A DNA stretch of 64,000 bases from contig NZ_CP040846.1 in assembly GCF_006274605.1 (NCBI RefSeq), forward strand, positions 1,433,041 to 1,497,040. Direction: 5' to 3'. The stretch's first letter is position 1. The number at the start of each line of letters is the position of its first letter. Shown in pieces: positions 1 through 64,000 of this stretch. The stretch is from Thermococcus indicus (GTDB lineage Archaea > Methanobacteriota_B > Thermococci > Thermococcales > Thermococcaceae). The notes beneath the pieces are model-generated. The model saw only the letters and a program-made list of their open reading frames with translations. It was not told the DNA's origin and ran no database searches. A program made the position numbers and the translations under genes.

Positions 1-502
1 GAAGGACGACCTGCGGCAGGTCTGGCTCTGGTACAACGACCGCGACGTCAGGAAGTACCTCTCCTTCCCGGAGGAGATATTCTTCTACGAGGATGAGCTG
101 GAGTGGTACGAGGCTCTGAGGCGGGAAAAGAAGCACGAGAAGGTATTCGCAATCATAGAGAACTCCTCGCGCTCCCTCGTTGGACTTGTGGGGCTGCACA
201 GAATAGACCACCACAACGGGCGCGCCGAGCTTGGCTACTTCCTGGCCAGAAGGCACTGGGGCCACGGCTATGCCAGCGAGGCTGTAGAGCTCGCCCTTGA
301 CTACGCCTTTGAGTGGCTCAACCTGCGGAAGGTCTATGCCCACGTCTTCGAGACAAACATTGCATCGATAAGGGTTCTTGAGAAGAACGGCTTCACCCTC
401 GCGGGCCGCTGGAGGAAGCACCAGTACGTCCCGGGGGAGGGCTTCGTTGATGTGCTGATGTACGAGAGGTTCAGGGAGACGAAAAAACCAGACGGACGGT
501 AA
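1..502 (+). CDS. GNAT-family N-acetyltransferase, 5' end cut by window
   Basis: The reading frame is open from base 2, so the start lies outside the window; about 166 residues remain. The protein resembles RimJ/RimL-type acetyltransferases, which move an acetyl group from acetyl-CoA to an amine (often a protein N-terminus). The visible acetyl-CoA loop is the run ARRHWGHGYASEA, followed by the typical C-terminal segment with FETNIASIRVLEKNGF, which is the family's conserved 'N..S..vlek.GF' motif. The substrate cannot be told from sequence. The next gene starts 37 bases downstream on the same strand. Confidence 0.9.
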   Translation, partial: KDDLRQVWLWYNDRDVRKYLSFPEEIFFYEDELEWYEALRREKKHEKVFAIIENSSRSLVGLVGLHRIDHHNGRAELGYFLARRHWGHGYASEAVELALDYAFEWLNLRKVYAHVFETNIASIRVLEKNGFTLAGRWRKHQYVPGEGFVDVLMYERFRETKKPDGR

Positions 503-538
503 ACTGGTACGCTCCATTTCTCACCTGGGGTGATTCGT

Positions 539-1894
539 ATGGTAAAAAACATCCCAACCATACCTATCATTGTGCTGCTCGCGGGAATGCTCGTCCTCTC
601 CGCTGGATGTCTCAACGGCGGCGGAGCCACGCAGACGACCTCAGGACAGTCCAACGAAAGCACCACCCTCCAGGCCAGTGAGACGACCGATTCTCCCCAG
701 AGCACCCCGATGCCAACTAGCTCCATTTCAACGACGGGAACAGCGAGCACCGAAGTACTCGAAGGGGACAATGAAACGACCTCCACCGCTACGGGAACCC
801 CCAATGTGGTCACGGTCACGTTCATCGTCTCGGTTCCTAACTACACTCCGGAAAACGACTCGATTTATATCGCAGGTGACTTCAACGGCTGGAATCCGGG
901 TGATGAAAACTACAGGCTCAGAAAGCGCGACGACGGGAGGTGGGAGATAACGCTGGAGTTCAGGGAAGGAACCGGGATCGAGTTCAAGTTCACCCGCGGC
1001 TCGTGGGAGACCGTTGAGAAGGGCAGAAACGGTGAAGAGATTTCGAACAGACACTTCACGTTCAAGGAAAACGGAATCTACGAGTTCACGGTTTATCACT
1101 GGCGCGATTACGTGGAGGAGGTAGGGGTCGGCACGCACACGATAGTCGGGAACGTGACGACTTTCAAGATGTTCATGCCCCAGCTCAACAGGACGAGGAG
1201 GATATGGGTCTATCTGCCGCCCGACTACGGGAAAAGCGACAGAAGATACCCCGTCCTCTACATGCACGACGGCCAGAACCTCTTTGACCAGGCGACCTCC
1301 TTCGCCGGCGAATGGAATGTGGACGAGACCCTGGAGAAACTCTTTCGGGAGAGAAACTTCTCCGTCATAGTGGTCGGCATAGACAACGGCGGTGAGAGGA
1401 GGATAGACGAGTACTCGCCGTGGAGGAACGAGGCCTACGAAGGGGGCGGGGAGGGAGACGCCTACGTCCGCTTCATCGTCGAAACTCTCAAGCCGTACAT
1501 CGACTCCCATTACAGAACCCTCCCGAACGAGACAGGGATAATGGGCTCCTCCCTCGGGGGGCTCATCTCGATCTACGCCGGCTTCGCCTACCCGGAGACC
1601 TTCCGCTACGTTGGGGCTATGAGTTCAGCCTTCTGGTTCAACCCGGAGATCTATGACTTCGTGAGGAACGCCCCGGAAGGCCCGGAAAAGATCTACATCG
1701 ACTGGGGGACCCTTGAGGGAAGCGACCCGAGCGAAATGGTGGAGACCAACAGGAGGATGGTGGAGGTATTGAGGGAGAAGGGCTACATTGAGGACGAAAA
1801 CCTCCTCGTCATCGAGGATAAAGGTGCAGGGCACAACGAGTACTACTGGTCGAGGCGCTTTCCGGACGCGGTGCTCTGGCTCTTCGGCGGTTGA
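539..1894 (+). CDS. Secreted lipoprotein: starch-binding-like domain plus esterase domain
   Basis: A 451-residue exported protein. The N-terminus is a lipoprotein signal with lipobox LSAGC (Cys24), followed by a Thr/Ser-rich linker to about residue 90. Residues about 95-185 look like a CBM20/CBM48 starch- or glycogen-binding fold ([15 protein letters not shown]). The rest is an esterase of the enterochelin-esterase/esterase D type: nucleophile Ser338 in GSSLGG and a late His432 in GAGHNEYYW. The ATG at 539 is chosen over the in-frame GTG at 530 because GGGGTGAT sits just before it. It probably hydrolyses an ester on, or near, an alpha-glucan at the cell surface; the substrate is inferred, not shown. 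Confidence 0.82.
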
Positions 1895-1923
1895 TTTTTA
1901 AACCCATTCCCATTTCTTCAACC

Positions 1924-3210
1924 ATGCTCCTTCACATCGGCATCGATGACACCGACTCGCCCAACGGCATGTGCACCACCTACCTCGGCGCGCTCCTCTA
2001 CCGCGAGCTGTCCCGGATAGCGGAGCCCATCGACCTGCCGAGGCTGATAAGGCTCAACCCAAACATCCCGTACAAAACGAGGGGCAACGGAGCGGTCGCG
2101 ATGACCTTTGAGGTCGATGAGGAGTTTATTCCAGAAATCAAAAACACGGTTCTCTTTTACGTGAACCAGCTGGCAGATTTCACCCACGAGAACACCAACC
2201 CCGGCGTTGTCTTCTTCGAAGGCGAAATCCCCGAAAAACTGACCGAGTTCTCACTCAGGGCGTTGAGGGAGCACGTCACCATAGAGGAAGCCGAGGAAGT
2301 TGCAAGGCAAGTTGGAGCCGAGGTCTTCAAGTTCAAGCTCGGTCGCGGAATAATCGGCGCGCTCGCTTCAATCGGCTACCCCCTCGAGCGCTTCACTTAC
2401 GAGCTGTTGGCCTACAGGGAGCCTGAAAACTGGGGGACGCCGAGGAGAGTCGATGGGGAGAGCGTCTTTTTAGCTGACGGGTGGAGTTATCCATTCACCT
2501 ACGACAACGTTGACCCATACAAGAGAACAGTTCTGATAACGCCCCACGGCAAGGACCCTGTCCTCGTTGGAATCCGCGGGATCGATGCCGGGAAGGTCCT
2601 CCGGACCTTCGAGCGGGTTGAGTTTGAGGAACCTGTCGCTTTCTACCAGCTCTACAAGACCAACCAGAACACCGACGACCACCTAACGCCGAAGAAAATC
2701 AACGAGCTGAGGCTCTACGACAGTGCGGTTGTCAGAGGTAAAGTAGCCGGCCCCTACTGGGAGCGCGGGAGGCACGTTTTCTTCGAGCTGGAGGACGAGA
2801 CCGGGAAAATTAGAGTGGCAGCCTTTGAACCCACCAAAAAGTTCCGTAACTATGTGAGGAAGCTCCTGCCGGGCGATGAGATTATCGCGGCGGGAGGAGT
2901 TAAGGAGCACGAGGGCGTTTTAACGCTCAACCTTGAGAAGTTCTACCCGGTCAAACTCGTCCCCAAAATCGAGTATCAGAAGCCCAAGTGTCCGCGCTGT
3001 GGAGGGACGATGAAGAGCAAGGGTGATTACCTCAGGTGCAAGCGCTGCGGTTATAGAATGCCGAAGAAGATCATCCCGGTCGAAGTCCCGCGAGAGCTGG
3101 AGAGGAAAATCTACGAAGTGCCACCAGACGCGAGGAAGCACCTGTCGAGACCGCTGGTGCTGCCGGGCGGGGAGGAGAGGATTTTGGAGCTTGTGAGCGA
3201 AAGGGTTTAA
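1924..3210 (+). CDS. tiaS: tRNA(Ile2) 2-agmatinylcytidine synthetase TiaS
   Basis: 428 residues. TiaS attaches agmatine to C34 of the CAU-anticodon tRNA-Ile in archaea using ATP, so that it reads AUA. The N-terminus carries the family block [17 protein letters not shown], and [12 protein letters not shown] lies in the kinase-like region. A central OB-fold follows ([20 protein letters not shown]). A zinc ribbon near residues 356-378 has CPRCGG and CKRCG. This matches the TCKD, ferredoxin-like, OB-fold and zinc-ribbon order known for TiaS. The ATG at 1924 is preferred to an upstream in-frame codon because a TATA-like TTTTTAAA lies about 25 bases before it, which suggests a leaderless message. 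Confidence 0.95.
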
Positions 3211-3212
3211 AT

Positions 3213-3245
3213 TGATAATTGCGATTATCATAATCGCAGTTATCA
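3213..3245. repeat. 33-bp near-perfect palindrome just after tiaS
   Basis: The arms TGATAATTGCGATTAT and ATAATCGCAGTTATCA are reverse complements except for one T/G mismatch, around a single central C at 3229. It begins 3 bases after the tiaS stop codon. In RNA the mismatch becomes a U-G pair, so it would fold as a long hairpin, but no T-run follows it. It could be an operator for a lost gene, a protein-binding site or an mRNA end structure. Confidence 0.85.
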
Positions 3246-3379
3246 TCCCCGATGCGGGAGTTCCAATTTTATTTGAGGGGCGCTGAAGGGAAAGGGGCTG
3301 AAGGCTATCTCGTCCTGCTAAACTCCTCAGACTGATTCAGAAAAGGGACGTTGAGGGGATAAGGGAGTTCGCTAAGTAA
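3246..3379 (+). pseudogene. Possible gene relic between tiaS and the ATPase gene
   Basis: A short reading frame starts at an ATG at 3252 (MREFQFYLRGAEGKGAEG...) and stops after 27 codons. A second frame downstream reads RLSRPAKLLRLIQKRD and ends VEGIREFAK before a TAA at 3377. The two pieces look protein-like, and a frameshift would be needed to join them. Together with the palindrome just upstream this could be what is left of a small gene and its operator. I do not recognise the family, and chance open frames are common in DNA this GC-rich. Confidence 0.3.
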
Positions 3380-4529
3380 GGGAGTAGAGGAACCCCGGAA
3401 TCTCGGAGCCCTTCAGAACCCTGACGTCCCTCAGATAGCGTCCCTTCCTTTCCCCCGACTTGACCTCGACCTTCAGGTTTCCTGCTATCGCATCAACCTC
3501 GTAGGAGTTCCGGTAGTAGTAAACCTCGCCGAACTTCCGGTAGAGGTGCTCCTGGACGAGCCATTCGTAGAGAACAGCCTTATCAACCCCCCTCCTCGTC
3601 CACAGCTCCATCGCCCTCGCGAGGAGCTGGTCGCGGAGAATCAGTTTTCGTTCCTTCCTCGGATAGACCTTTCCGTCGCCACCGAGGTAGAGAACCTGCA
3701 GGAGAACGTGGAACGCCTCGAAGAGCTCGATGTAATCCCTCGCCGTGTGAGGGGAAACGCCGACGGCCTTCGCCACTGCGTTGAAGGAAGTTGGAGAGGG
3801 GGCTTTATCAAGCACAGCCCCCACAACGTCCCTCGCGAGGTCGGTGGAGCGGTCTAAAGCTTTCAAATCCGCCTTCAGGAAGCCCACCAGCTCCTCGACC
3901 TTCAGCGTTCCGTTGAGGTATGCGAGGTAGCCGCCGGTTTCGAGGTATCGCTCAAAAACCTCCTCGCCCTTTGAGGGAAAGAACTCGTCGTGGAAGAGCC
4001 GGTAATAATCGCGGAAGCTCAGGGGCATTACCTCGACGGTCTTTCCCTTTCCCCTCCTGCCCCCGAAGGTCTCGAAGTGCCGTCCAACCGTCAGGGAAAT
4101 CGAGCCCGTTACGGTAACGACGTCGCCCCTTAGCTCGCCCCTGTCTATGAGGAATTTCAAAGCACGCCACCAGTCATCAACCAGGCTGACCTCGTCGAGG
4201 AACACGAAGGCAGTTTTTATGCCTTTCCGCCTCTTCAGTTTGAGGTAGTCGTTGAGGACCTCCAAAAGCTCCCTGTAGTCCTCGAGGACGTCGCAGCTGA
4301 AATAAAAGACCGCATAGGGACTATCGACCCGTTTGAGGAGCTCCCTGATAAGGAGCTTTATCCCGAGCGTTTTCCCGACCCGCCTTGGTCCAACGACGAA
4401 GTTGAGGGCGAAAGGCTCCGTTGAAAGCTCGTCGAGCCACCTCGGCCTAATCCTGTAGGTGAGCTTTTCAAAGAGCTCCCAGTCCCTGTCCGGCTCGTTA
4501 AACCACCATGGGTTTTGCATTTCAAGCAT
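3372..4529 (-). CDS. Archaeal P-loop ATPase with C-terminal DUF4143-like nuclease-fold region
   Basis: 385 residues, belonging to the ATPase families that are expanded in Thermococcales and usually have no known role. Walker A is GPRRVGKT (47-54), Walker B is FVFLDEVS (about 108-115). The tail has YEVDAIAGNLKVEVKSGE (343-360), where D346, E354 and K356 recall a PD-(D/E)XK core, as in the DUF4143 region of related ATPases. The start at 4529 sits about 25 bases after a TATA element that is itself inside a palindrome, so the message is probably leaderless and directly repressible. Family members are often mobile or variably present between strains. Confidence 0.85.
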   Translation of the reverse strand: MLEMQNPWWFNEPDRDWELFEKLTYRIRPRWLDELSTEPFALNFVVGPRRVGKTLGIKLLIRELLKRVDSPYAVFYFSCDVLEDYRELLEVLNDYLKLKRRKGIKTAFVFLDEVSLVDDWWRALKFLIDRGELRGDVVTVTGSISLTVGRHFETFGGRRGKGKTVEVMPLSFRDYYRLFHDEFFPSKGEEVFERYLETGGYLAYLNGTLKVEELVGFLKADLKALDRSTDLARDVVGAVLDKAPSPTSFNAVAKAVGVSPHTARDYIELFEAFHVLLQVLYLGGDGKVYPRKERKLILRDQLLARAMELWTRRGVDKAVLYEWLVQEHLYRKFGEVYYYRNSYEVDAIAGNLKVEVKSGERKGRYLRDVRVLKGSEIPGFLYSLT

Positions 4530-4540
4530 GTGCAGTTATA

Positions 4541-4615
4541 GTGCAAAGATATTTATAAAGATTTTGCACTCGGACTGCAAAGGTATTTAAAAAGAGTTTG
4601 CAGTGGAGGTGCAAA
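4541..4615. promoter_or_regulatory. Tandem 34-bp palindromic repeats enclosing TATA boxes
   Basis: Two 29-bp inverted repeats, GTGCAAA-N15-TTTGCAC (4541-4569) and CTGCAAA-N15-TTTGCAG (4575-4603), are spaced exactly 34 bp apart. A third half-site, GTGCAAA, occurs at 4609-4615 in the same phase, and an imperfect TGTGCAG at 4529-4535 fits the period on the other side. The two 34-bp units match at 26 positions. Each spacer holds an A/T-rich TATA-like core (ATATTTATAA; GTATTTAAAAA). The proximal TATA is about 25 bases from the ATPase start at 4529. A dimeric repressor bound here would cover the TBP site, so autoregulation of the ATPase gene is a reasonable guess. Confidence 0.8.
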
Positions 4616-6664
<2,049 letters not shown>

Positions 6665-6687
6665 GCCCCCCATTCCTTTCCAGAACC

Positions 6688-7320
6688 ATGAAGGAGGACT
6701 ACTTCACCCGGGGATTCATAGCCGAGATGAGGGAGCGGTATTTCAGGCCGAGGAAGTGGGAGAAGGTCAGGCCGTTCCGGAAGTCGGCGGTTCTGGCGAT
6801 AGACCTTCAGAGATACTTTCTCACGCCGGAGAGCAGGGCGTTCCTGCCTTCCGCGCCTCGATTCGTTCCGGGGCTGGTGGAGTTTTACAGGGAGGTGGAG
6901 AAGCTTGGCGTTCCGCTAATCTTCACCCGCCACTCCCACCAGGACGACATCATGACCCGCTGGTGGGGCGGAGACATGCCGAAGAACGACCCGCTAAACG
7001 AACTTCTTGAAGAGTTCAAGCCCTTTGCCGGAACAGTCATCGAGAAGAGAACCTACGACGCCTTCCACGGCACTAACCTTGAGGGAAAGCTCAGAAAGCT
7101 CGGCATCGAGACGGTAGTCATCACCGGCGTCATGACGCACCTCTGCTGTGAAACAACAGCCAGGGAGGCCTTCGTGCGGGGCTTCAACGTCGTCTTTCCG
7201 GTTGACGGGACGCTGACCCAGAACAGGTTTTTCCACGAGGCAACGCTTAGAAACCTCTCCCACGGCTTCGCGGTTACGCCAACGCTGGAGGAGGTGCTCG
7301 AATGGCTCTCGTCGGGATAA
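6688..7320 (+). CDS. Isochorismatase-family cysteine hydrolase
   Basis: 210 residues with the three catalytic positions of the family: Asp39 in AIDLQ, Lys120 in IEKRTYD and Cys153 in GVMTHLCC. Relatives include nicotinamidase, N-carbamoylsarcosine amidase and similar amide hydrolases; the substrate here is not evident. The ATG at 6688 is chosen because homology to the family begins just after it and a TATA-like TTTAAG lies about 25 bases upstream (6659-6664). Its last 19 bases overlap the flavoprotein gene, so the two are probably translated together. Confidence 0.9.
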   Translation: MKEDYFTRGFIAEMRERYFRPRKWEKVRPFRKSAVLAIDLQRYFLTPESRAFLPSAPRFVPGLVEFYREVEKLGVPLIFTRHSHQDDIMTRWWGGDMPKNDPLNELLEEFKPFAGTVIEKRTYDAFHGTNLEGKLRKLGIETVVITGVMTHLCCETTAREAFVRGFNVVFPVDGTLTQNRFFHEATLRNLSHGFAVTPTLEEVLEWLSSG

Positions 7321-8126
7321 TCGGGGCCGGGATCGGAGGCATAGCGACGGCCGTCCAGCTGGCGCGCTACGGGATAGAGAGCGTAATCTTCGAGAAGGAT
7401 AGAATCGGGGGACTGATAAGGAACGCCTACTCCGTCGAGAACACGATGTTCTTCCCCGACGGAATCAAGGGTGAGAAAGTTGTTGAAATCCTCGAGGAGT
7501 ACGTGAGGAAGTACGACCTGAAAATCCTCTACGAGAAAGTCAGAGCCGTGAGAAAGACCGGCCAGTTCTTTGAAGTCCAAACGGATAAAGGAACTTACCG
7601 CTTCAAGTACCTGGTCGTTGCGACGGGGACGAGGCCGAGGAGGCTTCCCTTCGAGGGGATAATCTACCACGTCGCTGAAGTCCCGAGGCGGCACTATGGG
7701 CGAGTTCTCATCATTGGCGGCGGCGATGTGGCCTTTGACTACGCCTTAACAATGAGCGAGACCAGCGACGAAGTGATAATCCTCATGAGGAGCGAGCCGA
7801 AGGCTCTGCCCCACCTCCAGGAACTCGTGAAGAAACGCTCAAACATCAGGACGCTGATGGGACAGGTTCGGGAAATACAGCCCACAAACGGAAAGGGAAA
7901 GCTTTTAGCTAAAACCAGCGCTGGCGACTTTGAGGTTGAGATGGTGCTCGGTGCCATCGGCAGGGTGCCGAACATCGAACTGGTTGAGGGCATCGAGGAC
8001 GATAACCTTTTCCTCGTTGGGGACGTTAAGAACGGAATCTACCGCCAGACGGCCCTGGCGATAGCGGACGGAATCAAAACCGCGATGGTGATATGGAGGA
8101 GGGAGAGGTATGGAGATACTGAGTGA
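7302..8126 (+). CDS. Thioredoxin-reductase-like FAD/NAD(P) oxidoreductase without the redox CxxC
   Basis: 274 residues with two dinucleotide-binding motifs, GAGIGG (8-13) for FAD and IIGGGDVA (137-144) for NAD(P)H, and the typical VGDV near the end (DDNLFLVGDVKNG). In thioredoxin reductase a CxxC precedes the second motif; here that place reads VPRRHYG, and I see no cysteine anywhere in the protein. It therefore cannot reduce disulfides in the usual way and more likely passes electrons to another protein. It overlaps the upstream hydrolase by 19 bases and the downstream radical SAM gene by 17, which suggests it supplies electrons to that enzyme (inference). Confidence 0.88.
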   Translation: MALVGIIGAGIGGIATAVQLARYGIESVIFEKDRIGGLIRNAYSVENTMFFPDGIKGEKVVEILEEYVRKYDLKILYEKVRAVRKTGQFFEVQTDKGTYRFKYLVVATGTRPRRLPFEGIIYHVAEVPRRHYGRVLIIGGGDVAFDYALTMSETSDEVIILMRSEPKALPHLQELVKKRSNIRTLMGQVREIQPTNGKGKLLAKTSAGDFEVEMVLGAIGRVPNIELVEGIEDDNLFLVGDVKNGIYRQTALAIADGIKTAMVIWRRERYGDTE

Positions 8127-9057
8127 GGTTGGCGACCCCAACGTTGCGGTGGTTTACATCGGGAGAACCTTCAAGGGGAACATCGTCGAGTTCGTCGAAT
8201 CGATTCCGACCTACAATCCGGCCGAGAAGTGGGTGCTCATCGTCTCATCGCTCAACGGCTGTCCGGTCGGCTGCAAGATGTGCGACGCCGGCTTCTTCTA
8301 CAAGGGAAGGCTGAGCCTTGATGAACTGATGGAGCAGATAGAGTATCCAATCCAGAGGCGCTGGAACGGGAAGCCGAAAACCAGGAAGTTCAAGGTGCAG
8401 TTCGCGAGGATGGGCGAGCCGAGCTTCAACATGGCCGTCATAGAGGCAATGCGGCTTTTGGGTGAGCGCTACGAGAACTTCCATCCCTCGCTCTCGACGA
8501 TAGCCCCGATAGGAACCAACAAGTTCTTTGAGAGGCTCCTCGAACTCAAGAAGGAGATGTTCCCGACCAACTTCCAGCTCCAGTTCTCGATACACTCCAC
8601 GAATCCGGAGCAGAGGGACGAGATAATCCCGGTCAGGAAGTGGGACTTCGAGAAAATCGCGGAGTACGGCAAAGCCTTCTACGACGAGGGCGGCAAGAAG
8701 ATTACGCTAAACTTCGCCCTCGCGAGGGAGAATGAGGCCGATGCAAACGTTATAGCCGAGTACTTCCCGAAGGAGTACTTCCTCATCAAGATAACGCCCC
8801 TCAACCCGACGGTGAGCGCTCTGAAGAACAGGCTAACCAACGACGTTGACCTCGAAACTGGCCTTCCGATGAAGCACAAGAAGTTCGTGGACGACCTGAG
8901 GAGGCTCGGCTACGACGTCATTATCTCCGTCGGCGACACGAGGGAGAACCTCATCGGCTCGAACTGCGGCCAGTACATCCTCAGGTTCCTGAAAGAGAGG
9001 CCGGAGCTTAGGGAGGCCTACACCTTCGCGAGGGGCTTTGAGTTTAGGGTGAGCTGA
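8110..9057 (+). CDS. RlmN/Cfr-like radical SAM protein lacking one catalytic Cys
   Basis: 315 residues. The cluster motif CPVGCKMC (Cys51, Cys55, Cys58) has the RlmN/Cfr-type CxxxCxxC spacing. Further RlmN-like blocks follow: ARMGEPSFN, STIAP, LQFSIHS and, near the end, SNCGQY. Cys286 of that last block aligns with the methylated Cys355 of E. coli RlmN. The partner, Cys118 in the E. coli run LCVSSQVGC, is Ile44 here (LIVSSLNGC). The RlmN N-terminal accessory domain is also mostly missing. So the protein probably modifies RNA or another substrate by chemistry that differs from RlmN. It is translationally coupled to the flavoprotein gene upstream. Confidence 0.88.
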   Translation: MEILSEVGDPNVAVVYIGRTFKGNIVEFVESIPTYNPAEKWVLIVSSLNGCPVGCKMCDAGFFYKGRLSLDELMEQIEYPIQRRWNGKPKTRKFKVQFARMGEPSFNMAVIEAMRLLGERYENFHPSLSTIAPIGTNKFFERLLELKKEMFPTNFQLQFSIHSTNPEQRDEIIPVRKWDFEKIAEYGKAFYDEGGKKITLNFALARENEADANVIAEYFPKEYFLIKITPLNPTVSALKNRLTNDVDLETGLPMKHKKFVDDLRRLGYDVIISVGDTRENLIGSNCGQYILRFLKERPELREAYTFARGFEFRVS

Positions 9058-9101
9058 CGAAAGGCTTATCTTATTCTTTCCCCATTACCTCTGGTGGTTC
9101 G

Positions 9102-9515
9102 ATGAGCCTCATGGCACAGCTCCGCGGGGACTTCAGGAAGTTCAAAGACTCCTGCATGGGGATCCTTCTCTACGGCTCCCACGTCAAGGGGGAAGCCACA
9201 AGCAGAAGCGACGTTGACGTCTGCCTCGTGAAGCCAAAGCCCGGTGTATACCGGGAAGTCCTCAAAAAGCTCGGGGGAAAATACGATGTTAAGGTCTTTG
9301 AGGAGCTCCCACTTTACGTTCAGATTGAGGTAATCAAAAATCACAAGGTTATATACGGCGACGAGCTTGAGCTATCGGAGTATTTCTACCACTTCCGAAA
9401 GCTGTGGAGGGACATGGAGCACAGGATAAAGGAGAACCAGTTCGAGAGCGTAAGGGAGAAGATAAGACTCAGGAGGCGTGCCCATGAGAAGGCGGAGGTA
9501 CTTAGAGAAGCTTGA
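9102..9515 (+). CDS. mntA: MntA-type nucleotidyltransferase antitoxin
   Basis: 137 residues. The minimal nucleotidyltransferase motif GS-x10-DxD is exact: Gly25-Ser26, Asp37, Asp39 (GSHVKGEATSRSDVD). In characterised HepT/MntA pairs this enzyme adds AMP to a tyrosine of the HepT toxin and so silences it. A TATA-like CTTATCTTAT occurs about 35 bases upstream and GGTGGT precedes the ATG. The coding region overlaps hepT by 32 bases, as expected for a toxin-antitoxin operon. Confidence 0.9.
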   Translation: MSLMAQLRGDFRKFKDSCMGILLYGSHVKGEATSRSDVDVCLVKPKPGVYREVLKKLGGKYDVKVFEELPLYVQIEVIKNHKVIYGDELELSEYFYHFRKLWRDMEHRIKENQFESVREKIRLRRRAHEKAEVLREA

Positions 9516-9885
9516 GCGGTTTGAAGAGGAATACGAGTTCATAAAAAACCATGAGATGAAGGACGAAGTTACCCAGAGAGCCCTCCTTTACTCTCTCCAG
9601 CTCTGCGTGGACATCGCAATGGATGTCGTTGCAATGCTCGTTAAGGACTTGGGAATGACAGTCGAAGACGATTACACAAACATCGAACGGCTCAGGAAGG
9701 CGAAGGTTATCCCCAAAGATGAAGCCGAACTTTTGAGAGCCTACAACGGACTTAGAAATGCCATTGTTCACAAGTACGACAGGCTCAACCTCGATACTGT
9801 GAAGGAGGGCCTCGATAGAATTGACGAGCTATACGAGATCGTTATAAAGCTCGTGGAAAAGTATGAAAAGCTGGAAGGTCAGTAA
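9484..9885 (+). CDS. hepT: HEPN-domain toxin HepT (DUF86)
   Basis: 133 residues, all-helical, with the HEPN ribonuclease motif R-x4-H-x-Y intact: Arg91, His96, Tyr98 in RNAIVHKY. HEPN toxins of this type cleave RNA, and the motif tyrosine is the AMPylation target of MntA. ATG 9484 is chosen over GTG 9478 because AGGAGG lies at 9471-9476, seven bases before it. The gene ends 7 bases inside the convergent amidohydrolase gene. Confidence 0.9.
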   Translation: MRRRRYLEKLERFEEEYEFIKNHEMKDEVTQRALLYSLQLCVDIAMDVVAMLVKDLGMTVEDDYTNIERLRKAKVIPKDEAELLRAYNGLRNAIVHKYDRLNLDTVKEGLDRIDELYEIVIKLVEKYEKLEGQ

Positions 9886-11021
9886 TCCGCCTCGTGAATA
9901 AGCTCTCCCTCCGCGAAGACGTGCGTCGGGTAGTTCTCAAGGTTAAACGGATCGCCGTTCCAGACGACAAGCGAGGCCCACTTGTCCTTCTCTATGCTTC
10001 CGAGCCTGTCGTCAACGCCGAGGATTTTCGCGTTGTTGTAGGTTATGATCTTTATCGCCTCTTCCTTGCTCATGCCGAGCCTTATGAAGTGCCTGAGCTG
10101 GAGGTAGAGGTTCGCCTGGAGCGTGACCGGGTGGTCGCTCATCAGTCCAAAGAGAGGCCTGACCTCGAGTAAATACCTCGCGTTCTTCCAGTCCTCGTGC
10201 TTCAGCTCGACCTTGTAGGGGTGGGCGTCGAAGGGGCCGTAGATTACCGGAACGCCCTCACGCTTTATCTTCTCGAAGGTCTCCCTGCTGTGGACGTCGC
10301 CGGCGTGCTCGATGGTAATCTTCAGCCCGAACTTCCTCTTTATCATGAGGAGCGCCGCGATGTCGTCTTCCTTGTGGACGTGGACGCGGAGTGGGACTTC
10401 GCCCTTGAGGACTGGTATGAGCGCCTCAACGGTAGGTTCGACCTCCTCTGGGTCCTTCTTGCCCTTCTCAAGGAGCGCTATAGTGTTCCTGGTCTTTATG
10501 AGCCAGTTGAGGAGTATCCCTATCGCCCCCATCCTCGTGCTCGGCCTGGTCCCCTTCCAATCCTTCGTCGAGCGCGGATTGTAGCCGAAGGCCACTTTAA
10601 CTCCCGCGTACTGGATGAAGGCATCCTCTATGTCCCTGCCGTAGTTCCTTATGAAAACCGCCTTTCCGCCGATGATGTTCCCGCTCCCCGGGAGGACGGA
10701 CGAGTACAGGACGCCGAACTCTATCGAGTGCTTGAAGGCCTTGTCGTCCATGTAGATGGAGTAGAGAGCATCCACGAGCGGTAGAACCGCGTCCATCTGT
10801 TCGTTTGCTTCCCCTTCCTGATAAGGCTCTCCGTAGCGTTCCATTCCTATGTGACTGTGGCCGTCTATGAAGGCCGGCGTTACGACGCCCTCGGCTATTA
10901 TTTCCGCTTCCTTCGGCTTTTCCTTCGTTACGTCCATGATATTCCCGTCAAAGACCACATAGACGTCTTTCAAAACGTTGCCTAAGCCGTCGTAGAGAAG
11001 GGTTGCCTTTACAGCTTTCAT
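9879..11021 (-). CDS. Amidohydrolase-superfamily metal-dependent hydrolase
   Basis: 380 residues. The metal-binding HxH of the superfamily is HSHIG (His55, His57); later ligands are probably in VHVHKEDD, TIEHAGD and SDHPV. The form resembles imidazolonepropionase-like or predicted prolidase-like amidohydrolases of archaea; the substrate is not recognisable. The ATG at 11021 has GGTGAT a few bases upstream, and a TATA-like ACATTTAAACG near 11050-11060 could drive it. It stands alone, convergent with hepT. Confidence 0.88.
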   Translation of the reverse strand: MKAVKATLLYDGLGNVLKDVYVVFDGNIMDVTKEKPKEAEIIAEGVVTPAFIDGHSHIGMERYGEPYQEGEANEQMDAVLPLVDALYSIYMDDKAFKHSIEFGVLYSSVLPGSGNIIGGKAVFIRNYGRDIEDAFIQYAGVKVAFGYNPRSTKDWKGTRPSTRMGAIGILLNWLIKTRNTIALLEKGKKDPEEVEPTVEALIPVLKGEVPLRVHVHKEDDIAALLMIKRKFGLKITIEHAGDVHSRETFEKIKREGVPVIYGPFDAHPYKVELKHEDWKNARYLLEVRPLFGLMSDHPVTLQANLYLQLRHFIRLGMSKEEAIKIITYNNAKILGVDDRLGSIEKDKWASLVVWNGDPFNLENYPTHVFAEGELIHEADY

Positions 11022-11139
11022 GCCCATCACCGCTCAGAGATATGCACTAACGTTTAAATGTCTGTCGATACCAGGATTATCGAATTAAACAATTGCATAG
11101 TTACTGAATTAAAGAAGCCAGAGCGGGCGGAAAAGGAAA

Positions 11140-12039
11140 TCAGTACGGGAACTCGACGCCCATGTCCCTCGCTATCTCCCTGAGGTGGGCTATCCTCTCC
11201 CCGGTCGGCGGGTGGGTTGCGAAGAGCCTGGAAACTTTATCGCCCTCGAAGTGGTTCACTATGAAGAGGTGAGCCAGTCCTGGGTTGCCGAGGGGCTTTT
11301 TCTTCTTGGCCTTAGCTTCCTCTTGGAGCTTTTTAACCGCCTCGTCGAGCTTGAGCAGGGCACTTGCCAAGGCCCAGGGCTTGCCGCTGAGCCTAGCGCC
11401 GCCCTCATCAGCGGCAAATTCCCTCCGCCTGCTTATCGCCGAGCGGATTATTATGGCCGCTATCGGGGCGGTTATGGCGATGAGGAGGGCGTATATAAAG
11501 CGGTCGAGGCTGAGGTCGCCGAAGATGGCCTTGAAGAAGGCCAGGTACTTGGTTATGTAGGCTATGTAGACAACCGCCCCTGCCAACGCTCCAGCAATCG
11601 TTCCAACGAGTATGTCGTGGTTCTTCACGTGGGTAAGCTCGTGGCCGAGAACGCCCTCGAGCTCATCTCTATCAAGAAGCTCCATTATTCCGGTGGTGAC
11701 GGTGACGAGGGCGTGCTTTGCGTTTCTGCCAGTGGCGAAGGCGTTCGGCGTTGGGTCGTCTATTATGGCAATCCTCGGCATCGGGAGGCCCGCTTCCCTG
11801 CTGAGCTTCTCGACTATCTCGTAGAGCTCTGGGGCCTCTTCCCTGCTCACTATTCTCGCCTTCATCATCTTAACCACGAGCTTGTCGCTGTACCAGAAGG
11901 AGAGGAAGCTCATGCCAACGGCGAACCAGAACATATAGGTCATCCATCTGGCGCCGCCGAGAAGGTAGCCCATGGCCATTAGAAGGCCCGTGAGAAGGGC
12001 TATCATGAAAGTTGTCCTTAGGAACAGCATTAACTTCAC
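11140..12039 (-). CDS. htpX: HtpX-type membrane zinc metalloprotease (first of two)
   Basis: 299 residues, M48 family. Two N-terminal membrane helices (MIALLTGLLMAMGYLLGG; WMTYMFWFAVGMSFLSFWY), the active site HELTH (His133, Glu134, His137), two further helices, then EFAADEGGA supplying the third zinc ligand. HtpX degrades damaged membrane proteins. The start is taken as the GTG at 12039, which aligns with the start of the second HtpX at 15127 and has GGTGA six bases before it. The paralogue lies 2.2 kb away on the same strand, with an ABC exporter gene between them on the opposite strand. Confidence 0.93.
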   Translation of the reverse strand: MKLMLFLRTTFMIALLTGLLMAMGYLLGGARWMTYMFWFAVGMSFLSFWYSDKLVVKMMKARIVSREEAPELYEIVEKLSREAGLPMPRIAIIDDPTPNAFATGRNAKHALVTVTTGIMELLDRDELEGVLGHELTHVKNHDILVGTIAGALAGAVVYIAYITKYLAFFKAIFGDLSLDRFIYALLIAITAPIAAIIIRSAISRRREFAADEGGARLSGKPWALASALLKLDEAVKKLQEEAKAKKKKPLGNPGLAHLFIVNHFEGDKVSRLFATHPPTGERIAHLREIARDMGVEFPY

Positions 12040-12130
12040 TTAACTTCACCTTCTGCTTTATACCTCGGCGGGTACCTTTAGAAACCTTTCGGTCGCTTCA
12101 AACGAACCATAAATTGAGGTGAAAAGAACC

Positions 12131-12359
12131 TCAGAAGTAGATTCCCATCTCCTCGGCTAGGATCCAGTGGTAACTGAAAAAACAGTGTGTTCTGGGCAGC
12201 TTCCTGTGGCGATCGCTGGGCACTAGATCCTCTATTATCCCTATCTTTGGCATCGAGAGATGGCTTTGGCTGTCCTTTGATTGGTTGTCTTCCTTTCACT
12301 GGCTTCTTTCTTATGTAGAGCCAATACTCATCACGATTTTTAACCTTTGCCTTGGCCAT
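12131..12359 (-). pseudogene. Small ORF or decayed gene in the gap upstream of htpX
   Basis: An ATG at 12359 with GGTGGT eight bases before it opens a Lys/Arg-rich frame (MAKAKVKNRDEYWLYIRKKP) that runs on to 12078. From 12253 a different frame looks more protein-like: MPKIGIIEDLVPSDRHRKLP, then CFFSYHWILAEEMGIYF, stopping at 12131. One frameshift would join the two halves into about 75 residues. The region is more A/T-rich than its surroundings. The IEDLVPxDxxxRKL part recalls transposase N-termini, but this is weak. Possibly a relic of a mobile element; function unknown. Confidence 0.35.
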
Positions 12360-12374
12360 CAAATTAACCACCAC

Positions 12375-12559
12375 ATTTTCTCTTGTTTTTTCTTTGCTTT
12401 CATTTATGACAAATTATGATCAAACCATTAGTTTACAACAATAATTTTACGAAAACATTAAGTTTATTCTTATTGAACAGTAATATGCTGGAGATTATCA
12501 AAAATCACATCGCAACGTGGGATATGAAGTCCTTCATAAAAACTTAGGTGGGATGTTAA
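12375..12559. other. A/T-rich promoter region of the ABC exporter
   Basis: About 185 bases with markedly higher A/T content than the coding DNA around it. It contains TATA-like AAGTTTATTCTTA near 12462-12474 and the ribosome site GGTGGGAT just before the TTG start of the exporter. No RNA gene or clear repeat was recognised. Confidence 0.5.
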
Positions 12560-14224
12560 TTGAATAATAACGTCCGCAGGGTTCTCCAGATTGGACTCGC
12601 ACACAAGCATTACATGGCCCTCCTCATAATCCTGGGGGCAATCTCAACGCTTCTCTCGGCGATGGTGCCCTTCTACCTCAGGGACCTTCTCGCAAACCTT
12701 GAAAGACTGGGCACACGGGAAATCCTTGAGTACATCGGGATAATCGTCCTCCTTTACACGGCCTCCACAATTGTTTACCTCTACTCTGGCTTCGTGAGCA
12801 ACTTTGCCGAGACCAAAGCCGCTGCCTGGCTAAAGAGGAAGCTATTCATCTCAACGCTCCTGGCTGAAGACCTCGACACCGGCGATGCCCTCTCTCGCAT
12901 CCAGTCTGACACGGAGATAGTTGGCAGGATGGGCATGTCCCTGATTCCGGCGGTCATCATCGAAGCCTTCTCGCTCCTCGTTTCCATCATCGTCGTCTTC
13001 AGGCTGAACTTCTACCTCGGCACCATTACGCTTCTCACCCTCCCCGTCTATGGTCTCTCGCTCAGGGCCTTTATCCACGGTCTCAAAACCGCCTCGGCCG
13101 AGGAGAGAAAGAGGTACTCAGAGACGGTTGAGTACTTCAAGGGGGGCCTCGACGGCAGGCTCGATGCAAAGTCCCTGGATGCCTTCAGTTACCTGGTGGA
13201 GAGGGTTTCGAGGAAGCTAGACGAGTGGGTTGAGGCCTCGAAGAGGGTTGCATTCTACAGCAGCGCCAACTACGGCCTGCAGTCGTACCTTTCGACGATT
13301 CTCCCGCTCCTTATCCTACTCTCCGGCGTCGTCCTCGTCAAAAATGATATGGCGACACTCTCATCTTCTGTGGCCGTTTTCTCGTACCTTGGCAGGGTTT
13401 ACTACCCGGTTGAGCGCTTTGCCTTCTTCTGGAGTAGCTACCATCGCGCGGTTCCGGTTATAGAGAGAATATGGGATATCATCGAGCGGGAGATTCCAAA
13501 GCGGGAGAGGCCGGCCTGCCTCCCGGACTCTCACGAAGTCAAGCTGAGGAACGTCTCCTTGTCCTACAGGGATTCGAGAGTCCTCGAAGGAATCAACGGG
13601 AAAATCCCCGAGGGCGGAAAGCTCGGGATAGTCGGGCCCTCAGGCGTTGGAAAAACAACGCTCGCCTTAATCCTCGCCGGAGTCGTCGAGCCGGAGGACG
13701 GGGAGGTGAGCGTTGGTAACTGCCCCCCGTCTGCCCTGCTCGGCGACTCCCTTATATACGTTCCCTCTCACCCATACCTCTTCACCGGAACCCTGCGCGA
13801 GAACCTGACGCTTGGAAAGGAAATCCCTGACTGGAGGCTCAGGGAATTGCTCGGGGCTGTGGAGCTCAGCGATTTTGACCTCGACTACGTGATTGAAGAG
13901 GGTGGTAAGAACCTCTCGCTGGGACAGAGGCAGAGGATTGGTCTCGCCAGGGCTCTGGCACGAAACCCGAGGATTCTAATCCTCGACGAGGCCACCTCGG
14001 GTATGGACTCAGAAAGGGAGGCAAGGATCCTGAAAAGGCTCCTGGAGAGCGAGATGACTTTAATCATAATCTCTCACAGGCTCTCAACGGTCAGAGAAAT
14101 GAAGGAGATATGGGTTCTTGACAATGGTCGGATTGTCTGCAGGGGCAGGCACGAGGAGTTGTTTGGGAACTGCAGACGCTACCGTGAGCTGTTTAGGGAG
14201 CAAGAAAAAGCAACCAAACCATAA
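12560..14224 (+). CDS. ABC exporter, fused membrane and ATPase domains
   Basis: 554 residues: an N-terminal exporter membrane domain with about six helices (residues 15-300), then an ATPase domain with Walker A GPSGVGKT (about 359-366), signature NLSLGQRQRIG and Walker B ILILDEATSG followed by the H-loop IISHRLS. Exporters of this form work as dimers and pump drugs, lipids or peptides; the cargo is unknown. The start is a TTG at 12560, preceded by GGTGGGAT; the nearby ATG is out of frame. It lies between two htpX genes that face the other way, so a link to membrane stress is possible but unproven. Confidence 0.9.
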   Translation: MNNNVRRVLQIGLAHKHYMALLIILGAISTLLSAMVPFYLRDLLANLERLGTREILEYIGIIVLLYTASTIVYLYSGFVSNFAETKAAAWLKRKLFISTLLAEDLDTGDALSRIQSDTEIVGRMGMSLIPAVIIEAFSLLVSIIVVFRLNFYLGTITLLTLPVYGLSLRAFIHGLKTASAEERKRYSETVEYFKGGLDGRLDAKSLDAFSYLVERVSRKLDEWVEASKRVAFYSSANYGLQSYLSTILPLLILLSGVVLVKNDMATLSSSVAVFSYLGRVYYPVERFAFFWSSYHRAVPVIERIWDIIEREIPKRERPACLPDSHEVKLRNVSLSYRDSRVLEGINGKIPEGGKLGIVGPSGVGKTTLALILAGVVEPEDGEVSVGNCPPSALLGDSLIYVPSHPYLFTGTLRENLTLGKEIPDWRLRELLGAVELSDFDLDYVIEEGGKNLSLGQRQRIGLARALARNPRILILDEATSGMDSEREARILKRLLESEMTLIIISHRLSTVREMKEIWVLDNGRIVCRGRHEELFGNCRRYRELFREQEKATKP

Positions 14225-14248
14225 AAGATGAATAGAGACTACAAGAAA

Positions 14249-15127
14249 TCAGAAGGTGGGAGAGTAGCCCATCTCCTCGGCGATCTTCCTGAGCCTCTCT
14301 ATCCTCGCCTCGGTCGGCGGGTGTGTGGAGAAGAGGTTGGCTATGCTCATGCCCCGGAAGGGGTTGACGATGAACATGTGCGCAGTGGCAGGATTGCCGT
14401 TCCTCATGGGCCTGTAGCGGACGGCCTGCTCTATCTTCATCAGTGCGCTAGCTAAAGCCCAGGGCTTGCCGCTTATCTTCGCCCCGCCTTCATCGGCCAG
14501 GAATTCCCTCGACCTGCTCACGGCCGCCTGTATGAGCATCGCCGCTATCGGGGCGAGGACGGCTATGAGTATCGCAGTCAGAACGTTTCCGGCATCGTCT
14601 TCATCCCTGCCGAAGCCGCCGAATATGGCTATCCACCTGGCCCAGTAGGCGAGCTGGACTATCGCTCCGGCCATTGCAGCGGCAAAGGTTCCGATGAGCA
14701 TGTCCCGGTTCTTTATGTGGGTCAGCTCGTGGCCTATAACACCCTCCAGCTCATCCCTGTCAAGGATTCTGAGCAGACCCGTGGTCACAGCGACGACAGC
14801 ATGCCTCGGGTCTCTGCCGGTTGCAAAGGCGTTGGGCGTCTCGCTTGGGATTATCGCAACCCTCGGCATCGGCAAGCCGGCATTCTCGGCGAGCTTTCTG
14901 ACTACCGCGTAGAGCTCCGGTGCTTCGTTCTCATCAACTATCCTCGCGCGGTACCAGCTCAGGACGATTCTATCGCTGTACCAGTAGGTTATGAAGTTGA
15001 ACGCCATCGAGAACAGGAACATCAGGAAAGCCACGTTGGGGCCTCCGAAGACGTAGCCGATGGCCATCAGTAACCCGGTCAGCACGGCCATCAGCAGACC
15101 CGTTCTGAACCACAGACCAAGCCCCAT
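14249..15127 (-). CDS. htpX: HtpX-type membrane zinc metalloprotease (second of two)
   Basis: 292 residues, with clear overall similarity to the protein at 11140-12039: the same N-terminal helices ([18 protein letters not shown]), HELTH in [10 protein letters not shown], and [24 protein letters not shown] near the C-terminal third, where the paralogue has nearly the same text. The GGAGGTGAG ribosome site is directly before the ATG. The two copies differ mostly in the membrane loops, which suggests an old duplication with different clients or regulation. Confidence 0.93.
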
Positions 15128-15229
15128 TCTCTCACCTCCGGTGAACTCTCACTCCCATAAGGATAGATGGATTCCAAAATAAAACCTTGTTGGTACAAGA
15201 TTGAGTATAAGGAAAGAGAATAGAGGGCA

Positions 15230-16882
15230 TCACATGCCCATGTCCATGCCGCCCATACCGCCCATACCGCCGGGCATTCCACCCTGGCCGCCTTCGGGCT
15301 TGCTTATCTTGGCGGCGATGACGTCGTCGATCCTGAGGATCATTATGGCAGCCTCGCTGGCGCTCTTGATGGCCTGCTTCTTGACGCGGAGCGGCTCGAT
15401 GATGCCCTTGGCGAGCATGTCGGCCGGCTCTCCCTCAAAGATGTCGATGCCTATGGCCCTGCCCCTGTTCTTGTGCTCGCTGATGACCTTGACGAGCATC
15501 TCGACGGTGTCGAGACCGGCGTTCTCGGCGAGGGTCTTCGGGATTATCCTGAGGGCCTCGGCGAAGTTCTCGATGGCAAGCGCCTCCTTGCCGCCAACCT
15601 GCTTGGCGTACTCGTCGAGCTTGATGCTGAGCTCTATCTCGCCAGCACCTCCGGCCGGAAGGACGTAGCCATCTTCCATGACGTCCTTGACAACCTTGAT
15701 GGCGTCCTCAAGGGCGCGCTCAACCTCGTCGATGACGTGCTCGGTGCCGCCGCGGATGAGTATGGTGACGGCCTTCGGGTTCTTGCAGCCCTCGACGAAG
15801 ATCATGCTCTCGCCGGCAATCTTGCGCTCCTCAACGAGGTCGGCGTGGCCGAGGTCCTCGGCGGTGAGGTCCTTAACGTTGGTAACGACCTTAGCACCGG
15901 TGGCTTTCGCGAGCTTCTCCATGTCGCTCTTCTTGACGCGCCTGACGGCGAGGATGCCGTACTTGGCGAGGTAGTGCTGGGCGAGGTCGTCGATACCCTT
16001 CTGGACGAAGAGAACGTTCGCACCGGTGGCGGCTATCTGATCGACCATCTCTTTGAGCATCTTCTCCTCCTGCTCGATGAACTGGAAGAGCTGATCCGGG
16101 CTGGTGATGTTTATCTTGGCGTCGGTTTCAGTCTTCTTGACCTCGAGGGCCTCGTTTATGAGCGCGATCTTGGCGCCCTCGATCCTGGTCGGCATCCTCG
16201 GGTGGACGCGCTCCTTGTCGATGACGACACCCCTTATCAGCTCGCTCTCCTCGACGCTCTCGCCGGCCTTCTTCTCGATCTTGATGTTGTCGATGTCCAC
16301 GGCGAACTTTCCGTCCTTCTTCTCGGCGACCTGCCTGACGGCGTCAACTGCGAGCCTCGCGAAGAGCTCCTTGTGGCTCTCGGCGTTCTTGCCGGTGATC
16401 GAGGTCATGGCTATCCTCATGAGGGTCTCTTCGTCGTCCGGGGTGACCTCTATGGCGATGTCCTCGAGTATCTCCTGGGCCTTCTCGGCGGCCATGGTGT
16501 AACCCTTAACGATGATGCTGGGGTGGATGTTCTGGTCGAGGAGCTCCTCAGCCTTCCTGAGAAGCTCGCCAGCGATGACAACGGCGGTAGTGGTTCCATC
16601 ACCGGCCTCCTTGTCCTGGGTCTTGGCAACCTCAACCATCATCTTGGCGGCCGGGTGCTGAAGGTCTATCCTGTCGAGAATCGTGGCTCCATCGTTGGTG
16701 ACAACAACGTCACCGAGGCTGTCGACGAGCATCTTGTCCATGCCCTTCGGGCCGAGGGTCGTTCTAACAGTCTCCGCGATTATCCTCGCGGCGAGAATGT
16801 TGAGCCTCTGAGCATCCCTACCAACGTACCTCTGGGTTCCCTCAGGCAGAATAACAACCGGCTGTCCGCTAAGCTGTGCCAT
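15230..16882 (-). CDS. Thermosome (group II chaperonin) subunit
   Basis: 550 residues, full length for an archaeal group II chaperonin that folds proteins in a double-ring ATP-driven cage. Motifs: [11 protein letters not shown] (42-52), NDGATILD (63-70), GDGTTT (94-99) for ATP binding and hydrolysis. The tail is GGM-repeat-rich ([17 protein letters not shown]), as in Pyrococcus and heat-type Thermococcus subunits. AGGAGGAAT precedes the ATG. The TATA element CTTATATG lies at 16935-16942, and the promoter region is shared back-to-back with bud32. Confidence 0.97.
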
Positions 16883-16934
16883 TTGACATTCCTCCTATCA
16901 AATTGCTTTTTGCAGAAACGCTTCGTCAGCACTG

Positions 16935-16980
16935 CATATAAGTTTTTGGGTCAAAAATTTCAATTAACGCGATAAATTTT
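16935..16980. promoter_or_regulatory. Divergent promoters of the thermosome and bud32 genes
   Basis: On the minus strand CTTATATG (16935-16942) is about 55 bases before the thermosome start. On the plus strand ATAAATTTTGG (from 16972) lies about 30 bases before the bud32 ATG. I looked for the Phr heat-shock operator (TTTnnTnnCnnnnnGnnAnnAAA) and found no convincing match. Confidence 0.55.
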
Positions 16981-17008
16981 GGAAAAATGACAAAAATTTC
17001 TCCTAGAA

Positions 17009-17728
17009 ATGGGGGAAAGGCCTAAAACCCCAGCGCACAACTGGGAGCGGGTGGATGAGGTGAGGATGATAAAGCAGGGCGCGGAGGCCAAGATATACAT
17101 CTCCGAATTCGGCGAGTATTTCGGGGCGGAACTCATTCCCGGCGAAACGGTAATCGCCAAGCACAGGATTCCAAAGCGCTACCGCATAAGGGAGATCGAT
17201 GAGAAGCTGAGGAAGGAGAGAACGGTTAGAGAGGCGAGGGTTCTTCACCGGGCCAAAGAGTTCGGTGTGAACTGTCCCCACGTTTACGAGGTCAATCTGA
17301 GGGACATGGTAATTGCGATGGAGTTCATCGGCGGGGAGAGGCTGAAGGAGCACCTTGAGGAGGTCCCGATGGAGGAGCGCCTAAAGCTTTGCCGCGAGAT
17401 TGGAAGGCAGATTGGAAGGCTCCACGAGGCAGGTATAGTGCACGGCGATCTAACGACCTCCAACATGATACTCCGGGAGGGAAAGGTTTACCTGATAGAT
17501 TTTGGCTTAGCGGACTTTGACTCTACCCTGGAGGCCCAGGGCGTCGATCTACACCTCCTAAAGCGGGCCATGGAGAGCACGCACTACACATGGTTCGAGA
17601 GGGGCTTTGAAGCCGTTCTAGAAGGCTACGCCGATGTCAGGGGTGGGGAGAAGGCCGAAGAGGTCAGGGCGAAGATAGAGGAAATCGAGAGCAGGGGAAG
17701 GTACAAGGAGCGTAGTTGGATGGGATGA
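17009..17728 (+). CDS. bud32: KEOPS-complex kinase Bud32
   Basis: 239 residues as annotated from 17009. Bud32 is the small atypical kinase/ATPase of KEOPS, which makes t6A37 in tRNA together with Kae1, Cgi121 and Pcc1. Motifs: ATP-site Lys51 in VIAKHR, HGDLTTSN (145-152) and DFGLADF (164-170). Here Kae1 is not fused, unlike in some archaea. The family usually starts near LIKQGAEA, so the ATG at 17066 (MIKQGAEA, with GAGGTG before it) is an alternative start that would remove the first 19 residues. Confidence 0.93.
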   Translation: MGERPKTPAHNWERVDEVRMIKQGAEAKIYISEFGEYFGAELIPGETVIAKHRIPKRYRIREIDEKLRKERTVREARVLHRAKEFGVNCPHVYEVNLRDMVIAMEFIGGERLKEHLEEVPMEERLKLCREIGRQIGRLHEAGIVHGDLTTSNMILREGKVYLIDFGLADFDSTLEAQGVDLHLLKRAMESTHYTWFERGFEAVLEGYADVRGGEKAEEVRAKIEEIESRGRYKERSWMG

Positions 17729-17853
17729 CTCACCACCGGCTGTTCTACATATTTTAGACGCCCAGCAAGCCAAGAACGCGCCTGAGCAACAAAACAAGAT
17801 GATGGATATCAGAGAAAAATGAGGGCTGAAATCAAAAGGTAGAAGATAAAAAA

Positions 17854-19113
17854 TCAGACCTTGAACTTGTTGGCAACGTCCACAAGCTCCTCCACAACGC
17901 GGTCGAAGTCCGATATCGCGGCCCTGACCTCCTCGAGTGCGGACGTCTGCTCCTCCGCGGCGGCGCTGACCTGCTCTGCCGCTGCGGTGGTCTCCTCGGC
18001 GCTCGCGGCGAGGTTCTCAAGGAACCTCAGCCCCTCATCTATCTTCTCGCCCTCCTCAAGCACCTTGCTCTTGAGCTCGTTGGCCTTGACCTCCATCTCG
18101 GCCATAAGCTCGGCTATGTGGGTGAGGTACGAAACGCTCTCCTTGAGAACCTCCGTTGAGTTGGAAACGGTCTCCACGCTCTTTCCTGTGACCTCCACGC
18201 TCTCCTGTATCTTCTCCATGATCTGGCTCACTATGTTGCGTATGTCATCGGCGGCGTTCTTGCTCTCCTCCGCGAGGTTTCTAATCTCCTCGGCGACGAC
18301 GGCGAAGCCCTTTCCAGCTTCTCCAGCACGGGCGGCTTCGATGGCGGCGTTCAGGGCGAGAAGGTTGGTCTGCTCGGCAATGCCGGTGATAACGTTGGTG
18401 ATGTTGGCGATGTTCTTACCCATCTCGGCGACGCCCTTGACCGTCTCCTCGATCATGAGCATCATGCTCCTTATCTCCTCTATCTGGCCGACGGCCTCCT
18501 CGCCCTTCTGGCCACCCTCCCTGGCGAGTCCAACGACCTCGCTCATCGATCTCTCGAAGTCCTCCATGGTGCTTATCGTTTCCTTGCCTATCTCGTCGAT
18601 GTAGCGCATGGTCTCTGTCATGTGGTTGATGTTCTCCTGCTCCCTCTGAGCTTCAATGCTGACCTGGTTGATGGCCTCGGCAACCTGCTGGATGGCCTCG
18701 CTAATCTGGTCAATGTTCTCCCGTATCAGACGGCTCCTCTCCTGAACCGTGGCGGTGGCGTCCTGGATTTCGATCACCATATCCCTGAGGTTCCTGCGCA
18801 TCTTCTCGATCGCGTGGCGGATGTCCTCGAGATGCCCCGTAAGTTCGGTGTCCTGGACGGAGAGGTCGCCTTCAGCAATCCTGTCAAGTATGCGGACGAT
18901 AGCGTCGATCTGTGCCTCTATCTCCCGCTTGTATTTCATAACATCGGGAGGTATTTCCTTCTCCTTCGTGACACTGCTCGTGATCGCAAATGCCACCAGT
19001 ACCCCCACGGCACCTCCAACCAGTCCGGCCAGGGGGCCGAAGACTGCGGAAGGCACCAGCGTGAAGATAAATGCCACAACCGGGGACAGTATCACTGCGG
19101 TTTTCTTGTCCAT
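17854..19113 (-). CDS. Methyl-accepting chemotaxis-type protein without an external sensor domain
   Basis: 419 residues. Two close N-terminal membrane helices form a hairpin (about residues 6-45), with no extracellular ligand domain between them. A HAMP-like segment follows ([10 protein letters not shown]), then a long coiled-coil signalling domain with the conserved hairpin tip [19 protein letters not shown]. It could sense a membrane property or an internal signal. The ATG at 19113 is preferred because GGAGGGGTG lies directly before it. No che genes are present in this window. Confidence 0.93.
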
Positions 19114-19253
19114 GGACACCCCTCCGGGGAAAATAAGTCGCGGGGCTACTTAAATGTTTCTAATGTGTAGGAGTAATAACCTGACTTTCTACAGGTTTAG
19201 TAACCACCTACACAGGGACCTACACACTGCCGTCTCCAGGGAGCACGATGCGG

Positions 19254-20984
19254 TTAGGAACGTCCAAACGCCCTCAGAACCCTCTCGAAAATTTCCCGTT
19301 CCTTCCCGCGCTTTCTCCTCGCGAGGCTCTCGACTATCAGCTCCGGGGTGCTCCTGCCGAGCTTTCCAAAGGCCGGCTGCCTGTCAACGATGAGGTTGAG
19401 TTTTTCGTCAAGGCCCCTGGCCTCTATCCCGTCGATCCTGGCGAAGGGGAGTTCCTTCCTTAGGTCCTCCCCGAGGTGGGACACTATAACGACGTAAAAG
19501 CCCTTCTCATGGGCTATCCTGAGAAGCTCTCCGATTATCCTGACCGCCGCACCGGGTTCGGTTATGGCCTCGAACTCGTCTATGAGGATGAGCTTTCTGC
19601 CTTCCCCGCGAAGGGCCCTCACGAAGGAGCGCAGGGCCGTCTCAAAAGCACCGGCGCCGTAGGTACTCCTCTTCCTTCTGAAGAAGAACAGCTCATCGAG
19701 GGGCTCGACCCAGGCCTTCTCCGCCGGAACCGGAAGTCCCATATGGGTGAGAACCGTTATCTGGGTTATGAGTTCCAAAAGGCTGGTCTTTCCGCCGCTG
19801 TTAGCGCCGGTCAGTATGACCACCCTCTCATTGTGGATAACATCAGAATCCGGGACGCCGAAGTTTTCGGGTTTTTCTCCCACGACGTAGCTCACAGGTT
19901 GAGGGTTCTCGATGAAAAGGTGTCTCCCATTGATAAACGCGATTCCGCCTTTCCAAAGCTCCGGGAAGGAGAGGCCCTCGGTGAATTCCTTGATGGCCTG
20001 AAGGAAATCGAGTTCATTGACCCTCGACAGCTCATCTCGCAGGGCTGGAAGCAGGGGACGCACGCTCTCAAGGATTTCCCTGCTCTTGAGGTACAGCTCA
20101 ACCTTAAGCTCTCTTTCCAGTTCCTCACGGAGCATCTCGATGCTTTCCGGGGGAACCGCCACGGGGTACAGCTCTTCCCGGGAGAAGAGCTCAACGGTAA
20201 CACCGAGCTTCTCGCTCAGCTCGTCCTCGGCCTCGTTGATCAGGTCGAGGATTTCCCCCTCAACCCCGCCGAAGTGCCTGAATATCGCCTCGTAGTTCCC
20301 GGCTTTAAGCTCGCCGAGGAAGTCCAGCAGCTCCTTCCCGCTCAGAGTCAGGCTGAACTTTTCCAGTTTCTCGGATATCCTCTCGTTCAGCTCGCGCTCT
20401 TTCGCGGCTACCAGCTCCTCAAGACCGTCGAGGAGGTTCCGCTTTTCCATAACCTCCCCAAGCCCGTCCAGCTTTCGGAGGATTTCCGAGGCAACACTGC
20501 CTTCGCCGGTTAGCTCGCCGATTCTGGCGAGGGCATTAAGCGTTTCCCGGTTCTCCCAGAGGGGCATTATGTACAGCTCCGGCGCTATCTGGGAGGGGAG
20601 GAGTTCAACGTCGATGCCGTAGCCGACCGTGCTGAGAACCAGGGAATATCCCTCAGAGTCCTCCAGGCTCGTCGAGACCTCGCAGAGACCCAGGTTCAGT
20701 GCCCTCTCGAGCTCGCCCTCATCAACTATCAGAATCCTGTCGTGGAGGTAGTCCCGGCGGAACTTGATTGGCTTGACCCTGGCGATCTGCTCCCTCAGCT
20801 CGGAGCGGATTTTGGGTAGGTTTTCCCTGAGATAGTCCTGTCTGCGGAGGATTTCCCCGCGGTCGGAAGTGGGTTCAAACCTGTCCAGCATGGAGGAACT
20901 CCCAGGGAGGACTAACCTCCTCCTTATCTCCTCCCGGATTGAGCGGTAGACCGCTTTAGCCTCGGGGTTCAGCTTGAGCGCCAT
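19254..20984 (-). CDS. Archaeal MutS-family ATPase (MutS2/MutS5-like), no Smr domain
   Basis: 576 residues. The N-terminal part has helix-rich core/lever sequence, and the C-terminal ABC-type ATPase has Walker A GANSGGKTS (about 390-398), Walker B KLILIDEFEA and a signature-like STYGAGAFETALR. It lacks the N-terminal mismatch-binding domain and the C-terminal Smr nuclease domain of bacterial MutS2. Archaeal relatives are thought to act on recombination intermediates or stalled ribosomes rather than on mismatches. It stands alone on the minus strand. Confidence 0.88.
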   Translation of the reverse strand: MALKLNPEAKAVYRSIREEIRRRLVLPGSSSMLDRFEPTSDRGEILRRQDYLRENLPKIRSELREQIARVKPIKFRRDYLHDRILIVDEGELERALNLGLCEVSTSLEDSEGYSLVLSTVGYGIDVELLPSQIAPELYIMPLWENRETLNALARIGELTGEGSVASEILRKLDGLGEVMEKRNLLDGLEELVAAKERELNERISEKLEKFSLTLSGKELLDFLGELKAGNYEAIFRHFGGVEGEILDLINEAEDELSEKLGVTVELFSREELYPVAVPPESIEMLREELERELKVELYLKSREILESVRPLLPALRDELSRVNELDFLQAIKEFTEGLSFPELWKGGIAFINGRHLFIENPQPVSYVVGEKPENFGVPDSDVIHNERVVILTGANSGGKTSLLELITQITVLTHMGLPVPAEKAWVEPLDELFFFRRKRSTYGAGAFETALRSFVRALRGEGRKLILIDEFEAITEPGAAVRIIGELLRIAHEKGFYVVIVSHLGEDLRKELPFARIDGIEARGLDEKLNLIVDRQPAFGKLGRSTPELIVESLARRKRGKEREIFERVLRAFGRS

Positions 20985-21061
20985 CGCTTAGGGAATGTTT
21001 TAGGGGGCTAAAAAAGTTACCTCTTTCCTTTGGCAGAACATGGTTTTCAGCGCTACTTAGG

Positions 21062-21433
21062 TTATTGTCTTTTCCTGTGCCTCTCGTACCAGCCCCACTC
21101 CTTCTTGGAGCCAAAGGCCCTGACCCCCTTCTCAACCAGGGTTATCCTGAGCTCCTTGGCCATCTCGTGGGTTATCTCACCGCGCTCCTCCATCCAGTTT
21201 ATTATCTCAAGCGCCTCGTCATCAGTACTGCATCTCCTGAGGAAATCTATGACAGTGGGGTTGTAGCCGGAGAAGTCCATCTCCTCCCCCTCGTCGGTGC
21301 GGTAGGCCTCTATCGGAACGCCCTCCCCCTCGAGCTCCCTCGCAAGGGCCGGGAAGGTCCGTTCAAACTCCTCCCTCTCGTACTCCTGCCAGGCGAAGTC
21401 GTCCGCGGGTTTCTTCTTTTTCTTTTCGTCCAT
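21062..21433 (-). CDS. Conserved archaeal protein, DUF2095-like
   Basis: 123 residues, highly charged and cytoplasmic. It opens with a lysine run (MDEKKKKKPADDF), then has DDFAWQEYEREEFERTFPALARELE and a helical C-terminal half (STDDEALEIINWMEERGEITHEMAKELR). I recall this pattern as DUF2095, a small Thermococcales/Methanococcales family of unknown role; the assignment is from memory. The basic tail ERHRKRQ could bind nucleic acid. Confidence 0.75.
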   Translation of the reverse strand: MDEKKKKKPADDFAWQEYEREEFERTFPALARELEGEGVPIEAYRTDEGEEMDFSGYNPTVIDFLRRCSTDDEALEIINWMEERGEITHEMAKELRITLVEKGVRAFGSKKEWGWYERHRKRQ

Positions 21434-21495
21434 TCTTCACACCAGACTCGGTTTGGGGCCAGGGGTTTATAAATGATGAGTAGAATCCTCCCACC

Positions 21496-21933
21496 ATGAG
21501 AGGATCATACCTCCTCGTCATTCTGCTGGAGAACGATAAAACCATCAAAACCAAGGGGCGGGAGTTCCATCTAAGGAAGGGCCACTACGTGTACGTCGGC
21601 TCGGCGATGAACTCCCTTGAAAAACGCGTTGCCCGACATTTCAGTGAGAACAAGAGGCTCCACTGGCATATAGACTTTCTCCTGAAGGAGGCAGAGCTCC
21701 TGAGGGCGTACCTTATTCCAAGCGAGGAGCGGCTGGAGGAAAAGCTCTCGCTGGAGGTGGCAAAGTACGGGGAGCCCGTTGAGGGGTTCGGCGCGGGGGA
21801 CGTCATGGTCAGCACCAACCTCTACCGCTTCGAGGGAGAACCTGACGAAACCTTGACGGAAATCCTGCGGAGCCTCAGCTTAAACTGGAAAATTGTTAAA
21901 AGCGGGGCCGACGTAAAAGACATACGGTGGTAG
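21496..21933 (+). CDS. DUF123 / GIY-YIG-like domain protein
   Basis: 145 residues. The N-terminal part GSYLLVILLEND...KGHYVYVGSAMNSLEKRVARH is the DUF123 pattern, a compact relative of the GIY-YIG nuclease fold. HWHIDFLL follows, also typical. Family members are sometimes fused to endonuclease III; here nth is close by (23.3 kb) but separate. Function is not established. TATA-like TTTATAAA at 21466-21473 is about 25 bases before the ATG. Confidence 0.85.
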   Translation: MRGSYLLVILLENDKTIKTKGREFHLRKGHYVYVGSAMNSLEKRVARHFSENKRLHWHIDFLLKEAELLRAYLIPSEERLEEKLSLEVAKYGEPVEGFGAGDVMVSTNLYRFEGEPDETLTEILRSLSLNWKIVKSGADVKDIRW

Positions 21934-21934
21934 T

Positions 21935-22123
21935 ATGGGGACGATTATCGAGGCGGTCTATGACGGCGAGACGTTCAGACCTCTCAGGCGAGTGAACATA
22001 CCGAAGGGAACAAAGGTCAGAATTATCGTTGGTGAGACTATCTGGGACCTGCTTGATGAGATTAAAGGGATTCCCGTCGATGTCAGCGTGGAGGAAGTGC
22101 TGGATAGCCTGTCTCATGATTGA
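21935..22123 (+). CDS. DUF104-type antitoxin without a toxin partner
   Basis: 62 residues, matching the AF2212/DUF104 antitoxin pattern: IIEAVYDGETFRPLRRVNIPKGTKVRI. Members usually precede a VapC-like PIN toxin. Here the start follows the DUF123 stop by one base, with GGTGGT as ribosome site, and no PIN gene follows. Only a 17-codon frame (22118-22171, MIDKTTEELEIRSFMEV) lies between it and GGGP synthase, possibly the stub of a deleted toxin. Confidence 0.82.
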   Translation: MGTIIEAVYDGETFRPLRRVNIPKGTKVRIIVGETIWDLLDEIKGIPVDVSVEEVLDSLSHD

Positions 22124-22172
22124 CAAGACCACCGAAGAGCTGGAGATTAGAAGCTTTATGGAGGTGTGAACG

Positions 22173-22931
22173 ATGCTGGAAATTGGAAAGGTCGAGCGCT
22201 ACATTCACGAGAAGCTTGAAAGGGAGAAGCTCCACTTCGTTCTCCTCGATCCAGATGATGTTACGCCCGAAGAAGCCGCCAGGATAGCGGAGATGAGCGA
22301 AGAAGTTGGCGTTGACGCCATAATGATAGGGGGCTCGACGGGGGCGGAGGGGGATGTCCTCGACGGTGTTGTGAGGGCGATAAAGGAGTCCTCCAGCCTG
22401 CCAACGATACTGTTCCCCGGCTCCCACGGAGGAATAAGCAAATACGCGGATTCGATATTCTTCATGAGCCTGCTCAACTCGACCAACCCGTTCTTCATAA
22501 CCGGTGCTCAGGCCTTAGGAGCCTTCCAGGTCAAGCGCTACGGCATAGAACCGATACCAATGGCATACCTCATAATAGAACCGGGAGAAACCGTCGGCTG
22601 GGTCGGCGATGCCAAGCCGATTCCCAGGCACAAGCCCAAGATAGCGGCGGCTTACGCTTTAGCCGGCCAGTACCTCGGCATGAGGCTCGTCTACCTCGAG
22701 GCCGGAAGCGGGGCGAGCCAGCCCGTTCCCCCCGAGATGATAGCGCTCGTGAAGCGCGTCATAGACGTTCCACTCATCGTCGGCGGCGGCATAAGGACGG
22801 CCGCGCAGGCGAGGGCGGCAGTGGAGGCCGGTGCCGACATAATCGTCACCGGGACCGCGATAGAAAAGGCTGGCTCCCTGGAGAAGGCCAGGGAAAAGCT
22901 GGTGGAGCTGAACAGGGGAATAAAGGGATGA
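22173..22931 (+). CDS. Geranylgeranyl-glyceryl phosphate synthase
   Basis: 252 residues. The enzyme joins geranylgeranyl diphosphate to sn-glycerol-1-phosphate, the first step of archaeal membrane lipid synthesis. It is a TIM barrel with the family's phosphate-binding loops: LLDPDDVTPEEA, MIGGSTG, YLEAGSGASQPV and VGGGIRTAAQA, then TGTAIE. Essential archaeal gene. GGAGGTGTGAACG precedes the ATG. Confidence 0.96.
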   Translation: MLEIGKVERYIHEKLEREKLHFVLLDPDDVTPEEAARIAEMSEEVGVDAIMIGGSTGAEGDVLDGVVRAIKESSSLPTILFPGSHGGISKYADSIFFMSLLNSTNPFFITGAQALGAFQVKRYGIEPIPMAYLIIEPGETVGWVGDAKPIPRHKPKIAAAYALAGQYLGMRLVYLEAGSGASQPVPPEMIALVKRVIDVPLIVGGGIRTAAQARAAVEAGADIIVTGTAIEKAGSLEKAREKLVELNRGIKG

Positions 22932-22934
22932 GGC

Positions 22935-23174
22935 TCAGACCTCGGAGAGAACCCTGAGGGTTATCTTTCCGTTCCTGACTATCTTTTTGAGGTCGGAGAG
23001 AAGCTTTGGAGCGTTGTCCTCGACCACTTCCATCTTAATTTCGCTTATGCCCTCCGCATCGGGCGGGAAGAAGTGAATGTCGCGAATCCTGCCCCTAACC
23101 TTGCCATACAAACGGCTCAGAATCTTTCCCCTTCCTTCGTAGGGCAATTTTATGTCGAGTTCGACAATTTGCAT
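22935..23174 (-). CDS. Small conserved hypothetical protein
   Basis: 79 residues (MQIVELDIKLPYEGRGKILSR...), with alternating beta/helix pattern and no cysteines. The ATG at 23174 is taken because GGTGAT precedes it; an upstream in-frame GTG would overlap that site. It converges with the GGGP synthase gene, four bases from its stop. The form suggests a small ferredoxin-like or ACT-like fold, but I do not recognise a family. Confidence 0.65.
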   Translation of the reverse strand: MQIVELDIKLPYEGRGKILSRLYGKVRGRIRDIHFFPPDAEGISEIKMEVVEDNAPKLLSDLKKIVRNGKITLRVLSEV

Positions 23175-23282
23175 GCATATCACCGCTTTATTTTATGAAA
23201 GAAGGCCTATATAACCCTTTTCATGAACGGGAATTATCGGGCAAGTATGAAAATAGTCTCGGGGGTTATAAATATGGGAGCG

Positions 23283-24008
23283 TCATCGGCGCCCCTTTAA
23301 GTCCTCATCCGTTACCATCCCCTTCGCGTAGGGACAGAGCTCCCTGAGCGGGCAGTTCTCGCACTTCGGTCTTATAGGATTGCATATCCTCTTTCCGTGG
23401 TTCACCATCGCGTGGTTCACGTATATCCACTTCTCGCGGGGAATCAGCTCCGCGAGGTACTCCTCGACCTTCTCTGGCTGAACCCTGGGCGGAGCCAGGC
23501 CGAGGCGCTTGCTTATCCTGTTCACGTGCGTATCAACCGGAATCGCCTGCCTCCCAAAGCCATAAGCGAGAACTATGTTGGCGCACTTCCTCCCGATTCC
23601 GGGAAGCCTCATGAGTTCCCCGATGTCATCCGGGACCCTTCCGCCGTACTTTTCGAGTATTATCCGCGAAGCCTTCACTATCCACTCGCCCTTGGTCTTC
23701 CAGAGGCCGACACCGTTCTTTCTCAAAAACTCCTGCATCTCCCCGATCGGAGTGCTGGCTATCACCTGGATGTCCCTGTATTTCTCAAACAGTCTCTCCC
23801 AGACCTTGTAGGTTACCTCGTCCCTCATGCGCTGTGAGATTATGCAGTGCACCAGCGTCCTGTACGGGTCGCCTATAAGGAGCTTCTCCCTCGGGTAAGT
23901 TTCCATCAGAATCTCGACGATTCTCTCCGCACGCTTCCTCTTCTCCTCCCAGCTTTCATCGAATGTGAACTTTTCAAGGCTTAACGAGCCTGATTTTGCT
24001 TTCGCCAT
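23283..24008 (-). CDS. nth: Endonuclease III (DNA glycosylase/AP lyase)
   Basis: 241 residues. Base-excision repair enzyme that removes oxidised pyrimidines and nicks the abasic site. Helix-hairpin-helix with catalytic Lys in LPGIGRKCAN and the later Asp in PVDTHVNR. The 4Fe-4S loop is C-x6-C-x2-C-x5-C (CNPIRPKCENCPLRELC). The first 35 bases overlap the end of the upstream hypothetical gene, so they are likely co-transcribed. Confidence 0.96.
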   Translation of the reverse strand: MAKAKSGSLSLEKFTFDESWEEKRKRAERIVEILMETYPREKLLIGDPYRTLVHCIISQRMRDEVTYKVWERLFEKYRDIQVIASTPIGEMQEFLRKNGVGLWKTKGEWIVKASRIILEKYGGRVPDDIGELMRLPGIGRKCANIVLAYGFGRQAIPVDTHVNRISKRLGLAPPRVQPEKVEEYLAELIPREKWIYVNHAMVNHGKRICNPIRPKCENCPLRELCPYAKGMVTDEDLKGRR

Positions 24009-24405
24009 GGATTATCACCACCGAGTTTTTGGAGACCCTAACTCCTTTCAGGTCATCAAACTCATCGCTATAAATCTTTTGCCCATCCTGGTTTAGAATT
24101 AGAACCTTCCTTTCGAGCACAATGACGAAGCCACCCTCGAAGGATATTACCTCCCTAACTGGCTCGTCGAACTCAAAATCAACCACCTCAATCTCGCCCC
24201 GCGGGAACTCTATCCTCGTGCTTCTGCCTACCTTCAGCGGCGAGGGCTCCGCCAGGACGACCTTGAAGCGGAGGGACTTTCCGAGGAGCTCGACTTCGAT
24301 TTCCTCACCCGTCCTGAGTTCCTTCCCCATAAGCTTGCCCCTTATGACCTCGCTGAAATCCGCCGGCAGTTCGGCCTCGAAGAGGGGCTTTAGAACAACC
24401 CTCAT
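23974..24405 (-). CDS. Conserved hypothetical protein upstream of nth
   Basis: 143 residues, mostly beta strands (RTGEEIEVELLGKSLRFKVV..., ISFEGGFVIVLERKVLIL). The first half faintly resembles the double-psi barrel of Cdc48 N-domains, and the second half a single propeller-like repeat; neither match is firm. The ATG at 24405 is chosen because GGTAT/GGAGTGATAC lies just before it. Its 3' end overlaps nth by 35 bases on the same strand. Confidence 0.7.
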   Translation of the reverse strand: MRVVLKPLFEAELPADFSEVIRGKLMGKELRTGEEIEVELLGKSLRFKVVLAEPSPLKVGRSTRIEFPRGEIEVVDFEFDEPVREVISFEGGFVIVLERKVLILNQDGQKIYSDEFDDLKGVRVSKNSVVIIHGESKIRLVKP

Positions 24406-24452
24406 GGTATCACTCCCATTCCGCATGGATGATAAGCGTTTCGAAGGGAAGG

Positions 24453-24484
24453 TTTATAAGGATGACATATCGAACGATATATCG
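24453..24484. promoter_or_regulatory. Promoter with overlapping palindromes before the PadR gene
   Basis: TATA-like TTTATAAG (24453-24460) is followed by ATATCG-AA-CGATAT (24467-24480) and CGATATATCG (24475-24484), two inverted repeats that share bases. They sit just downstream of the TATA box and before the PadR start at 24494. PadR-family repressors bind inverted repeats over their own promoters, so this is a plausible operator. Confidence 0.65.
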
Positions 24485-24493
24485 GTGAAGCAA

Positions 24494-24958
24494 ATGGAGC
24501 GCCCCAACTTTCGCGGCCACATGAAGGTACTTATCCTCGACCTCCTCAGGAAGCCGATGCACGGCTACGGCATAATGGCGGAGCTGGAAGGGAGATACGG
24601 CATGAAGCTGAGCGCGGGGACTGTCTATCCTATCCTCGCGTCCCTGCGGAGAAGCGGCCTGATTGAGGTGGCCAGCAAGGGTGAGAGGGAGAAAAAGACC
24701 TACGTGATCACCGAGAAGGGGCTGGACTACCTCGCGGAGCACGCCGATGAGCTCGCCGAGGCAAAGCGCAGGATGCGCGCTTACAAGGCGTTCCTTGAGC
24801 TGGGGGGCGACGAACTTAGGACTGCCTTCAGGGAGCTCTTTGACTCGGTGGATGAGCTGACGGACGAGCAGAGGGAGAGGATCAGGGAGCTCTTCACCGG
24901 CTGTGCGAGGGAGCTGAGGCTGATTCTTCTTGGAGGTGAAAGGTATGAACGCGATTGA
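24494..24958 (+). CDS. PadR-family transcriptional regulator
   Basis: 154 residues. A winged-helix domain occupies roughly residues 8-80 (HMKVLILDLLRKPMHGYGIM; GTVYPILASLRRSGLIE; KKTYVITEKG), then a helical dimerisation tail. PadR proteins repress genes for detoxification or export. ATG 24494 has GGTGA six bases before it. It overlaps the ABC ATPase gene by 14 bases, so it most likely controls its own exporter operon. Confidence 0.93.
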   Translation: MERPNFRGHMKVLILDLLRKPMHGYGIMAELEGRYGMKLSAGTVYPILASLRRSGLIEVASKGEREKKTYVITEKGLDYLAEHADELAEAKRRMRAYKAFLELGGDELRTAFRELFDSVDELTDEQRERIRELFTGCARELRLILLGGERYERD

Positions 24959-25922
24959 GGTTGAGAATCTGGTGAAGAAGTACGGCGACTTTAAGGCCGT
25001 CAGGGGAATCTCCTTCGAGGTTAAAAAGGGTGAGATATTCGCTTTCCTGGGTCCCAACGGGGCGGGAAAGACGACGACCGTTCACGTGCTCACAACACTC
25101 CTCAAGCCGACCTCCGGCAGGGCGGTGGTTGCGGGCCACGACGTTGCCAGGGAACCTATAGAAGTTAGGAGGAAGATAGGGATAGTTTTTCAGGACCCGA
25201 GCGTTGACAGGGAGCTTACCGCCTATGAGAACATGCTCATCCACGGCAGGATATACGGCGTTGAGAACCTGAAGGAGAAGATAGAGCGCCTTTTGAAGTT
25301 CGTCGAGCTCTGGGAGTTCAAGGACAGGCCCGTTAAGTTCTTCTCCGGCGGAATGCAGAGGAGGCTTGAGATAGCGCGCTCCCTTCTTCACGAACCCGAG
25401 ATACTCTTCCTCGACGAGCCGACGATAGGCCTCGACCCCCAAACCAGGGCACACATCTGGGACTACATAAGGGCCATGAAGGAGGAGCACAACATGACGA
25501 TATTCCTCACGACGCACTACATGGACGAGGCGGAGCAGCTCGCCGATAGGATAGCGATAATGGACCATGGAGAGATAATCGCCGAGGGAACGGCCGAGGA
25601 GCTCAAGAAACTCGTGGGCAGCGACATAATCTACCTGAAGCTCCAGGCAAGGGAGGAACTCAAGTGCCTCAAGGCTGACTTCATAAGGGGCTGTAAGGTT
25701 CTTCCCGACGGGAGGGTGAGGCTCGACGTTGAAAACGCCGCGGAGGCGCTTCCAAGGCTCTTCGAGCTGGCTAAGGAATCGGGCATCAAAATCCTGGAGG
25801 TCACCTATCACCGGCCGACGCTCAACGACGTCTTCCTGCATCTGACGGGCAGGGAAATCAGGGAGGAAGGCGGTGAGGGGAACGTGGCAAAGATGATAAT
25901 GAAGGCGAGGATGAGGAGGTGA
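24945..25922 (+). CDS. ABC-2 type exporter, ATP-binding subunit
   Basis: 325 residues, DrrA/NatA-like. Walker A GPNGAGKTT, signature FSGGMQRRLEIARS, Walker B ILFLDEPTIGLDPQ, H-loop LTTHYMDEAEQ. The C-terminal extension ends KMIMKARMRR. GGAGGTGA stands just before the ATG at 24945. It is the middle gene of a PadR-ATPase-permease operon, the usual arrangement for drug or lipid export in archaea. Substrate unknown. Confidence 0.95.
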   Translation: MNAIEVENLVKKYGDFKAVRGISFEVKKGEIFAFLGPNGAGKTTTVHVLTTLLKPTSGRAVVAGHDVAREPIEVRRKIGIVFQDPSVDRELTAYENMLIHGRIYGVENLKEKIERLLKFVELWEFKDRPVKFFSGGMQRRLEIARSLLHEPEILFLDEPTIGLDPQTRAHIWDYIRAMKEEHNMTIFLTTHYMDEAEQLADRIAIMDHGEIIAEGTAEELKKLVGSDIIYLKLQAREELKCLKADFIRGCKVLPDGRVRLDVENAAEALPRLFELAKESGIKILEVTYHRPTLNDVFLHLTGREIREEGGEGNVAKMIMKARMRR

Positions 25923-25926
25923 TGGC

Positions 25927-26691
25927 ATGCAGGTCTTCTTCACGATGATATACCGCGAGCTGAAGCGCTTCTCCCGCTCAAGGGCGAGGGTCATCGGAAG
26001 CCTCATCAACCCGCTCATCTGGCTCATATTCTTCGGAAAGGGCTGGAGCGGTGTCTTCAACAACCCCGCCGCGGCGCCAATCTTCGGCGGCGTCGACTAC
26101 ATGACCTACCTCGTGCCGGGTATAATAGCCATGACGGTCTTCAACATGAGCTTCATGCAGGGTATAACGCTCATCTGGGACAAGCAGTTCGGCTTCCTGA
26201 AGGAGATTCTCGTCGCCCCATCCAGCAGAACGGAGGCGATACTCGGCAGAATCACAGGTGGTGCCCTGATGGCCATGATACAGGGCGTGGTAATCCTGGC
26301 CCTCAGCTTTTTCCTGGCCGACCTCAAGGTGAGCGGAATCCTTCCGGCGCTAGGCCTCAGCTTCCTGGTGGGCCTCGCCATAGCCGGAATGGGCGTTGCA
26401 ATAGCCCTCAAGATGAGCAGTATGGAGGGCTTCCAGATGATCGTCATGATGATAATGCTTCCCATGACGTTCCTCAGCGGAGCCTTCTACCCGATAAAGA
26501 CGATGCCCGATTGGATGCAGTGGCTGGCCAAGGTGAACCCGCTCACCTACGCGGTCGATGGTTCCAGGTATTACCTAGCCGGAGTCGAGCCGACCTTTGG
26601 AATCGTCACCGACTGGCTGGTGCTCATCGGCCTGGCGGCGCTGTTCGCCGGAATCGCGGCGCTGGGCTTCAGGAAGGCCACGATAGACTGA
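25927..26691 (+). CDS. ABC-2 type exporter, permease subunit
   Basis: 254 residues with six predicted membrane helices and the ABC-2 family motif near the C-terminal half (MLPMTFLSGAFYPIKTMPDWM, then NPLTYAVDGSRYYL). It pairs with the ATPase gene that ends five bases upstream. A TATA-like region follows its stop at 26720-26735, before the next gene. Confidence 0.94.
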   Translation: MQVFFTMIYRELKRFSRSRARVIGSLINPLIWLIFFGKGWSGVFNNPAAAPIFGGVDYMTYLVPGIIAMTVFNMSFMQGITLIWDKQFGFLKEILVAPSSRTEAILGRITGGALMAMIQGVVILALSFFLADLKVSGILPALGLSFLVGLAIAGMGVAIALKMSSMEGFQMIVMMIMLPMTFLSGAFYPIKTMPDWMQWLAKVNPLTYAVDGSRYYLAGVEPTFGIVTDWLVLIGLAALFAGIAALGFRKATID

Positions 26692-26764
26692 GAGGCACAC
26701 CCCTTATTTCTCTTTTCAATCGAAATCTTTTTAATCTTTCAGGTTCTAAAAACCTCGATGCGGA

Positions 26765-27307
26765 ATGGGTGATGAAATCCTCGTTGCAATCTTGCTGGGG
26801 GTTGGCGTTCCTTTCTTCGGAGTCTATCCAACCTACCTCTTCAGAAAGGGGCGGCTCTCAATGGAGTCCCTGGTAGTCTACCTGGCCTTCACGACATGGG
26901 TCGTTATGCTGGCCTTCGGGGCAATCTTCAACAGCGGGCTCCTCATAATCGGCTCCTTCGCTGTTATGCTGCTCACGGCCGGCCTCGCGATTGCGTTCCG
27001 AAGGGAGATGCTGAGGGACGCCTACTCGGTGGAGGTTTCCCCGGATGAACCCCTCAGGCTCCGCTGGCTGGTAACGCTCAACTCGTCGTTCTGGGTGTGG
27101 CTCGCGTACCGTCGCGGGGCAACGTTGGCGGCGGCCCTCGACGTTCTCACAACCTATCTGGCCGTTCTGGGGACTATAGCCCTGCTGAATCACTTTCTCG
27201 GCGGTAACTTCCCCCTGAAATCCTTCGCGGTGCTCTACGCGGTTATAATGGTTTTTCAGTTCAGGGGTGCCTACAGGAGGCTCTACGAGAAAACTGGGAT
27301 TGATTGA
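26765..27307 (+). CDS. Membrane protein of unknown function
   Basis: 180 residues with about four to five membrane helices: 6-24, 40-60, 62-78 and two between 120 and 165. The loop LRLRWLVTLNSSFWVWLAYRR is charged and probably cytoplasmic. TATA-like TTTTTAATC near 26728-26736 suggests its own promoter. I do not recognise a family; neighbours are the ABC operon and another membrane gene. Confidence 0.7.
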   Translation: MGDEILVAILLGVGVPFFGVYPTYLFRKGRLSMESLVVYLAFTTWVVMLAFGAIFNSGLLIIGSFAVMLLTAGLAIAFRREMLRDAYSVEVSPDEPLRLRWLVTLNSSFWVWLAYRRGATLAAALDVLTTYLAVLGTIALLNHFLGGNFPLKSFAVLYAVIMVFQFRGAYRRLYEKTGID

Positions 27308-27355
27308 ACGCGATAGCCTTAAATTCCGAAGCGCATAGGAAAGACAGTGAGTTCG

Positions 27356-27862
27356 ATGGTGGAAGGGGCCGAAGCGAGGAAAGAAGTCTCCAGATGGGAG
27401 GAACTGGAGGAGCTTGAGGAGGCCCTCAGCATAGCCGACCATGTCCACGGCGTCTTCGTGATGGCCCTCATAGTCTCCACCATAATCTCGGGGGTTATAT
27501 GGATTTACGAAAGGGCCGTTCACTCGAAAGCGATTCCTATTCCCCTCGAGATACAGGCGATGGTGGTTTTCCTCGTGGCCTTCGCCGCGACCTTCTACAT
27601 AACCAACGCGGGAAAGATGAGGCGCGGCTACGCCATCACAGGGGCCCTTCTGCTGTTTCTGGCCCTCTGGGGGGTTAAGACCCTTCTCGGCAGGGTCGAA
27701 TCGGAGGAGAGGATACTGATAGTCTCATCCCTCGTCCTTGGAATCATAGGCCACGTCCTCTACTCGAACAGAAAACTTATGGAAAGGGCGGAGTGGCTCC
27801 TGATGTTGCTTCTTGGGGGCACTGTAGCCGCGGTGCTCCTCGTCTGGCTGTTCACCCTTTAA
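27356..27862 (+). CDS. Membrane protein of unknown function
   Basis: 168 residues. An acidic N-terminal cytoplasmic helix (ARKEVSRWEELEELEEALS) precedes about four to five membrane helices. TATA-like TTAAATT at 27319-27325 lies about 30 bases before the ATG at 27356; an in-frame GTG at 27347 is the alternative. The last 11 bases overlap the convergent pgk gene. No family recognised. Confidence 0.68.
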   Translation: MVEGAEARKEVSRWEELEELEEALSIADHVHGVFVMALIVSTIISGVIWIYERAVHSKAIPIPLEIQAMVVFLVAFAATFYITNAGKMRRGYAITGALLLFLALWGVKTLLGRVESEERILIVSSLVLGIIGHVLYSNRKLMERAEWLLMLLLGGTVAAVLLVWLFTL

Positions 27863-29087
27863 GCAGATCCTTGAAGCGTTCGTAGCTCTCTTTGAATGCC
27901 TCCAGGACGGGAAGCTTTTCACCGGCGAAGAAGCTGAGCATTGCTCCTCCGCCCGTTGAAACGTGGCTTATGCCCGTTATGTTGTGCTGGTATATGCTCG
28001 CTATGGAGTGGCCTCCCCCGACTATGCTGAAGGCCGGACTCCCCCCTATCGCCCTGAAGACGCCGACGGTACCTACCGCGAACTCCTCGCGCTCAAAGAC
28101 GCCCATCGGCCCGTTGGCGACTATTATCTTTGCCCCCATGAGCACCTCGCGGTACTTCTCAACGGTCCTTGAGCCTATGTCGAGTATGGGATACTCGTCG
28201 AACAGCCATTTCTCCTCGCTCAGCAGGTCAACTTCCACCCGCTCCCCCTTATAATCGACGGCAAAATCAACGGGGGTTCTCACGTAGGGGTAGAACTCGT
28301 TGAGTATCTCCTCGGCCCAGTCCACCAGTTCGAGAAGGCCCTTCCTCTCCATGAACTCGAGGTTGGCATCGCCGAGGTGGAAGCCCTTGGCGAGGGTGAA
28401 CACGTGACCGACCAGTCCTCCGGTGAGTATGACCTCGGCCCTGCCGTTCCTCAGCACGTTTTCAGCAACGCGCAGGGAGTCGTCAACCTTCGCGCCGCCG
28501 AGCACGTAGACCCTCGGCTTCTCCCCGGTCTCGTAGGCCCTTGTGAGTGCCTGGATTTCCTTCTCCATAAGGAAACCCATTATCATCGGCTTTAGCCTCG
28601 CGAACCCGACCAGGGAGGGCTGGGAGCGGTGGGTCGCCGCGAAGGCATCGTTCACGACGTAATCGATCAGGGGCGCGAGTTTTCTCACGAAAAACGTCTT
28701 CTCGCAATCTTCAATCGGCTTGTATTTGACCTCCTCCGCGGCAAATCGGAGGTTCTCAAGGACGATGGCCTCGCCGGGCTTTAAGGCTTGTATCTTCTCG
28801 CGAGCATATTTTCCAAAGACGTCCTCAACGTATTCCACTTCCTGGCCGAGTAACCCGCTCAGTATCTCGGCATGCTGCTCTGTGGTGATGTAGTCCCCCT
28901 TGTAGGGCTTACTCTGGTGCGTTCCTATGACCAGTTTGGCCCCGTGCTCCAGGAGGTATATTATCGTCGGGAGGACCGCCCGAAACCTGGCGTCGCTGAT
29001 TATCTTCCCGTCAGTGACCGGCGAATTTAGGTCTGCCCTCAGAAAGACGGTTTTTCCGTGATAGTCAAAGTCGGTGAGCCTGAACAT
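27852..29087 (-). CDS. pgk: Phosphoglycerate kinase
   Basis: 411 residues. Interconverts 1,3-bisphosphoglycerate and 3-phosphoglycerate with ADP/ATP; in Thermococcales this step serves mainly gluconeogenesis. Motifs: FLRADLNSPV (substrate-binding N-domain), THQSKP, LENLRF, VNDAFAATHRSQPS, VLGGAKVDDS and the nucleotide-site GGGHS followed by STGGGAML. The A/T-rich promoter 29112-29128 and a sugar-regulon-like palindrome lie upstream. Confidence 0.97.
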   Translation of the reverse strand: MFRLTDFDYHGKTVFLRADLNSPVTDGKIISDARFRAVLPTIIYLLEHGAKLVIGTHQSKPYKGDYITTEQHAEILSGLLGQEVEYVEDVFGKYAREKIQALKPGEAIVLENLRFAAEEVKYKPIEDCEKTFFVRKLAPLIDYVVNDAFAATHRSQPSLVGFARLKPMIMGFLMEKEIQALTRAYETGEKPRVYVLGGAKVDDSLRVAENVLRNGRAEVILTGGLVGHVFTLAKGFHLGDANLEFMERKGLLELVDWAEEILNEFYPYVRTPVDFAVDYKGERVEVDLLSEEKWLFDEYPILDIGSRTVEKYREVLMGAKIIVANGPMGVFEREEFAVGTVGVFRAIGGSPAFSIVGGGHSIASIYQHNITGISHVSTGGGAMLSFFAGEKLPVLEAFKESYERFKDLLKG

Positions 29088-29134
29088 TCCATCACCGCGT
29101 GGGTGTTAAATCGGCGGGGTTAAAAACTTATTTT

Positions 29135-29151
29135 GAACACCTGCGGTGATA
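29135..29151. promoter_or_regulatory. TGM-like site upstream of pgk
   Basis: GAACAC-CTGCG-GTGATA resembles the Thermococcales glycolytic motif TATCAC-N5-GTGATA bound by the regulator Tgr/TrmBL1: the right half is exact, the left half matches 4 of 6, and the 5-base spacer is right. On the pgk strand it lies upstream of the TATA-like element (about 29115-29128). That is the position reported for gluconeogenic genes that Tgr activates. Confidence 0.5.
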
Positions 29152-29232
29152 ACAGTGCCTCCGGGGAAAGAGATTTATAAAATAAAGACGAAAGAACGGT
29201 GATAATGGACTTCACTTTCATGGGTGAGACTG

Positions 29233-31371
29233 ATGCCGTGGACCCAGGATTTAATAAGACTGGCACCCAGGGAAACGCTTGTTGGAGAGGTAATCGAGCT
29301 GCTGAAGAGAATGGGCTTCAGGGACTACGAGAGGGTGGCGGGCAGGAAGGAGTGGGGAATAGACGTCGTGGCAATAAGGGACGACCCCATAGCGGGGATC
29401 GAGAAGGTTGTTCTGGCGGTTCATCCCAAGGGACTGGCCTCTTCGAGGGACGTCAACGTCTTCGCTGACCTGGTGAACAAGTACAAGGCGGATAAGGGAA
29501 TACTGATATCCCCCGCAGGATTCACGAAGGACGCCAAGGTTCTGATATCCAGGGAACACAGAGGGAGGGTGGTTCCATGGGACGGCGAGAAGCTCGCCTC
29601 CCTGTTCAACAACTACCGGATGGAACCGCCCGCGGATCTTGTGGAGCGGCTTAAGGCTGAGGCGGAGGAGGGAGAAGAAAAAGGCCCCCTGGAGGAGTTC
29701 GAGCTCGATGCCCCGCTTCTCCAGGACTTCTCACCCGAGGCCGTGCTGGGGAAGGTGGCCTCGTTCGCGGCCTCCAAATACCCCGTGAAGCCGGAGGAGG
29801 TGAAGCTTGAATCCATCGCGGTCTCCCTGTCCAGTGCGTACATATTCTCCTGGTCCGTCGAGGGGGATGGCGAGAAGGACAGGGCGGCGGTGTTTTCAGA
29901 GGACCGTATAGTCCTCAGGGCAACGCAGGACAAGAACCTGAGCGTTCCCATAACCAGGGCCCTCCTTAATGACCGCTCCATCGTACGTGCCACGGAGCGG
30001 GAGGTGGAGGTCCCCCTGAGCCCAAGCGAGGCGGTCTTCGTCCTTAAAGCCGTCGCCGCAAAGGAGCTCGGCGTTCCCGAAGGCAGGGTAACCATCCACG
30101 AGAGGAAGAAGGTCTACGTTCCCAAAGAGGCCAGACTCGAGGTTCGGGTGGGTGAAAACCTGGCCGGGGCCAGGGTCGATCTGGAGCGCGGAGAGGTAAC
30201 CTTTGAGATGAACCCCCTGCCGGATGACTACTTCGTTGAGAGGGTCCGAGACATCGTTCGGAAGCAGACGGGGGAGGAAATCGGCGAGTACGAGCTAAAG
30301 AGGACAAACGGAAAGGTCAAGATATCGGGAAAGACGGGGCGCTTCTCGTTTGAGGCCCAGTTCAACGGCTACACCGGCAGGCTCCTCGGGATGGAGATTC
30401 TCATGAGCGACGATGCCCTCAGCGAACTCCTGAGAAACGCCTATCCTCAGGGCAGGGTCATCAACCTCGAGAAGGGCAAGAAGGCCGCGGTGGCGGACAT
30501 ACTACTGGATGGGGGTGTGGTCGTTGTCAGCGTCGATCTCACCGACGGCAGCTACGAGGAGGCCAGGAGGCTCCCATCACCCGAGGACGCCTTCGAAAAC
30601 GCCAGGACTGTCATAGAGGACAACTTTCCGCTGAGAGACCTGGTCATGGAATCATACCGTGTGCTGGAGCACAAATACCTGGAGCTGGTTCTTGAGAGCG
30701 CCGATGGAAAGGCCATCGTGAAGGTGGACGGCTCGACGGGGGACGTCCTCGACTACCTCGTCGAGGTGACGGCGGAGAGGGCGAAGGAGATAGTCTCCGA
30801 GAAGTATCCGGACTTCGAGATAAAGTCCGTCGAGGCCACCGAAACCGAATACACCGTTACCGCCGAGAACGACCGCCACATGGTAACCGTCAGGGTCAGC
30901 AGGGACGGCAAGCTAATCGAGGAGGCGGACCGTGTTCTGAGAAGGGACCTCGCCGAGAGGATGGCCGCCGAGGCCGCAAAGGAGATAGATGAGGAGGCTG
31001 CGATAAGGTCCGTAACGCTCAACGAGAACTGGGAGGTCGAATTCGCCGGAAGAACGAAGGTTGGAAGGTTCGTCCTTCACAGAACCACGGGGGAGGTTCT
31101 GAAGAGCGACGTCCGCTTCACAGAGATGGCGATAAAGGAATCATACCTAACGCATGTGATGGAGAAATACGGGGAAGAACGGCCAGCGGTGGAGCGCCTC
31201 GTCCTCTACGAGGAGAGGGGCTACGTCCACATCAAGGTGGCGGGGAAGGAGACCCTTTACTACGCGAGAATAGACACAAGAACCGGGAAGATAATAAGTG
31301 AAGACAGGGCGCCGACAAAGGGAATAACGGCAAAGCTGAAGCAGCTTCAGCTGGACAGCAGATACAAGTGA
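29233..31371 (+). CDS. Mrr-like nuclease-fold domain fused to PepSY-like repeats
   Basis: 712 residues, cytoplasmic by sequence. Residues about 1-115 look like a restriction-endonuclease (Mrr_cat) fold: a helical start (ETLVGEVIELLKRMGF), Glu40, Asp44 in WGIDVVAI, and AVHPKG where the usual (Q/E)xK is HPK (Lys66), so catalysis is uncertain. After an acidic linker come several repeats of about 70-80 residues with the PepSY-like signature 'vdgstGevl' (VDLERGEVTF, FNGYTGRLLGM, VDGSTGDVLDYL, HRTTGEVLKSD, IDTRTGKIISE). GGGTGAG precedes the ATG at 29233. TATA-like TTTATAAAATA is at 29172-29182. Confidence 0.72.
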   Translation: MPWTQDLIRLAPRETLVGEVIELLKRMGFRDYERVAGRKEWGIDVVAIRDDPIAGIEKVVLAVHPKGLASSRDVNVFADLVNKYKADKGILISPAGFTKDAKVLISREHRGRVVPWDGEKLASLFNNYRMEPPADLVERLKAEAEEGEEKGPLEEFELDAPLLQDFSPEAVLGKVASFAASKYPVKPEEVKLESIAVSLSSAYIFSWSVEGDGEKDRAAVFSEDRIVLRATQDKNLSVPITRALLNDRSIVRATEREVEVPLSPSEAVFVLKAVAAKELGVPEGRVTIHERKKVYVPKEARLEVRVGENLAGARVDLERGEVTFEMNPLPDDYFVERVRDIVRKQTGEEIGEYELKRTNGKVKISGKTGRFSFEAQFNGYTGRLLGMEILMSDDALSELLRNAYPQGRVINLEKGKKAAVADILLDGGVVVVSVDLTDGSYEEARRLPSPEDAFENARTVIEDNFPLRDLVMESYRVLEHKYLELVLESADGKAIVKVDGSTGDVLDYLVEVTAERAKEIVSEKYPDFEIKSVEATETEYTVTAENDRHMVTVRVSRDGKLIEEADRVLRRDLAERMAAEAAKEIDEEAAIRSVTLNENWEVEFAGRTKVGRFVLHRTTGEVLKSDVRFTEMAIKESYLTHVMEKYGEERPAVERLVLYEERGYVHIKVAGKETLYYARIDTRTGKIISEDRAPTKGITAKLKQLQLDSRYK

Positions 31372-31995
31372 TCAGGCCATCAGCATGCTTTCTATCATCC
31401 TTATGGCTTCCATTATCTTCCTCTCGGGCTTTTCTTCGTTCTTTGGTATTTCGAGGTTTATAACGAGCCGCTCCTCCTTGTCGTCCTCGAAGTCGTATAT
31501 CTCCAGCTCCTCCACCTCGACGTCCTCGAAGATGCTCTCCAGCTCCGGGCTGATGATCTTCTTGTCGTTGCCGTAGACCTCGACCCTGACAACGTCGTCC
31601 GTCGTTGAGGCGACGACCACTATCTCGTAGGCGCCGACCTTCTTGACGAAGCGCAGCGCACTCCCGTAGCCTTCAATCTCCTCCCTGAAGCCGAGCTGGC
31701 GCATGGTGCTCCTTATTGCCTCCGTCTTGCTCTTTATCCTGTTGAGAATCCTCTCACGGAGTTTGTAGCTCTCGAGGAGGGCCTTCTTTATTCCCTCTCC
31801 GGCTTCCTCGACGGTACCCTCCCATATGCCGGTAACCCGTATGCCGGATGATGTGGGCTTGAGCTCGATCTTGATGGAATCAACGTCAAAGTCTCGCAGG
31901 TCGTCTATTTTAAGCTCGCTGAGCGTGAGAATGTCGAACTCCATCCTCACGATGTTCCCGAAGGCTTTGCCTTTGAACTTCACCTTCATCACCAT
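31372..31995 (-). CDS. Hypothetical protein, beta-rich with coiled-coil centre
   Basis: 207 residues. N-terminal third beta-rich (MVMKVKFKGKAFGNIVRMEF), a Lys/Arg-rich helical centre (ALLESYKLRERILNRIKSKTEAIRSTM) and an acidic C-terminal part (IFEDVEVEELEIYDFEDDKEE). The TATA-like TTTAAAGA (read on the minus strand near 32012-32019) is about 20 bases before the ATG at 31995, so a leaderless start there fits; ATG 31989 is the alternative. Convergent with the nuclease/PepSY gene, with no gap. No family recognised. Confidence 0.68.
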   Translation of the reverse strand: MVMKVKFKGKAFGNIVRMEFDILTLSELKIDDLRDFDVDSIKIELKPTSSGIRVTGIWEGTVEEAGEGIKKALLESYKLRERILNRIKSKTEAIRSTMRQLGFREEIEGYGSALRFVKKVGAYEIVVVASTTDDVVRVEVYGNDKKIISPELESIFEDVEVEELEIYDFEDDKEERLVINLEIPKNEEKPERKIMEAIRMIESMLMA

Positions 31996-32165
31996 GGGGG
32001 GCTTATGGGGACTCTTTAAAAACTCTTCCCCTGGTGAAGAAACTCGCTGACGGCTTTATCTGACCTTGGCCACCGCCATGGAAGTGCTCTGGAAACGAAA
32101 AGGATCCGGTACCCTCAGTTTGGGGCTGGGACTTTTGGAAGAGAAAATTGAAAAGCGGGGGATGG

Positions 32166-34175
32166 TCACTTCCTCTTCCTGAGGAGAACCGGGAGGAGTG
32201 CGAGGCCCACGATGAGGGCCGGGCCGCAGGTGCTTCCACCGCTCTCAGTGGTCGTCTGGCTCGGGCTGCTGGTGCTAGTGCTTCCGCCGACGGTGTAGGT
32301 GGTCTCGCAGGTGTTGCCGTAGAAGTCGGTCGCGATGACCTTGATGGTGAACTCGTTTGCATCAACGCCCGGGATCTCGGTGTAGTAGGTGGCCTCGACC
32401 TCTGCCGGCTTCATCGAGAACGCCGGGTACTCTGCCAGAACCTTACCGTCGCTGATTATCTGCACCCTCATGTCCCTGATTCCGACGTTGTCGCCCGCGA
32501 TTATGTAAACCTTGAAGTTCTGCCCGGGTTTTGGCTTGCTGGGGGAGAGGTAGCCGATTTTGACCTCGGGTGCCTGGGTGTCGGCTTCCTTGACGATGGT
32601 TATCTGGCTGACGCCGGTCGGGACGGTGACGTTGAGGAGCATGTAGTAGGTTCCGCCGATTTCTCTCTCGCCGAGGACGGTGTAGGTTATGTTGGTGTGC
32701 TCCGGATCAACCTTGGCTCCCGCAGGTATCTCGAGGACGAAGGGCCCGCTGACGGTGTTGTCAAGCTCGTTCACGAACTTGACGGCGGTTCCGTCTTCAC
32801 CGTTCTGCCTGTAAACGATGAACTTCTGCGGTATCGGGAGGGAGCTTATGCCCTCGTGGAGGACGTCCCCCGCGAGCGGGAACTTCACGGTGCCGTTTTC
32901 ATAGACGTAGATGACCTGCGAGCCGTACCAGCTCGGAGTGGTGTAGCCCCTCTTCTTATCGGTCTCGCTCGGCGGGTTGCTGGTCTTGTCGGGTGCGCCG
33001 GTGGTGGTGACGGTGTAGAACCAGTGCTCGTTGCCCTCCTTGTCGATGTAGAGAACCGGCTTGTCCTTGTGGATGTGTCCAGCAAGGACGAGCCTGACGT
33101 TGTACTTCTCGACGAGCTGGAGGAAGGTTCTGGCTATCTCATCGTACTCGCCGCTCTTGCCCTCCCAGTCCCAGCTTATGAATTTGGTCAGGGCGTTCCA
33201 GTCGCCGTCGTCAAAGGCCGTGTAGCCCTTTATGGTTCCGCCCCACTTGCCGTCGGGGGTGCTGTACCAGAACGGGTGGTGAACGAGGACTATGACCGTC
33301 TTGTTGGGGTGGCTCTCAAGCACGTTCTCCATCCACTGGAGCTGCTCGAGTTCGGGGTGCCTCTCCTCGCCGCGGCTGTCCAGGCCTATTATGAGGAAGT
33401 CGCCTATGACCTCGTAGAAGTACCTGGGGCCAACGTACTTGTTGTAGTAGGTCGGCGGATGGTCGTGGTTGCCCTTTATGCTTATGAAGGGCATGCCGGC
33501 GGCGGTGCCGTGGATTATGCCCGTGTCGAACATCTTGTAGCCCTCGCTGTCGCCGTTGGTATCGACGTCGTCACCGGTGCTTATTATGATGTTAACAACG
33601 TTCTCACCGCCCGCTCCCGTCATTGCGTAGTACGTCATGAAGCTGTCGTGGGCGGTGTAGCTGTGCATCGCGTAGGGGTGCTCGCAGTACTTGAGTATCT
33701 CGGGGATGCTCTTCTGGAAGTAGTCACCGCAGACGAATCCCGTCTTGGAGCCGCTGGTGACGTGGAGGTCGCTGCCGTGGGCTATCCTGAGAACCGTTGG
33801 AGTCTTTTTCATGACCCACACGCCGTTGGGTATCGTGACCTCGCCCTTGTCGCTCTTGACGACGAGGAAGTAGACGTCCGGAACCGCGTCCTCCGGTATC
33901 TTGGCCTTGATGACGCCGTTCTCGGTGCCCACTATCTGGAGGTCGTAGGGCCCGTGAAGTATGGAGACTATCTGAAGGGAATCGATAGCAACTCCCTCAA
34001 CGGGGTGTATTTCAACTATGTCTCCGGGCTTCCCTATCGCTGGAACTCCCGGGAGCGGCTGAACCAGGATCTCCCCCGGTGTCACACTGCTTGAAGCGGC
34101 CCAGACCGTGCTCACTGGGACTGCCACTATGGTAAGCAGCGCCACCAAAAGGGCCATAAGCCTGCCTGCCTTCAT
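32166..34175 (-). CDS. Secreted metallophosphoesterase with CGP-CTERM anchor
   Basis: 669 residues. An N-terminal signal peptide (GRLMALLVALLTIVAVPVSTVWA) is followed by a calcineurin-type phosphoesterase domain: SDLHVTS, STGDDVDTN, IKGNHDHPP, VLVHHPFW and AGHIHKDKP, together the two-metal site. Beta-sandwich sequence follows, then a Thr/Ser linker and a C-terminus STCGPALIVG plus hydrophobic helix and RKRK, the CGP-CTERM sorting signal of Thermococcales. So it works at the cell surface. GGTGATACT precedes the ATG at 34175. Substrate (phosphomonoester, diester or nucleotide) unknown; lies downstream of an ABC importer. Confidence 0.92.
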   Translation of the reverse strand: MKAGRLMALLVALLTIVAVPVSTVWAASSSVTPGEILVQPLPGVPAIGKPGDIVEIHPVEGVAIDSLQIVSILHGPYDLQIVGTENGVIKAKIPEDAVPDVYFLVVKSDKGEVTIPNGVWVMKKTPTVLRIAHGSDLHVTSGSKTGFVCGDYFQKSIPEILKYCEHPYAMHSYTAHDSFMTYYAMTGAGGENVVNIIISTGDDVDTNGDSEGYKMFDTGIIHGTAAGMPFISIKGNHDHPPTYYNKYVGPRYFYEVIGDFLIIGLDSRGEERHPELEQLQWMENVLESHPNKTVIVLVHHPFWYSTPDGKWGGTIKGYTAFDDGDWNALTKFISWDWEGKSGEYDEIARTFLQLVEKYNVRLVLAGHIHKDKPVLYIDKEGNEHWFYTVTTTGAPDKTSNPPSETDKKRGYTTPSWYGSQVIYVYENGTVKFPLAGDVLHEGISSLPIPQKFIVYRQNGEDGTAVKFVNELDNTVSGPFVLEIPAGAKVDPEHTNITYTVLGEREIGGTYYMLLNVTVPTGVSQITIVKEADTQAPEVKIGYLSPSKPKPGQNFKVYIIAGDNVGIRDMRVQIISDGKVLAEYPAFSMKPAEVEATYYTEIPGVDANEFTIKVIATDFYGNTCETTYTVGGSTSTSSPSQTTTESGGSTCGPALIVGLALLPVLLRKRK

Positions 34176-34239
34176 AGTATCACCAAGAAAAGCTGAAATA
34201 AATCGGTTATAAGCTTTCCCTTGTCTGAGGGACGCTCCT

Positions 34240-34835
34240 TTACCCACTTCCGTCCAGTGCCGCCATCATAGTCTCGGCCAGCTTCGAGCTTCCCCCGAAC
34301 CGTCTGTAGGAGGAATAGTTCTCGACTATCCTTCCGCGCAGCTTCCTGGCGGCCTCCATCTTCCCGTTCCTCAGGGCCACCTCCAGCCGGGTGAAGTCCA
34401 CGGCCATCTCGAGGAGGTGCCAGTCCGCCCTGCTGAGGGGCCTTGGGGGCAGGACTCCAGCGATGACTCCCGCGGGTTCCAGCGAACACCTCAAAACGGA
34501 TGTTTTCCCCAGATTGTCCTCATAGACTTCCTCGGTGAACGTGACCCGTCCGTAAACCCCGGGGAGTCCCCGTATCCACCTGTGCGCCCCCTGTCCTCAA
34601 ACTCAAGCTCCATCTGCAGGTTGAGGGCGAGCTTTACAATAAGCTCGACATCGTTGGTGACCTGCAGAGAGGCATACGGGTGCTCCCTCAGCTCTCCAGC
34701 GCTCTTTCCACCGAAGAGCTTGAAGAACAGCCTGTTCCCTCTTTTTACAACACCCACCGGGGCGGCATTTGATCTCGTGACGAGCAGAACCTCGTAGACC
34801 TGCCCCTCGTTGAGGAATTCCAGAAATCCACGCAT
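34240..34835 (-). pseudogene. DUF447 family gene with a one-base frameshift
   Basis: Two frames together make one DUF447 protein (about 197 residues). The first starts at 34835 (MRGFLEFLNEGQVYEVLLVT) and loses the frame after LEFEDRG. The second continues as AHRWIRGLPGVYGRVTF and RCSLEPAGVIAGVLPPRPLS to the stop at 34240. The break falls at a run of five G (C5 at 34587-34591 on the plus strand). With six G the two parts join without any gap. Either a sequencing or assembly error, a recent mutation, or phase variation. DUF447 is an FMN-reductase-like split-barrel family of unknown role. Confidence 0.85.
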
Positions 34836-34866
34836 GCGACCACCTAAATGAAATGGGAAAAGGGGT

Positions 34867-35931
34867 TTAAAGCTGCTGCTTTGGAAGGACGATTATGTCG
34901 TCCCTCTCGACGTAGAACGTCACCTGCTGGAGCGGCCTGAGTCCTGCTATTTCCCTGTCGCTGATGGTTCTGGCGATGATCCTGGTGTCTCCGAAGAGGC
35001 CAACGACCTCGATGAAGAAGCCGTAGTACTCGATGAGGTCAACGGTCCCGGTGAATGAGACCGCGTTCTCGACCGGCTTAAGCTTTATCCTCTCAGGCCT
35101 GATGACTATGACGACGTCGTCGCTCTTCTCGGTGTAGTAAAGACCGTCGAGCCTTATGCCCTCGAACTCGACGGAAACGCGGTCGCCGTTCCTCTCGACA
35201 ACCTTGGCCGGGATGACGTTGGTCTTGCCCATGAAGCTGGCGACGAACTCCGTCCTCGGGGTCTCGTATATCTCCTTCGGCGTTCCGACCTGCTCGACGG
35301 TTCCGACGTTCATGACGGCAATCCTATCGCTTATTGCCATTGCCTCCTCCTGGTCATGGGTGACGTAGATGACGGTAATGCCGAGCTCGCGCTGGATTCT
35401 CCTTATCTCGGAGCGCATCTCAAGCCTGAGCTTGGCGTCGAGGTTGCTTAGCGGCTCGTCGAGGAGGAGAACCTTGGGCTCGACGACTAAAGCTCTAGCT
35501 ATCGCGACACGCTGCTGCTGGCCGCCGGAAAGCTGGGTCGGGTAGCGGTCCGCGAAGCCCTCAAGCTTGACGAGTTCGAGGGCCCACTCGACCTTCTTCT
35601 TTATCTCGTCCTTTGGAAGCTTCTTGAGCTTGAGTCCGTAGGCTACGTTGTCGAAAACCGTCATGTGTGGCCACAGGGCGTAGTTCTGGAAGACGAGCAC
35701 CGCACCGCGCTTGCTGGACGGGAGGTAGGTGACCTCCTCGTCGCCGAAGTGTATTGTGCCGCTGTCCGGGAAGTCCAGACCCGCTATTATTCTCAGCGTC
35801 GTGGACTTTCCACACCCGCTCGGCCCGAGCAGGGTGAAGAGCTCTCCGGCCTTTATATGAAGGTCTATCCCCTTGAGGGCAACCGTTTCTCCGAAGGTTT
35901 TGACGATGTTCTCAAGCTTGACGTCAACCAT
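34867..35931 (-). CDS. ABC importer ATP-binding subunit (MalK/FbpC type)
   Basis: 354 residues. Walker A GPSGCGKST, signature LSGGQQQRVAIARAL, Walker B VLLLDEPLSNLDAKLR, and a C-terminal TOBE-like regulatory domain (from about residue 240). This is the form that powers uptake of sugars, iron(III) or polyamines. The ATG at 35931 has GAGGTGG before it and lies 11 bases after the permease stop at 35942. It is the last intact gene of the transporter proper. Confidence 0.95.
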   Translation of the reverse strand: MVDVKLENIVKTFGETVALKGIDLHIKAGELFTLLGPSGCGKSTTLRIIAGLDFPDSGTIHFGDEEVTYLPSSKRGAVLVFQNYALWPHMTVFDNVAYGLKLKKLPKDEIKKKVEWALELVKLEGFADRYPTQLSGGQQQRVAIARALVVEPKVLLLDEPLSNLDAKLRLEMRSEIRRIQRELGITVIYVTHDQEEAMAISDRIAVMNVGTVEQVGTPKEIYETPRTEFVASFMGKTNVIPAKVVERNGDRVSVEFEGIRLDGLYYTEKSDDVVIVIRPERIKLKPVENAVSFTGTVDLIEYYGFFIEVVGLFGDTRIIARTISDREIAGLRPLQQVTFYVERDDIIVLPKQQL

Positions 35932-35941
35932 CTCAACCACC

Positions 35942-37780
35942 TCATGTGAGACCTATGAATGAGTACCTCTGCTTGGTTATCACGTTTGCCAGGACTATGG
36001 CCACGATCTGTACCGTCATGAGGAAGACACCGAGCGCAGCGGCGAGGTTGGCGCTTCCAACGGCGCTCGTCATGAGCTCGACCATCCTGGCGGTTATCGG
36101 GTAGTACTCTGGGTTGATGGAACCGAGGGTGATGCCGACGCGGGTCTCGCTCATACAGTAGACGAAGCTCAGCATGGCTCCTCCGAGGAGGTTAAGGAGT
36201 ATCAGCGGTATGAGGATTCCGGTCAGTGCCTTCCACCTTCCTGCGCCGAGGTTGAGCGCCGCCTCCTCGAGGGACACGTGAACCTGCTGGATTCCGGCCG
36301 AGATGGAGCGCGCTGCGAAGGGCAGACGCCTGATTGAGTACGCCAGCACGAGAACCATCGCAGGGTTGAAACCGAGCAGGTTCGTGGGGTCGAGGGGCGT
36401 GTCCGGGAACACCTTGGCAAAGAAGAAGAAGTAGCTCATTGCGATGACGATACCTGGAACGGCTATCGGGATCGTGGAGAGGCTGTCGAGAACCGGCCCG
36501 AGCTTGCTCTTCTTGAACCTGCTGGAGGCGTAGGAGGCGGTGAGGGAGAGCAGGAGTATGACAACTATGGCCGCGGTGGAGTACATTATGCTGTTTATGA
36601 TGACCCTCTCGATGTCCGGCTGGGTGATGATGCTCTGTATGTGGGCGGTGGTGAAGCCCTGGGGCCAGGTTCCGGCCCAGCTCTCGCTGAAGGCCAGGAG
36701 AACAACACCGACCTGCGGGAATATCGAGATGAGGAGCATCGGAAGGACGACGAGGTATATGAGCGCCGCCTGCCAGCCCTTGGGCTTGGCAACCCTCGGC
36801 TTCCACCTGCCGCCCTTGCTGAGCATCGCGTACTGCCTCATGCTGACGTACTTCCTGATTCCAAGGAACATCAGGATAGCTATTGTGAGCATTATGAGCG
36901 CGAGGGCAGCGAGCTGCGGGCTTCCAACGTTGAAACCGCTCGTGAAGGCGCTGTAAATCTGGAAGGACATGAGCTTCCTGGCGAGCGGGTTGCCCTGGAA
37001 GACTATCGGCGCCGCGAGGTCCTCGAGGCTGAAGATTCCGACGAGGGTTGCTCCCGCCGCGATTCCCGGGAGGGCAAGGGGGAACGTTACCGTCCTGAAG
37101 AGGTGGAAGCCCCTGCTTCCAAGGTTCTCCGCCTGCTCCTCAAGGGTGGGGTCGATGTTTATGAAGCTCGCGTAGGCGTTGAGGTAGACTATGGGGTAGT
37201 AGGTCATGGTCTGGGCGACTATGACGCCCACGAGGCCGTCAATGACTACCCTGTGCGGGAAGATGTGGAGCATGTCGTAGAATATCCAGTTTATAAGTCC
37301 GTTGGGCAGGAACATCTTCTTGACGATGAAGACATTCACGAACGGCGTAACGAGGAGCGGGACGAAGAGGAGTATCCTCACGATGTTCTTGCCCGGGAAG
37401 TCGTAGCGCGCCATGACGAAGGCGAAGATGGTTCCCAGTATGGTGGTGAGGATCATGACGCTTATGGAGACTATTATGGAGTTGAGGATAACTCCAAAAT
37501 CAACGCCCTGAATGTAGTATATCTGCTCCCCGTTGGGCATCGTGACAAGCTTGGCGAAGTCTCCGGTGGGCCAGCTTACGTAGTACTCCGAGGTCAGTAT
37601 GCTGGTGAACCAGTGGAAGGAGAAGTGTCCGTTGTACTCGAAGGCCACCGCCAGCATCGCCAGCACTGGGATTATAAGGAACGCCACGAGGTACAGGAGA
37701 GGGAACAGGAACGAGAAAGTCACGACAGGATCGAACAGTGGGGTTCCAAAGAGTCTCTCGCTCCACTTGCTTACCTTCAT
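35942..37780 (-). CDS. ABC importer permease, two fused permease domains
   Basis: 612 residues with about twelve membrane helices in two halves, each with an EAA-type coupling loop (EEQAENLGSRGFHLF; LEEAALNLGAGRWKA). This double-domain form resembles the iron(III)/thiamine/2-aminoethyl-phosphonate type permeases (FbpB, ThiP). GGAGGTCGATGCTCG precedes the ATG. A TATA-like TCTTTAAATAG near 37846-37856 and a T-run just after the SBP gene suggest a separate promoter for permease and ATPase. Confidence 0.93.
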   Translation of the reverse strand: MKVSKWSERLFGTPLFDPVVTFSFLFPLLYLVAFLIIPVLAMLAVAFEYNGHFSFHWFTSILTSEYYVSWPTGDFAKLVTMPNGEQIYYIQGVDFGVILNSIIVSISVMILTTILGTIFAFVMARYDFPGKNIVRILLFVPLLVTPFVNVFIVKKMFLPNGLINWIFYDMLHIFPHRVVIDGLVGVIVAQTMTYYPIVYLNAYASFINIDPTLEEQAENLGSRGFHLFRTVTFPLALPGIAAGATLVGIFSLEDLAAPIVFQGNPLARKLMSFQIYSAFTSGFNVGSPQLAALALIMLTIAILMFLGIRKYVSMRQYAMLSKGGRWKPRVAKPKGWQAALIYLVVLPMLLISIFPQVGVVLLAFSESWAGTWPQGFTTAHIQSIITQPDIERVIINSIMYSTAAIVVILLLSLTASYASSRFKKSKLGPVLDSLSTIPIAVPGIVIAMSYFFFFAKVFPDTPLDPTNLLGFNPAMVLVLAYSIRRLPFAARSISAGIQQVHVSLEEAALNLGAGRWKALTGILIPLILLNLLGGAMLSFVYCMSETRVGITLGSINPEYYPITARMVELMTSAVGSANLAAALGVFLMTVQIVAIVLANVITKQRYSFIGLT

Positions 37781-37894
37781 CGAGCATCGACCTCCGTTCT
37801 GCTTCTGACCATACCCGCCACTCTGAGTTGGTCGAGGTGGAGTCTATTTAAAGATTTCCAAAAATTTGTTGATTTGCCGGTATTGAAAAAGTGT

Positions 37895-37902
37895 CAAAAA
37901 AG
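37895..37902 (-). terminator. T-rich terminator-like run after the binding-protein gene
   Basis: Read on the minus strand, TTCTTTTTTGAC follows the stop of the binding-protein gene by about 30 bases. Archaeal RNA polymerase often ends transcription at such T-runs. It would separate the abundant binding protein message from permease and ATPase. Confidence 0.4.
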
Positions 37903-37930
37903 AATGGAAATTCGCAGGGGGATATCAAAC

Positions 37931-39373
37931 TCAACCCAGCATGCTCTTGAGGTCGTCGAGTACCTTCTGGTACTTGTCCATGGCGCCCTGGCGCCACTCC
38001 TGGACGAGCTGGTCCTGGAAGTTCCTGTCCTTGACGATCCTGTCGTTTATCTTCTTGGCGTACTCCTCGGTGAAGGTAACGGTCTGGCCGGTCTCGGGGT
38101 CCTTGAACTCTATCGGGGCGGTGAGCTCGTCCTTGAGCTGCTCGAACTGCCCCTTGGTTATCTTGCCGTCCCTGTAGGCCTGGACTATTGCCACCCACGC
38201 GTCGTGGAGCTCCTGGTTCGGGTCAACGAGGGTGGCTTTGAAGTAGTACTGGAGGGCGCTGATGGTCTCGAGGGCGCGCTTGTCGTCAAAGGGTATTCCC
38301 TCGGCGTTTATGGCGTCCTGGTAAGCCTTCTCGAGGGCAGGCCTGGCCTCACCGTAGGTCTTACCCTCGTTCTCGCCCTTGAAGATGACGTCAGCGTAGG
38401 GCTTGGTGATGGTCATGTCGAATATCTGCGGGTTGATCGGGAGCCTGTTCACGTCGGGGCTCATCCAGACGGCCTGGCCCTCGGTGAGAACCCAGTAGAT
38501 GAAGGCCTGCGCCGCCTCGGGGTGCTGAGCGTTCTTGAGGAGCGCTATCGGGTCGCCGTTTATGATGCTCTCTCCCTTAGGGACTATGTACTGGCAGTCG
38601 GGGTTCTGCTGCATGGCGGTGTAGCCGTAGAAGTCGATGGTGTTTCCGGCCGCTATCTCACCGTTTATGACCGCGTCCCTGACGGCATCGCTCTGCATGT
38701 AGACCTTGGAGTTGGCGGTGATTAGGGTCATGATGCGCCAGCCCTCCTCCCAGCCGAAGGCCTGGAGGATAATCTGGTATATCCTGGTGTTGGAGGTGCT
38801 CCTGGTCGGGTCGGCTATGCCGTACTGGGGCGGATTGAGGGCCCAGTCCTCGCTCGCTATGTCCTCCCACTTCTGCGGAACCGGGAGGTTCCACTTCTCA
38901 AGCTGCTTCTTGTTCACGGTGAATCCGAACGACGAAAGGGCCGCGGCGATCCAGTAAACCTTATCGCCGTCCTTCCTTATCATCGGCATTCCTGCCAGCT
39001 CGGTCGGAATTGGGTTCCCGATGAGGCCGAGAACCTTCTCGTCGGTTATGGGAGCGAGGTAGCCTGCCTTGTAGAGGTCGTCGAAGAGTGTAGGTCCGCC
39101 ACCCCAGCCAACGTCGGCTCCTTTCTCGATATAGCTCGGCCAGAGGCTCTCCGGAACCTTGATGAACTTGATGTCCTCGATGTTGTACTGTTTGGCGACA
39201 TCGCTCTGGAGGAAGGTCTGCTTGACCATGTACTGTATGGTCGCGTCGTGCCTCGTGACGATGACAAGGGTTATTCCGGAGGTTTCACCGCCGTTTCCTC
39301 CGCTTATGCAGCCGCTGGCCACGACGCTGAGGGCAAGAAGCAGGATAAAGCCGATTGCCACGGGCTTCTTCAT
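37931..39373 (-). CDS. ABC importer substrate-binding lipoprotein
   Basis: 480 residues. Lipoprotein signal with lipobox VASGC, then a periplasmic-binding-protein-like fold of the FbpA/SBP_bac type: VIVTRHDATIQYMVKQTF, VGWGGGPTLFDDLYKAGYLAPI, NPPQYGIADPTRSTSN, MQQNPDCQYIVPKGESI. A C-terminal helical extension (from about residue 390) is longer than in most relatives. The ligand is unknown; iron, thiamine, or phosphonate-type compounds are options by family. GGTGATAAACC precedes the ATG. Confidence 0.92.
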   Translation of the reverse strand: MKKPVAIGFILLLALSVVASGCISGGNGGETSGITLVIVTRHDATIQYMVKQTFLQSDVAKQYNIEDIKFIKVPESLWPSYIEKGADVGWGGGPTLFDDLYKAGYLAPITDEKVLGLIGNPIPTELAGMPMIRKDGDKVYWIAAALSSFGFTVNKKQLEKWNLPVPQKWEDIASEDWALNPPQYGIADPTRSTSNTRIYQIILQAFGWEEGWRIMTLITANSKVYMQSDAVRDAVINGEIAAGNTIDFYGYTAMQQNPDCQYIVPKGESIINGDPIALLKNAQHPEAAQAFIYWVLTEGQAVWMSPDVNRLPINPQIFDMTITKPYADVIFKGENEGKTYGEARPALEKAYQDAINAEGIPFDDKRALETISALQYYFKATLVDPNQELHDAWVAIVQAYRDGKITKGQFEQLKDELTAPIEFKDPETGQTVTFTEEYAKKINDRIVKDRNFQDQLVQEWRQGAMDKYQKVLDDLKSMLG

Positions 39374-39460
39374 GGTTTATCACCTGGTTATGTCAATCGT
39401 GGGTGGTTCGAGAAACTCAATAAAAAATTAATGGTTCAACGGGCAAAAAAATGGAGGAGA

Positions 39461-40519
39461 TCACTTCCTCCTCCTGTAGAGGGCAAGAGGTATGAGGGCA
39501 AGGCCTATCAGAGCCGCCGGACCGCAGGTGCTTCCGCCCTCGCCGGTCTCACTAGTCTCGGTCTGACCGAGGTTCTGCTGGACGCTGACGGCCCAGTGAA
39601 TGAAGTTGGTGACGAACTGCGGGCCGTCGAGGTCAACGCCGTGGTAGGTCGGGCTCCACATCGGCTCGTAGCCGCCGTAGGGGGTCTCACCGCTGACAAC
39701 GAGGACGTTCTTCTTGTCCTCGAAGAGCTGGACGGCCATGAGCGGGAACTCGCCAACGTCACCGGCGGTGTAAGCCTGGGCCGCCGGGTCGGTGTTCTCA
39801 ACGATCTGACCGTCGGCGCTGGTGGTGACTATGATGTATATCCCATCGGCTATTCCGCCGTGGAGGCTCTGCCAGTTGCCGTTCTCATCGACGTAAGCAA
39901 CGACACCCGGTCCGTGGAAGAGGACCTTGCCGCCGTTCTTGAAGTCCTTGGTGAGCATGTCCTTGTCGGGGGTTCCACTGTCCGGGTTGACGAGACCGAC
40001 GACACGGTAGCCGGCTCCAGCGTTGCTGGTGGCGTCCTCGGCGGAGCACTGGTCGAGCCTGAGGTTGGCACCGATGGCGTCGAGAATGGTGTCCACGAAG
40101 TCGATCCTCTGCGGGCCGTCACCGTAGTCGGAGTCGCCAGCAACCCAGAGGATCCTGTTTCCGTCGTTCCACCACTGGACGATGGCCTGAACCTCGTCCG
40201 GGCTGAAGGCCTGGGTCGGCTGGCCGAGGATGAGGAAGTCCACGTCCTTGATGGCGTCGTAGGTTATCTTCTCGCCGAGCTGCTTGATTCCAAGCTCATC
40301 GGCCTTCTCGGCCGGCCCAATGTATGCCCAGCTGACGTCGCTGATGGTCTTTATCATTCCCTCAGCGAGAACGTTGCCGTCCTTGTCGGTCAGAACTGCC
40401 AGACCCTTGTCGCTCTCGCCGTGGGCGAGGTCAACACCGACGGTCGTAGCACTGGCCATGGCAAATCCAAAAACACCAAAGAAAACAAACACCGCAAGTA
40501 TTATTGCAGCCTTCCTCAT
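39461..40519 (-). CDS. Secreted CGP-CTERM protein, GATase/ThuA-like
   Basis: 352 residues. Signal peptide (AIILAVFVFFGVFGFAMASA), a central alpha/beta domain that begins VGVDLAHGESDKGL and includes DVDFLILGQPTQAFSPDEVQAIVQWWNDGNRILWVAGDSDYG, typical of DUF4350/ThuA-like class I glutamine amidotransferase folds, and a C-terminal STCGPAALIG helix with YRRRK tail (CGP-CTERM). It has no apparent catalytic Cys-His-Glu set of GATases. TATA-like GATTTATAAC near 40548-40557. It precedes the importer genes on the same strand; possible surface sensor or ligand-capturing protein. Confidence 0.85.
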   Translation of the reverse strand: MRKAAIILAVFVFFGVFGFAMASATTVGVDLAHGESDKGLAVLTDKDGNVLAEGMIKTISDVSWAYIGPAEKADELGIKQLGEKITYDAIKDVDFLILGQPTQAFSPDEVQAIVQWWNDGNRILWVAGDSDYGDGPQRIDFVDTILDAIGANLRLDQCSAEDATSNAGAGYRVVGLVNPDSGTPDKDMLTKDFKNGGKVLFHGPGVVAYVDENGNWQSLHGGIADGIYIIVTTSADGQIVENTDPAAQAYTAGDVGEFPLMAVQLFEDKKNVLVVSGETPYGGYEPMWSPTYHGVDLDGPQFVTNFIHWAVSVQQNLGQTETSETGEGGSTCGPAALIGLALIPLALYRRRK

Positions 40520-40681
40520 GGTATCACCGGGTTATCTAAGGCTCAGGAAGTTATAAATCTTATGAAGTGGGAAGTTTTTCGATTCGGTTAAACTTTTAAG
40601 CCATCCCCGAAGCCGTCGGCTGTACTTTCCCTGCAGTAAAACCCTTAAAGGCTTGTGCCGTTCAGGCTTCAGGTGGTGAGT

Positions 40682-41809
40682 ATGGACATCGAAAAGAGGA
40701 TGGAACTTATCGGGAGAAAGCCAACGGAGGAGCTCCTGACCGCGGAGAACCTCAGACACCTGCTCGAAGTCGGCGTTCCAATGCAGCACTACATCGGATT
40801 TGAGATAAGCGGTTACATTCACCTCGGAACCGGACTCATGGCGGGAGCAAAGATAGCCGACCTCCAGAAGGCTGGAATCAAGACGAGGATTTTCTTAGCG
40901 GACTGGCACAGCTGGATAAACGACAAGCTCGGTGGAGACCTCGAGGTCATCCAGAAGGTCGCGCTTAGCTACTTCAAGGAGGGCATGAAGCAGAGCATAA
41001 AGGTCATGGGCGGCGACCCGGACAAGGTCGAGTTCGTTCTCGCGAGCGAGATACTGGAGAAGGGTGACTACTGGCAGACGGTCATAGACATCTCCAAGAA
41101 CGTCACCCTCGCGAGAATGATGCGCTCCATAACAATCATGGGCCGCCAGATGGGTGAGGCCATAGACTTTGCCAAGCTCATCTACCCCGCCATGCAGGTG
41201 GCGGACATCTACTACCAGGGCGTCACCATAGCCCACGCGGGGATGGATCAGAGGAAGGCCCACGTTATAGCAATCGAAGTGGCCCAGAAGCTCAAGTACC
41301 ACGCCCTCGAGTGGAAGGGCGAGAAGCTCAAGCCGGTCGCTCTGCACCACCACTTGCTCCTCGGCCTCCAGGAACCGCCGGTCTGGCCGATTGAGAGCGA
41401 GGAGCAGTTCAAAGAGCTGAAGACCCAGATGAAGATGAGCAAGAGCAAGCCCTACTCGGCGGTCTTCATCCACGACACGCCGGAGGAGATAAAGCAGAAG
41501 CTGAGAAAGGCATTCTGCCCGGCCAGGGAGGTCAAATACAACCCCGTCCTCGACTGGGCGGAGTACATAATCTTCCGTGAGGAGCCGACGGAGTTCACAA
41601 TACACAGGCCCGCCAAGTTCGGCGGCGACGTCACCTACACGACCATCGAGGAGCTTAAGCGGGACTTCGCCGAGGGCAAGCTTCACCCGCTCGACCTCAA
41701 GAACGCAGTCGCTGAATACCTCATCGAGCTCCTCAAGCCGGTCAGGGACTACTTCGAGAGGAATCCCGAGCCGCTTGAGCTGATGCGGGAGATAAAGATC
41801 ACCCGCTGA
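40682..41809 (+). CDS. tyrS: Tyrosyl-tRNA synthetase, archaeal type
   Basis: 375 residues, nearly the same text as I remember for Pyrococcus TyrRS. Class I signature GYIHLGT (44-50) in place of HIGH, and KMSKS in QMKMSKSKP (about 250). Charges tRNA-Tyr. The start is the ATG at 40682 (MDIEKRMELIGRKPTEE). TATA-like CCCTTAAAGG lies about 30-40 bases upstream. It is followed within 30 bases by an Lrp-type regulator. Confidence 0.97.
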   Translation: MDIEKRMELIGRKPTEELLTAENLRHLLEVGVPMQHYIGFEISGYIHLGTGLMAGAKIADLQKAGIKTRIFLADWHSWINDKLGGDLEVIQKVALSYFKEGMKQSIKVMGGDPDKVEFVLASEILEKGDYWQTVIDISKNVTLARMMRSITIMGRQMGEAIDFAKLIYPAMQVADIYYQGVTIAHAGMDQRKAHVIAIEVAQKLKYHALEWKGEKLKPVALHHHLLLGLQEPPVWPIESEEQFKELKTQMKMSKSKPYSAVFIHDTPEEIKQKLRKAFCPAREVKYNPVLDWAEYIIFREEPTEFTIHRPAKFGGDVTYTTIEELKRDFAEGKLHPLDLKNAVAEYLIELLKPVRDYFERNPEPLELMREIKITR

Positions 41810-41837
41810 TTTTCCTTCCTTTTAGCTGGTGAAACCG

Positions 41838-42311
41838 ATGCCGGGAATAGACGAGAAGGACAGGGAGATACTCAGAATCCTCCGGAAGGAGGGCAGGATA
41901 ACCCTAACCGAGCTCGGGAAGAGGGTTGGCCTATCCCCGGCAAGCGTGAAGAACAGGGTCGAAAAGCTGGAGAAGCTCGGGGCCATCAAGGGCTACTCCG
42001 CCATCGTTGACCCGGCTTTCCTCGATGAATACGTCCAAGCGTTCTTTGAGCTCAAGCTTGCCATAGACGACCACACGGTCGACCAGATTCTGATGAGGAT
42101 TGCCCGCATGGATGAGGTTCAGAGCCTCTACCGGCGCAGCGGCGAGAGGCAGATACTCGTGAGGGCGAGCTTCCACGACACGGATGAAGTCAAGGCCTTT
42201 GCCGGAAGACTCAAACGATTCTTCGGCAAAAACCTCGAACGGGTGGAGGTTACGCTCATAATAGACACCTTCAAGGAGAACTGGGTGTCCCGTGAGACGG
42301 GAAAACGCTGA
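41838..42311 (+). CDS. Lrp/AsnC-family transcriptional regulator
   Basis: 157 residues. N-terminal helix-turn-helix (IDEKDREILRILRKEGRITLTELGKRVGLSPASVKNRVEKLE), then the RAM ligand-binding domain, which in this family forms octamers and often binds amino acids. ATG 41838 is preferred to the GTG at 41829 because GGTGA lies just before it. It sits between tyrS and the helicase gene and probably shares their message. Confidence 0.93.
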   Translation: MPGIDEKDREILRILRKEGRITLTELGKRVGLSPASVKNRVEKLEKLGAIKGYSAIVDPAFLDEYVQAFFELKLAIDDHTVDQILMRIARMDEVQSLYRRSGERQILVRASFHDTDEVKAFAGRLKRFFGKNLERVEVTLIIDTFKENWVSRETGKR

Positions 42312-42332
42312 TCGCTTGGCGAGGGAGTGAGA

Positions 42333-44948
42333 ATGCTCTTCGTCGTGAGACCCGGGAGGAAGAAGAACGAGCTTGAGGCGTTCTTTATCGAGAACGAACC
42401 CGAAAAACTCACCGCAATGAAGAACCTGAAGGCTAACAGAATTTACCGCTTCATAATGCGTGAGGGAAGGCTCTTCAAGGTTCTTGAGGGCAGTCAGTAC
42501 CGCAACCCTAAGGAGATCGAGAAGCTCCTCCGGGGGGCGAGGATAGTCCTTGTGAACGCCGACGAGTGGGAGGACTACTTCAAGCGAAGGCTCCAGAACA
42601 AGATGGTTGAACGCGCCGAACTCTGCCGCCTCTGCCTCCTCGACGGCAGGATAACCGTCCTCACAGAGGGCAACCGCATTAGATACCAAGGCGAGTACAT
42701 CTGCGAGCGCTGTGCGGAGGATGAGCTGAAGAGGGAGCTCCGCTTCAGGTTCAAGAGCGTTGCCATGTTTGACCAGGCAAAAAAGCTCCTCGACAGGTTT
42801 AGAGACCTCGACAAGGTTCTCTACGCCTTCGACCCCCGCTTCGATCCGACGAGGCATCCGGAGATAACCAGGTGGGACGAACTGAAGGCCAAACACGTGC
42901 GCGTTGAAAAAATCCACCTCGACGAGCTCCCGCTTCCCGAGGAGTTTAAATCCGTTCTCAAGGCGGAAGGCGTTAACGAGCTCCTCCCGGTTCAGAGTTT
43001 AGCTGTAAAGCACGGCCTCCTTGAGGGCGAGAGCCTCCTCGTAGTCTCTGCCACCGCCAGCGGCAAAACCCTCATCGGCGAGCTGGCGGGAGTTCCCAAG
43101 GCGATGAAAGGCAGGAAGATGCTCTTCCTCGTTCCCCTCGTCGCCCTGGCCAACCAGAAGTACGAGGACTTCAAGCGGAGGTATTCGAAACTCGGCCTTC
43201 GCGTGGCGATAAGGGTTGGAATGAGCAGGATTAAGACGAGGGACGAGCTTGTGGTCGTTGACACGGGCATCGATGCGGACATCATAGTGGGAACCTACGA
43301 GGGAATAGACTACCTCCTCAGGGCGGGGAGGAGGATAGGGAACGTCGGAACCATCGTGATAGACGAGATACACACCCTCGACGACGAGGAGCGCGGACCG
43401 AGGCTGGACGGTTTAATCGCTAGATTGAGGAAGCTCTACCCGAGCGCGCAGTTCATAGGTCTCAGCGCCACCGTCGGGAACTCCGACGAGCTGGCCAGGG
43501 AGCTCGGCCTGAAGCTGGTGCTCTACGATGAGAGGCCGGTGGACTTGGAGAGGCACATAATCATAGCGAGGAACGAGTCCGAGAAGTGGCGCCACATAGC
43601 GGTTCTGTGCCGTGCCGAAGCGATGAGGAAATCCCGGCAGGGCTACAAGGGGCAGACGATAGTCTTCACCTTCTCGCGCAAGAGGACGCACGAGCTTTCT
43701 GCCTACCTCACGAGCAAGGGTCTCAAGGCGAAACCCTACCACTCCGGCCTGCCTTACAGACAGAGGAAGCTCACCGAGATGGAGTTCCTGGCTCAAAGGC
43801 TCGACGTTGTGGTCACCACAGCGGCCCTTGGAGCCGGGGTTGACTTTCCAGCCTCCCAGGTAATCTTCGAGAGCCTCGCCATGGGCAACAAGTGGCTGAC
43901 CGTCAGGGAGTTCCACCAGATGCTTGGAAGAGCAGGAAGGCCCCTCTACCACGAGAAGGGCAGGGTCTACCTCATAGTTGAGCCGGGACGGAAGTATTCT
44001 GCCCAAATGGAAAGCTCGGAGGACGAGGTTGCATTCAGGCTTTTGACCGCTCCAATCGAGCCCGTGATGGTGGAATGGAGCGACGAGCTGGAGCAGGACA
44101 ACGTTTTGGCTCATTCCTGCGTCTTCAACCGGCTCGACGTCATCGAGGAGGTTCAGAGCAAATGCCTCGGTGCCAACCAGAGCGCGGAAAAGGTCCTCGA
44201 AAAGCTTGAGGAGTACGATTTCGTCCGGCTTAAAGGCTCCTTGGTCGAGGTTACACCCTACGGAAGGGCCGTGAGCATGAGCTTCCTCCTCCCAAAGGAG
44301 GCGTCCTTCATTAGGAACAACCTTGGAAAGAAGCCGGCCCGGTGGATAGCCGTCAAGCTACTGCCCTTCGAGAACCTCTACCTGAGCGGGACGCTCCAGA
44401 GGGAGCTTGAGGGCGCAGTGAGGGGGAGGCTGAGCGCCAACGTCTTCTCGCCGAGCTTTTCGTCTATCCTTGAGGAGCTCGACAAGGTCATCCCCGAACT
44501 CAGTCCAAACGCCGCTGAGAGGCTCTTCACGCTCTACCAGGAGTTCTTCATGTGCGGTGAAGACGACTGCACCGACTATGCCATGGAACGCGTCAGCGAC
44601 ATGATAATCGAGCTGAGGAGGAACGGAAGGCACCCGACCCAAATAGCGGAGCACTTCAGGAAGGTCTACGGGCTGATAGTCTATCCGGGCGACGTCTTCA
44701 CGTGGCTCGACGGAATAGTCAGAAAGCTTGAGGCGGTGGAGAGGATAGCCAGGGTTTTCAGAGTGAGGAGCACTGAGAACGAGGCAAAGCTTCTCAGGAG
44801 GGAGATTGAGGAGGGCAGAACGATACGCAGGGACCGCGGGGAGGAGAGAAGCCACCAGGGGTTTGCGGGTAGGAGAGACAATGGAAAACCGGAGAAGAGC
44901 GGTCACACTCGGAGAAGACCGGGTGGAAGAGGGAAGAGGGGCGGCTGA
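42333..44948 (+). CDS. Archaeal superfamily-2 helicase, DUF5814-like N-terminus
   Basis: 871 residues. An N-terminal domain with a treble-clef/zinc motif (CRLCLLDG...CERC, about 97-127) is followed by a DEAD/DEAH-like helicase: Walker A SATASGKT (about 237-244), DEIH in IVIDEIHTL, SATVGNSDE, TIVFTFSRKRTHEL and the arginine-finger motif QMLGRAGRP. The C-terminal tail is very basic (from about residue 840) and may bind nucleic acid. Related to archaeal Hel308/Lhr-type helicases. Start at 42333 because GGGAGTGAGA lies before it. Confidence 0.9.
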   Translation: MLFVVRPGRKKNELEAFFIENEPEKLTAMKNLKANRIYRFIMREGRLFKVLEGSQYRNPKEIEKLLRGARIVLVNADEWEDYFKRRLQNKMVERAELCRLCLLDGRITVLTEGNRIRYQGEYICERCAEDELKRELRFRFKSVAMFDQAKKLLDRFRDLDKVLYAFDPRFDPTRHPEITRWDELKAKHVRVEKIHLDELPLPEEFKSVLKAEGVNELLPVQSLAVKHGLLEGESLLVVSATASGKTLIGELAGVPKAMKGRKMLFLVPLVALANQKYEDFKRRYSKLGLRVAIRVGMSRIKTRDELVVVDTGIDADIIVGTYEGIDYLLRAGRRIGNVGTIVIDEIHTLDDEERGPRLDGLIARLRKLYPSAQFIGLSATVGNSDELARELGLKLVLYDERPVDLERHIIIARNESEKWRHIAVLCRAEAMRKSRQGYKGQTIVFTFSRKRTHELSAYLTSKGLKAKPYHSGLPYRQRKLTEMEFLAQRLDVVVTTAALGAGVDFPASQVIFESLAMGNKWLTVREFHQMLGRAGRPLYHEKGRVYLIVEPGRKYSAQMESSEDEVAFRLLTAPIEPVMVEWSDELEQDNVLAHSCVFNRLDVIEEVQSKCLGANQSAEKVLEKLEEYDFVRLKGSLVEVTPYGRAVSMSFLLPKEASFIRNNLGKKPARWIAVKLLPFENLYLSGTLQRELEGAVRGRLSANVFSPSFSSILEELDKVIPELSPNAAERLFTLYQEFFMCGEDDCTDYAMERVSDMIIELRRNGRHPTQIAEHFRKVYGLIVYPGDVFTWLDGIVRKLEAVERIARVFRVRSTENEAKLLRREIEEGRTIRRDRGEERSHQGFAGRRDNGKPEKSGHTRRRPGGRGKRGG

Positions 44949-44952
44949 AGGC

Positions 44953-45759
44953 TCAGCCCCCTATCTGGAGTACCAGCTGGGCCGGATCCCTTATGGCCGG
45001 CCCCAGGCCGAGAACGTAGACCATGAGGTACCACAGGCGCCTCTCCTCCTCATCAGGAACCAGTTTCTGGAGGCCGTAGTAGACCACAACGAGAATGAAG
45101 GTTATCCAGGGGTAGTAGAAGTAAGCCCCGAAGTGCTGGACCAGAATGTTCTCCAGCCAGTGTACCTCGCGGTAGCCGTAGAAGTGTATGGCAACGACCG
45201 TTGAGCCCATGTCGTAGAGGTGCGCTAAAACCGCGTAGAGGTAGAGCCTGTCGAAGGGCCTGTACTTGTATATCAGTAGCGCCGGAATCCACGAGACGAG
45301 CGTGTGCAGGAGCGTCAGCTCGTAGGGCTCCCAGCTCTTCGCGTGAGTTACGAGGAGGTAGTTGGCCCAGAGGGCCAGGATAATGCCCCAGCCGAAGGTC
45401 AGCTTGGGGTAGGTCTTCAGCTTCGCGTCCAGGACTATGGCGGGGAGCATTATGAAGAACGTCGTGAAGAAAATTCCCGGAGTGAGTATCAGGGGGTTCT
45501 GTGGAAGTATGCCCCCATCGACGAGGGCCCTCACCGTGGAGCCGAAGACGACCATCAGGGTGACCGCGATGAAGAGCGTCCTGTCGATTTTAATCTTGAG
45601 GGGTTTCAGTATATACCTATATGTATATATGGCTCCGAAGCCGAGCATAAACGCATACACGAGCGTGTTGATTGGGTTGTAGCCGCTTCTCGTGAACATC
45701 GGCTCCCAGAAGTATTTGTAGATGAAGCCCCAGAGCTCGTTCCACAATGATTCCAGCAT
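44953..45759 (-). CDS. DUF63 membrane protein
   Basis: 268 residues with about six to seven membrane helices; NPINTLVYAFMLGFGAIYTYRY and AHLYDMGSTVVAIHFYGYREVHWLENILV are conserved in DUF63, an archaeal membrane family of unknown role. ATG at 45759 is chosen because GCAGGGGGAG precedes it and the sequence before it is not family-like. The 3' end meets the convergent helicase gene with four bases between. Confidence 0.88.
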   Translation of the reverse strand: MLESLWNELWGFIYKYFWEPMFTRSGYNPINTLVYAFMLGFGAIYTYRYILKPLKIKIDRTLFIAVTLMVVFGSTVRALVDGGILPQNPLILTPGIFFTTFFIMLPAIVLDAKLKTYPKLTFGWGIILALWANYLLVTHAKSWEPYELTLLHTLVSWIPALLIYKYRPFDRLYLYAVLAHLYDMGSTVVAIHFYGYREVHWLENILVQHFGAYFYYPWITFILVVVYYGLQKLVPDEEERRLWYLMVYVLGLGPAIRDPAQLVLQIGG

Positions 45760-45860
45760 CTTTCTCCCCCTGCCTGAGTCGCCCTTCTCCTTTAAAGGCC
45801 TTTTGGACGAGAACGGGAACTTTAATAAATCGTGCTCTAACAATGGTTGGGGGTGAGAAA

Positions 45861-46247
45861 ATGGTGCATGGACCTGCGATGGTCTTTGGAATCGGCGCCG
45901 CGATGATACTGGGCTTTCTGCTGGCGCTGTTCATAGCGGCCCTGTTCCTGTGGATGGCTGCGAAGCTCATCGGCATCAAAAACGCCTCTATAGGGAAGGC
46001 GATGATCGCGATACTCGGTGGTGGAATACTGGCCGCCATCGTTGGCTCTCTGGTCGGAGCGGTTTTGGGACCCCTTGGCCCCATAGCGGCGTTCCTCACG
46101 AACCTGTGGGTCATCAAGGCGGTTTTTGACACCGGCTGGCTCAGGGCCTTCCTCGCGTGGATACTCTCGGCCGTGATAGCCGGCATCGTAATGGGAATCC
46201 TTGCGTTCTTGGGGATATTCACGATCGGCGCCCTCGCGGCGCTCTGA
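45861..46247 (+). CDS. Small glycine-rich membrane protein
   Basis: 128 residues with four hydrophobic helices rich in Gly, Ala and Ile (MILGFLLALFIAALFLWMAA; MIAILGGGILAAIVGSLVGA). The ATG at 45861 follows GGGGGTGAG. It is divergent from the DUF63 gene. No conserved polar residues that suggest an enzyme; unknown function. Confidence 0.7.
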   Translation: MVHGPAMVFGIGAAMILGFLLALFIAALFLWMAAKLIGIKNASIGKAMIAILGGGILAAIVGSLVGAVLGPLGPIAAFLTNLWVIKAVFDTGWLRAFLAWILSAVIAGIVMGILAFLGIFTIGALAAL

Positions 46248-46298
46248 GTTTCTCTTTTTGGGTAAGGTATAAATATCCCCAGCGCGCTAAGCTATGTG

Positions 46299-46934
46299 AT
46301 GCCTATGTTTTTCAAACCGGCCGAGCTCCAATCCAGGGAGGTGAAGCCCTTCGAGGGGTTCCCCTTCGGTCTCAGCGAGGGGAGCCTAGCGGGGGTAATC
46401 TCAACCGACGAGCTGGCCGAGACGGCTTTTCTATACCACCTCGTAGCGAACGCTCTTAAGGATGGCCCCGTTTACCATATAGGCCCAGGGGCATCGTTTT
46501 CGGTCAAGGTTCTGAAGCGCCTCGCGGAGGACGTTTCCAACCTCTACGCCGGCAACGTCTACTCGGTTGAGGAACTCCTCCAGGCTCTCAACGTCGTTGA
46601 TGATGGCTCCCTAGTGGTGGTTTCTTCGTTCCCTGTGCTCCTCAACCGCTCCGCCGAGAGCGTGGTTGAGGTCAGGAAGCTGGTTGACAGAAAGGGGCTC
46701 ATCCTGGTTCTGGGACACAGTACCATAGAGCTCAACGAGCTCGACCTTCCCGGCGAGTTTAGGCGCCTCTACGACCTGCCGGAGATATTCGAGGCGCTGG
46801 CCGTTCTGAGAACCAGCTCCTACCGCGGTCACTACAGGCTCAACATGACCGTCCTGAAAGCGCCCCCCGACTACGTCTCCGCAGTTGGGGACCACTCGAT
46901 ACCCATAGACTCCCTGATAAAACCCCTTCTCTAG
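46299..46934 (+). CDS. RecA/RadB-like fold protein without a Walker A loop
   Basis: 211 residues. The order of strands resembles RadB/KaiC-type ATPases: GSLAGVISTDELAET stands where a P-loop would be, VYHIGPGASFSVKVLKRLAED, GSLVVVSSFPVLLNRSAESV, RKGLILVLGHSTIELN and a late beta hairpin. There is no GxxxxGK(T/S), so it should not hydrolyse ATP at the usual site. The TATA-like GGTATAAATATC (46265-46276) is about 25 bases before the ATG at 46299, so it is probably leaderless. The fold match is a guess from pattern only. Confidence 0.6.
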   Translation: MPMFFKPAELQSREVKPFEGFPFGLSEGSLAGVISTDELAETAFLYHLVANALKDGPVYHIGPGASFSVKVLKRLAEDVSNLYAGNVYSVEELLQALNVVDDGSLVVVSSFPVLLNRSAESVVEVRKLVDRKGLILVLGHSTIELNELDLPGEFRRLYDLPEIFEALAVLRTSSYRGHYRLNMTVLKAPPDYVSAVGDHSIPIDSLIKPLL

Positions 46935-47692
46935 CCGTATATGCTCACGTGGCCGAGTCCCAGGCCGTAGCGGACGTAGAGCGCCAGTCCGAAGAGGATT
47001 AATATGATCGCGGTGGCCGCGTAGTCCCTGCCCTTCATCTCGATATCGTAGAGGAACGTTCTCTTTTTGCCCGCCCCGAGCGCCCTGCTCTCGAGTGCTA
47101 TGCTCAGCTCGTGGGCGGTTTTGAGGGAGGCAACGAGCAGGGGGATGAGAACTGCCGTCATCTTCTTTGCCCTCACCAGGAAATTCCCCTTCTCGACTTC
47201 CCAGCCGCGGCTCCTCTGGGCATCGGTTATGTTTCTGGACAGCACGTAGAGTGTCGGAATGTAGCGGAGGGCTATCGAGATCGTCAGACCAAACTCGTAG
47301 GGCATGCCCAGCCTCACGAAACCAAGTATTAGGTCGTGCTGGGTCGTCGTCATCAGCAGGAGGAACGTTATCAGCGCAAACGTGAGCAGCCTCATGGCGA
47401 AAGAAACACCGAAGAGCAGCCCCCTGAGCCTCGGCTCGTAGATGATGGGCCACACCACGAGGGTTATGATGACTATCGGCAGGAGGGGTTTGAGGAGCTT
47501 TATCTGCTCCCGTATCTCTACCCCGCCGAGAAGCCTTCCGACGAGCAGGAAAGCGAAGAACAGGGGTATCAGGATTTTGGGGTCGTTGTACAGCATAATC
47601 GCCGCTATCCCGGCGATGGTTCCGATTATCTTGACCCTGGGGTCGAGGGAGTGCAGGAGTGAGTCCTTCTCAGTGTAGAATGGGTAGATCAT
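46931..47692 (-). CDS. ecfT: Energy-coupling factor transmembrane subunit EcfT
   Basis: 253 residues with about five to six membrane helices and the EcfT coupling motif AHELSIALESRALGAG. EcfT links the ATPase dimer to the substrate-specific S component. The start codon overlaps the ecfA stop (ATGA), showing translational coupling. Its companion S component is presumably BioY, encoded divergently 1.6 kb away, so the system should import biotin. Confidence 0.92.
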   Translation of the reverse strand: MIYPFYTEKDSLLHSLDPRVKIIGTIAGIAAIMLYNDPKILIPLFFAFLLVGRLLGGVEIREQIKLLKPLLPIVIITLVVWPIIYEPRLRGLLFGVSFAMRLLTFALITFLLLMTTTQHDLILGFVRLGMPYEFGLTISIALRYIPTLYVLSRNITDAQRSRGWEVEKGNFLVRAKKMTAVLIPLLVASLKTAHELSIALESRALGAGKKRTFLYDIEMKGRDYAATAIILILFGLALYVRYGLGLGHVSIYG

Positions 47693-48480
47693 CTCGCATC
47701 ACCCGCCAGGGCATCGACCAGCTCACGAACACTTCTCACGAAGCCCACTCCCGCGCCCTCGCTTATCCTGAGAAGTTCGGGCTTCTCAAGTCCGAAATCA
47801 TGAAGCTCAAGCGAGAAGAACTCCTCCACGGGGCCATCGAAGACCTTTCTGCCGTCGTGCAGCAGGAGGACCCTCTCGGCCAGCTCCAGAACCAGGTCCA
47901 TATCGTGTGTTATGAGCAGTATCCCGTGCCCCTCGGAGCGGAGCTTCCTCACGGCATCGATGACACTTGAGGAACTCCTCGCGTCCAGCCCGGTCGTTGG
48001 TTCGTCCAGGATGAGGTACTTCGGCCTCATCGCCAGAACGCAGGCTATCGCCAGCCTCTGCTTCTCGCCGCCGCTCATTGAGTACGGTGTCCTCTCCCAG
48101 TACCCCTCCAGATTGACCGCCCTCAGCGCCCACCGAACCCTCTCTTCAACCTCCTCTTCACCCAGTCCGAGGTTCCGCGGCCCGAAGGCAACCTCGCGGA
48201 ACACGTTCTCCTCGAAGAACATGTGCTCGGGGTTCTGAAAGACGTAGCCCACCTTTGTGCTCAGCTCGGCGACGGTGTGTTCGCGCGTGTCCATGCCATC
48301 AACCGTCACCCTTCCCCGGGTGGGCTTCAGGAGGCCGTTGAGGTGCTTCGCAAGGGTGGTTTTTCCGCTCCCGTTGGGGCCAACTAACGCGACTATTTCC
48401 TCCCCCATCTCGAAGCTTACTCCCTTCAGAGCTTCCCTGCCATTCTCATAGACGTGCCAGACGTCTTCAGCCCTCAGCAT
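47689..48480 (-). CDS. ecfA: Energy-coupling factor ATPase EcfA (BioM/CbiO type)
   Basis: 263 residues. Walker A GPNGSGKTT, Q-loop FQNPEHMFFE, signature MSGGEKQRLAIACVLA, Walker B YLILDEPTTGLDARS. A single ATPase gene is present, so it probably works as a homodimer with EcfT. It overlaps birA by 14 bases upstream and ecfT by 4 bases downstream; the three genes are one operon. Confidence 0.94.
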   Translation of the reverse strand: MLRAEDVWHVYENGREALKGVSFEMGEEIVALVGPNGSGKTTLAKHLNGLLKPTRGRVTVDGMDTREHTVAELSTKVGYVFQNPEHMFFEENVFREVAFGPRNLGLGEEEVEERVRWALRAVNLEGYWERTPYSMSGGEKQRLAIACVLAMRPKYLILDEPTTGLDARSSSSVIDAVRKLRSEGHGILLITHDMDLVLELAERVLLLHDGRKVFDGPVEEFFSLELHDFGLEKPELLRISEGAGVGFVRSVRELVDALAGDAR

Positions 48481-49246
48481 CGCTTCCCACTTCCGTCCCG
48501 GGATTTAAAAAAGTTCCCAGCGAACTCATGAGTTCACCGAACAGAACCCTCGAAACCTCCAGGAGGGACGGTGCGTTCCCGAGTATCTCCGCAACCGAAA
48601 CTGCGCCCGCCGGCACGGGGTTGGAGACGTTGAGGCCCACTCCAATGACGGCGTACCTCACCCTGTCCAGCTCACCCGCGGCCTCCACCAGCACGCCGGC
48701 CGTTTTTCTCCCCTCCACATAGACCCCGCATTCCCGCCGCTCCGCTTCGATTCCATAGCGGGACAGTGTCCGAACAATCGCGTCGAGCGTCGGGGGCACC
48801 AGTTCGGACACATCCGCCAGCCTCATCTCCGGCCTGAGAATAACTGAGAAGTACAGTCCTCCCCTCCTGGATGCCCAGCGGCTCCCCCTGCGTCCCCTGC
48901 CCGATGTCTGCTCCCGGGCTATGACGAACGTCCATTCGGGCTCCCCCTCCTCCGCGAGCTTCCCTGCAACGTCCATGGTCGAAGGCGTTCTCAGGACGTA
49001 GTAGCTCCTCACGTTCAGCTCCCACGGGTACGGCTCTCCTGGCTCGGAGAGGAGCATATAGCCCTTCCTGGAGGAATCTATGGTATAGCCAAGGGCGGTC
49101 AGCTCTTTCACATGCTTCCATACGGCGACCCGGGACACCTCCAGCTCCGCAGCCATGGTGTCGCCGGATACCCTCTCACCCCTCCGGAGCATGCCAAGGA
49201 TGCCCCTCTTAACACGGCTGTCCCTGATGAGTCCCCTCACGGCCAT
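48467..49246 (-). CDS. birA: BirA-like biotin ligase/repressor with altered KWPND motif
   Basis: 259 residues. N-terminal winged helix (RVKRGILGMLRRGERVSGDTMAAELEVSRVAVWKHVKEL), then a biotin-protein ligase domain: GRGRRGSRW for biotinyl-AMP binding and GRKTAGVLVE with the conserved lysine. The motif KWPND, which precedes this in E. coli BirA, reads RRECG here. The ligase function may be weakened, leaving a biotin-sensing repressor. The ATG at 49246 is about 25 bases after the A/T-rich core of the palindrome at 49254-49282. Confidence 0.88.
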   Translation of the reverse strand: MAVRGLIRDSRVKRGILGMLRRGERVSGDTMAAELEVSRVAVWKHVKELTALGYTIDSSRKGYMLLSEPGEPYPWELNVRSYYVLRTPSTMDVAGKLAEEGEPEWTFVIAREQTSGRGRRGSRWASRRGGLYFSVILRPEMRLADVSELVPPTLDAIVRTLSRYGIEAERRECGVYVEGRKTAGVLVEAAGELDRVRYAVIGVGLNVSNPVPAGAVSVAEILGNAPSLLEVSRVLFGELMSSLGTFLNPGTEVGSDAEG

Positions 49247-49253
49247 CGATTTT

Positions 49254-49282
49254 CGTTAACTAAAATATTTTAAAGATTAACG
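49254..49282. promoter_or_regulatory. Probable BirA operator between birA and bioY
   Basis: Inverted repeat CGTTAA ... TTAACG, 29 bp from end to end, centred on an A/T-rich core AAAATATTTTAAA that likely serves as TATA box for both directions. GTTAAC-type half-sites are the known BirA signal in bacteria and archaea. Its place between a birA-ecf operon and bioY supports biotin-dependent repression of both. Confidence 0.8.
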
Positions 49283-49316
49283 TCTGCCTGCGGGTAACGG
49301 GAAGGAGGGTGGCAGG

Positions 49317-49835
49317 ATGGACAGTAGGAACGTGGCGTTTGCGGCGCTCTTTGCCGCCCTTACGGCGGTGGGTGCTCAAATAAGCATCCCTATAGGCCCG
49401 GTTCCGATAACGCTTCAGGTTCTGTTCGTTCTCCTCGGGGGACTCGTCCTCGGCGCCAGGCTCGGCTTTTTAAGCCAGCTCGTTTACGTGGCCATGGGTA
49501 CGGTGGGGATCCCCGTGTTTGCGGGCCTTCAGGGCGGCTTCGCCATCCTCTACGGGCCAACCGGGGGTTACATAGCTGCGTTTCCAATAGCGGCTTTTAT
49601 AGCAGGATACCTAACGGAAAAAACGGAGAAAAAAGCGGGCATGCTCGCGGGCTCCCTGGGCGGCATCGCGGTCATCTATCTCCTGGGCTGGCTCAGGCTC
49701 GCTTTCTTCATGAACGGGGACTTCGAGAATGCTTTCAGGCTTGGGGTGCTGCCCTTCATGCCGTTTGATGTCCTAAAGGCTGCCGTGGCCGTGAGTGTAG
49801 CACAGATGGTCAGAAAAATTGTGGAAACGGTGTGA
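49317..49835 (+). CDS. bioY: Biotin transporter S component BioY
   Basis: 172 residues, six membrane helices. Family text: ALTAVGAQISIPIGPVPITLQVLFVLLGGLVLG and VYVAMGTVGIPVFAGLQGGFAILYGPTGGYI. BioY binds biotin with high affinity and docks on the EcfT/EcfA module. GGAGGTGG precedes the ATG. Divergent from birA with the operator in between. No biotin synthesis genes are visible here, so scavenging seems likely. Confidence 0.95.
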   Translation: MDSRNVAFAALFAALTAVGAQISIPIGPVPITLQVLFVLLGGLVLGARLGFLSQLVYVAMGTVGIPVFAGLQGGFAILYGPTGGYIAAFPIAAFIAGYLTEKTEKKAGMLAGSLGGIAVIYLLGWLRLAFFMNGDFENAFRLGVLPFMPFDVLKAAVAVSVAQMVRKIVETV

Positions 49836-49842
49836 TGGCTGA

Positions 49843-50865
49843 TCAGGGCTCCGCCATCGCATCTTTCAGGGTTTTTACTGCCTGCTTCTGATGAAGCGCC
49901 GCTTCCCGCATATCAGGCAATATCTGGAGTTTCCTCAGGTTCCCAAGAACCGGTCCGTATCTACTTGCATTGGTGTAGTACTCCGCCGCGGTTGAATTGT
50001 AGCCCTGCGCCATCATGAGTGTCTCGTTGTCCAGCCCACCCTCAACGGCCTCGAGATAGAGTGCGTTGTATTTTTCAAGAAGGGCCGTGTAGCGGCGGTA
50101 GTAATAGAAGTTGAGCATCATAAAGCTCACTCTCCGGGAGCTTACGACGGGTGCCGGGGTTGAATAACCGAGGTTCAGGGTCACCATTTCCTTATAGAAA
50201 GCGACCCAGTCGGATCCCATTCTTGCAACGCTGTACTCAATGGTCAGACCCGTTACTAAGACCTTACCGCTCCCAAGGGGGTACAATACTGTGCTCGGCT
50301 TGGTGTTGTCGGGGGCCCCAGTGGGAGCCTGTACGGTTATTATCTCCGCATTAGCGGGCAGGCCGACGAAGTAGCCGTGGCTTGCGTAGCTGCTGGTGAG
50401 GGTTGTACCGTTGGCAAGTACATAATCGTGGCTTGAATAGCTCCTCCTTATCTCCACCCCACCGGGAAGCGGTGTGGTCCACAATCCGCCGCCCCATCCC
50501 CAGTTGGCAGCGTGTATCTCAAGGACATTTCCGGCCCGTACATATTCCTCAAGTTTGTCCATCTGAGACCCCATCTCATCGTAAAACTGCTGTCCCTGGT
50601 CACTGACAATGACGATCATATCGTATGCGCTTATAAGATCCTGGGATGTCCTGCTTTGAAGTTCAGTACTCGTCATAACGTCGTATGGTACCCCCATATC
50701 CGTGAGGGTGTCCTCGACAGCGGGCGTACCCCACGCATCAGAATTTTTCAAAATCAGTACGTTGTAATCCGTCAGCGGTTTGGCCGAGGCGGATGGCGGG
50801 CCAGCCATGGCCATTAAACTAAACAACACAAGCAGCGATAACGCTGCGCTTAAAATTTTTTTCAT
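49843..50865 (-). CDS. Secreted hypothetical protein, ThuA/GATase-like fold
   Basis: 340 residues. Signal peptide (ILSAALSLLVLFSLMAMAGPPSASA), then an alpha/beta domain (YNVLILKNSDAWGTPAVEDTLTDMGVPYDVMTSTELQSR; YDMIVIVSDQGQQFYDE; LEEYVRAGNVLEIHAANWGWGG), similar in layout to ThuA-like and DUF4350-like folds, followed by a helical C-terminal part. There is no CGP-CTERM tail. The role is unknown. TATA-like GACTTAAATA lies upstream near 50938-50947. Confidence 0.78.
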   Translation of the reverse strand: MKKILSAALSLLVLFSLMAMAGPPSASAKPLTDYNVLILKNSDAWGTPAVEDTLTDMGVPYDVMTSTELQSRTSQDLISAYDMIVIVSDQGQQFYDEMGSQMDKLEEYVRAGNVLEIHAANWGWGGGLWTTPLPGGVEIRRSYSSHDYVLANGTTLTSSYASHGYFVGLPANAEIITVQAPTGAPDNTKPSTVLYPLGSGKVLVTGLTIEYSVARMGSDWVAFYKEMVTLNLGYSTPAPVVSSRRVSFMMLNFYYYRRYTALLEKYNALYLEAVEGGLDNETLMMAQGYNSTAAEYYTNASRYGPVLGNLRKLQILPDMREAALHQKQAVKTLKDAMAEP

Positions 50866-50980
50866 AATAATCTCTCCCTTGGTCCGAACCGAGCAGAAGA
50901 ACTTTAAGGACTTCTACCCTTAATCTATTGTATGCTTTGCACTATTTAAGTCTTTTTACACAATTTTGGAAGATTTACAA

Positions 50981-51577
50981 TCAAATTTGTTTCAGTTCTC
51001 TAAGGGTCTCCGCCGCGAACCTGACGTCGAATGAGTTCCTCACCCTGAAAAAGCTCAGCGTCACCTTTGGGTTCCTCTTCGCCAGTTCCTCAATGGACAG
51101 AGGCTCGTAGTCGAGGAACTCCGTTATTCGGCTCAAACTCCTGTAACCCTCGGCCAGGGCCGCGTTTATCGCGTCTTCCAGGGCGTCGGGCTCGTAAACC
51201 GCGTGCGTAACCTCGGCCGTCCCATCCTTCCAGAGGGGTATCAGCGCCTCCGGCTCGTTCTCGTAGAAGAGCCCTGTCATGTAGTTCACGAGAAAGGGCA
51301 TTATCAGGGGCATGTTGCCCTCGGCCAAGAAGAACGGCTCCCCGGGGAGGGCTTTCAGGAGGGCCTCCATTTTGCTCTTCGCGGAAACGGGAAGGGGGTT
51401 CGAGACGTGTAGGGAATAGGTTTTGAGTTTGTCCCTCCTGACCACCGTGATGACCTCGTCTATCCTCTTGCTCGTGAGGAGCCTCATCTCCGTTAGTCTA
51501 ACGACGGGATCGTCCGCAACGGGGAGGGTGTAGTTCTCCCACCGCTTCTCCGGAAACGCCAAGATGTACGCCCTCAT
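50981..51577 (-). CDS. MobA-like nucleotidyltransferase-fold protein, motif-poor
   Basis: 198 residues. The layout is that of MobA-type NTP transferases: a central NMPLIMPFLVNYM corresponding to 'DMPlv.p.l', then EALIPLWKDGTAEVTHAVYEPDAL and a C-terminal FRVRNSFDVRFAAETL corresponding to 'N.NtpeDl'. The N-terminal GGxSxRMGxDK loop, needed to bind the nucleotide, is not present: the N-terminus reads AYILAFPEKRWENYTLP. So it may be a degenerate or regulatory member. Divergent from ppcA. Confidence 0.65.
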   Translation of the reverse strand: MRAYILAFPEKRWENYTLPVADDPVVRLTEMRLLTSKRIDEVITVVRRDKLKTYSLHVSNPLPVSAKSKMEALLKALPGEPFFLAEGNMPLIMPFLVNYMTGLFYENEPEALIPLWKDGTAEVTHAVYEPDALEDAINAALAEGYRSLSRITEFLDYEPLSIEELAKRNPKVTLSFFRVRNSFDVRFAAETLRELKQI

Positions 51578-51691
51578 GGGCCGAAGTAGGGCGGGTCGTT
51601 TAAAAACCTTTTTCCAGCTTTCTGTCATTTGTGCGAATTTCTCTCCAAAAATCTTAAATCCTGCCGGTTCTTTGCCACTTTGGTGGGATAA

Positions 51692-53116
51692 ATGATACCA
51701 AGAACTATGAGCACTCAGCATCCTGACAACGTATTTATTCCCTTTTTCACGGGCAGTCCGACGATGGGCGGTGAGGACGAAGTTACTGAGGCTTTCTACG
51801 CCTTCAGTGTGCTGGGGATAGACGAGCAGATGTGGGACTTCGAGGGCAAGGAGGTTGACGAGTTCGTCGTCAAGAAGTTATTTGAACGCTATGGCTATTT
51901 CTTCAAGCGCAAAAAGCTCGGGAAGGAACTCAGACTGACACCGCGCGTTCCCAACCCCAGCGTCGAAAAGGCTGAGGCAAAACTCCTCCTCGAGACCTTA
52001 GAAGCCATACCCCGCTCGGCGGACTACGCGAGGCTGTTCTACGGCGAGGAGCTTCCGCCGATATTCGAGGTCATCCTCCCGATGACGACATCTTCCCAGG
52101 AACTGAACAGGGTTTACGAGCTCTACAGGCACTACATAGCCGGAAAGCAGTACAAGCGGGTTCACGACATCAAGCTCCATGAGTGGATAGGGGAGTTCTA
52201 TCCCTCAGAGATAGGCGTCATTCCCCTCTTCGAGAGCAGAGAGGCCATATTGGGCGCGGCGGACATCGTGAGGGAGTACCTCCAAGGGAAAGAGGTCGAA
52301 GGTCAGCGCGTTTTCCTTGCCAGGAGCGACCCTGCGATGAACTACGGCCTCATAAGCGCGGTGCTCTACGACAAGCTGGCGCTCTTCGAACTTCAGGGGC
52401 TTGAGGAAGAGCTGGGGATTCCAATCTACCCGATAATAGGCGTCGGCGGCGCGCCGTTCAGGGGGCACTTCACGCCGGAGAACGTCGAGGGGGTTCTGGC
52501 AGAATATCCAAACGTCCAGACCTTCACAATTCAGAGCTCGTTCAAATACGACAGGACGCCGAAGGACGTCATAAAGGCCGTTGAGCGGATCGGGGAATCC
52601 AAAAGAGGAAAAGCTCAACCCGTTCCGGCAGAGGCGTTTGAAATCCTTAAGAAGTACGAGGCCAGATACTCGGAGGAGCTCAGGGCACTCGCCCCCTTCA
52701 TCAGGGAGGTCGCGAAGTTCGTCCCGTCGAGGAGGCGGAGGAAGCTCCACATTGGCCTCTTCGGCTACTCGCGCGAGGTGAACGGCTCGGCGTTACCAAG
52801 GGCGATAAAGTTCACGGCCTCTCTCTACTCCCTCGGAATCCCGCCGGAGCTCCTCGGCCTGAGTGCACTGAGCGAGAGGGAGCTCGAATTCCTCGGCGAC
52901 TATTACTTGGGCCTTTATCGGGACATCGAGTTCGCCTTCCGTTACTTCAACCCGGAGGCCGCCGAGAGGTTCCCGTTCCTTAAACCCCTCGCGGAAATGG
53001 CTGGGGACTACGAACTGGACGAGAGGCACCTCGAACTGACGACAAGGGTTTTAAGGGGCGAAATCGAGGAAACCCTGATAGTAGAGGCGGCCGGGATAAG
53101 AGGCTTCTTAGGGTGA
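51692..53116 (+). CDS. ppcA: Phosphoenolpyruvate carboxylase, archaeal type
   Basis: 474 residues, about half the size of the bacterial enzyme, as normal for archaeal PpcA. Adds bicarbonate to phosphoenolpyruvate to give oxaloacetate. Signature N-terminus MIPRTMSTQHPDN; later IFEVILPMTTSSQELNRV, VIPLFESREAIL, FLARSDPAMNYGL and GVGGAPFRGHF. TATA and start are close to the divergent MobA-like gene. A small membrane-protein gene overlaps its 3' end region. Confidence 0.96.
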   Translation: MIPRTMSTQHPDNVFIPFFTGSPTMGGEDEVTEAFYAFSVLGIDEQMWDFEGKEVDEFVVKKLFERYGYFFKRKKLGKELRLTPRVPNPSVEKAEAKLLLETLEAIPRSADYARLFYGEELPPIFEVILPMTTSSQELNRVYELYRHYIAGKQYKRVHDIKLHEWIGEFYPSEIGVIPLFESREAILGAADIVREYLQGKEVEGQRVFLARSDPAMNYGLISAVLYDKLALFELQGLEEELGIPIYPIIGVGGAPFRGHFTPENVEGVLAEYPNVQTFTIQSSFKYDRTPKDVIKAVERIGESKRGKAQPVPAEAFEILKKYEARYSEELRALAPFIREVAKFVPSRRRRKLHIGLFGYSREVNGSALPRAIKFTASLYSLGIPPELLGLSALSERELEFLGDYYLGLYRDIEFAFRYFNPEAAERFPFLKPLAEMAGDYELDERHLELTTRVLRGEIEETLIVEAAGIRGFLG

Positions 53117-53121
53117 TTGGC

Positions 53122-53442
53122 ATGTTGATGGAAATGGTCCTGGGCTTCCTCTTCACCGTGGCCTGGGCACTCTCCTACACCCTCGTCATCAGGCAGAGGA
53201 GCGCGGCAAGGGCACTGCTTGGTGTAACCCTGCTCTTCGGGGCAATGCTTCTCTTCAACCGCTACCGGTTCAATGGGAGCCTCTCGGGCTGGTTCATCGG
53301 CATCTCTGCCGGCTTCTTCGCTGGCCTCTGGCTCGTCCAGCACTACGGTCCAGAAGAACCGACAGAGGAATCCGCCGTGGCGGTATTCCTCATGGGGCCG
53401 GTCGTGATGGTTCTCCTCATGGTTCTTGTGCTCCTTCTCTGA
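53122..53442 (+). CDS. Small membrane protein downstream of ppcA
   Basis: 106 residues with about four hydrophobic helices ([73 protein letters not shown]). GGGTGATTGGC, which includes the ppcA stop codon, serves as ribosome site for the ATG at 53122. It probably shares the ppcA message. Family not recognised. Confidence 0.72.
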
Positions 53443-53503
53443 GCGAAATTTTTATATACCTAAGGTTACTAAAAACTCTCCAGAAAACCGAGGGGTGGTA
53501 GCC

Positions 53504-53965
53504 ATGGCCGAGATGATAATTCCCTATCCGCAGCTCCAGAAAATCCTCGAGAGAACCTGCGAGTTAGCGGTCATCAAGCCGAGGGCAGAGGAGATGATGG
53601 AGATAGTGGAGAAGAAGCTGAGCGACCTCTTTGAGGTGGCCTACGAGAACGCCAAGGCCGAGCGCTCGAGCACGATAAAGATGCGCCACATACCGATTAC
53701 CAAGGGCTTCAGGAACAGCCTCAACCTCTTCAGGGCCGTCATCGAGGACGAGAAGGTTCAGATTGAGCCCATCAGGAAGTACGTCCTCAAGAAGATACCC
53801 GGCGACATCCCGCTTGAGGAGGATGTCGTCAACGAGCTCCCCATCATCGCGGGAACCCTCTTCGTGCTCGTCGGAAGGGTCATCAAGGCCCTCCACCCGG
53901 AGATCAAGAACGTTTATCCGGAGCACATCGAGGAAGCTGGGAAGGTTCTGGACTATACGCTTTGA
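53504..53965 (+). CDS. DUF1931 histone-fold protein
   Basis: 153 residues. DUF1931 proteins contain two histone-like folds in one chain and occur in hyperthermophiles; the role is unknown, though some may bind DNA. The text [36 protein letters not shown] and the charged helices fit. TATA-like TTTTTATATACC at 53448-53459 lies about 45 bases before the ATG, and GGGGTGGTAGCC before it is the ribosome site. Confidence 0.85.
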
Positions 53966-54945
53966 TTTCCCTTGTTGTGATATTTTCTTTTAAATACTGT
54001 TCACAACGAAAAGTTTATATATTATTAAGCAAGTAATTATTAATGGTGATGCTATGACTCGATTGGCATTGTTCTATTATGCTGGAAAGAAAATTACACC
54101 TAAAGAACAAATTGCAGAGTTTATAAAATATTTCGATGGAGTTGTGCTATTGTCCACCGACGAAGGAAAATATTCGGATTTTTCTACGCTCTTGGGTGAC
54201 ATGAAAAAGTTCGTAGCAGAATCCGGTTTGAGGTTTGAAATATGGGTGGAAATTCCATATTATGATGCTACTAAAACACCCAGAACTCTAGAGGATATGA
54301 AGGATTGGATAATTAAAGTTGAATCCTCTACTGTGGCTAGGAGGGTAACAGGATACTACTTCAGTCTAGAGGGAGCAGGGGCTGTGTCTAGTGATTCTAC
54401 CAAAATAAAAAACGTTGTGAGTTACATTAGAGACACTTACAAAAAACCTGTACTGTGGATACCCATAGAAAGATGGGAGAACCGTGATCCGTTGTATTTA
54501 ACAAGAAAATGTGTACAAAAAGTAGGATTTACTCATGTAGCTCCGCAACCTCATTACTACATGGTCACCGACACTAAAGGTGATTACTACAGACCAAATG
54601 GTATGAATTATCAAGATTTAAACGAGTTCATGTGGTTCTGCCATGAAAATGGATTTGGTGTCGAGATGGAATGGGACTCAGCAGTTAGAGGGTATTGCGA
54701 GCACTGTGGGTACGGATGTAATGCTACAAAGTGTACGGAGCGAGCAAGAGATTATTTAGTGTCACTTCGTGACATTGAGAAAAGGTTCGGGAAGTTCCCA
54801 TATGTAGTTTACTATTTTAGCACAGACCTCAACGACTATCTAAAAGTGGTGAGGTAATGAAAAGAATCAATGTATTTAGAAGTGTCATTCTCCTCCTGGT
54901 TACTTTTGAATTATTTACATTAGGCCTAGGAAATGCAATAAGTGT
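53966..54945. other. A/T-rich insert, probable horizontally acquired DNA
   Basis: From just after the DUF1931 gene to about 54945 the base composition changes abruptly to A/T-rich, with codons such as AAA, TTT, ATA and AGA preferred, unlike the GC-rich codons elsewhere. The change back occurs inside the following propeller gene near codon 30. No terminal repeats or integrase were seen. The promoter TTTATATATTATTAAG lies at 54012-54027. Confidence 0.75.
54054..54857 (+). CDS. DUF4855-like protein in A/T-rich insert
   Basis: 267 residues without a signal peptide. Text such as LALFYYAGKKITPKEQIAEFIKYFDGVVLLS, FEIWVEIPYYDAT and GYYFSLEGAG resembles DUF4855, a TIM-barrel-like family mostly of bacteria, often secreted. 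A cysteine cluster (YCEHCGYGCNATKC) near the C-terminus could bind metal or form disulfides. The DNA is far more A/T-rich than the neighbours, which suggests recent transfer. Its stop codon overlaps the start of the next gene (TAATG). Confidence 0.68.
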   Translation: MTRLALFYYAGKKITPKEQIAEFIKYFDGVVLLSTDEGKYSDFSTLLGDMKKFVAESGLRFEIWVEIPYYDATKTPRTLEDMKDWIIKVESSTVARRVTGYYFSLEGAGAVSSDSTKIKNVVSYIRDTYKKPVLWIPIERWENRDPLYLTRKCVQKVGFTHVAPQPHYYMVTDTKGDYYRPNGMNYQDLNEFMWFCHENGFGVEMEWDSAVRGYCEHCGYGCNATKCTERARDYLVSLRDIEKRFGKFPYVVYYFSTDLNDYLKVVR

Positions 54946-55705
54946 ATCTTGGAACGGAACAACCTGGGCCCTCCTGAGCGAAGAAAACGGGAACTATTAC
55001 CTAACGATGGTTTCAACTAACGGACATCTCTCAAAGGTTCCGCTCCACCTCAACGGGACTCCCTGCGGTTTAGCGTGGAACGGACGCGAGTGGCTTGTGG
55101 AGACGTTTATCCCCGACAGCGTGGTGGTTCAAACCCCAAACGGCTCCGTTCTCTTCAGATTCCACAGCTACGACTGCAGGGGCTTCGCGTACTTCAACAG
55201 AACTTACTACGTCCCAATCTCGGAATCAGCAATGATGGGAGACTGCTCTCTTCTCTTGGTTTCCCCGAACGGAAGCGTCGAGAGAAGGATTCCCTGCGGT
55301 TTCATTAACGGCGTGAGGGTAAAGATCGTCGGGAAAAAGCTCTACCTTATGAACTGCACAGGAATCTACGTTTACTCCAACGGGGCTTTTAAGAGGGCTC
55401 TACAACTTGACAACTGGGCGGAAGATTTTGATGTCCTTAACGACAAAATCCTTCTGTGTTCCAACGGTCTCATCGAGCACTCCAAGAACGGCACGAGGGA
55501 GATAACAGATTCCTGCGACGCAATCAGTTGCAACGGGTGGGAATGCCTAATCGCGTCAAATGGGGCGCTCTACATCTACGACGGAAACCTGAGTACTCTC
55601 GAGATAGAGGAGAACACACGAAACATCAACCCCAAAACCGTCGCAGTGGGGGTATTTCTCGTTTTCCTAACAATCTGGCTCCTGATGAGGAGAAAATCAG
55701 CCTGA
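54857..55705 (+). CDS. Secreted beta-propeller-like protein with C-terminal anchor
   Basis: 282 residues. N-terminal signal (VILLLVTFELFTLGLGNA), repeated short beta units with Trp-Asn-Gly and Asn-Gly turns (VSWNGTTWALL, LAWNGREWLV, ISCNGWECLI), and a C-terminal membrane helix (TVAVGVFLVFLTIWLLM) followed by RRK. Several N-x-S/T sites suit glycosylation. The first 30 codons are A/T-rich like the gene upstream, then GC content returns to normal, so the gene may be a chimera or its 5' end was replaced at the insert boundary. Confidence 0.72.
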   Translation: MKRINVFRSVILLLVTFELFTLGLGNAISVSWNGTTWALLSEENGNYYLTMVSTNGHLSKVPLHLNGTPCGLAWNGREWLVETFIPDSVVVQTPNGSVLFRFHSYDCRGFAYFNRTYYVPISESAMMGDCSLLLVSPNGSVERRIPCGFINGVRVKIVGKKLYLMNCTGIYVYSNGAFKRALQLDNWAEDFDVLNDKILLCSNGLIEHSKNGTREITDSCDAISCNGWECLIASNGALYIYDGNLSTLEIEENTRNINPKTVAVGVFLVFLTIWLLMRRKSA

Positions 55706-55760
55706 GAGCTTCAACTCTCTGAACTTTCCCTTTATCCACCCAAAGTAAAGAAAGGGAAAA

Positions 55761-57659
55761 TCACCCCTTCAACCACCTCTTAAACCACCCGGCAATCAGC
55801 TCCAAGCGTTTGACCCTGTGCTTCGGCTTTCCGCCCCTGCTGAGGTCGTGGTTCTCGCCGGGGAAGAGCGCCAGCTCAACGGTCTTGCCGAGGTATTTGA
55901 GCGCCGTGTAGAACTGGAGAGCCTCCGGAAGCCAGCAGCGGTAGTCCTCCATGCTGTGGATTATCAGCAGAGGCGTTTCAACGTTCGGCGCGTACTTCAG
56001 CGGGCTCTTCTCCCAGTAGCCTTCAGTGTTGCTCCAGGGGTCGCCGCCTATCTGGTCCGGGGCGAAGAAATAGCCGATATCCGTCGTCCCGAAGAAGCTC
56101 ACCCAGTTGGAGATCGACCTCTGGGTTACCGCCGCTTTGAAGCGCTTCGTGTGTCCGACTATCCAGTTGGTCATGAAGCCGCCGTAGGAACCGCCGGTAA
56201 CTCCTATCCTCTCCCCGTCAATGAAGTCGAAGCGCTTCAGCGCCTCGTCAACGACCTCCATCAGGTCCTGGTAATCTCTCTCCCCGTAGTGCTCCCTTAT
56301 GTCTGCGAAGTCCTCGCCGTAGCCGTCGCTACCGCGCGGGTTGGAGAATATCACGACGAAGCCTTTGGCAGTAAGAACGTGGAACTCATGCATGAAGGAG
56401 TAGCCGTAGGCAGTCTTTGGCCCCCCGTGAATCTCCAAAACAGCGGGATACTTCTTCCCAGGCTCGAAATCAACGGGCTTCATTATCCATGAGTCTATCT
56501 CAACGCCGTCGCTCGCCTTGACCTTGAATTGCTCCGGCTTCGAGAGGGGGTAGTCTTTAATCCAGCCGTTGAAGTCGGTAAGCTTTTTCTCCTTTCCGTC
56601 CTTCAGCATGTAGAGCTCCGTCGGAGTGACCGCGTCCTGGGCGGTGAAGGCTATGTGGTCGCCTATCGCGAAACTCTCGACGCTCCTGTCGCCACCGATG
56701 ACACGCTCGATTTTGCCTTTAAGGTTTACCCTAAAGAGGTTCGCCCTCGGGCCGTCCGTTGCCACGTAATAAACCCAGCCGTCTTTGAAAACCAGCTCGG
56801 CCCTTTGAGAGCCACGGACGTCGCAGTTTAGGGAGTTGTATGCAGCCCTGTCGAGTTCCGCGGTGAGCTTCCTCATCTCGCCCGTCTCTGGGCTGTAGTG
56901 GTAGATGTGGGTGTTCGTCGGAATCCCGCGCTCGCGGGTGTTGGCCTTGAGGATGAAGGTTCCATCGTCGAGGGGTATGAAGTCCTGAACGCTCCACTCC
57001 CCAGGGGTCAGGCGCTTCGCCTTCCTGCCCTCAAGGACGTGGAGGTCGCTTACCATCGGCTTCCTCTCGCGGTCTTCTTGAGCTATGAAGTAAAGCTTTC
57101 CTTCATAGAACCTAATCTGCGAGACGTCGAGGTTCTTCGGCGTTATGCGCCTCTTCCTGCCGGTCTCAAGGTCAACGAGATAGACCACGCTCCTCTTCCC
57201 GTAGACCCAGCCGACGCCGTTGAACCAGAAAGGAATTTCCTTGATGACGTGGACGTCGTCCTTCGGCTTCTTCTCAACGTCTATTGGCGTAACGACCGCT
57301 ATGCTCTTCCCGTCCTCTGTGAAGCGGAGGTTCTTGATTCCGTACTTGAACTTGGTCAGAAGCCTCGCCTCGCCGCCGTCGGTTGGAATAACGTACAGCT
57401 CGGCCTCCTTGCTCTCCTTATCGCGCTTTGAGGTGAAGGCTATCAGCTTCCCGTCCGGAGAGAAGCGCGGGTTTCCGTCCTTCTTTCCGGAGGTGAAGGG
57501 CTTAACCTTTCTGCCGTCGTAGAGGTAGATCCTTGAGAAGTAGTCGTCCTTTTCAACGCTTATCTCCGTTACCTGGAAAACGAGCTTTCTCCTGAAGGCG
57601 TCGATGTTCCCGACGAGCTTGAACTTTTCGAGGTCTTTCTCGCTCAGGCCTTTCGCCAT
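55761..57659 (-). CDS. S9-family peptidase (acylaminoacyl-peptidase type)
   Basis: 632 residues. An N-terminal beta-propeller (GNPRFSPDGKLIAFTSKRD, LRFTEDGKSIAVVTP) and a C-terminal alpha/beta-hydrolase with nucleophile Ser (about 491) in GVTGGSYGGFM, Asp in HSMEDYR and His in GENHDLSRGG. Cleaves short peptides, often N-acylated. The ATG at 57659 has GGTGG before it. It stands alone on the minus strand. TATA for it lies near 57690-57700. Confidence 0.95.
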   Translation of the reverse strand: MAKGLSEKDLEKFKLVGNIDAFRRKLVFQVTEISVEKDDYFSRIYLYDGRKVKPFTSGKKDGNPRFSPDGKLIAFTSKRDKESKEAELYVIPTDGGEARLLTKFKYGIKNLRFTEDGKSIAVVTPIDVEKKPKDDVHVIKEIPFWFNGVGWVYGKRSVVYLVDLETGRKRRITPKNLDVSQIRFYEGKLYFIAQEDRERKPMVSDLHVLEGRKAKRLTPGEWSVQDFIPLDDGTFILKANTRERGIPTNTHIYHYSPETGEMRKLTAELDRAAYNSLNCDVRGSQRAELVFKDGWVYYVATDGPRANLFRVNLKGKIERVIGGDRSVESFAIGDHIAFTAQDAVTPTELYMLKDGKEKKLTDFNGWIKDYPLSKPEQFKVKASDGVEIDSWIMKPVDFEPGKKYPAVLEIHGGPKTAYGYSFMHEFHVLTAKGFVVIFSNPRGSDGYGEDFADIREHYGERDYQDLMEVVDEALKRFDFIDGERIGVTGGSYGGFMTNWIVGHTKRFKAAVTQRSISNWVSFFGTTDIGYFFAPDQIGGDPWSNTEGYWEKSPLKYAPNVETPLLIIHSMEDYRCWLPEALQFYTALKYLGKTVELALFPGENHDLSRGGKPKHRVKRLELIAGWFKRWLKG

Positions 57660-57777
57660 AGAAACCACCGAACTAATTCGGTTCTTTTCGTATAAAAGCT
57701 TAGCGTTTCGATAGCCGTCTCCGCGGCGTGTTTGCAACTGCGAAAGGTATTTAAAGACATTAACTTTGGTTGTTTTG

Positions 57778-58923
57778 ATGAAACTCTTTACGAGAAAATA
57801 CCTCGCGGTGCTCGTAATAGTCGGCGTGACCCTCCTGGCCGTCGTCCAGTGGTGGAGCTATCGTCAGGTCGGCGAGGTTCTGGAGGACTGCCCCGCTACA
57901 TCCGTCGTTGCCCGCTACCGGGCGAACGTCAGCCCGCTTCTGCCCTCGATGTACGTTCGTTCCATTAGGGATTCCATAGTGGGATACTCCTACGAACCCT
58001 CTGATGGCACGTACGTTCTCCTCGTTAGGGGAAGGGCTGGGAAGCCCGACGAATACTACCGGTTGGAGCTTCAGTCTCTCGAGACTTCCTACTTGGATTA
58101 CCTAAACCTCACGGCAGAGTACATCGAACTCTGGTCTGAAACGGGGAACGAATCAGTCCTCATCCAAGCCGCGAGCCTGCTCAGGAGAACCCTTGGGGTC
58201 AGGGCCGAGCTGGAGAATTTTAAACGTGGGGAGAACGTGACGGCGGTTTTAATGGAGCCTCCCTACCCGTACAGACTTTTCTACAGGGGGAATCCACTTC
58301 CGGGGGAGATTGTGCTTTCCCTGCTTCTCATCGCGGGTACGATTCTTCTACTTTCTAGGCTTGACGTCCTGATTGAGGTGCTCTCGGATTCCAGGAACCT
58401 GGCGCTCATTCTTGCCGTTATCGTCGGGGTTTCCCTTGTCTCCTACGGCCTCCTCCAGGAACACGACCCACTCCTCGGTGTCAGGTCAAAATGGGTGGAT
58501 AGGTTGAATTTCTGCGGCGAGAGGGATTATTACGTCCGTCGCAATGCCGCGGTAGACTCCATTCTGCTCGACGCCATCGGCTCCACGGAGTACGTCCGTG
58601 TCGAGAGGTGGAACGGGAGGGTTCTCTCGATAACGCTGGCACTTCTCCTGGAGAGGGCGGAAGGGCTACTCGACAATTTGTCCGAAGAAACCACTGTGCT
58701 CTACGTCTATTCTCTTCCTTCGTGGCCCGAAAGGCTGGAAATCGATGACGCCTTGGTATCGCTGGTCCGGGAAGACCTGCTCGGGGCAGGGGAACTGGAC
58801 GAGGGTGCCGTTGATGCCGTGATGTCCGCTTCCCTCGAGGGGCTGGAGAGGTCATGGAAAGAGTTCAGGTTCTGTGAAAACATAACGATCATGACGTTTG
58901 AATTCGGGAGGGGCGGGTGGTGA
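57778..58923 (+). CDS. Membrane-anchored hypothetical protein
   Basis: 381 residues. An N-terminal membrane helix (YLAVLVIVGVTLLAVVQWW), an external segment of about 160 residues, two further helices (GEIVLSLLLIAGTILLLS; LALILAVIVGVSLVSYGLL) and a last soluble part with two cysteines. It resembles no family I know. TATA-like GGTATTTAAAG at 57746-57756 is about 25-30 bases before the ATG at 57778, so a leaderless start fits. Confidence 0.7.
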   Translation: MKLFTRKYLAVLVIVGVTLLAVVQWWSYRQVGEVLEDCPATSVVARYRANVSPLLPSMYVRSIRDSIVGYSYEPSDGTYVLLVRGRAGKPDEYYRLELQSLETSYLDYLNLTAEYIELWSETGNESVLIQAASLLRRTLGVRAELENFKRGENVTAVLMEPPYPYRLFYRGNPLPGEIVLSLLLIAGTILLLSRLDVLIEVLSDSRNLALILAVIVGVSLVSYGLLQEHDPLLGVRSKWVDRLNFCGERDYYVRRNAAVDSILLDAIGSTEYVRVERWNGRVLSITLALLLERAEGLLDNLSEETTVLYVYSLPSWPERLEIDDALVSLVREDLLGAGELDEGAVDAVMSASLEGLERSWKEFRFCENITIMTFEFGRGGW

Positions 58924-59150
58924 AGTATGCGTCTGAGGTGCCCGAAGGAGACTGAGACTCTTAGAAAGGAACCGCTCGAAAGGGGCTAACATCAATGAGG
59001 GTGACTACAGGAAGCCTGGGAGGAAATAGCAGGGAGGGGCGAGCGGATTCTTTAGATGAACTTCCCGACCCGGTGCGCCATAGGGGTCCACTTCCGCAAT
59101 CAAGACGGTTGAGCTATCTTTTTAAATCCCCCTTCTCCCCTTTATCCGGG
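58924..59150. other. Intergenic region before tmcA
   Basis: About 230 bases without a convincing gene. Short frames such as MRLRCPKETETLRKEPLERG (58927-58989) and MNFPTRCAIGVHFRNQDG lie here and could be remains of a degraded gene. TATA-like CTTTTTAAATC at 59118-59128 is the probable tmcA promoter. No C/D-box RNA pattern was convincing. Confidence 0.4.
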
Positions 59151-59161
59151 AGGTGGCGGCC

Positions 59162-61594
59162 GTGACCGTCAAGGTCCGCTTTGATAAGGAAGTGAGAGAA
59201 TACGCCAAAGGCGAGAAGGTTAAGGACGATGTTCTCAGGCTCACCGAGACTGCCCTGGCGCAGGCGCTTGAGAAGTTCCACAGAAGGATGATTCTGATAG
59301 AGGGCGATACGCCGCGAAAGGCGGAGCTGGCCGGAATTCTGGCCGGGGCTTCAGCGCGCGTTTTGGGCGATGCCCTGGAGGAACTAAAGAAAAAGCGCCT
59401 CCGCGATGAGAGTGAGGATGGGATACAGGTCCTCTACGCGACGGACGCCCTGGGAGAGGACACCTTCGGGCGGAAGCGCTACGAAGCATTCAGAAAGCAC
59501 TTTGACGTCTTAGCAGGCTCAAACGCCGATGTGAAGGCCGTGACCTTCAAGCATACCCGCGACATACTCGGAAGGACGTACGACCTGCTCGTCCTGGACA
59601 TGAGCTACGACTACTCCCCCAACGACCTCGGGAGGATAATCGAGACCGTCCGCGGAGGGGGGCTCATCTTCATCCTGGCCCATCCCTTTGAGAAGTGGAA
59701 GAAGATGTGGACGGGCTTCCACAAGAGCCTCGTCACGCCGCCCTACACGATAGACGACGTGAAGAAGCGCTTCAACAGGCGCATCATCCGTAAGTTCACC
59801 GAATACGACGGGATATACATCATCACCGAGAACGGCAAGCTCAAGAAGAAGCCGAAGCGGAACAAGACCCAGGCAAAGATTAAGGGCCGCAGGGGCGTTG
59901 AGATTCCAGGCGAGACGGTTTTCCCGCGCGAGCTGTACGAGATGGCGCTCACCGAGGGCCAGGTCGAGGTTCTGAGGGCCTTCGAGGGGCTGGTCGAGGA
60001 GGAGGGCATGCTCGTCCTCACGGCGGACAGGGGTCGTGGAAAGAGCGTCTCCGTCGGGATAGCTGCGATAGGACTTGCCCTCGCCCTTAACAAGCGCACC
60101 CGCATCGTTGTAACCGCCCCCGAGCCGGAGAACGTCCAGGCCCTCTTCCGCTTCGCAAAGCGCGCCCTCGAGAGACTGGGCTTTAAGCCTCACGTCGTGG
60201 AGGAGAAGGGCCTAATAAAGGAGCTCTACGCGAGGAAGATTGGACTGCGCTATTACCCGCCGGCCGAGGGATACCGCAAGAGCGCCGACCTCTACATCCT
60301 GGACGAGGCCGCTGGAATCCACGTTCCCATACTCCGCAGGTACCTCGACAAGCCCCGCGTCGTTTACTCCTCCACGATTCACGGCTACGAGGGAGCCGGA
60401 AGGGGATTCTCGGTCAAGTTCCTGAAGAAGGCCCGTGAGAAGCGCAGGTTCAGTGAGCTTCACATGGACGAGCCGATACGCTATGCGGAAGGTGACCCCA
60501 TCGAGAAGTGGCTCTTCGACGTCCTCCTGCTCGATGCGGAGCCGGTTGAGCTCACGGAGGAAGATTACAGGCTGATAAAGAACGGCGAGGTGTACTTTGA
60601 GGAGCCCGACCTCGATGACTGGTTTGAAAAGGACCGGGAAGACCTCAGGAACTTCGTCGGTATCTACATCCTCGCCCACTACCGCAACAGGCCGAGCGAT
60701 GTGGCCCTGCTCGCCGATGCGCCGCACCATGAAGCGAGGGTTCTCCGCCTCAAGAACGGCAAGATAGTGACGGCGATTCAGATAGCCAGGGAAGGTAACA
60801 TCCCCAAAAAGGTCGTCGAGAAGATGGTCAAGGGCTACAAGCCGCGCGGCAACATAATCCCCGACATGATGGTCAAGCACCACATGCTCAAGGAGTTCGC
60901 CAAGCTGAAGGGCTACCGCATCGTCCGCATAGCCACGCATCCAGACGCGATGGACATGGGGCTGGGCAGCAAAGCCCTTGAGCTCCTTGAAAAGGAAGCG
61001 CGTGAGAAGGGCCTCGACTGGATTGGCTCCGGATTCGGTGCAAGTGAAGAGCTTGCCCGCTTCTGGGTCAGGAACGGCTTCGCGGTGGTGCACCTCAGCC
61101 CGGCGAGGAACCCTGTCAGCGGTGAGTTCACCGCGATAGTCCTCAAGCCGATAAGCGAAAGGGCGAAGAGGCTCATTCGCCAGGCCAGCGATGAGTTTAG
61201 AATCAGGCTCACGGAGTGGCTGGGCGACACCCACAGGGAGCTTGAGCCCGAGATAGCGCGCTGGCTTTTCGAAACCCCCTTCGGTGAGGCCGTGGATTAT
61301 CAGATACACCTCACTGACGTCCAGAAGAAGAGACTGGACGCCTTCACGGGCAAGGTTCTCACCTACGACACCGTGCTCGACGCGGTCAAGCCGATAGTGA
61401 AGCTCTACTTCCTGGACGGCTGGATGAAGCCCTACCTAGACGAGAGGCAGATAAAGCTCCTGATCTACCGCGTGCTCCAGGCCCACAGCTGGGAGGAGAC
61501 CGCGAAGCTCATAGACAGAACCGAAACCTTCACCATGATAGAGGTGCGCGACATCATCAGGGGCCTCTGGTACTACTACAAGCGGCTCCTTTAA
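59162..61594 (+). CDS. tmcA: RNA cytidine acetyltransferase TmcA
   Basis: 810 residues. Makes N4-acetylcytidine using acetyl-CoA and ATP; in Thermococcus relatives (Nat10 type) ac4C is placed at many sites in tRNA and rRNA and supports heat tolerance. Domains: N-terminal DUF1726-like part, RNA helicase module with Walker A TADRGRGKSVSVG (about 286-298), GNAT domain with MDMGLGSKALELLEKEAREKG, then a tRNA-binding tail. The GTG at 59162 is preferred over the GTG at 59153 because GGGAGGTGG is then correctly spaced. Confidence 0.95.
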   Translation: MTVKVRFDKEVREYAKGEKVKDDVLRLTETALAQALEKFHRRMILIEGDTPRKAELAGILAGASARVLGDALEELKKKRLRDESEDGIQVLYATDALGEDTFGRKRYEAFRKHFDVLAGSNADVKAVTFKHTRDILGRTYDLLVLDMSYDYSPNDLGRIIETVRGGGLIFILAHPFEKWKKMWTGFHKSLVTPPYTIDDVKKRFNRRIIRKFTEYDGIYIITENGKLKKKPKRNKTQAKIKGRRGVEIPGETVFPRELYEMALTEGQVEVLRAFEGLVEEEGMLVLTADRGRGKSVSVGIAAIGLALALNKRTRIVVTAPEPENVQALFRFAKRALERLGFKPHVVEEKGLIKELYARKIGLRYYPPAEGYRKSADLYILDEAAGIHVPILRRYLDKPRVVYSSTIHGYEGAGRGFSVKFLKKAREKRRFSELHMDEPIRYAEGDPIEKWLFDVLLLDAEPVELTEEDYRLIKNGEVYFEEPDLDDWFEKDREDLRNFVGIYILAHYRNRPSDVALLADAPHHEARVLRLKNGKIVTAIQIAREGNIPKKVVEKMVKGYKPRGNIIPDMMVKHHMLKEFAKLKGYRIVRIATHPDAMDMGLGSKALELLEKEAREKGLDWIGSGFGASEELARFWVRNGFAVVHLSPARNPVSGEFTAIVLKPISERAKRLIRQASDEFRIRLTEWLGDTHRELEPEIARWLFETPFGEAVDYQIHLTDVQKKRLDAFTGKVLTYDTVLDAVKPIVKLYFLDGWMKPYLDERQIKLLIYRVLQAHSWEETAKLIDRTETFTMIEVRDIIRGLWYYYKRLL

Positions 61595-61601
61595 GTCCCT
61601 C

Positions 61602-61607
61602 TTTTTT
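61602..61607 (+). terminator. T-run terminator after tmcA
   Basis: CTTTTTTG follows the tmcA stop by about ten bases. Such oligo-T stretches end transcription in Thermococcales. Confidence 0.45.
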
Positions 61608-61740
61608 GTGCGGCTTGTATCCCCGCACTCGATAACGACATACGATTTCCGGGAATCAACCTTTTTATAGGATTGTCCCGTAGGTAGGGTGTATCACTCT
61701 GATCGCGTGATTGATTGGACAATTTCAACGGTGACTCCCT

Positions 61741-62253
61741 ATGGCGGGCAGCAACTGGGAGCGGATAATATCGATGACGAAGGATGGGATGAAGAGCATC
61801 GGAATGATGCGGCGAAAGATGAGCCGGGGAAAGAGGATAGCCCTTCTCATTGATGGCCCGAACATTCTTCGCAAGGAGTTCGGGATAAAGCTCGAGGACA
61901 TAGTCGAGGCCCTTGAGGGACTCGGCGACCTGCGCGTTGCCAAGGTTGTTCTCAACCAGTACGCCCCGCAGGGACTCATCGAAGCCGTCTCGAACCAGGG
62001 GTTCGACACCATGGTCGTCTCCGGTGAGACCGGGGTGAAGCTCGCGGTGGAGGCGATGCGCGAGATATACAACCCGAACATCGATGCCATAGCCATAGCA
62101 ACCCGAAATGCGGAGTTCCTCCCGGTCATCCTCAAGGCCAAGGAGAAGGGCAAGGAGACGATAGTGCTCGGCATAGAGCCGGGCTTTTCCGCGGCCCTCA
62201 AGCACGCGGCGGACTACACGATAATCCTGAACCCAAAGGGTGATGAGGAATGA
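61741..62253 (+). CDS. NYN-domain protein with degenerate nuclease site (first of pair)
   Basis: 170 residues, NYN/LabA-like PIN-fold family. The first acidic position is kept (Asp38 in LLIDGPNI). At the others, where the sister gene has GDTDVR and TRDADF, this one has GETGVK (95-100: Glu96, Gly98) and TRNAEF (121-126: Asn123, Glu125). So three or four metal-binding acids are changed. The stop overlaps the start of the second copy (ATGA). A TATA-like CTTTTTATAG is at 61661-61670, and GGTGACTCCCT precedes the ATG. Confidence 0.88.
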
Positions 62254-62762
62254 AGGAGACCCTCTTCAAGGTGCTCCGCAGGGGCGAAAAGGAGGTCGAG
62301 GCCGAGCCCCCCAAGCACGTGAGGGGCAAGAGCATTGGCCTGATAATCGACGGTCCGAATATTCTCCGCAAGGAGTTCGGGATAAAGCTCGAGGACATAG
62401 TGGAAGCGCTTGAGAGGATAGGCAAGATACGCGTTGCCAAGGTTGTTCTCAACCAGTACGCCCCCCAGGGACTCATCGAAGCCGTCGTCAATCAGGGACT
62501 CGAGCCGATAATCGTCGCCGGTGACACGGACGTCAGGATAGCGATAGAGGCGATGGAGCTCATCTACAACTCGGACGTCGAGGTCATCGCCCTGGCCACC
62601 CGCGATGCGGACTTTCTCCCCCTCATCAACGAGGCCAAACGTAAAGGCAAAGAGACCATAGCCATAGGCGTTGAACCCGGCTTTTCAGTAGCCCTTCAGA
62701 ACGCGGCCGACTACGTGATAAGGATGGAGGGGAAGGGCACCGAGGGACACGGGTTCAAATAA
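62250..62762 (+). CDS. NYN-domain ribonuclease-like protein, intact site (second of pair)
   Basis: 170 residues. All expected acidic residues are present: Asp34 in LIIDGPNI, Asp92 and Asp94 in GDTDVR, Asp119 and Asp121 in TRDADF. NYN proteins are Mg-dependent ribonucleases in RNA processing or decay. Long blocks are identical with the first copy ([38 protein letters not shown]), so duplication is evident. Translation is coupled to the first copy by an ATGA overlap, which favours a 1:1 complex. Confidence 0.9.
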
Positions 62763-62793
62763 ACTTTTAAGCACTCTTTCCAGTCCTGTTCTG

Positions 62794-63735
62794 GTGAGAG
62801 AGTTGATAGTTGAAATAATCCTCTTCGCCGTGGGTCTGGTCCTTCTCATCAAGGGTAGCGATTACTTCGTGGAGGCGGCCTCCCGCGTCGCCAAGGGGTT
62901 CGGCGTCAGCGAGTTCATAATAGCACTCGTCCTCGCGAGCATCGCCACCACACTGCCGGAGGTAACGGTCTCTGCCATATCATCATACCAGGGAAACCCC
63001 GACATCGCCCTGGGAAACGCCATAGGGAGCGCCCTCGCCAACATAGCCCTCATCCTCGGGGTCTCGGCCCTGATAATGCCCCTCAGCGTTGAGAGAACCG
63101 CCTGGAAAAACGCCCTCTTCATGGTGGCCGTCACCGCCTACGCGGGCCTGCTCATGCACGACGGGACCATAAGCCGGCTCGACGGTGCCAGCCTCATACT
63201 CATCTACTTCGGCTTCCTCTACTACCTCTACCGGAAGCATATGACGCTCGAGGAACTCCCCGAGGGCGGAACCCGCGACCCCCGCAGGGATGCCCTGATA
63301 ATGCTCGGAAGCGGTCTGGTCGTGGTCATCGGCGCCAAACTGGTCGTGGACAGCGCCGTAACGATAGCCAGGGCATACGGTGTTCCGGAAATCGTAATCG
63401 GTCTGACGATGGTGTCCATAGGAACCTCCCTGCCGGAGCTCACGAACTCCCTCATGGCCACCCTCAAGAGGCTGCCCAACATAAGCGTCGGCAACATAAT
63501 CGGCGCCAACATACTCGACGTGCTCATGGTCATAGGAATAGCGTCCCTGATAAACCCCATAAAGGTGGATGTGACGGTTTACACCTTCACCCTGCCGCTG
63601 ACCCTCCTCGTTATGGGGCTCCTAACCGCCGTCCTGAGGCTCACGGGGAGGATAGACAGGGTTACCGCGGGTGTTTTTCTGGCTGTGTACGCCTACTTCC
63701 TGTACGCCTACACCACCGGGGCCGTAAGCCTTTGA
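62794..63735 (+). CDS. Sodium/calcium exchanger-family membrane protein
   Basis: 313 residues with ten predicted helices and both alpha repeats of the CaCA family: FIIALVLASIATTLPEVTVS with GNPDIALGNAIGS, and IVIGLTMVSIGTSLPELTNS with NISVGNIIGANILDV. Resembles the structurally known Methanocaldococcus NCX. It swaps Na or H ions for Ca ions. Start is the GTG at 62794, which a TATA-like CTTTTAAG (62764-62771) would make leaderless; TTG 62803 with GGTGA before it is the alternative. Confidence 0.92.
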   Translation: MRELIVEIILFAVGLVLLIKGSDYFVEAASRVAKGFGVSEFIIALVLASIATTLPEVTVSAISSYQGNPDIALGNAIGSALANIALILGVSALIMPLSVERTAWKNALFMVAVTAYAGLLMHDGTISRLDGASLILIYFGFLYYLYRKHMTLEELPEGGTRDPRRDALIMLGSGLVVVIGAKLVVDSAVTIARAYGVPEIVIGLTMVSIGTSLPELTNSLMATLKRLPNISVGNIIGANILDVLMVIGIASLINPIKVDVTVYTFTLPLTLLVMGLLTAVLRLTGRIDRVTAGVFLAVYAYFLYAYTTGAVSL

Positions 63736-63791
63736 TCCCTTTCTCAACTTTTTCCGACTTCCCGAAACTGGGAAGCAAAGATTTATTAATC

Positions 63792-63824
63792 CGGTTATTA
63801 CCCCATTATTGGGAATCAAAACCG
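63792..63824 (+). promoter_or_regulatory. Hairpin-like element upstream of the last gene
   Basis: Between TATA-like GATTTATTAATC (63779-63790) and the ribosome site GGAGGTG (63831-63837) lies a nested inverted repeat: outer arms CGGTT (63792-63796) and AACCG (63820-63824), inner arms CCC (63802-63804) and GGG (63811-63813). It could be an operator or a 5' leader structure controlling this transporter gene. No match to the thiamine riboswitch core was seen. Confidence 0.4.
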
Positions 63825-63843
63825 AGTATTTGGAGGTGTTGTC

Positions 63844-64000
63844 ATGAGGAAGCTTGGTGCGTTCCTCGCCGTGCTGCTGCTCCTGGGGCTCCTGGTTCCA
63901 AAACCGGTCGCGGCTGAAGAAACGCTGACGGTTTACTCCTACGACAGTATCGAGTGGTGGATGAAGGAGATAGTGCCGATATTCGAGCAGAAGTACGGGG
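63844..64000 (+). CDS. ABC transporter substrate-binding protein, 3' end cut; thiamine-type likely
   Basis: The first 52 residues are visible. A signal peptide (GAFLAVLLLLGLLVPKPVAA) is followed by EETLTVYSYDSIEWWMKEIVPIFEQKYG, which matches the opening of TbpA-like thiamine-binding proteins and related iron or thiamine SBPs. No lipobox Cys follows, so it may be anchored another way further on. GGAGGTG precedes the ATG. Confidence 0.78.
   Translation, partial: MRKLGAFLAVLLLLGLLVPKPVAAEETLTVYSYDSIEWWMKEIVPIFEQKYG

Follow-up and report, generated by a model that had tools for sequence, protein, structure and literature searches.

In the window (the whole 64,000-nt stretch of Thermococcus indicus DNA that was analysed), an RlmN-like radical SAM enzyme without the adduct-resolving cysteine of RlmN (Cys118) is encoded together with a cysteine-free, thioredoxin reductase (TrxR)-like flavoprotein and an isochorismatase-family cysteine hydrolase, and the same triplet recurs in many bacterial and archaeal phyla, whose hosts are unrelated anaerobes. 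The loss of Cys118 is a fixed trait of a wide family and not a peculiarity of one odd gene. New chemistry appears likely. We consider the whole reading, namely a three-enzyme module with methyl-Cys radical chemistry, a target other than that of RlmN, a non-Cys ending and electrons supplied by the flavoprotein, to be evenly poised between right and wrong.

Layout and recurrence of the three genes

The three genes follow one another with overlaps in the 2.23-Mb genome of this member of the Thermococcales (Table 1), and strong Shine-Dalgarno sequences were found for the flavoprotein gene and for the radical SAM gene. In relatives, the overlap between these two genes is typically 4, 14, 17 or 26 nt. 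The initial annotation of the window had placed both genes correctly and had paired their products. The pairing stands, because the two genes are adjacent in 93 of the 97 informative loci (those with enough upstream sequence), but the annotation left out the third gene, that of the hydrolase, as well as the breadth of the radical SAM family and the presence of true RlmN in most bacterial hosts. The hydrolase emerged from clustering of neighboring genes, as a gene of ~220 aa just upstream of the flavoprotein. Directly 3' of the module (window 9102-9885) lie genes for a nucleotidyltransferase-domain protein and a HepT-like protein, a probable toxin-antitoxin pair.

Table 1. Positions of the three genes, their overlaps and the key sites of the radical SAM enzyme in the window
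Feature	Position	Strand	Details
Isochorismatase-family cysteine hydrolase, gene 1	6688..7320	+	210 aa; start MKEDYFT; triad Asp39/Lys120/Cys153
TrxR-like FAD/NAD(P)H flavoprotein, gene 2	7302..8126	+	274 aa; no Cys, no CxxC
RlmN-like radical SAM enzyme, gene 3	8110..9057	+	315 aa
Overlap, hydrolase end/flavoprotein start	7302..7320	+	19 nt
Overlap, flavoprotein end/radical SAM start	8110..8126	+	17 nt
Glu27 codon, aligned with RlmN Glu105	8188..8190	+	invariant in family
Ile44 codon, Cys118 place	8239..8241	+	alignment with 10 RlmN
CX3CX2C cluster motif, Cys51/Cys55/Cys58	8260..8283	+	invariant in 103/103 relatives
Gly-Glu-Pro (102-104), RlmN-type SAM-binding motif	8413..8421	+	alignment
Cys286 codon in SNCGQY, mCys355 place	8965..8967	+	102/102 relatives reaching that far

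All three genes are together in 77 of the 97 loci, and when a partner is not adjacent it is mostly encoded elsewhere in the same genome (the hydrolase in 13 of 15 cases, the flavoprotein clearly in three of four). The four loci without an adjacent flavoprotein gene are L045, L069, L072, and L091; the sole flavoprotein candidate in the genome of L045 (5e-45) resembles an ordinary TrxR, which counts against the module reading. Among 115 genomes that belong to one phylum and are thus not independent, which gives a chance figure computed from them formal value only, the complete triplet occurs in 23 and not one intact gene of it in the other 92. Within Thermococcaceae the distribution is patchy, with losses. 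Two of the 92 genomes (G046 and G049, from one genus) carry radical SAM remnants with frame breaks (L024-L027), and neither the flavoprotein nor the hydrolase gene was found in these two genomes. The recurrence across phyla is more telling than such co-occurrence inside one phylum. Neighbors conserved beyond the three genes were not observed, downstream genes varying among loci, and the module thus appears self-contained. No viral copy of it was found in viral_contigs.

The gene context differs in two genomes. In a Zixibacteria genome (L062, 1-4417), cobalamin adenosyltransferase-, TrxR-, and lipoyl synthase-like genes (assigned by eye) precede the flavoprotein and radical SAM genes, and a search of this genome for the hydrolase found none. 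In a Syntrophaceae genome (L224 and L230), the hydrolase and flavoprotein genes lie apart from the radical SAM gene, beside an adenine deaminase-like gene (also assigned by eye).

The radical SAM enzyme and its cysteines

The protein belongs to the radical SAM superfamily according to PF04055 (37.2 bits, cut-off 29.5) but falls outside RlmN as defined by TIGR00048 (54.1 bits versus an equivalog cut-off of 290), and it matches the Cfr models weakly (43-47 bits, far under their cut-offs). Its closest solved relative by sequence is the RlmN-like chain 6fz6 in the PDB (E 1.3e-12). A structure model, which the initial annotation had proposed to compare with RlmN and Cfr, was built with AlphaFold2 and searched with Foldseek: the model (pLDDT 93.9, alignment from 35 relatives) has the overall RlmN fold and again matches 6fz6 best (TM 0.68), and the model, the Foldseek matches and PF04055 together identify a partial TIM barrel with the CX3CX2C motif.

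For residue-level comparison, 103 full or near-full relatives were aligned with 10 genuine RlmN sequences drawn from genomes in which family members occur. The window protein contains exactly four cysteines, at positions 51, 55, 58, and 286. The first three form the cluster motif, and Cys286 aligns with the Cys of the RlmN motif AACGQL; the Cys355 place is kept in every relative long enough to include it, as had been claimed at first for the window protein. The Cys118 column contains Cys in all 10 RlmN sequences and in none of the family members (Ile in 83, Leu in 8, Met in 7, Thr in 3, and Val in 2 of 103), which extends the earlier assignment of this place to Ile44. A different Cys taking up the Cys118 place would have spoken against that assignment; all four cysteines are otherwise accounted for and none is left to replace Cys118. 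Also borne out is the loss of the N-terminal RNA-binding domain: profile and alignment reveal no counterpart in the family of RlmN residues ~1-70 (the helical N-terminal domain), and the family begins after RlmN residue ~70. Other RlmN residues are replaced by family-specific invariant ones (Lys95, Gln97, Arg100, Gln156, Gln158, Lys197, Asn201, and Lys227), several of which should face the barrel, judging by their strand positions.

The residues that a class A mechanism would require, with a methylated Cys as the methylene carrier, are conserved. Across all family members, the predicted machinery for loading and activating the methyl-Cys is kept and the predicted adduct-resolving part is gone. 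According to a review of these enzymes (PMC9692996), RlmN cannot resolve its RNA-protein crosslink without Cys118, and a C118A mutant traps the adduct; therefore, the RlmN ending is not available to a family that has no Cys118. Sequence and published mutants thus lend good support to the initial statement that an RlmN-type ending is impossible here. An RlmN-like enzyme without its finishing residue very probably has both another target and another route to the end of its reaction.

Partner enzymes, proposed reaction and its alternatives

The hydrolase belongs to the isochorismatase superfamily, as indicated by its PF00857 score (132 bits, cut-off 27) and its catalytic triad, whose Asp, Lys, and Cys are invariant in the family alignment, and its ATG at 6688 agrees with the family start MKExYFT. 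The best PDB match is 3eef, which is named only as N-carbamoylsarcosine amidase-related. The flavoprotein scores 103 bits against TIGR01292 (cut-off 343), matches TrxR in a PDB sequence search and keeps the motifs GxGxxG, GGGDxAFD, and GDV...RQ for FAD and NAD(P)H. The initial description of it as a protein without CxxC is correct and can be widened, as the window copy is free of Cys and no Cys is conserved among 86 relatives. CxxC occurs in three of these, and in the one inspected (L058) it lies off the TrxR site; by the mark of a redox-active CxxC beside FAD, the window protein does not qualify as TrxR. Foldseek with the AlphaFold2 model (pLDDT 95.0) gives TM values of 0.85-0.86 to the flavin-reducing (FR) form of TrxR and of about 0.60 to the flavin-oxidising form, the forms being stated in the titles of two Lactococcus TrxR entries and assigned from general background for other TrxR structures. 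The modeled conformation suggests that NAD(P)H may reduce the FAD directly and that electrons exit by another path.

For Cys118, the older disulfide model has been superseded by one in which this residue serves chiefly as a general base and fragmentation then yields a Cys355 radical; according to the same review, no one-electron source for re-reducing this radical in RlmN has yet been identified (PMC9692996). In the initial argument from CxxC, the absence of the motif holds, and the implied disulfide ending corresponds to the older view (PMC9692996). That argument is slightly weakened, since a TrxR-like disulfide relay is perhaps needless even in RlmN; the general-base view nevertheless makes a dedicated flavoprotein donor more interesting.

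In the reading that we prefer, the radical SAM enzyme would methylate its own Cys286 with SAM, with Glu27 as the base, in keeping with the role of RlmN Glu105 in deprotonating the methyl-accepting Cys (PMC9692996). The 5'-deoxyadenosyl radical would then generate a Cys-S-CH2 radical, which would add to an sp2 carbon of the substrate. With the base or thiol of Cys118 absent, the thioether adduct would have to be resolved in another way, either by a non-Cys base or because the substrate can do without one. The flavoprotein may hand electrons from NAD(P)H to the radical SAM enzyme and thereby reduce its cluster, the Cys286 radical or both, and the hydrolase may open an amide-type bond before or after the radical SAM step. 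The substrate is presumably something other than the site that RlmN modifies in rRNA or tRNA; from the missing RNA-binding domain and the polar residues we infer a polar small molecule, possibly an acid freed by the hydrolase. No neighboring pathway that hints at it was observed among the loci examined, and riboswitches, which were searched for near the module at 12 loci as a clue to the substrate, gave no Rfam match at the gathering threshold. The most specific form of this proposal is a hitherto undescribed pathway of anaerobic bacteria and archaea from multiple phyla, in which a class-A-like enzyme that lacks a resolving Cys delivers a methyl or methylene unit to a small molecule, the cycle being closed by the Cys-free flavoprotein with electrons from NAD(P)H. 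It is tentative, and we place it somewhat short of even.

One alternative, which can be combined with the preferred reading, is that the flavoprotein acts on the substrate (for example, as a reductase of a ring double bond or of an exocyclic methylene) instead of serving as the donor of the radical SAM enzyme. Its FAD and NAD(P)H sites are kept, the lack of CxxC leaves the flavin free to react with a small molecule itself, and the module behaves like a pathway. Against this, the tight overlap of the flavoprotein and radical SAM genes in most phyla also fits a direct donor. We consider this alternative possible, if on the doubtful side.

It is unlikely that the enzyme is an archaeal m2A-type RNA methylase in which another residue has taken the Cys118 role, with the flavoprotein supplying electrons only and the hydrolase being incidental. 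The overall RlmN fold, the counterpart of Glu105 and the SAM motifs are kept, and a true RlmN is missing from Thermococcus and the other archaeal hosts. However, a true RlmN scoring over the family cut-off is already present in 12 of the 15 bacterial hosts, so the module protein is not their A2503/A37 methylase. The lack of the RNA-binding N-terminal domain and a distribution that is patchy within one genus, with loss, and locked to the hydrolase also argue against an RNA methylase.

Another alternative dispenses with methyl transfer, Cys286 being an H-atom donor or a covalent anchor in a reaction on a small molecule and the flavoprotein a reductant of the cluster. The substrate-facing residues are indeed unlike those of RlmN, and in spore photoproduct lyase, in the work as cited in PMC9692996, a Cys ends the radical reaction by H donation. 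This appears rather improbable, because Glu27 and the CGQ loop, whose RlmN counterparts are required for Cys methylation, are invariant or nearly so.

The thioether adduct might also be the end product, with the substrate joined to Cys286 of the enzyme itself (as self-modification, as a bound cofactor, or in suicide or tagging chemistry) and the methyl group never released. RlmN C118A stops at exactly such an adduct (PMC9692996), Cys118 is found in no family member, and sister phage enzymes appear to have their methyl-Cys on a free protein of ~40 aa (see below), which is potentially consumable. Nevertheless, there is no sign that one protein is spent per turnover, and the presence of two dedicated partners points to catalysis within a pathway, which makes this explanation distinctly improbable.

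Two further ideas were rejected. A defence system was not indicated by PADLOC, which returned no match for the radical SAM enzyme or the hydrolase and weak unrelated ones for the flavoprotein; a link to selenium (an orphan SelD with an isochorismatase-like gene) was dropped because the study describing it mentions no radical SAM partner (PMC5029168).

Phage relatives and known systems

In a maximum-likelihood tree with some long branches, the module family, the protein of phage Versailles and a group of split phage enzymes form one clade (100/95) against RlmN, Cfr, and three other phage proteins, with Cfr placed inside RlmN. Cys118 is absent from all checked members of this clade; its place is Gly in all 11 aligned split-phage cores. 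Among the other phage relatives (L138, L139, L140, and L156), Versailles (phrog_24834, unknown function) also lacks Cys118, and Arash and ANB28 keep it.

The split enzymes (L141 5833-6795, L142 5836-6758, L143-L151, and L157-L223) have a radical SAM core that stops short of the CGQ loop; the loop is encoded by an ORF of its own, ~40 aa long, in varying frames and at varying distances. The small protein ends in a conserved stretch of the AVAIATxxEIxxGAACGQLSII type, which includes the methyl-Cys motif GAACGQL. A script detected it close to the core at 59 of the 78 loci, counted on fetched stretches of which a few overlap; it is present in all eight whole phage records inspected, including six that the script had counted as negative, with two copies where there are two cores. 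No PHROGs family matches it. If it is a free-standing methyl carrier, such a protein would be new.

For RlmN and Cfr, the rule is that product release takes a second Cys; in the clade described here, which spans many phyla, this Cys is always missing and the two partner enzymes are nearly always there. If the most specific form of the proposal is true, the module would represent a new, non-thiol finish of an RlmN-type reaction. Solving it would show a further way for such radical chemistry to end and bring to light a small pathway common to very different anaerobes that profiles now place weakly with RlmN; it could also suggest the type of electron donor used in the reaction of RlmN. Experiments on any family member were not found in the literature searched, nor was a named account of the three-gene cassette, in a search that covered few subscription journals.

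Compared with known systems, the module enzyme has the fold, CX3CX2C, Gly-Glu-Pro, Glu105, and methyl-Cys CGQ loop in common with RlmN, the class A radical SAM enzyme that synthesizes C2-methyladenosine at 23S rRNA A2503 and tRNA A37. It differs from RlmN in lacking Cys118 and the N-terminal RNA-binding domain, in its many family-specific substrate-side residues, in having fixed partners and in coexisting with RlmN in bacterial hosts. Cfr, the C8-methylase of 23S rRNA, belongs to the methyl-Cys mechanism class that is predicted for the module enzyme and matches weakly by profile, but it retains its resolving Cys105 (PMC9692996). The flavoprotein has FAD and NAD(P)H domains in common with low-Mr thioredoxin reductase (TrxB) but neither the redox CxxC nor any Cys in the window copy. 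The hydrolase shares the Asp-Lys-Cys triad with nicotinamidase, CSHase, RutB, and BiuH, all of the isochorismatase fold, and forms a subfamily of its own, marked by invariant Gln, His, and Trp residues and by its N-terminal motif.
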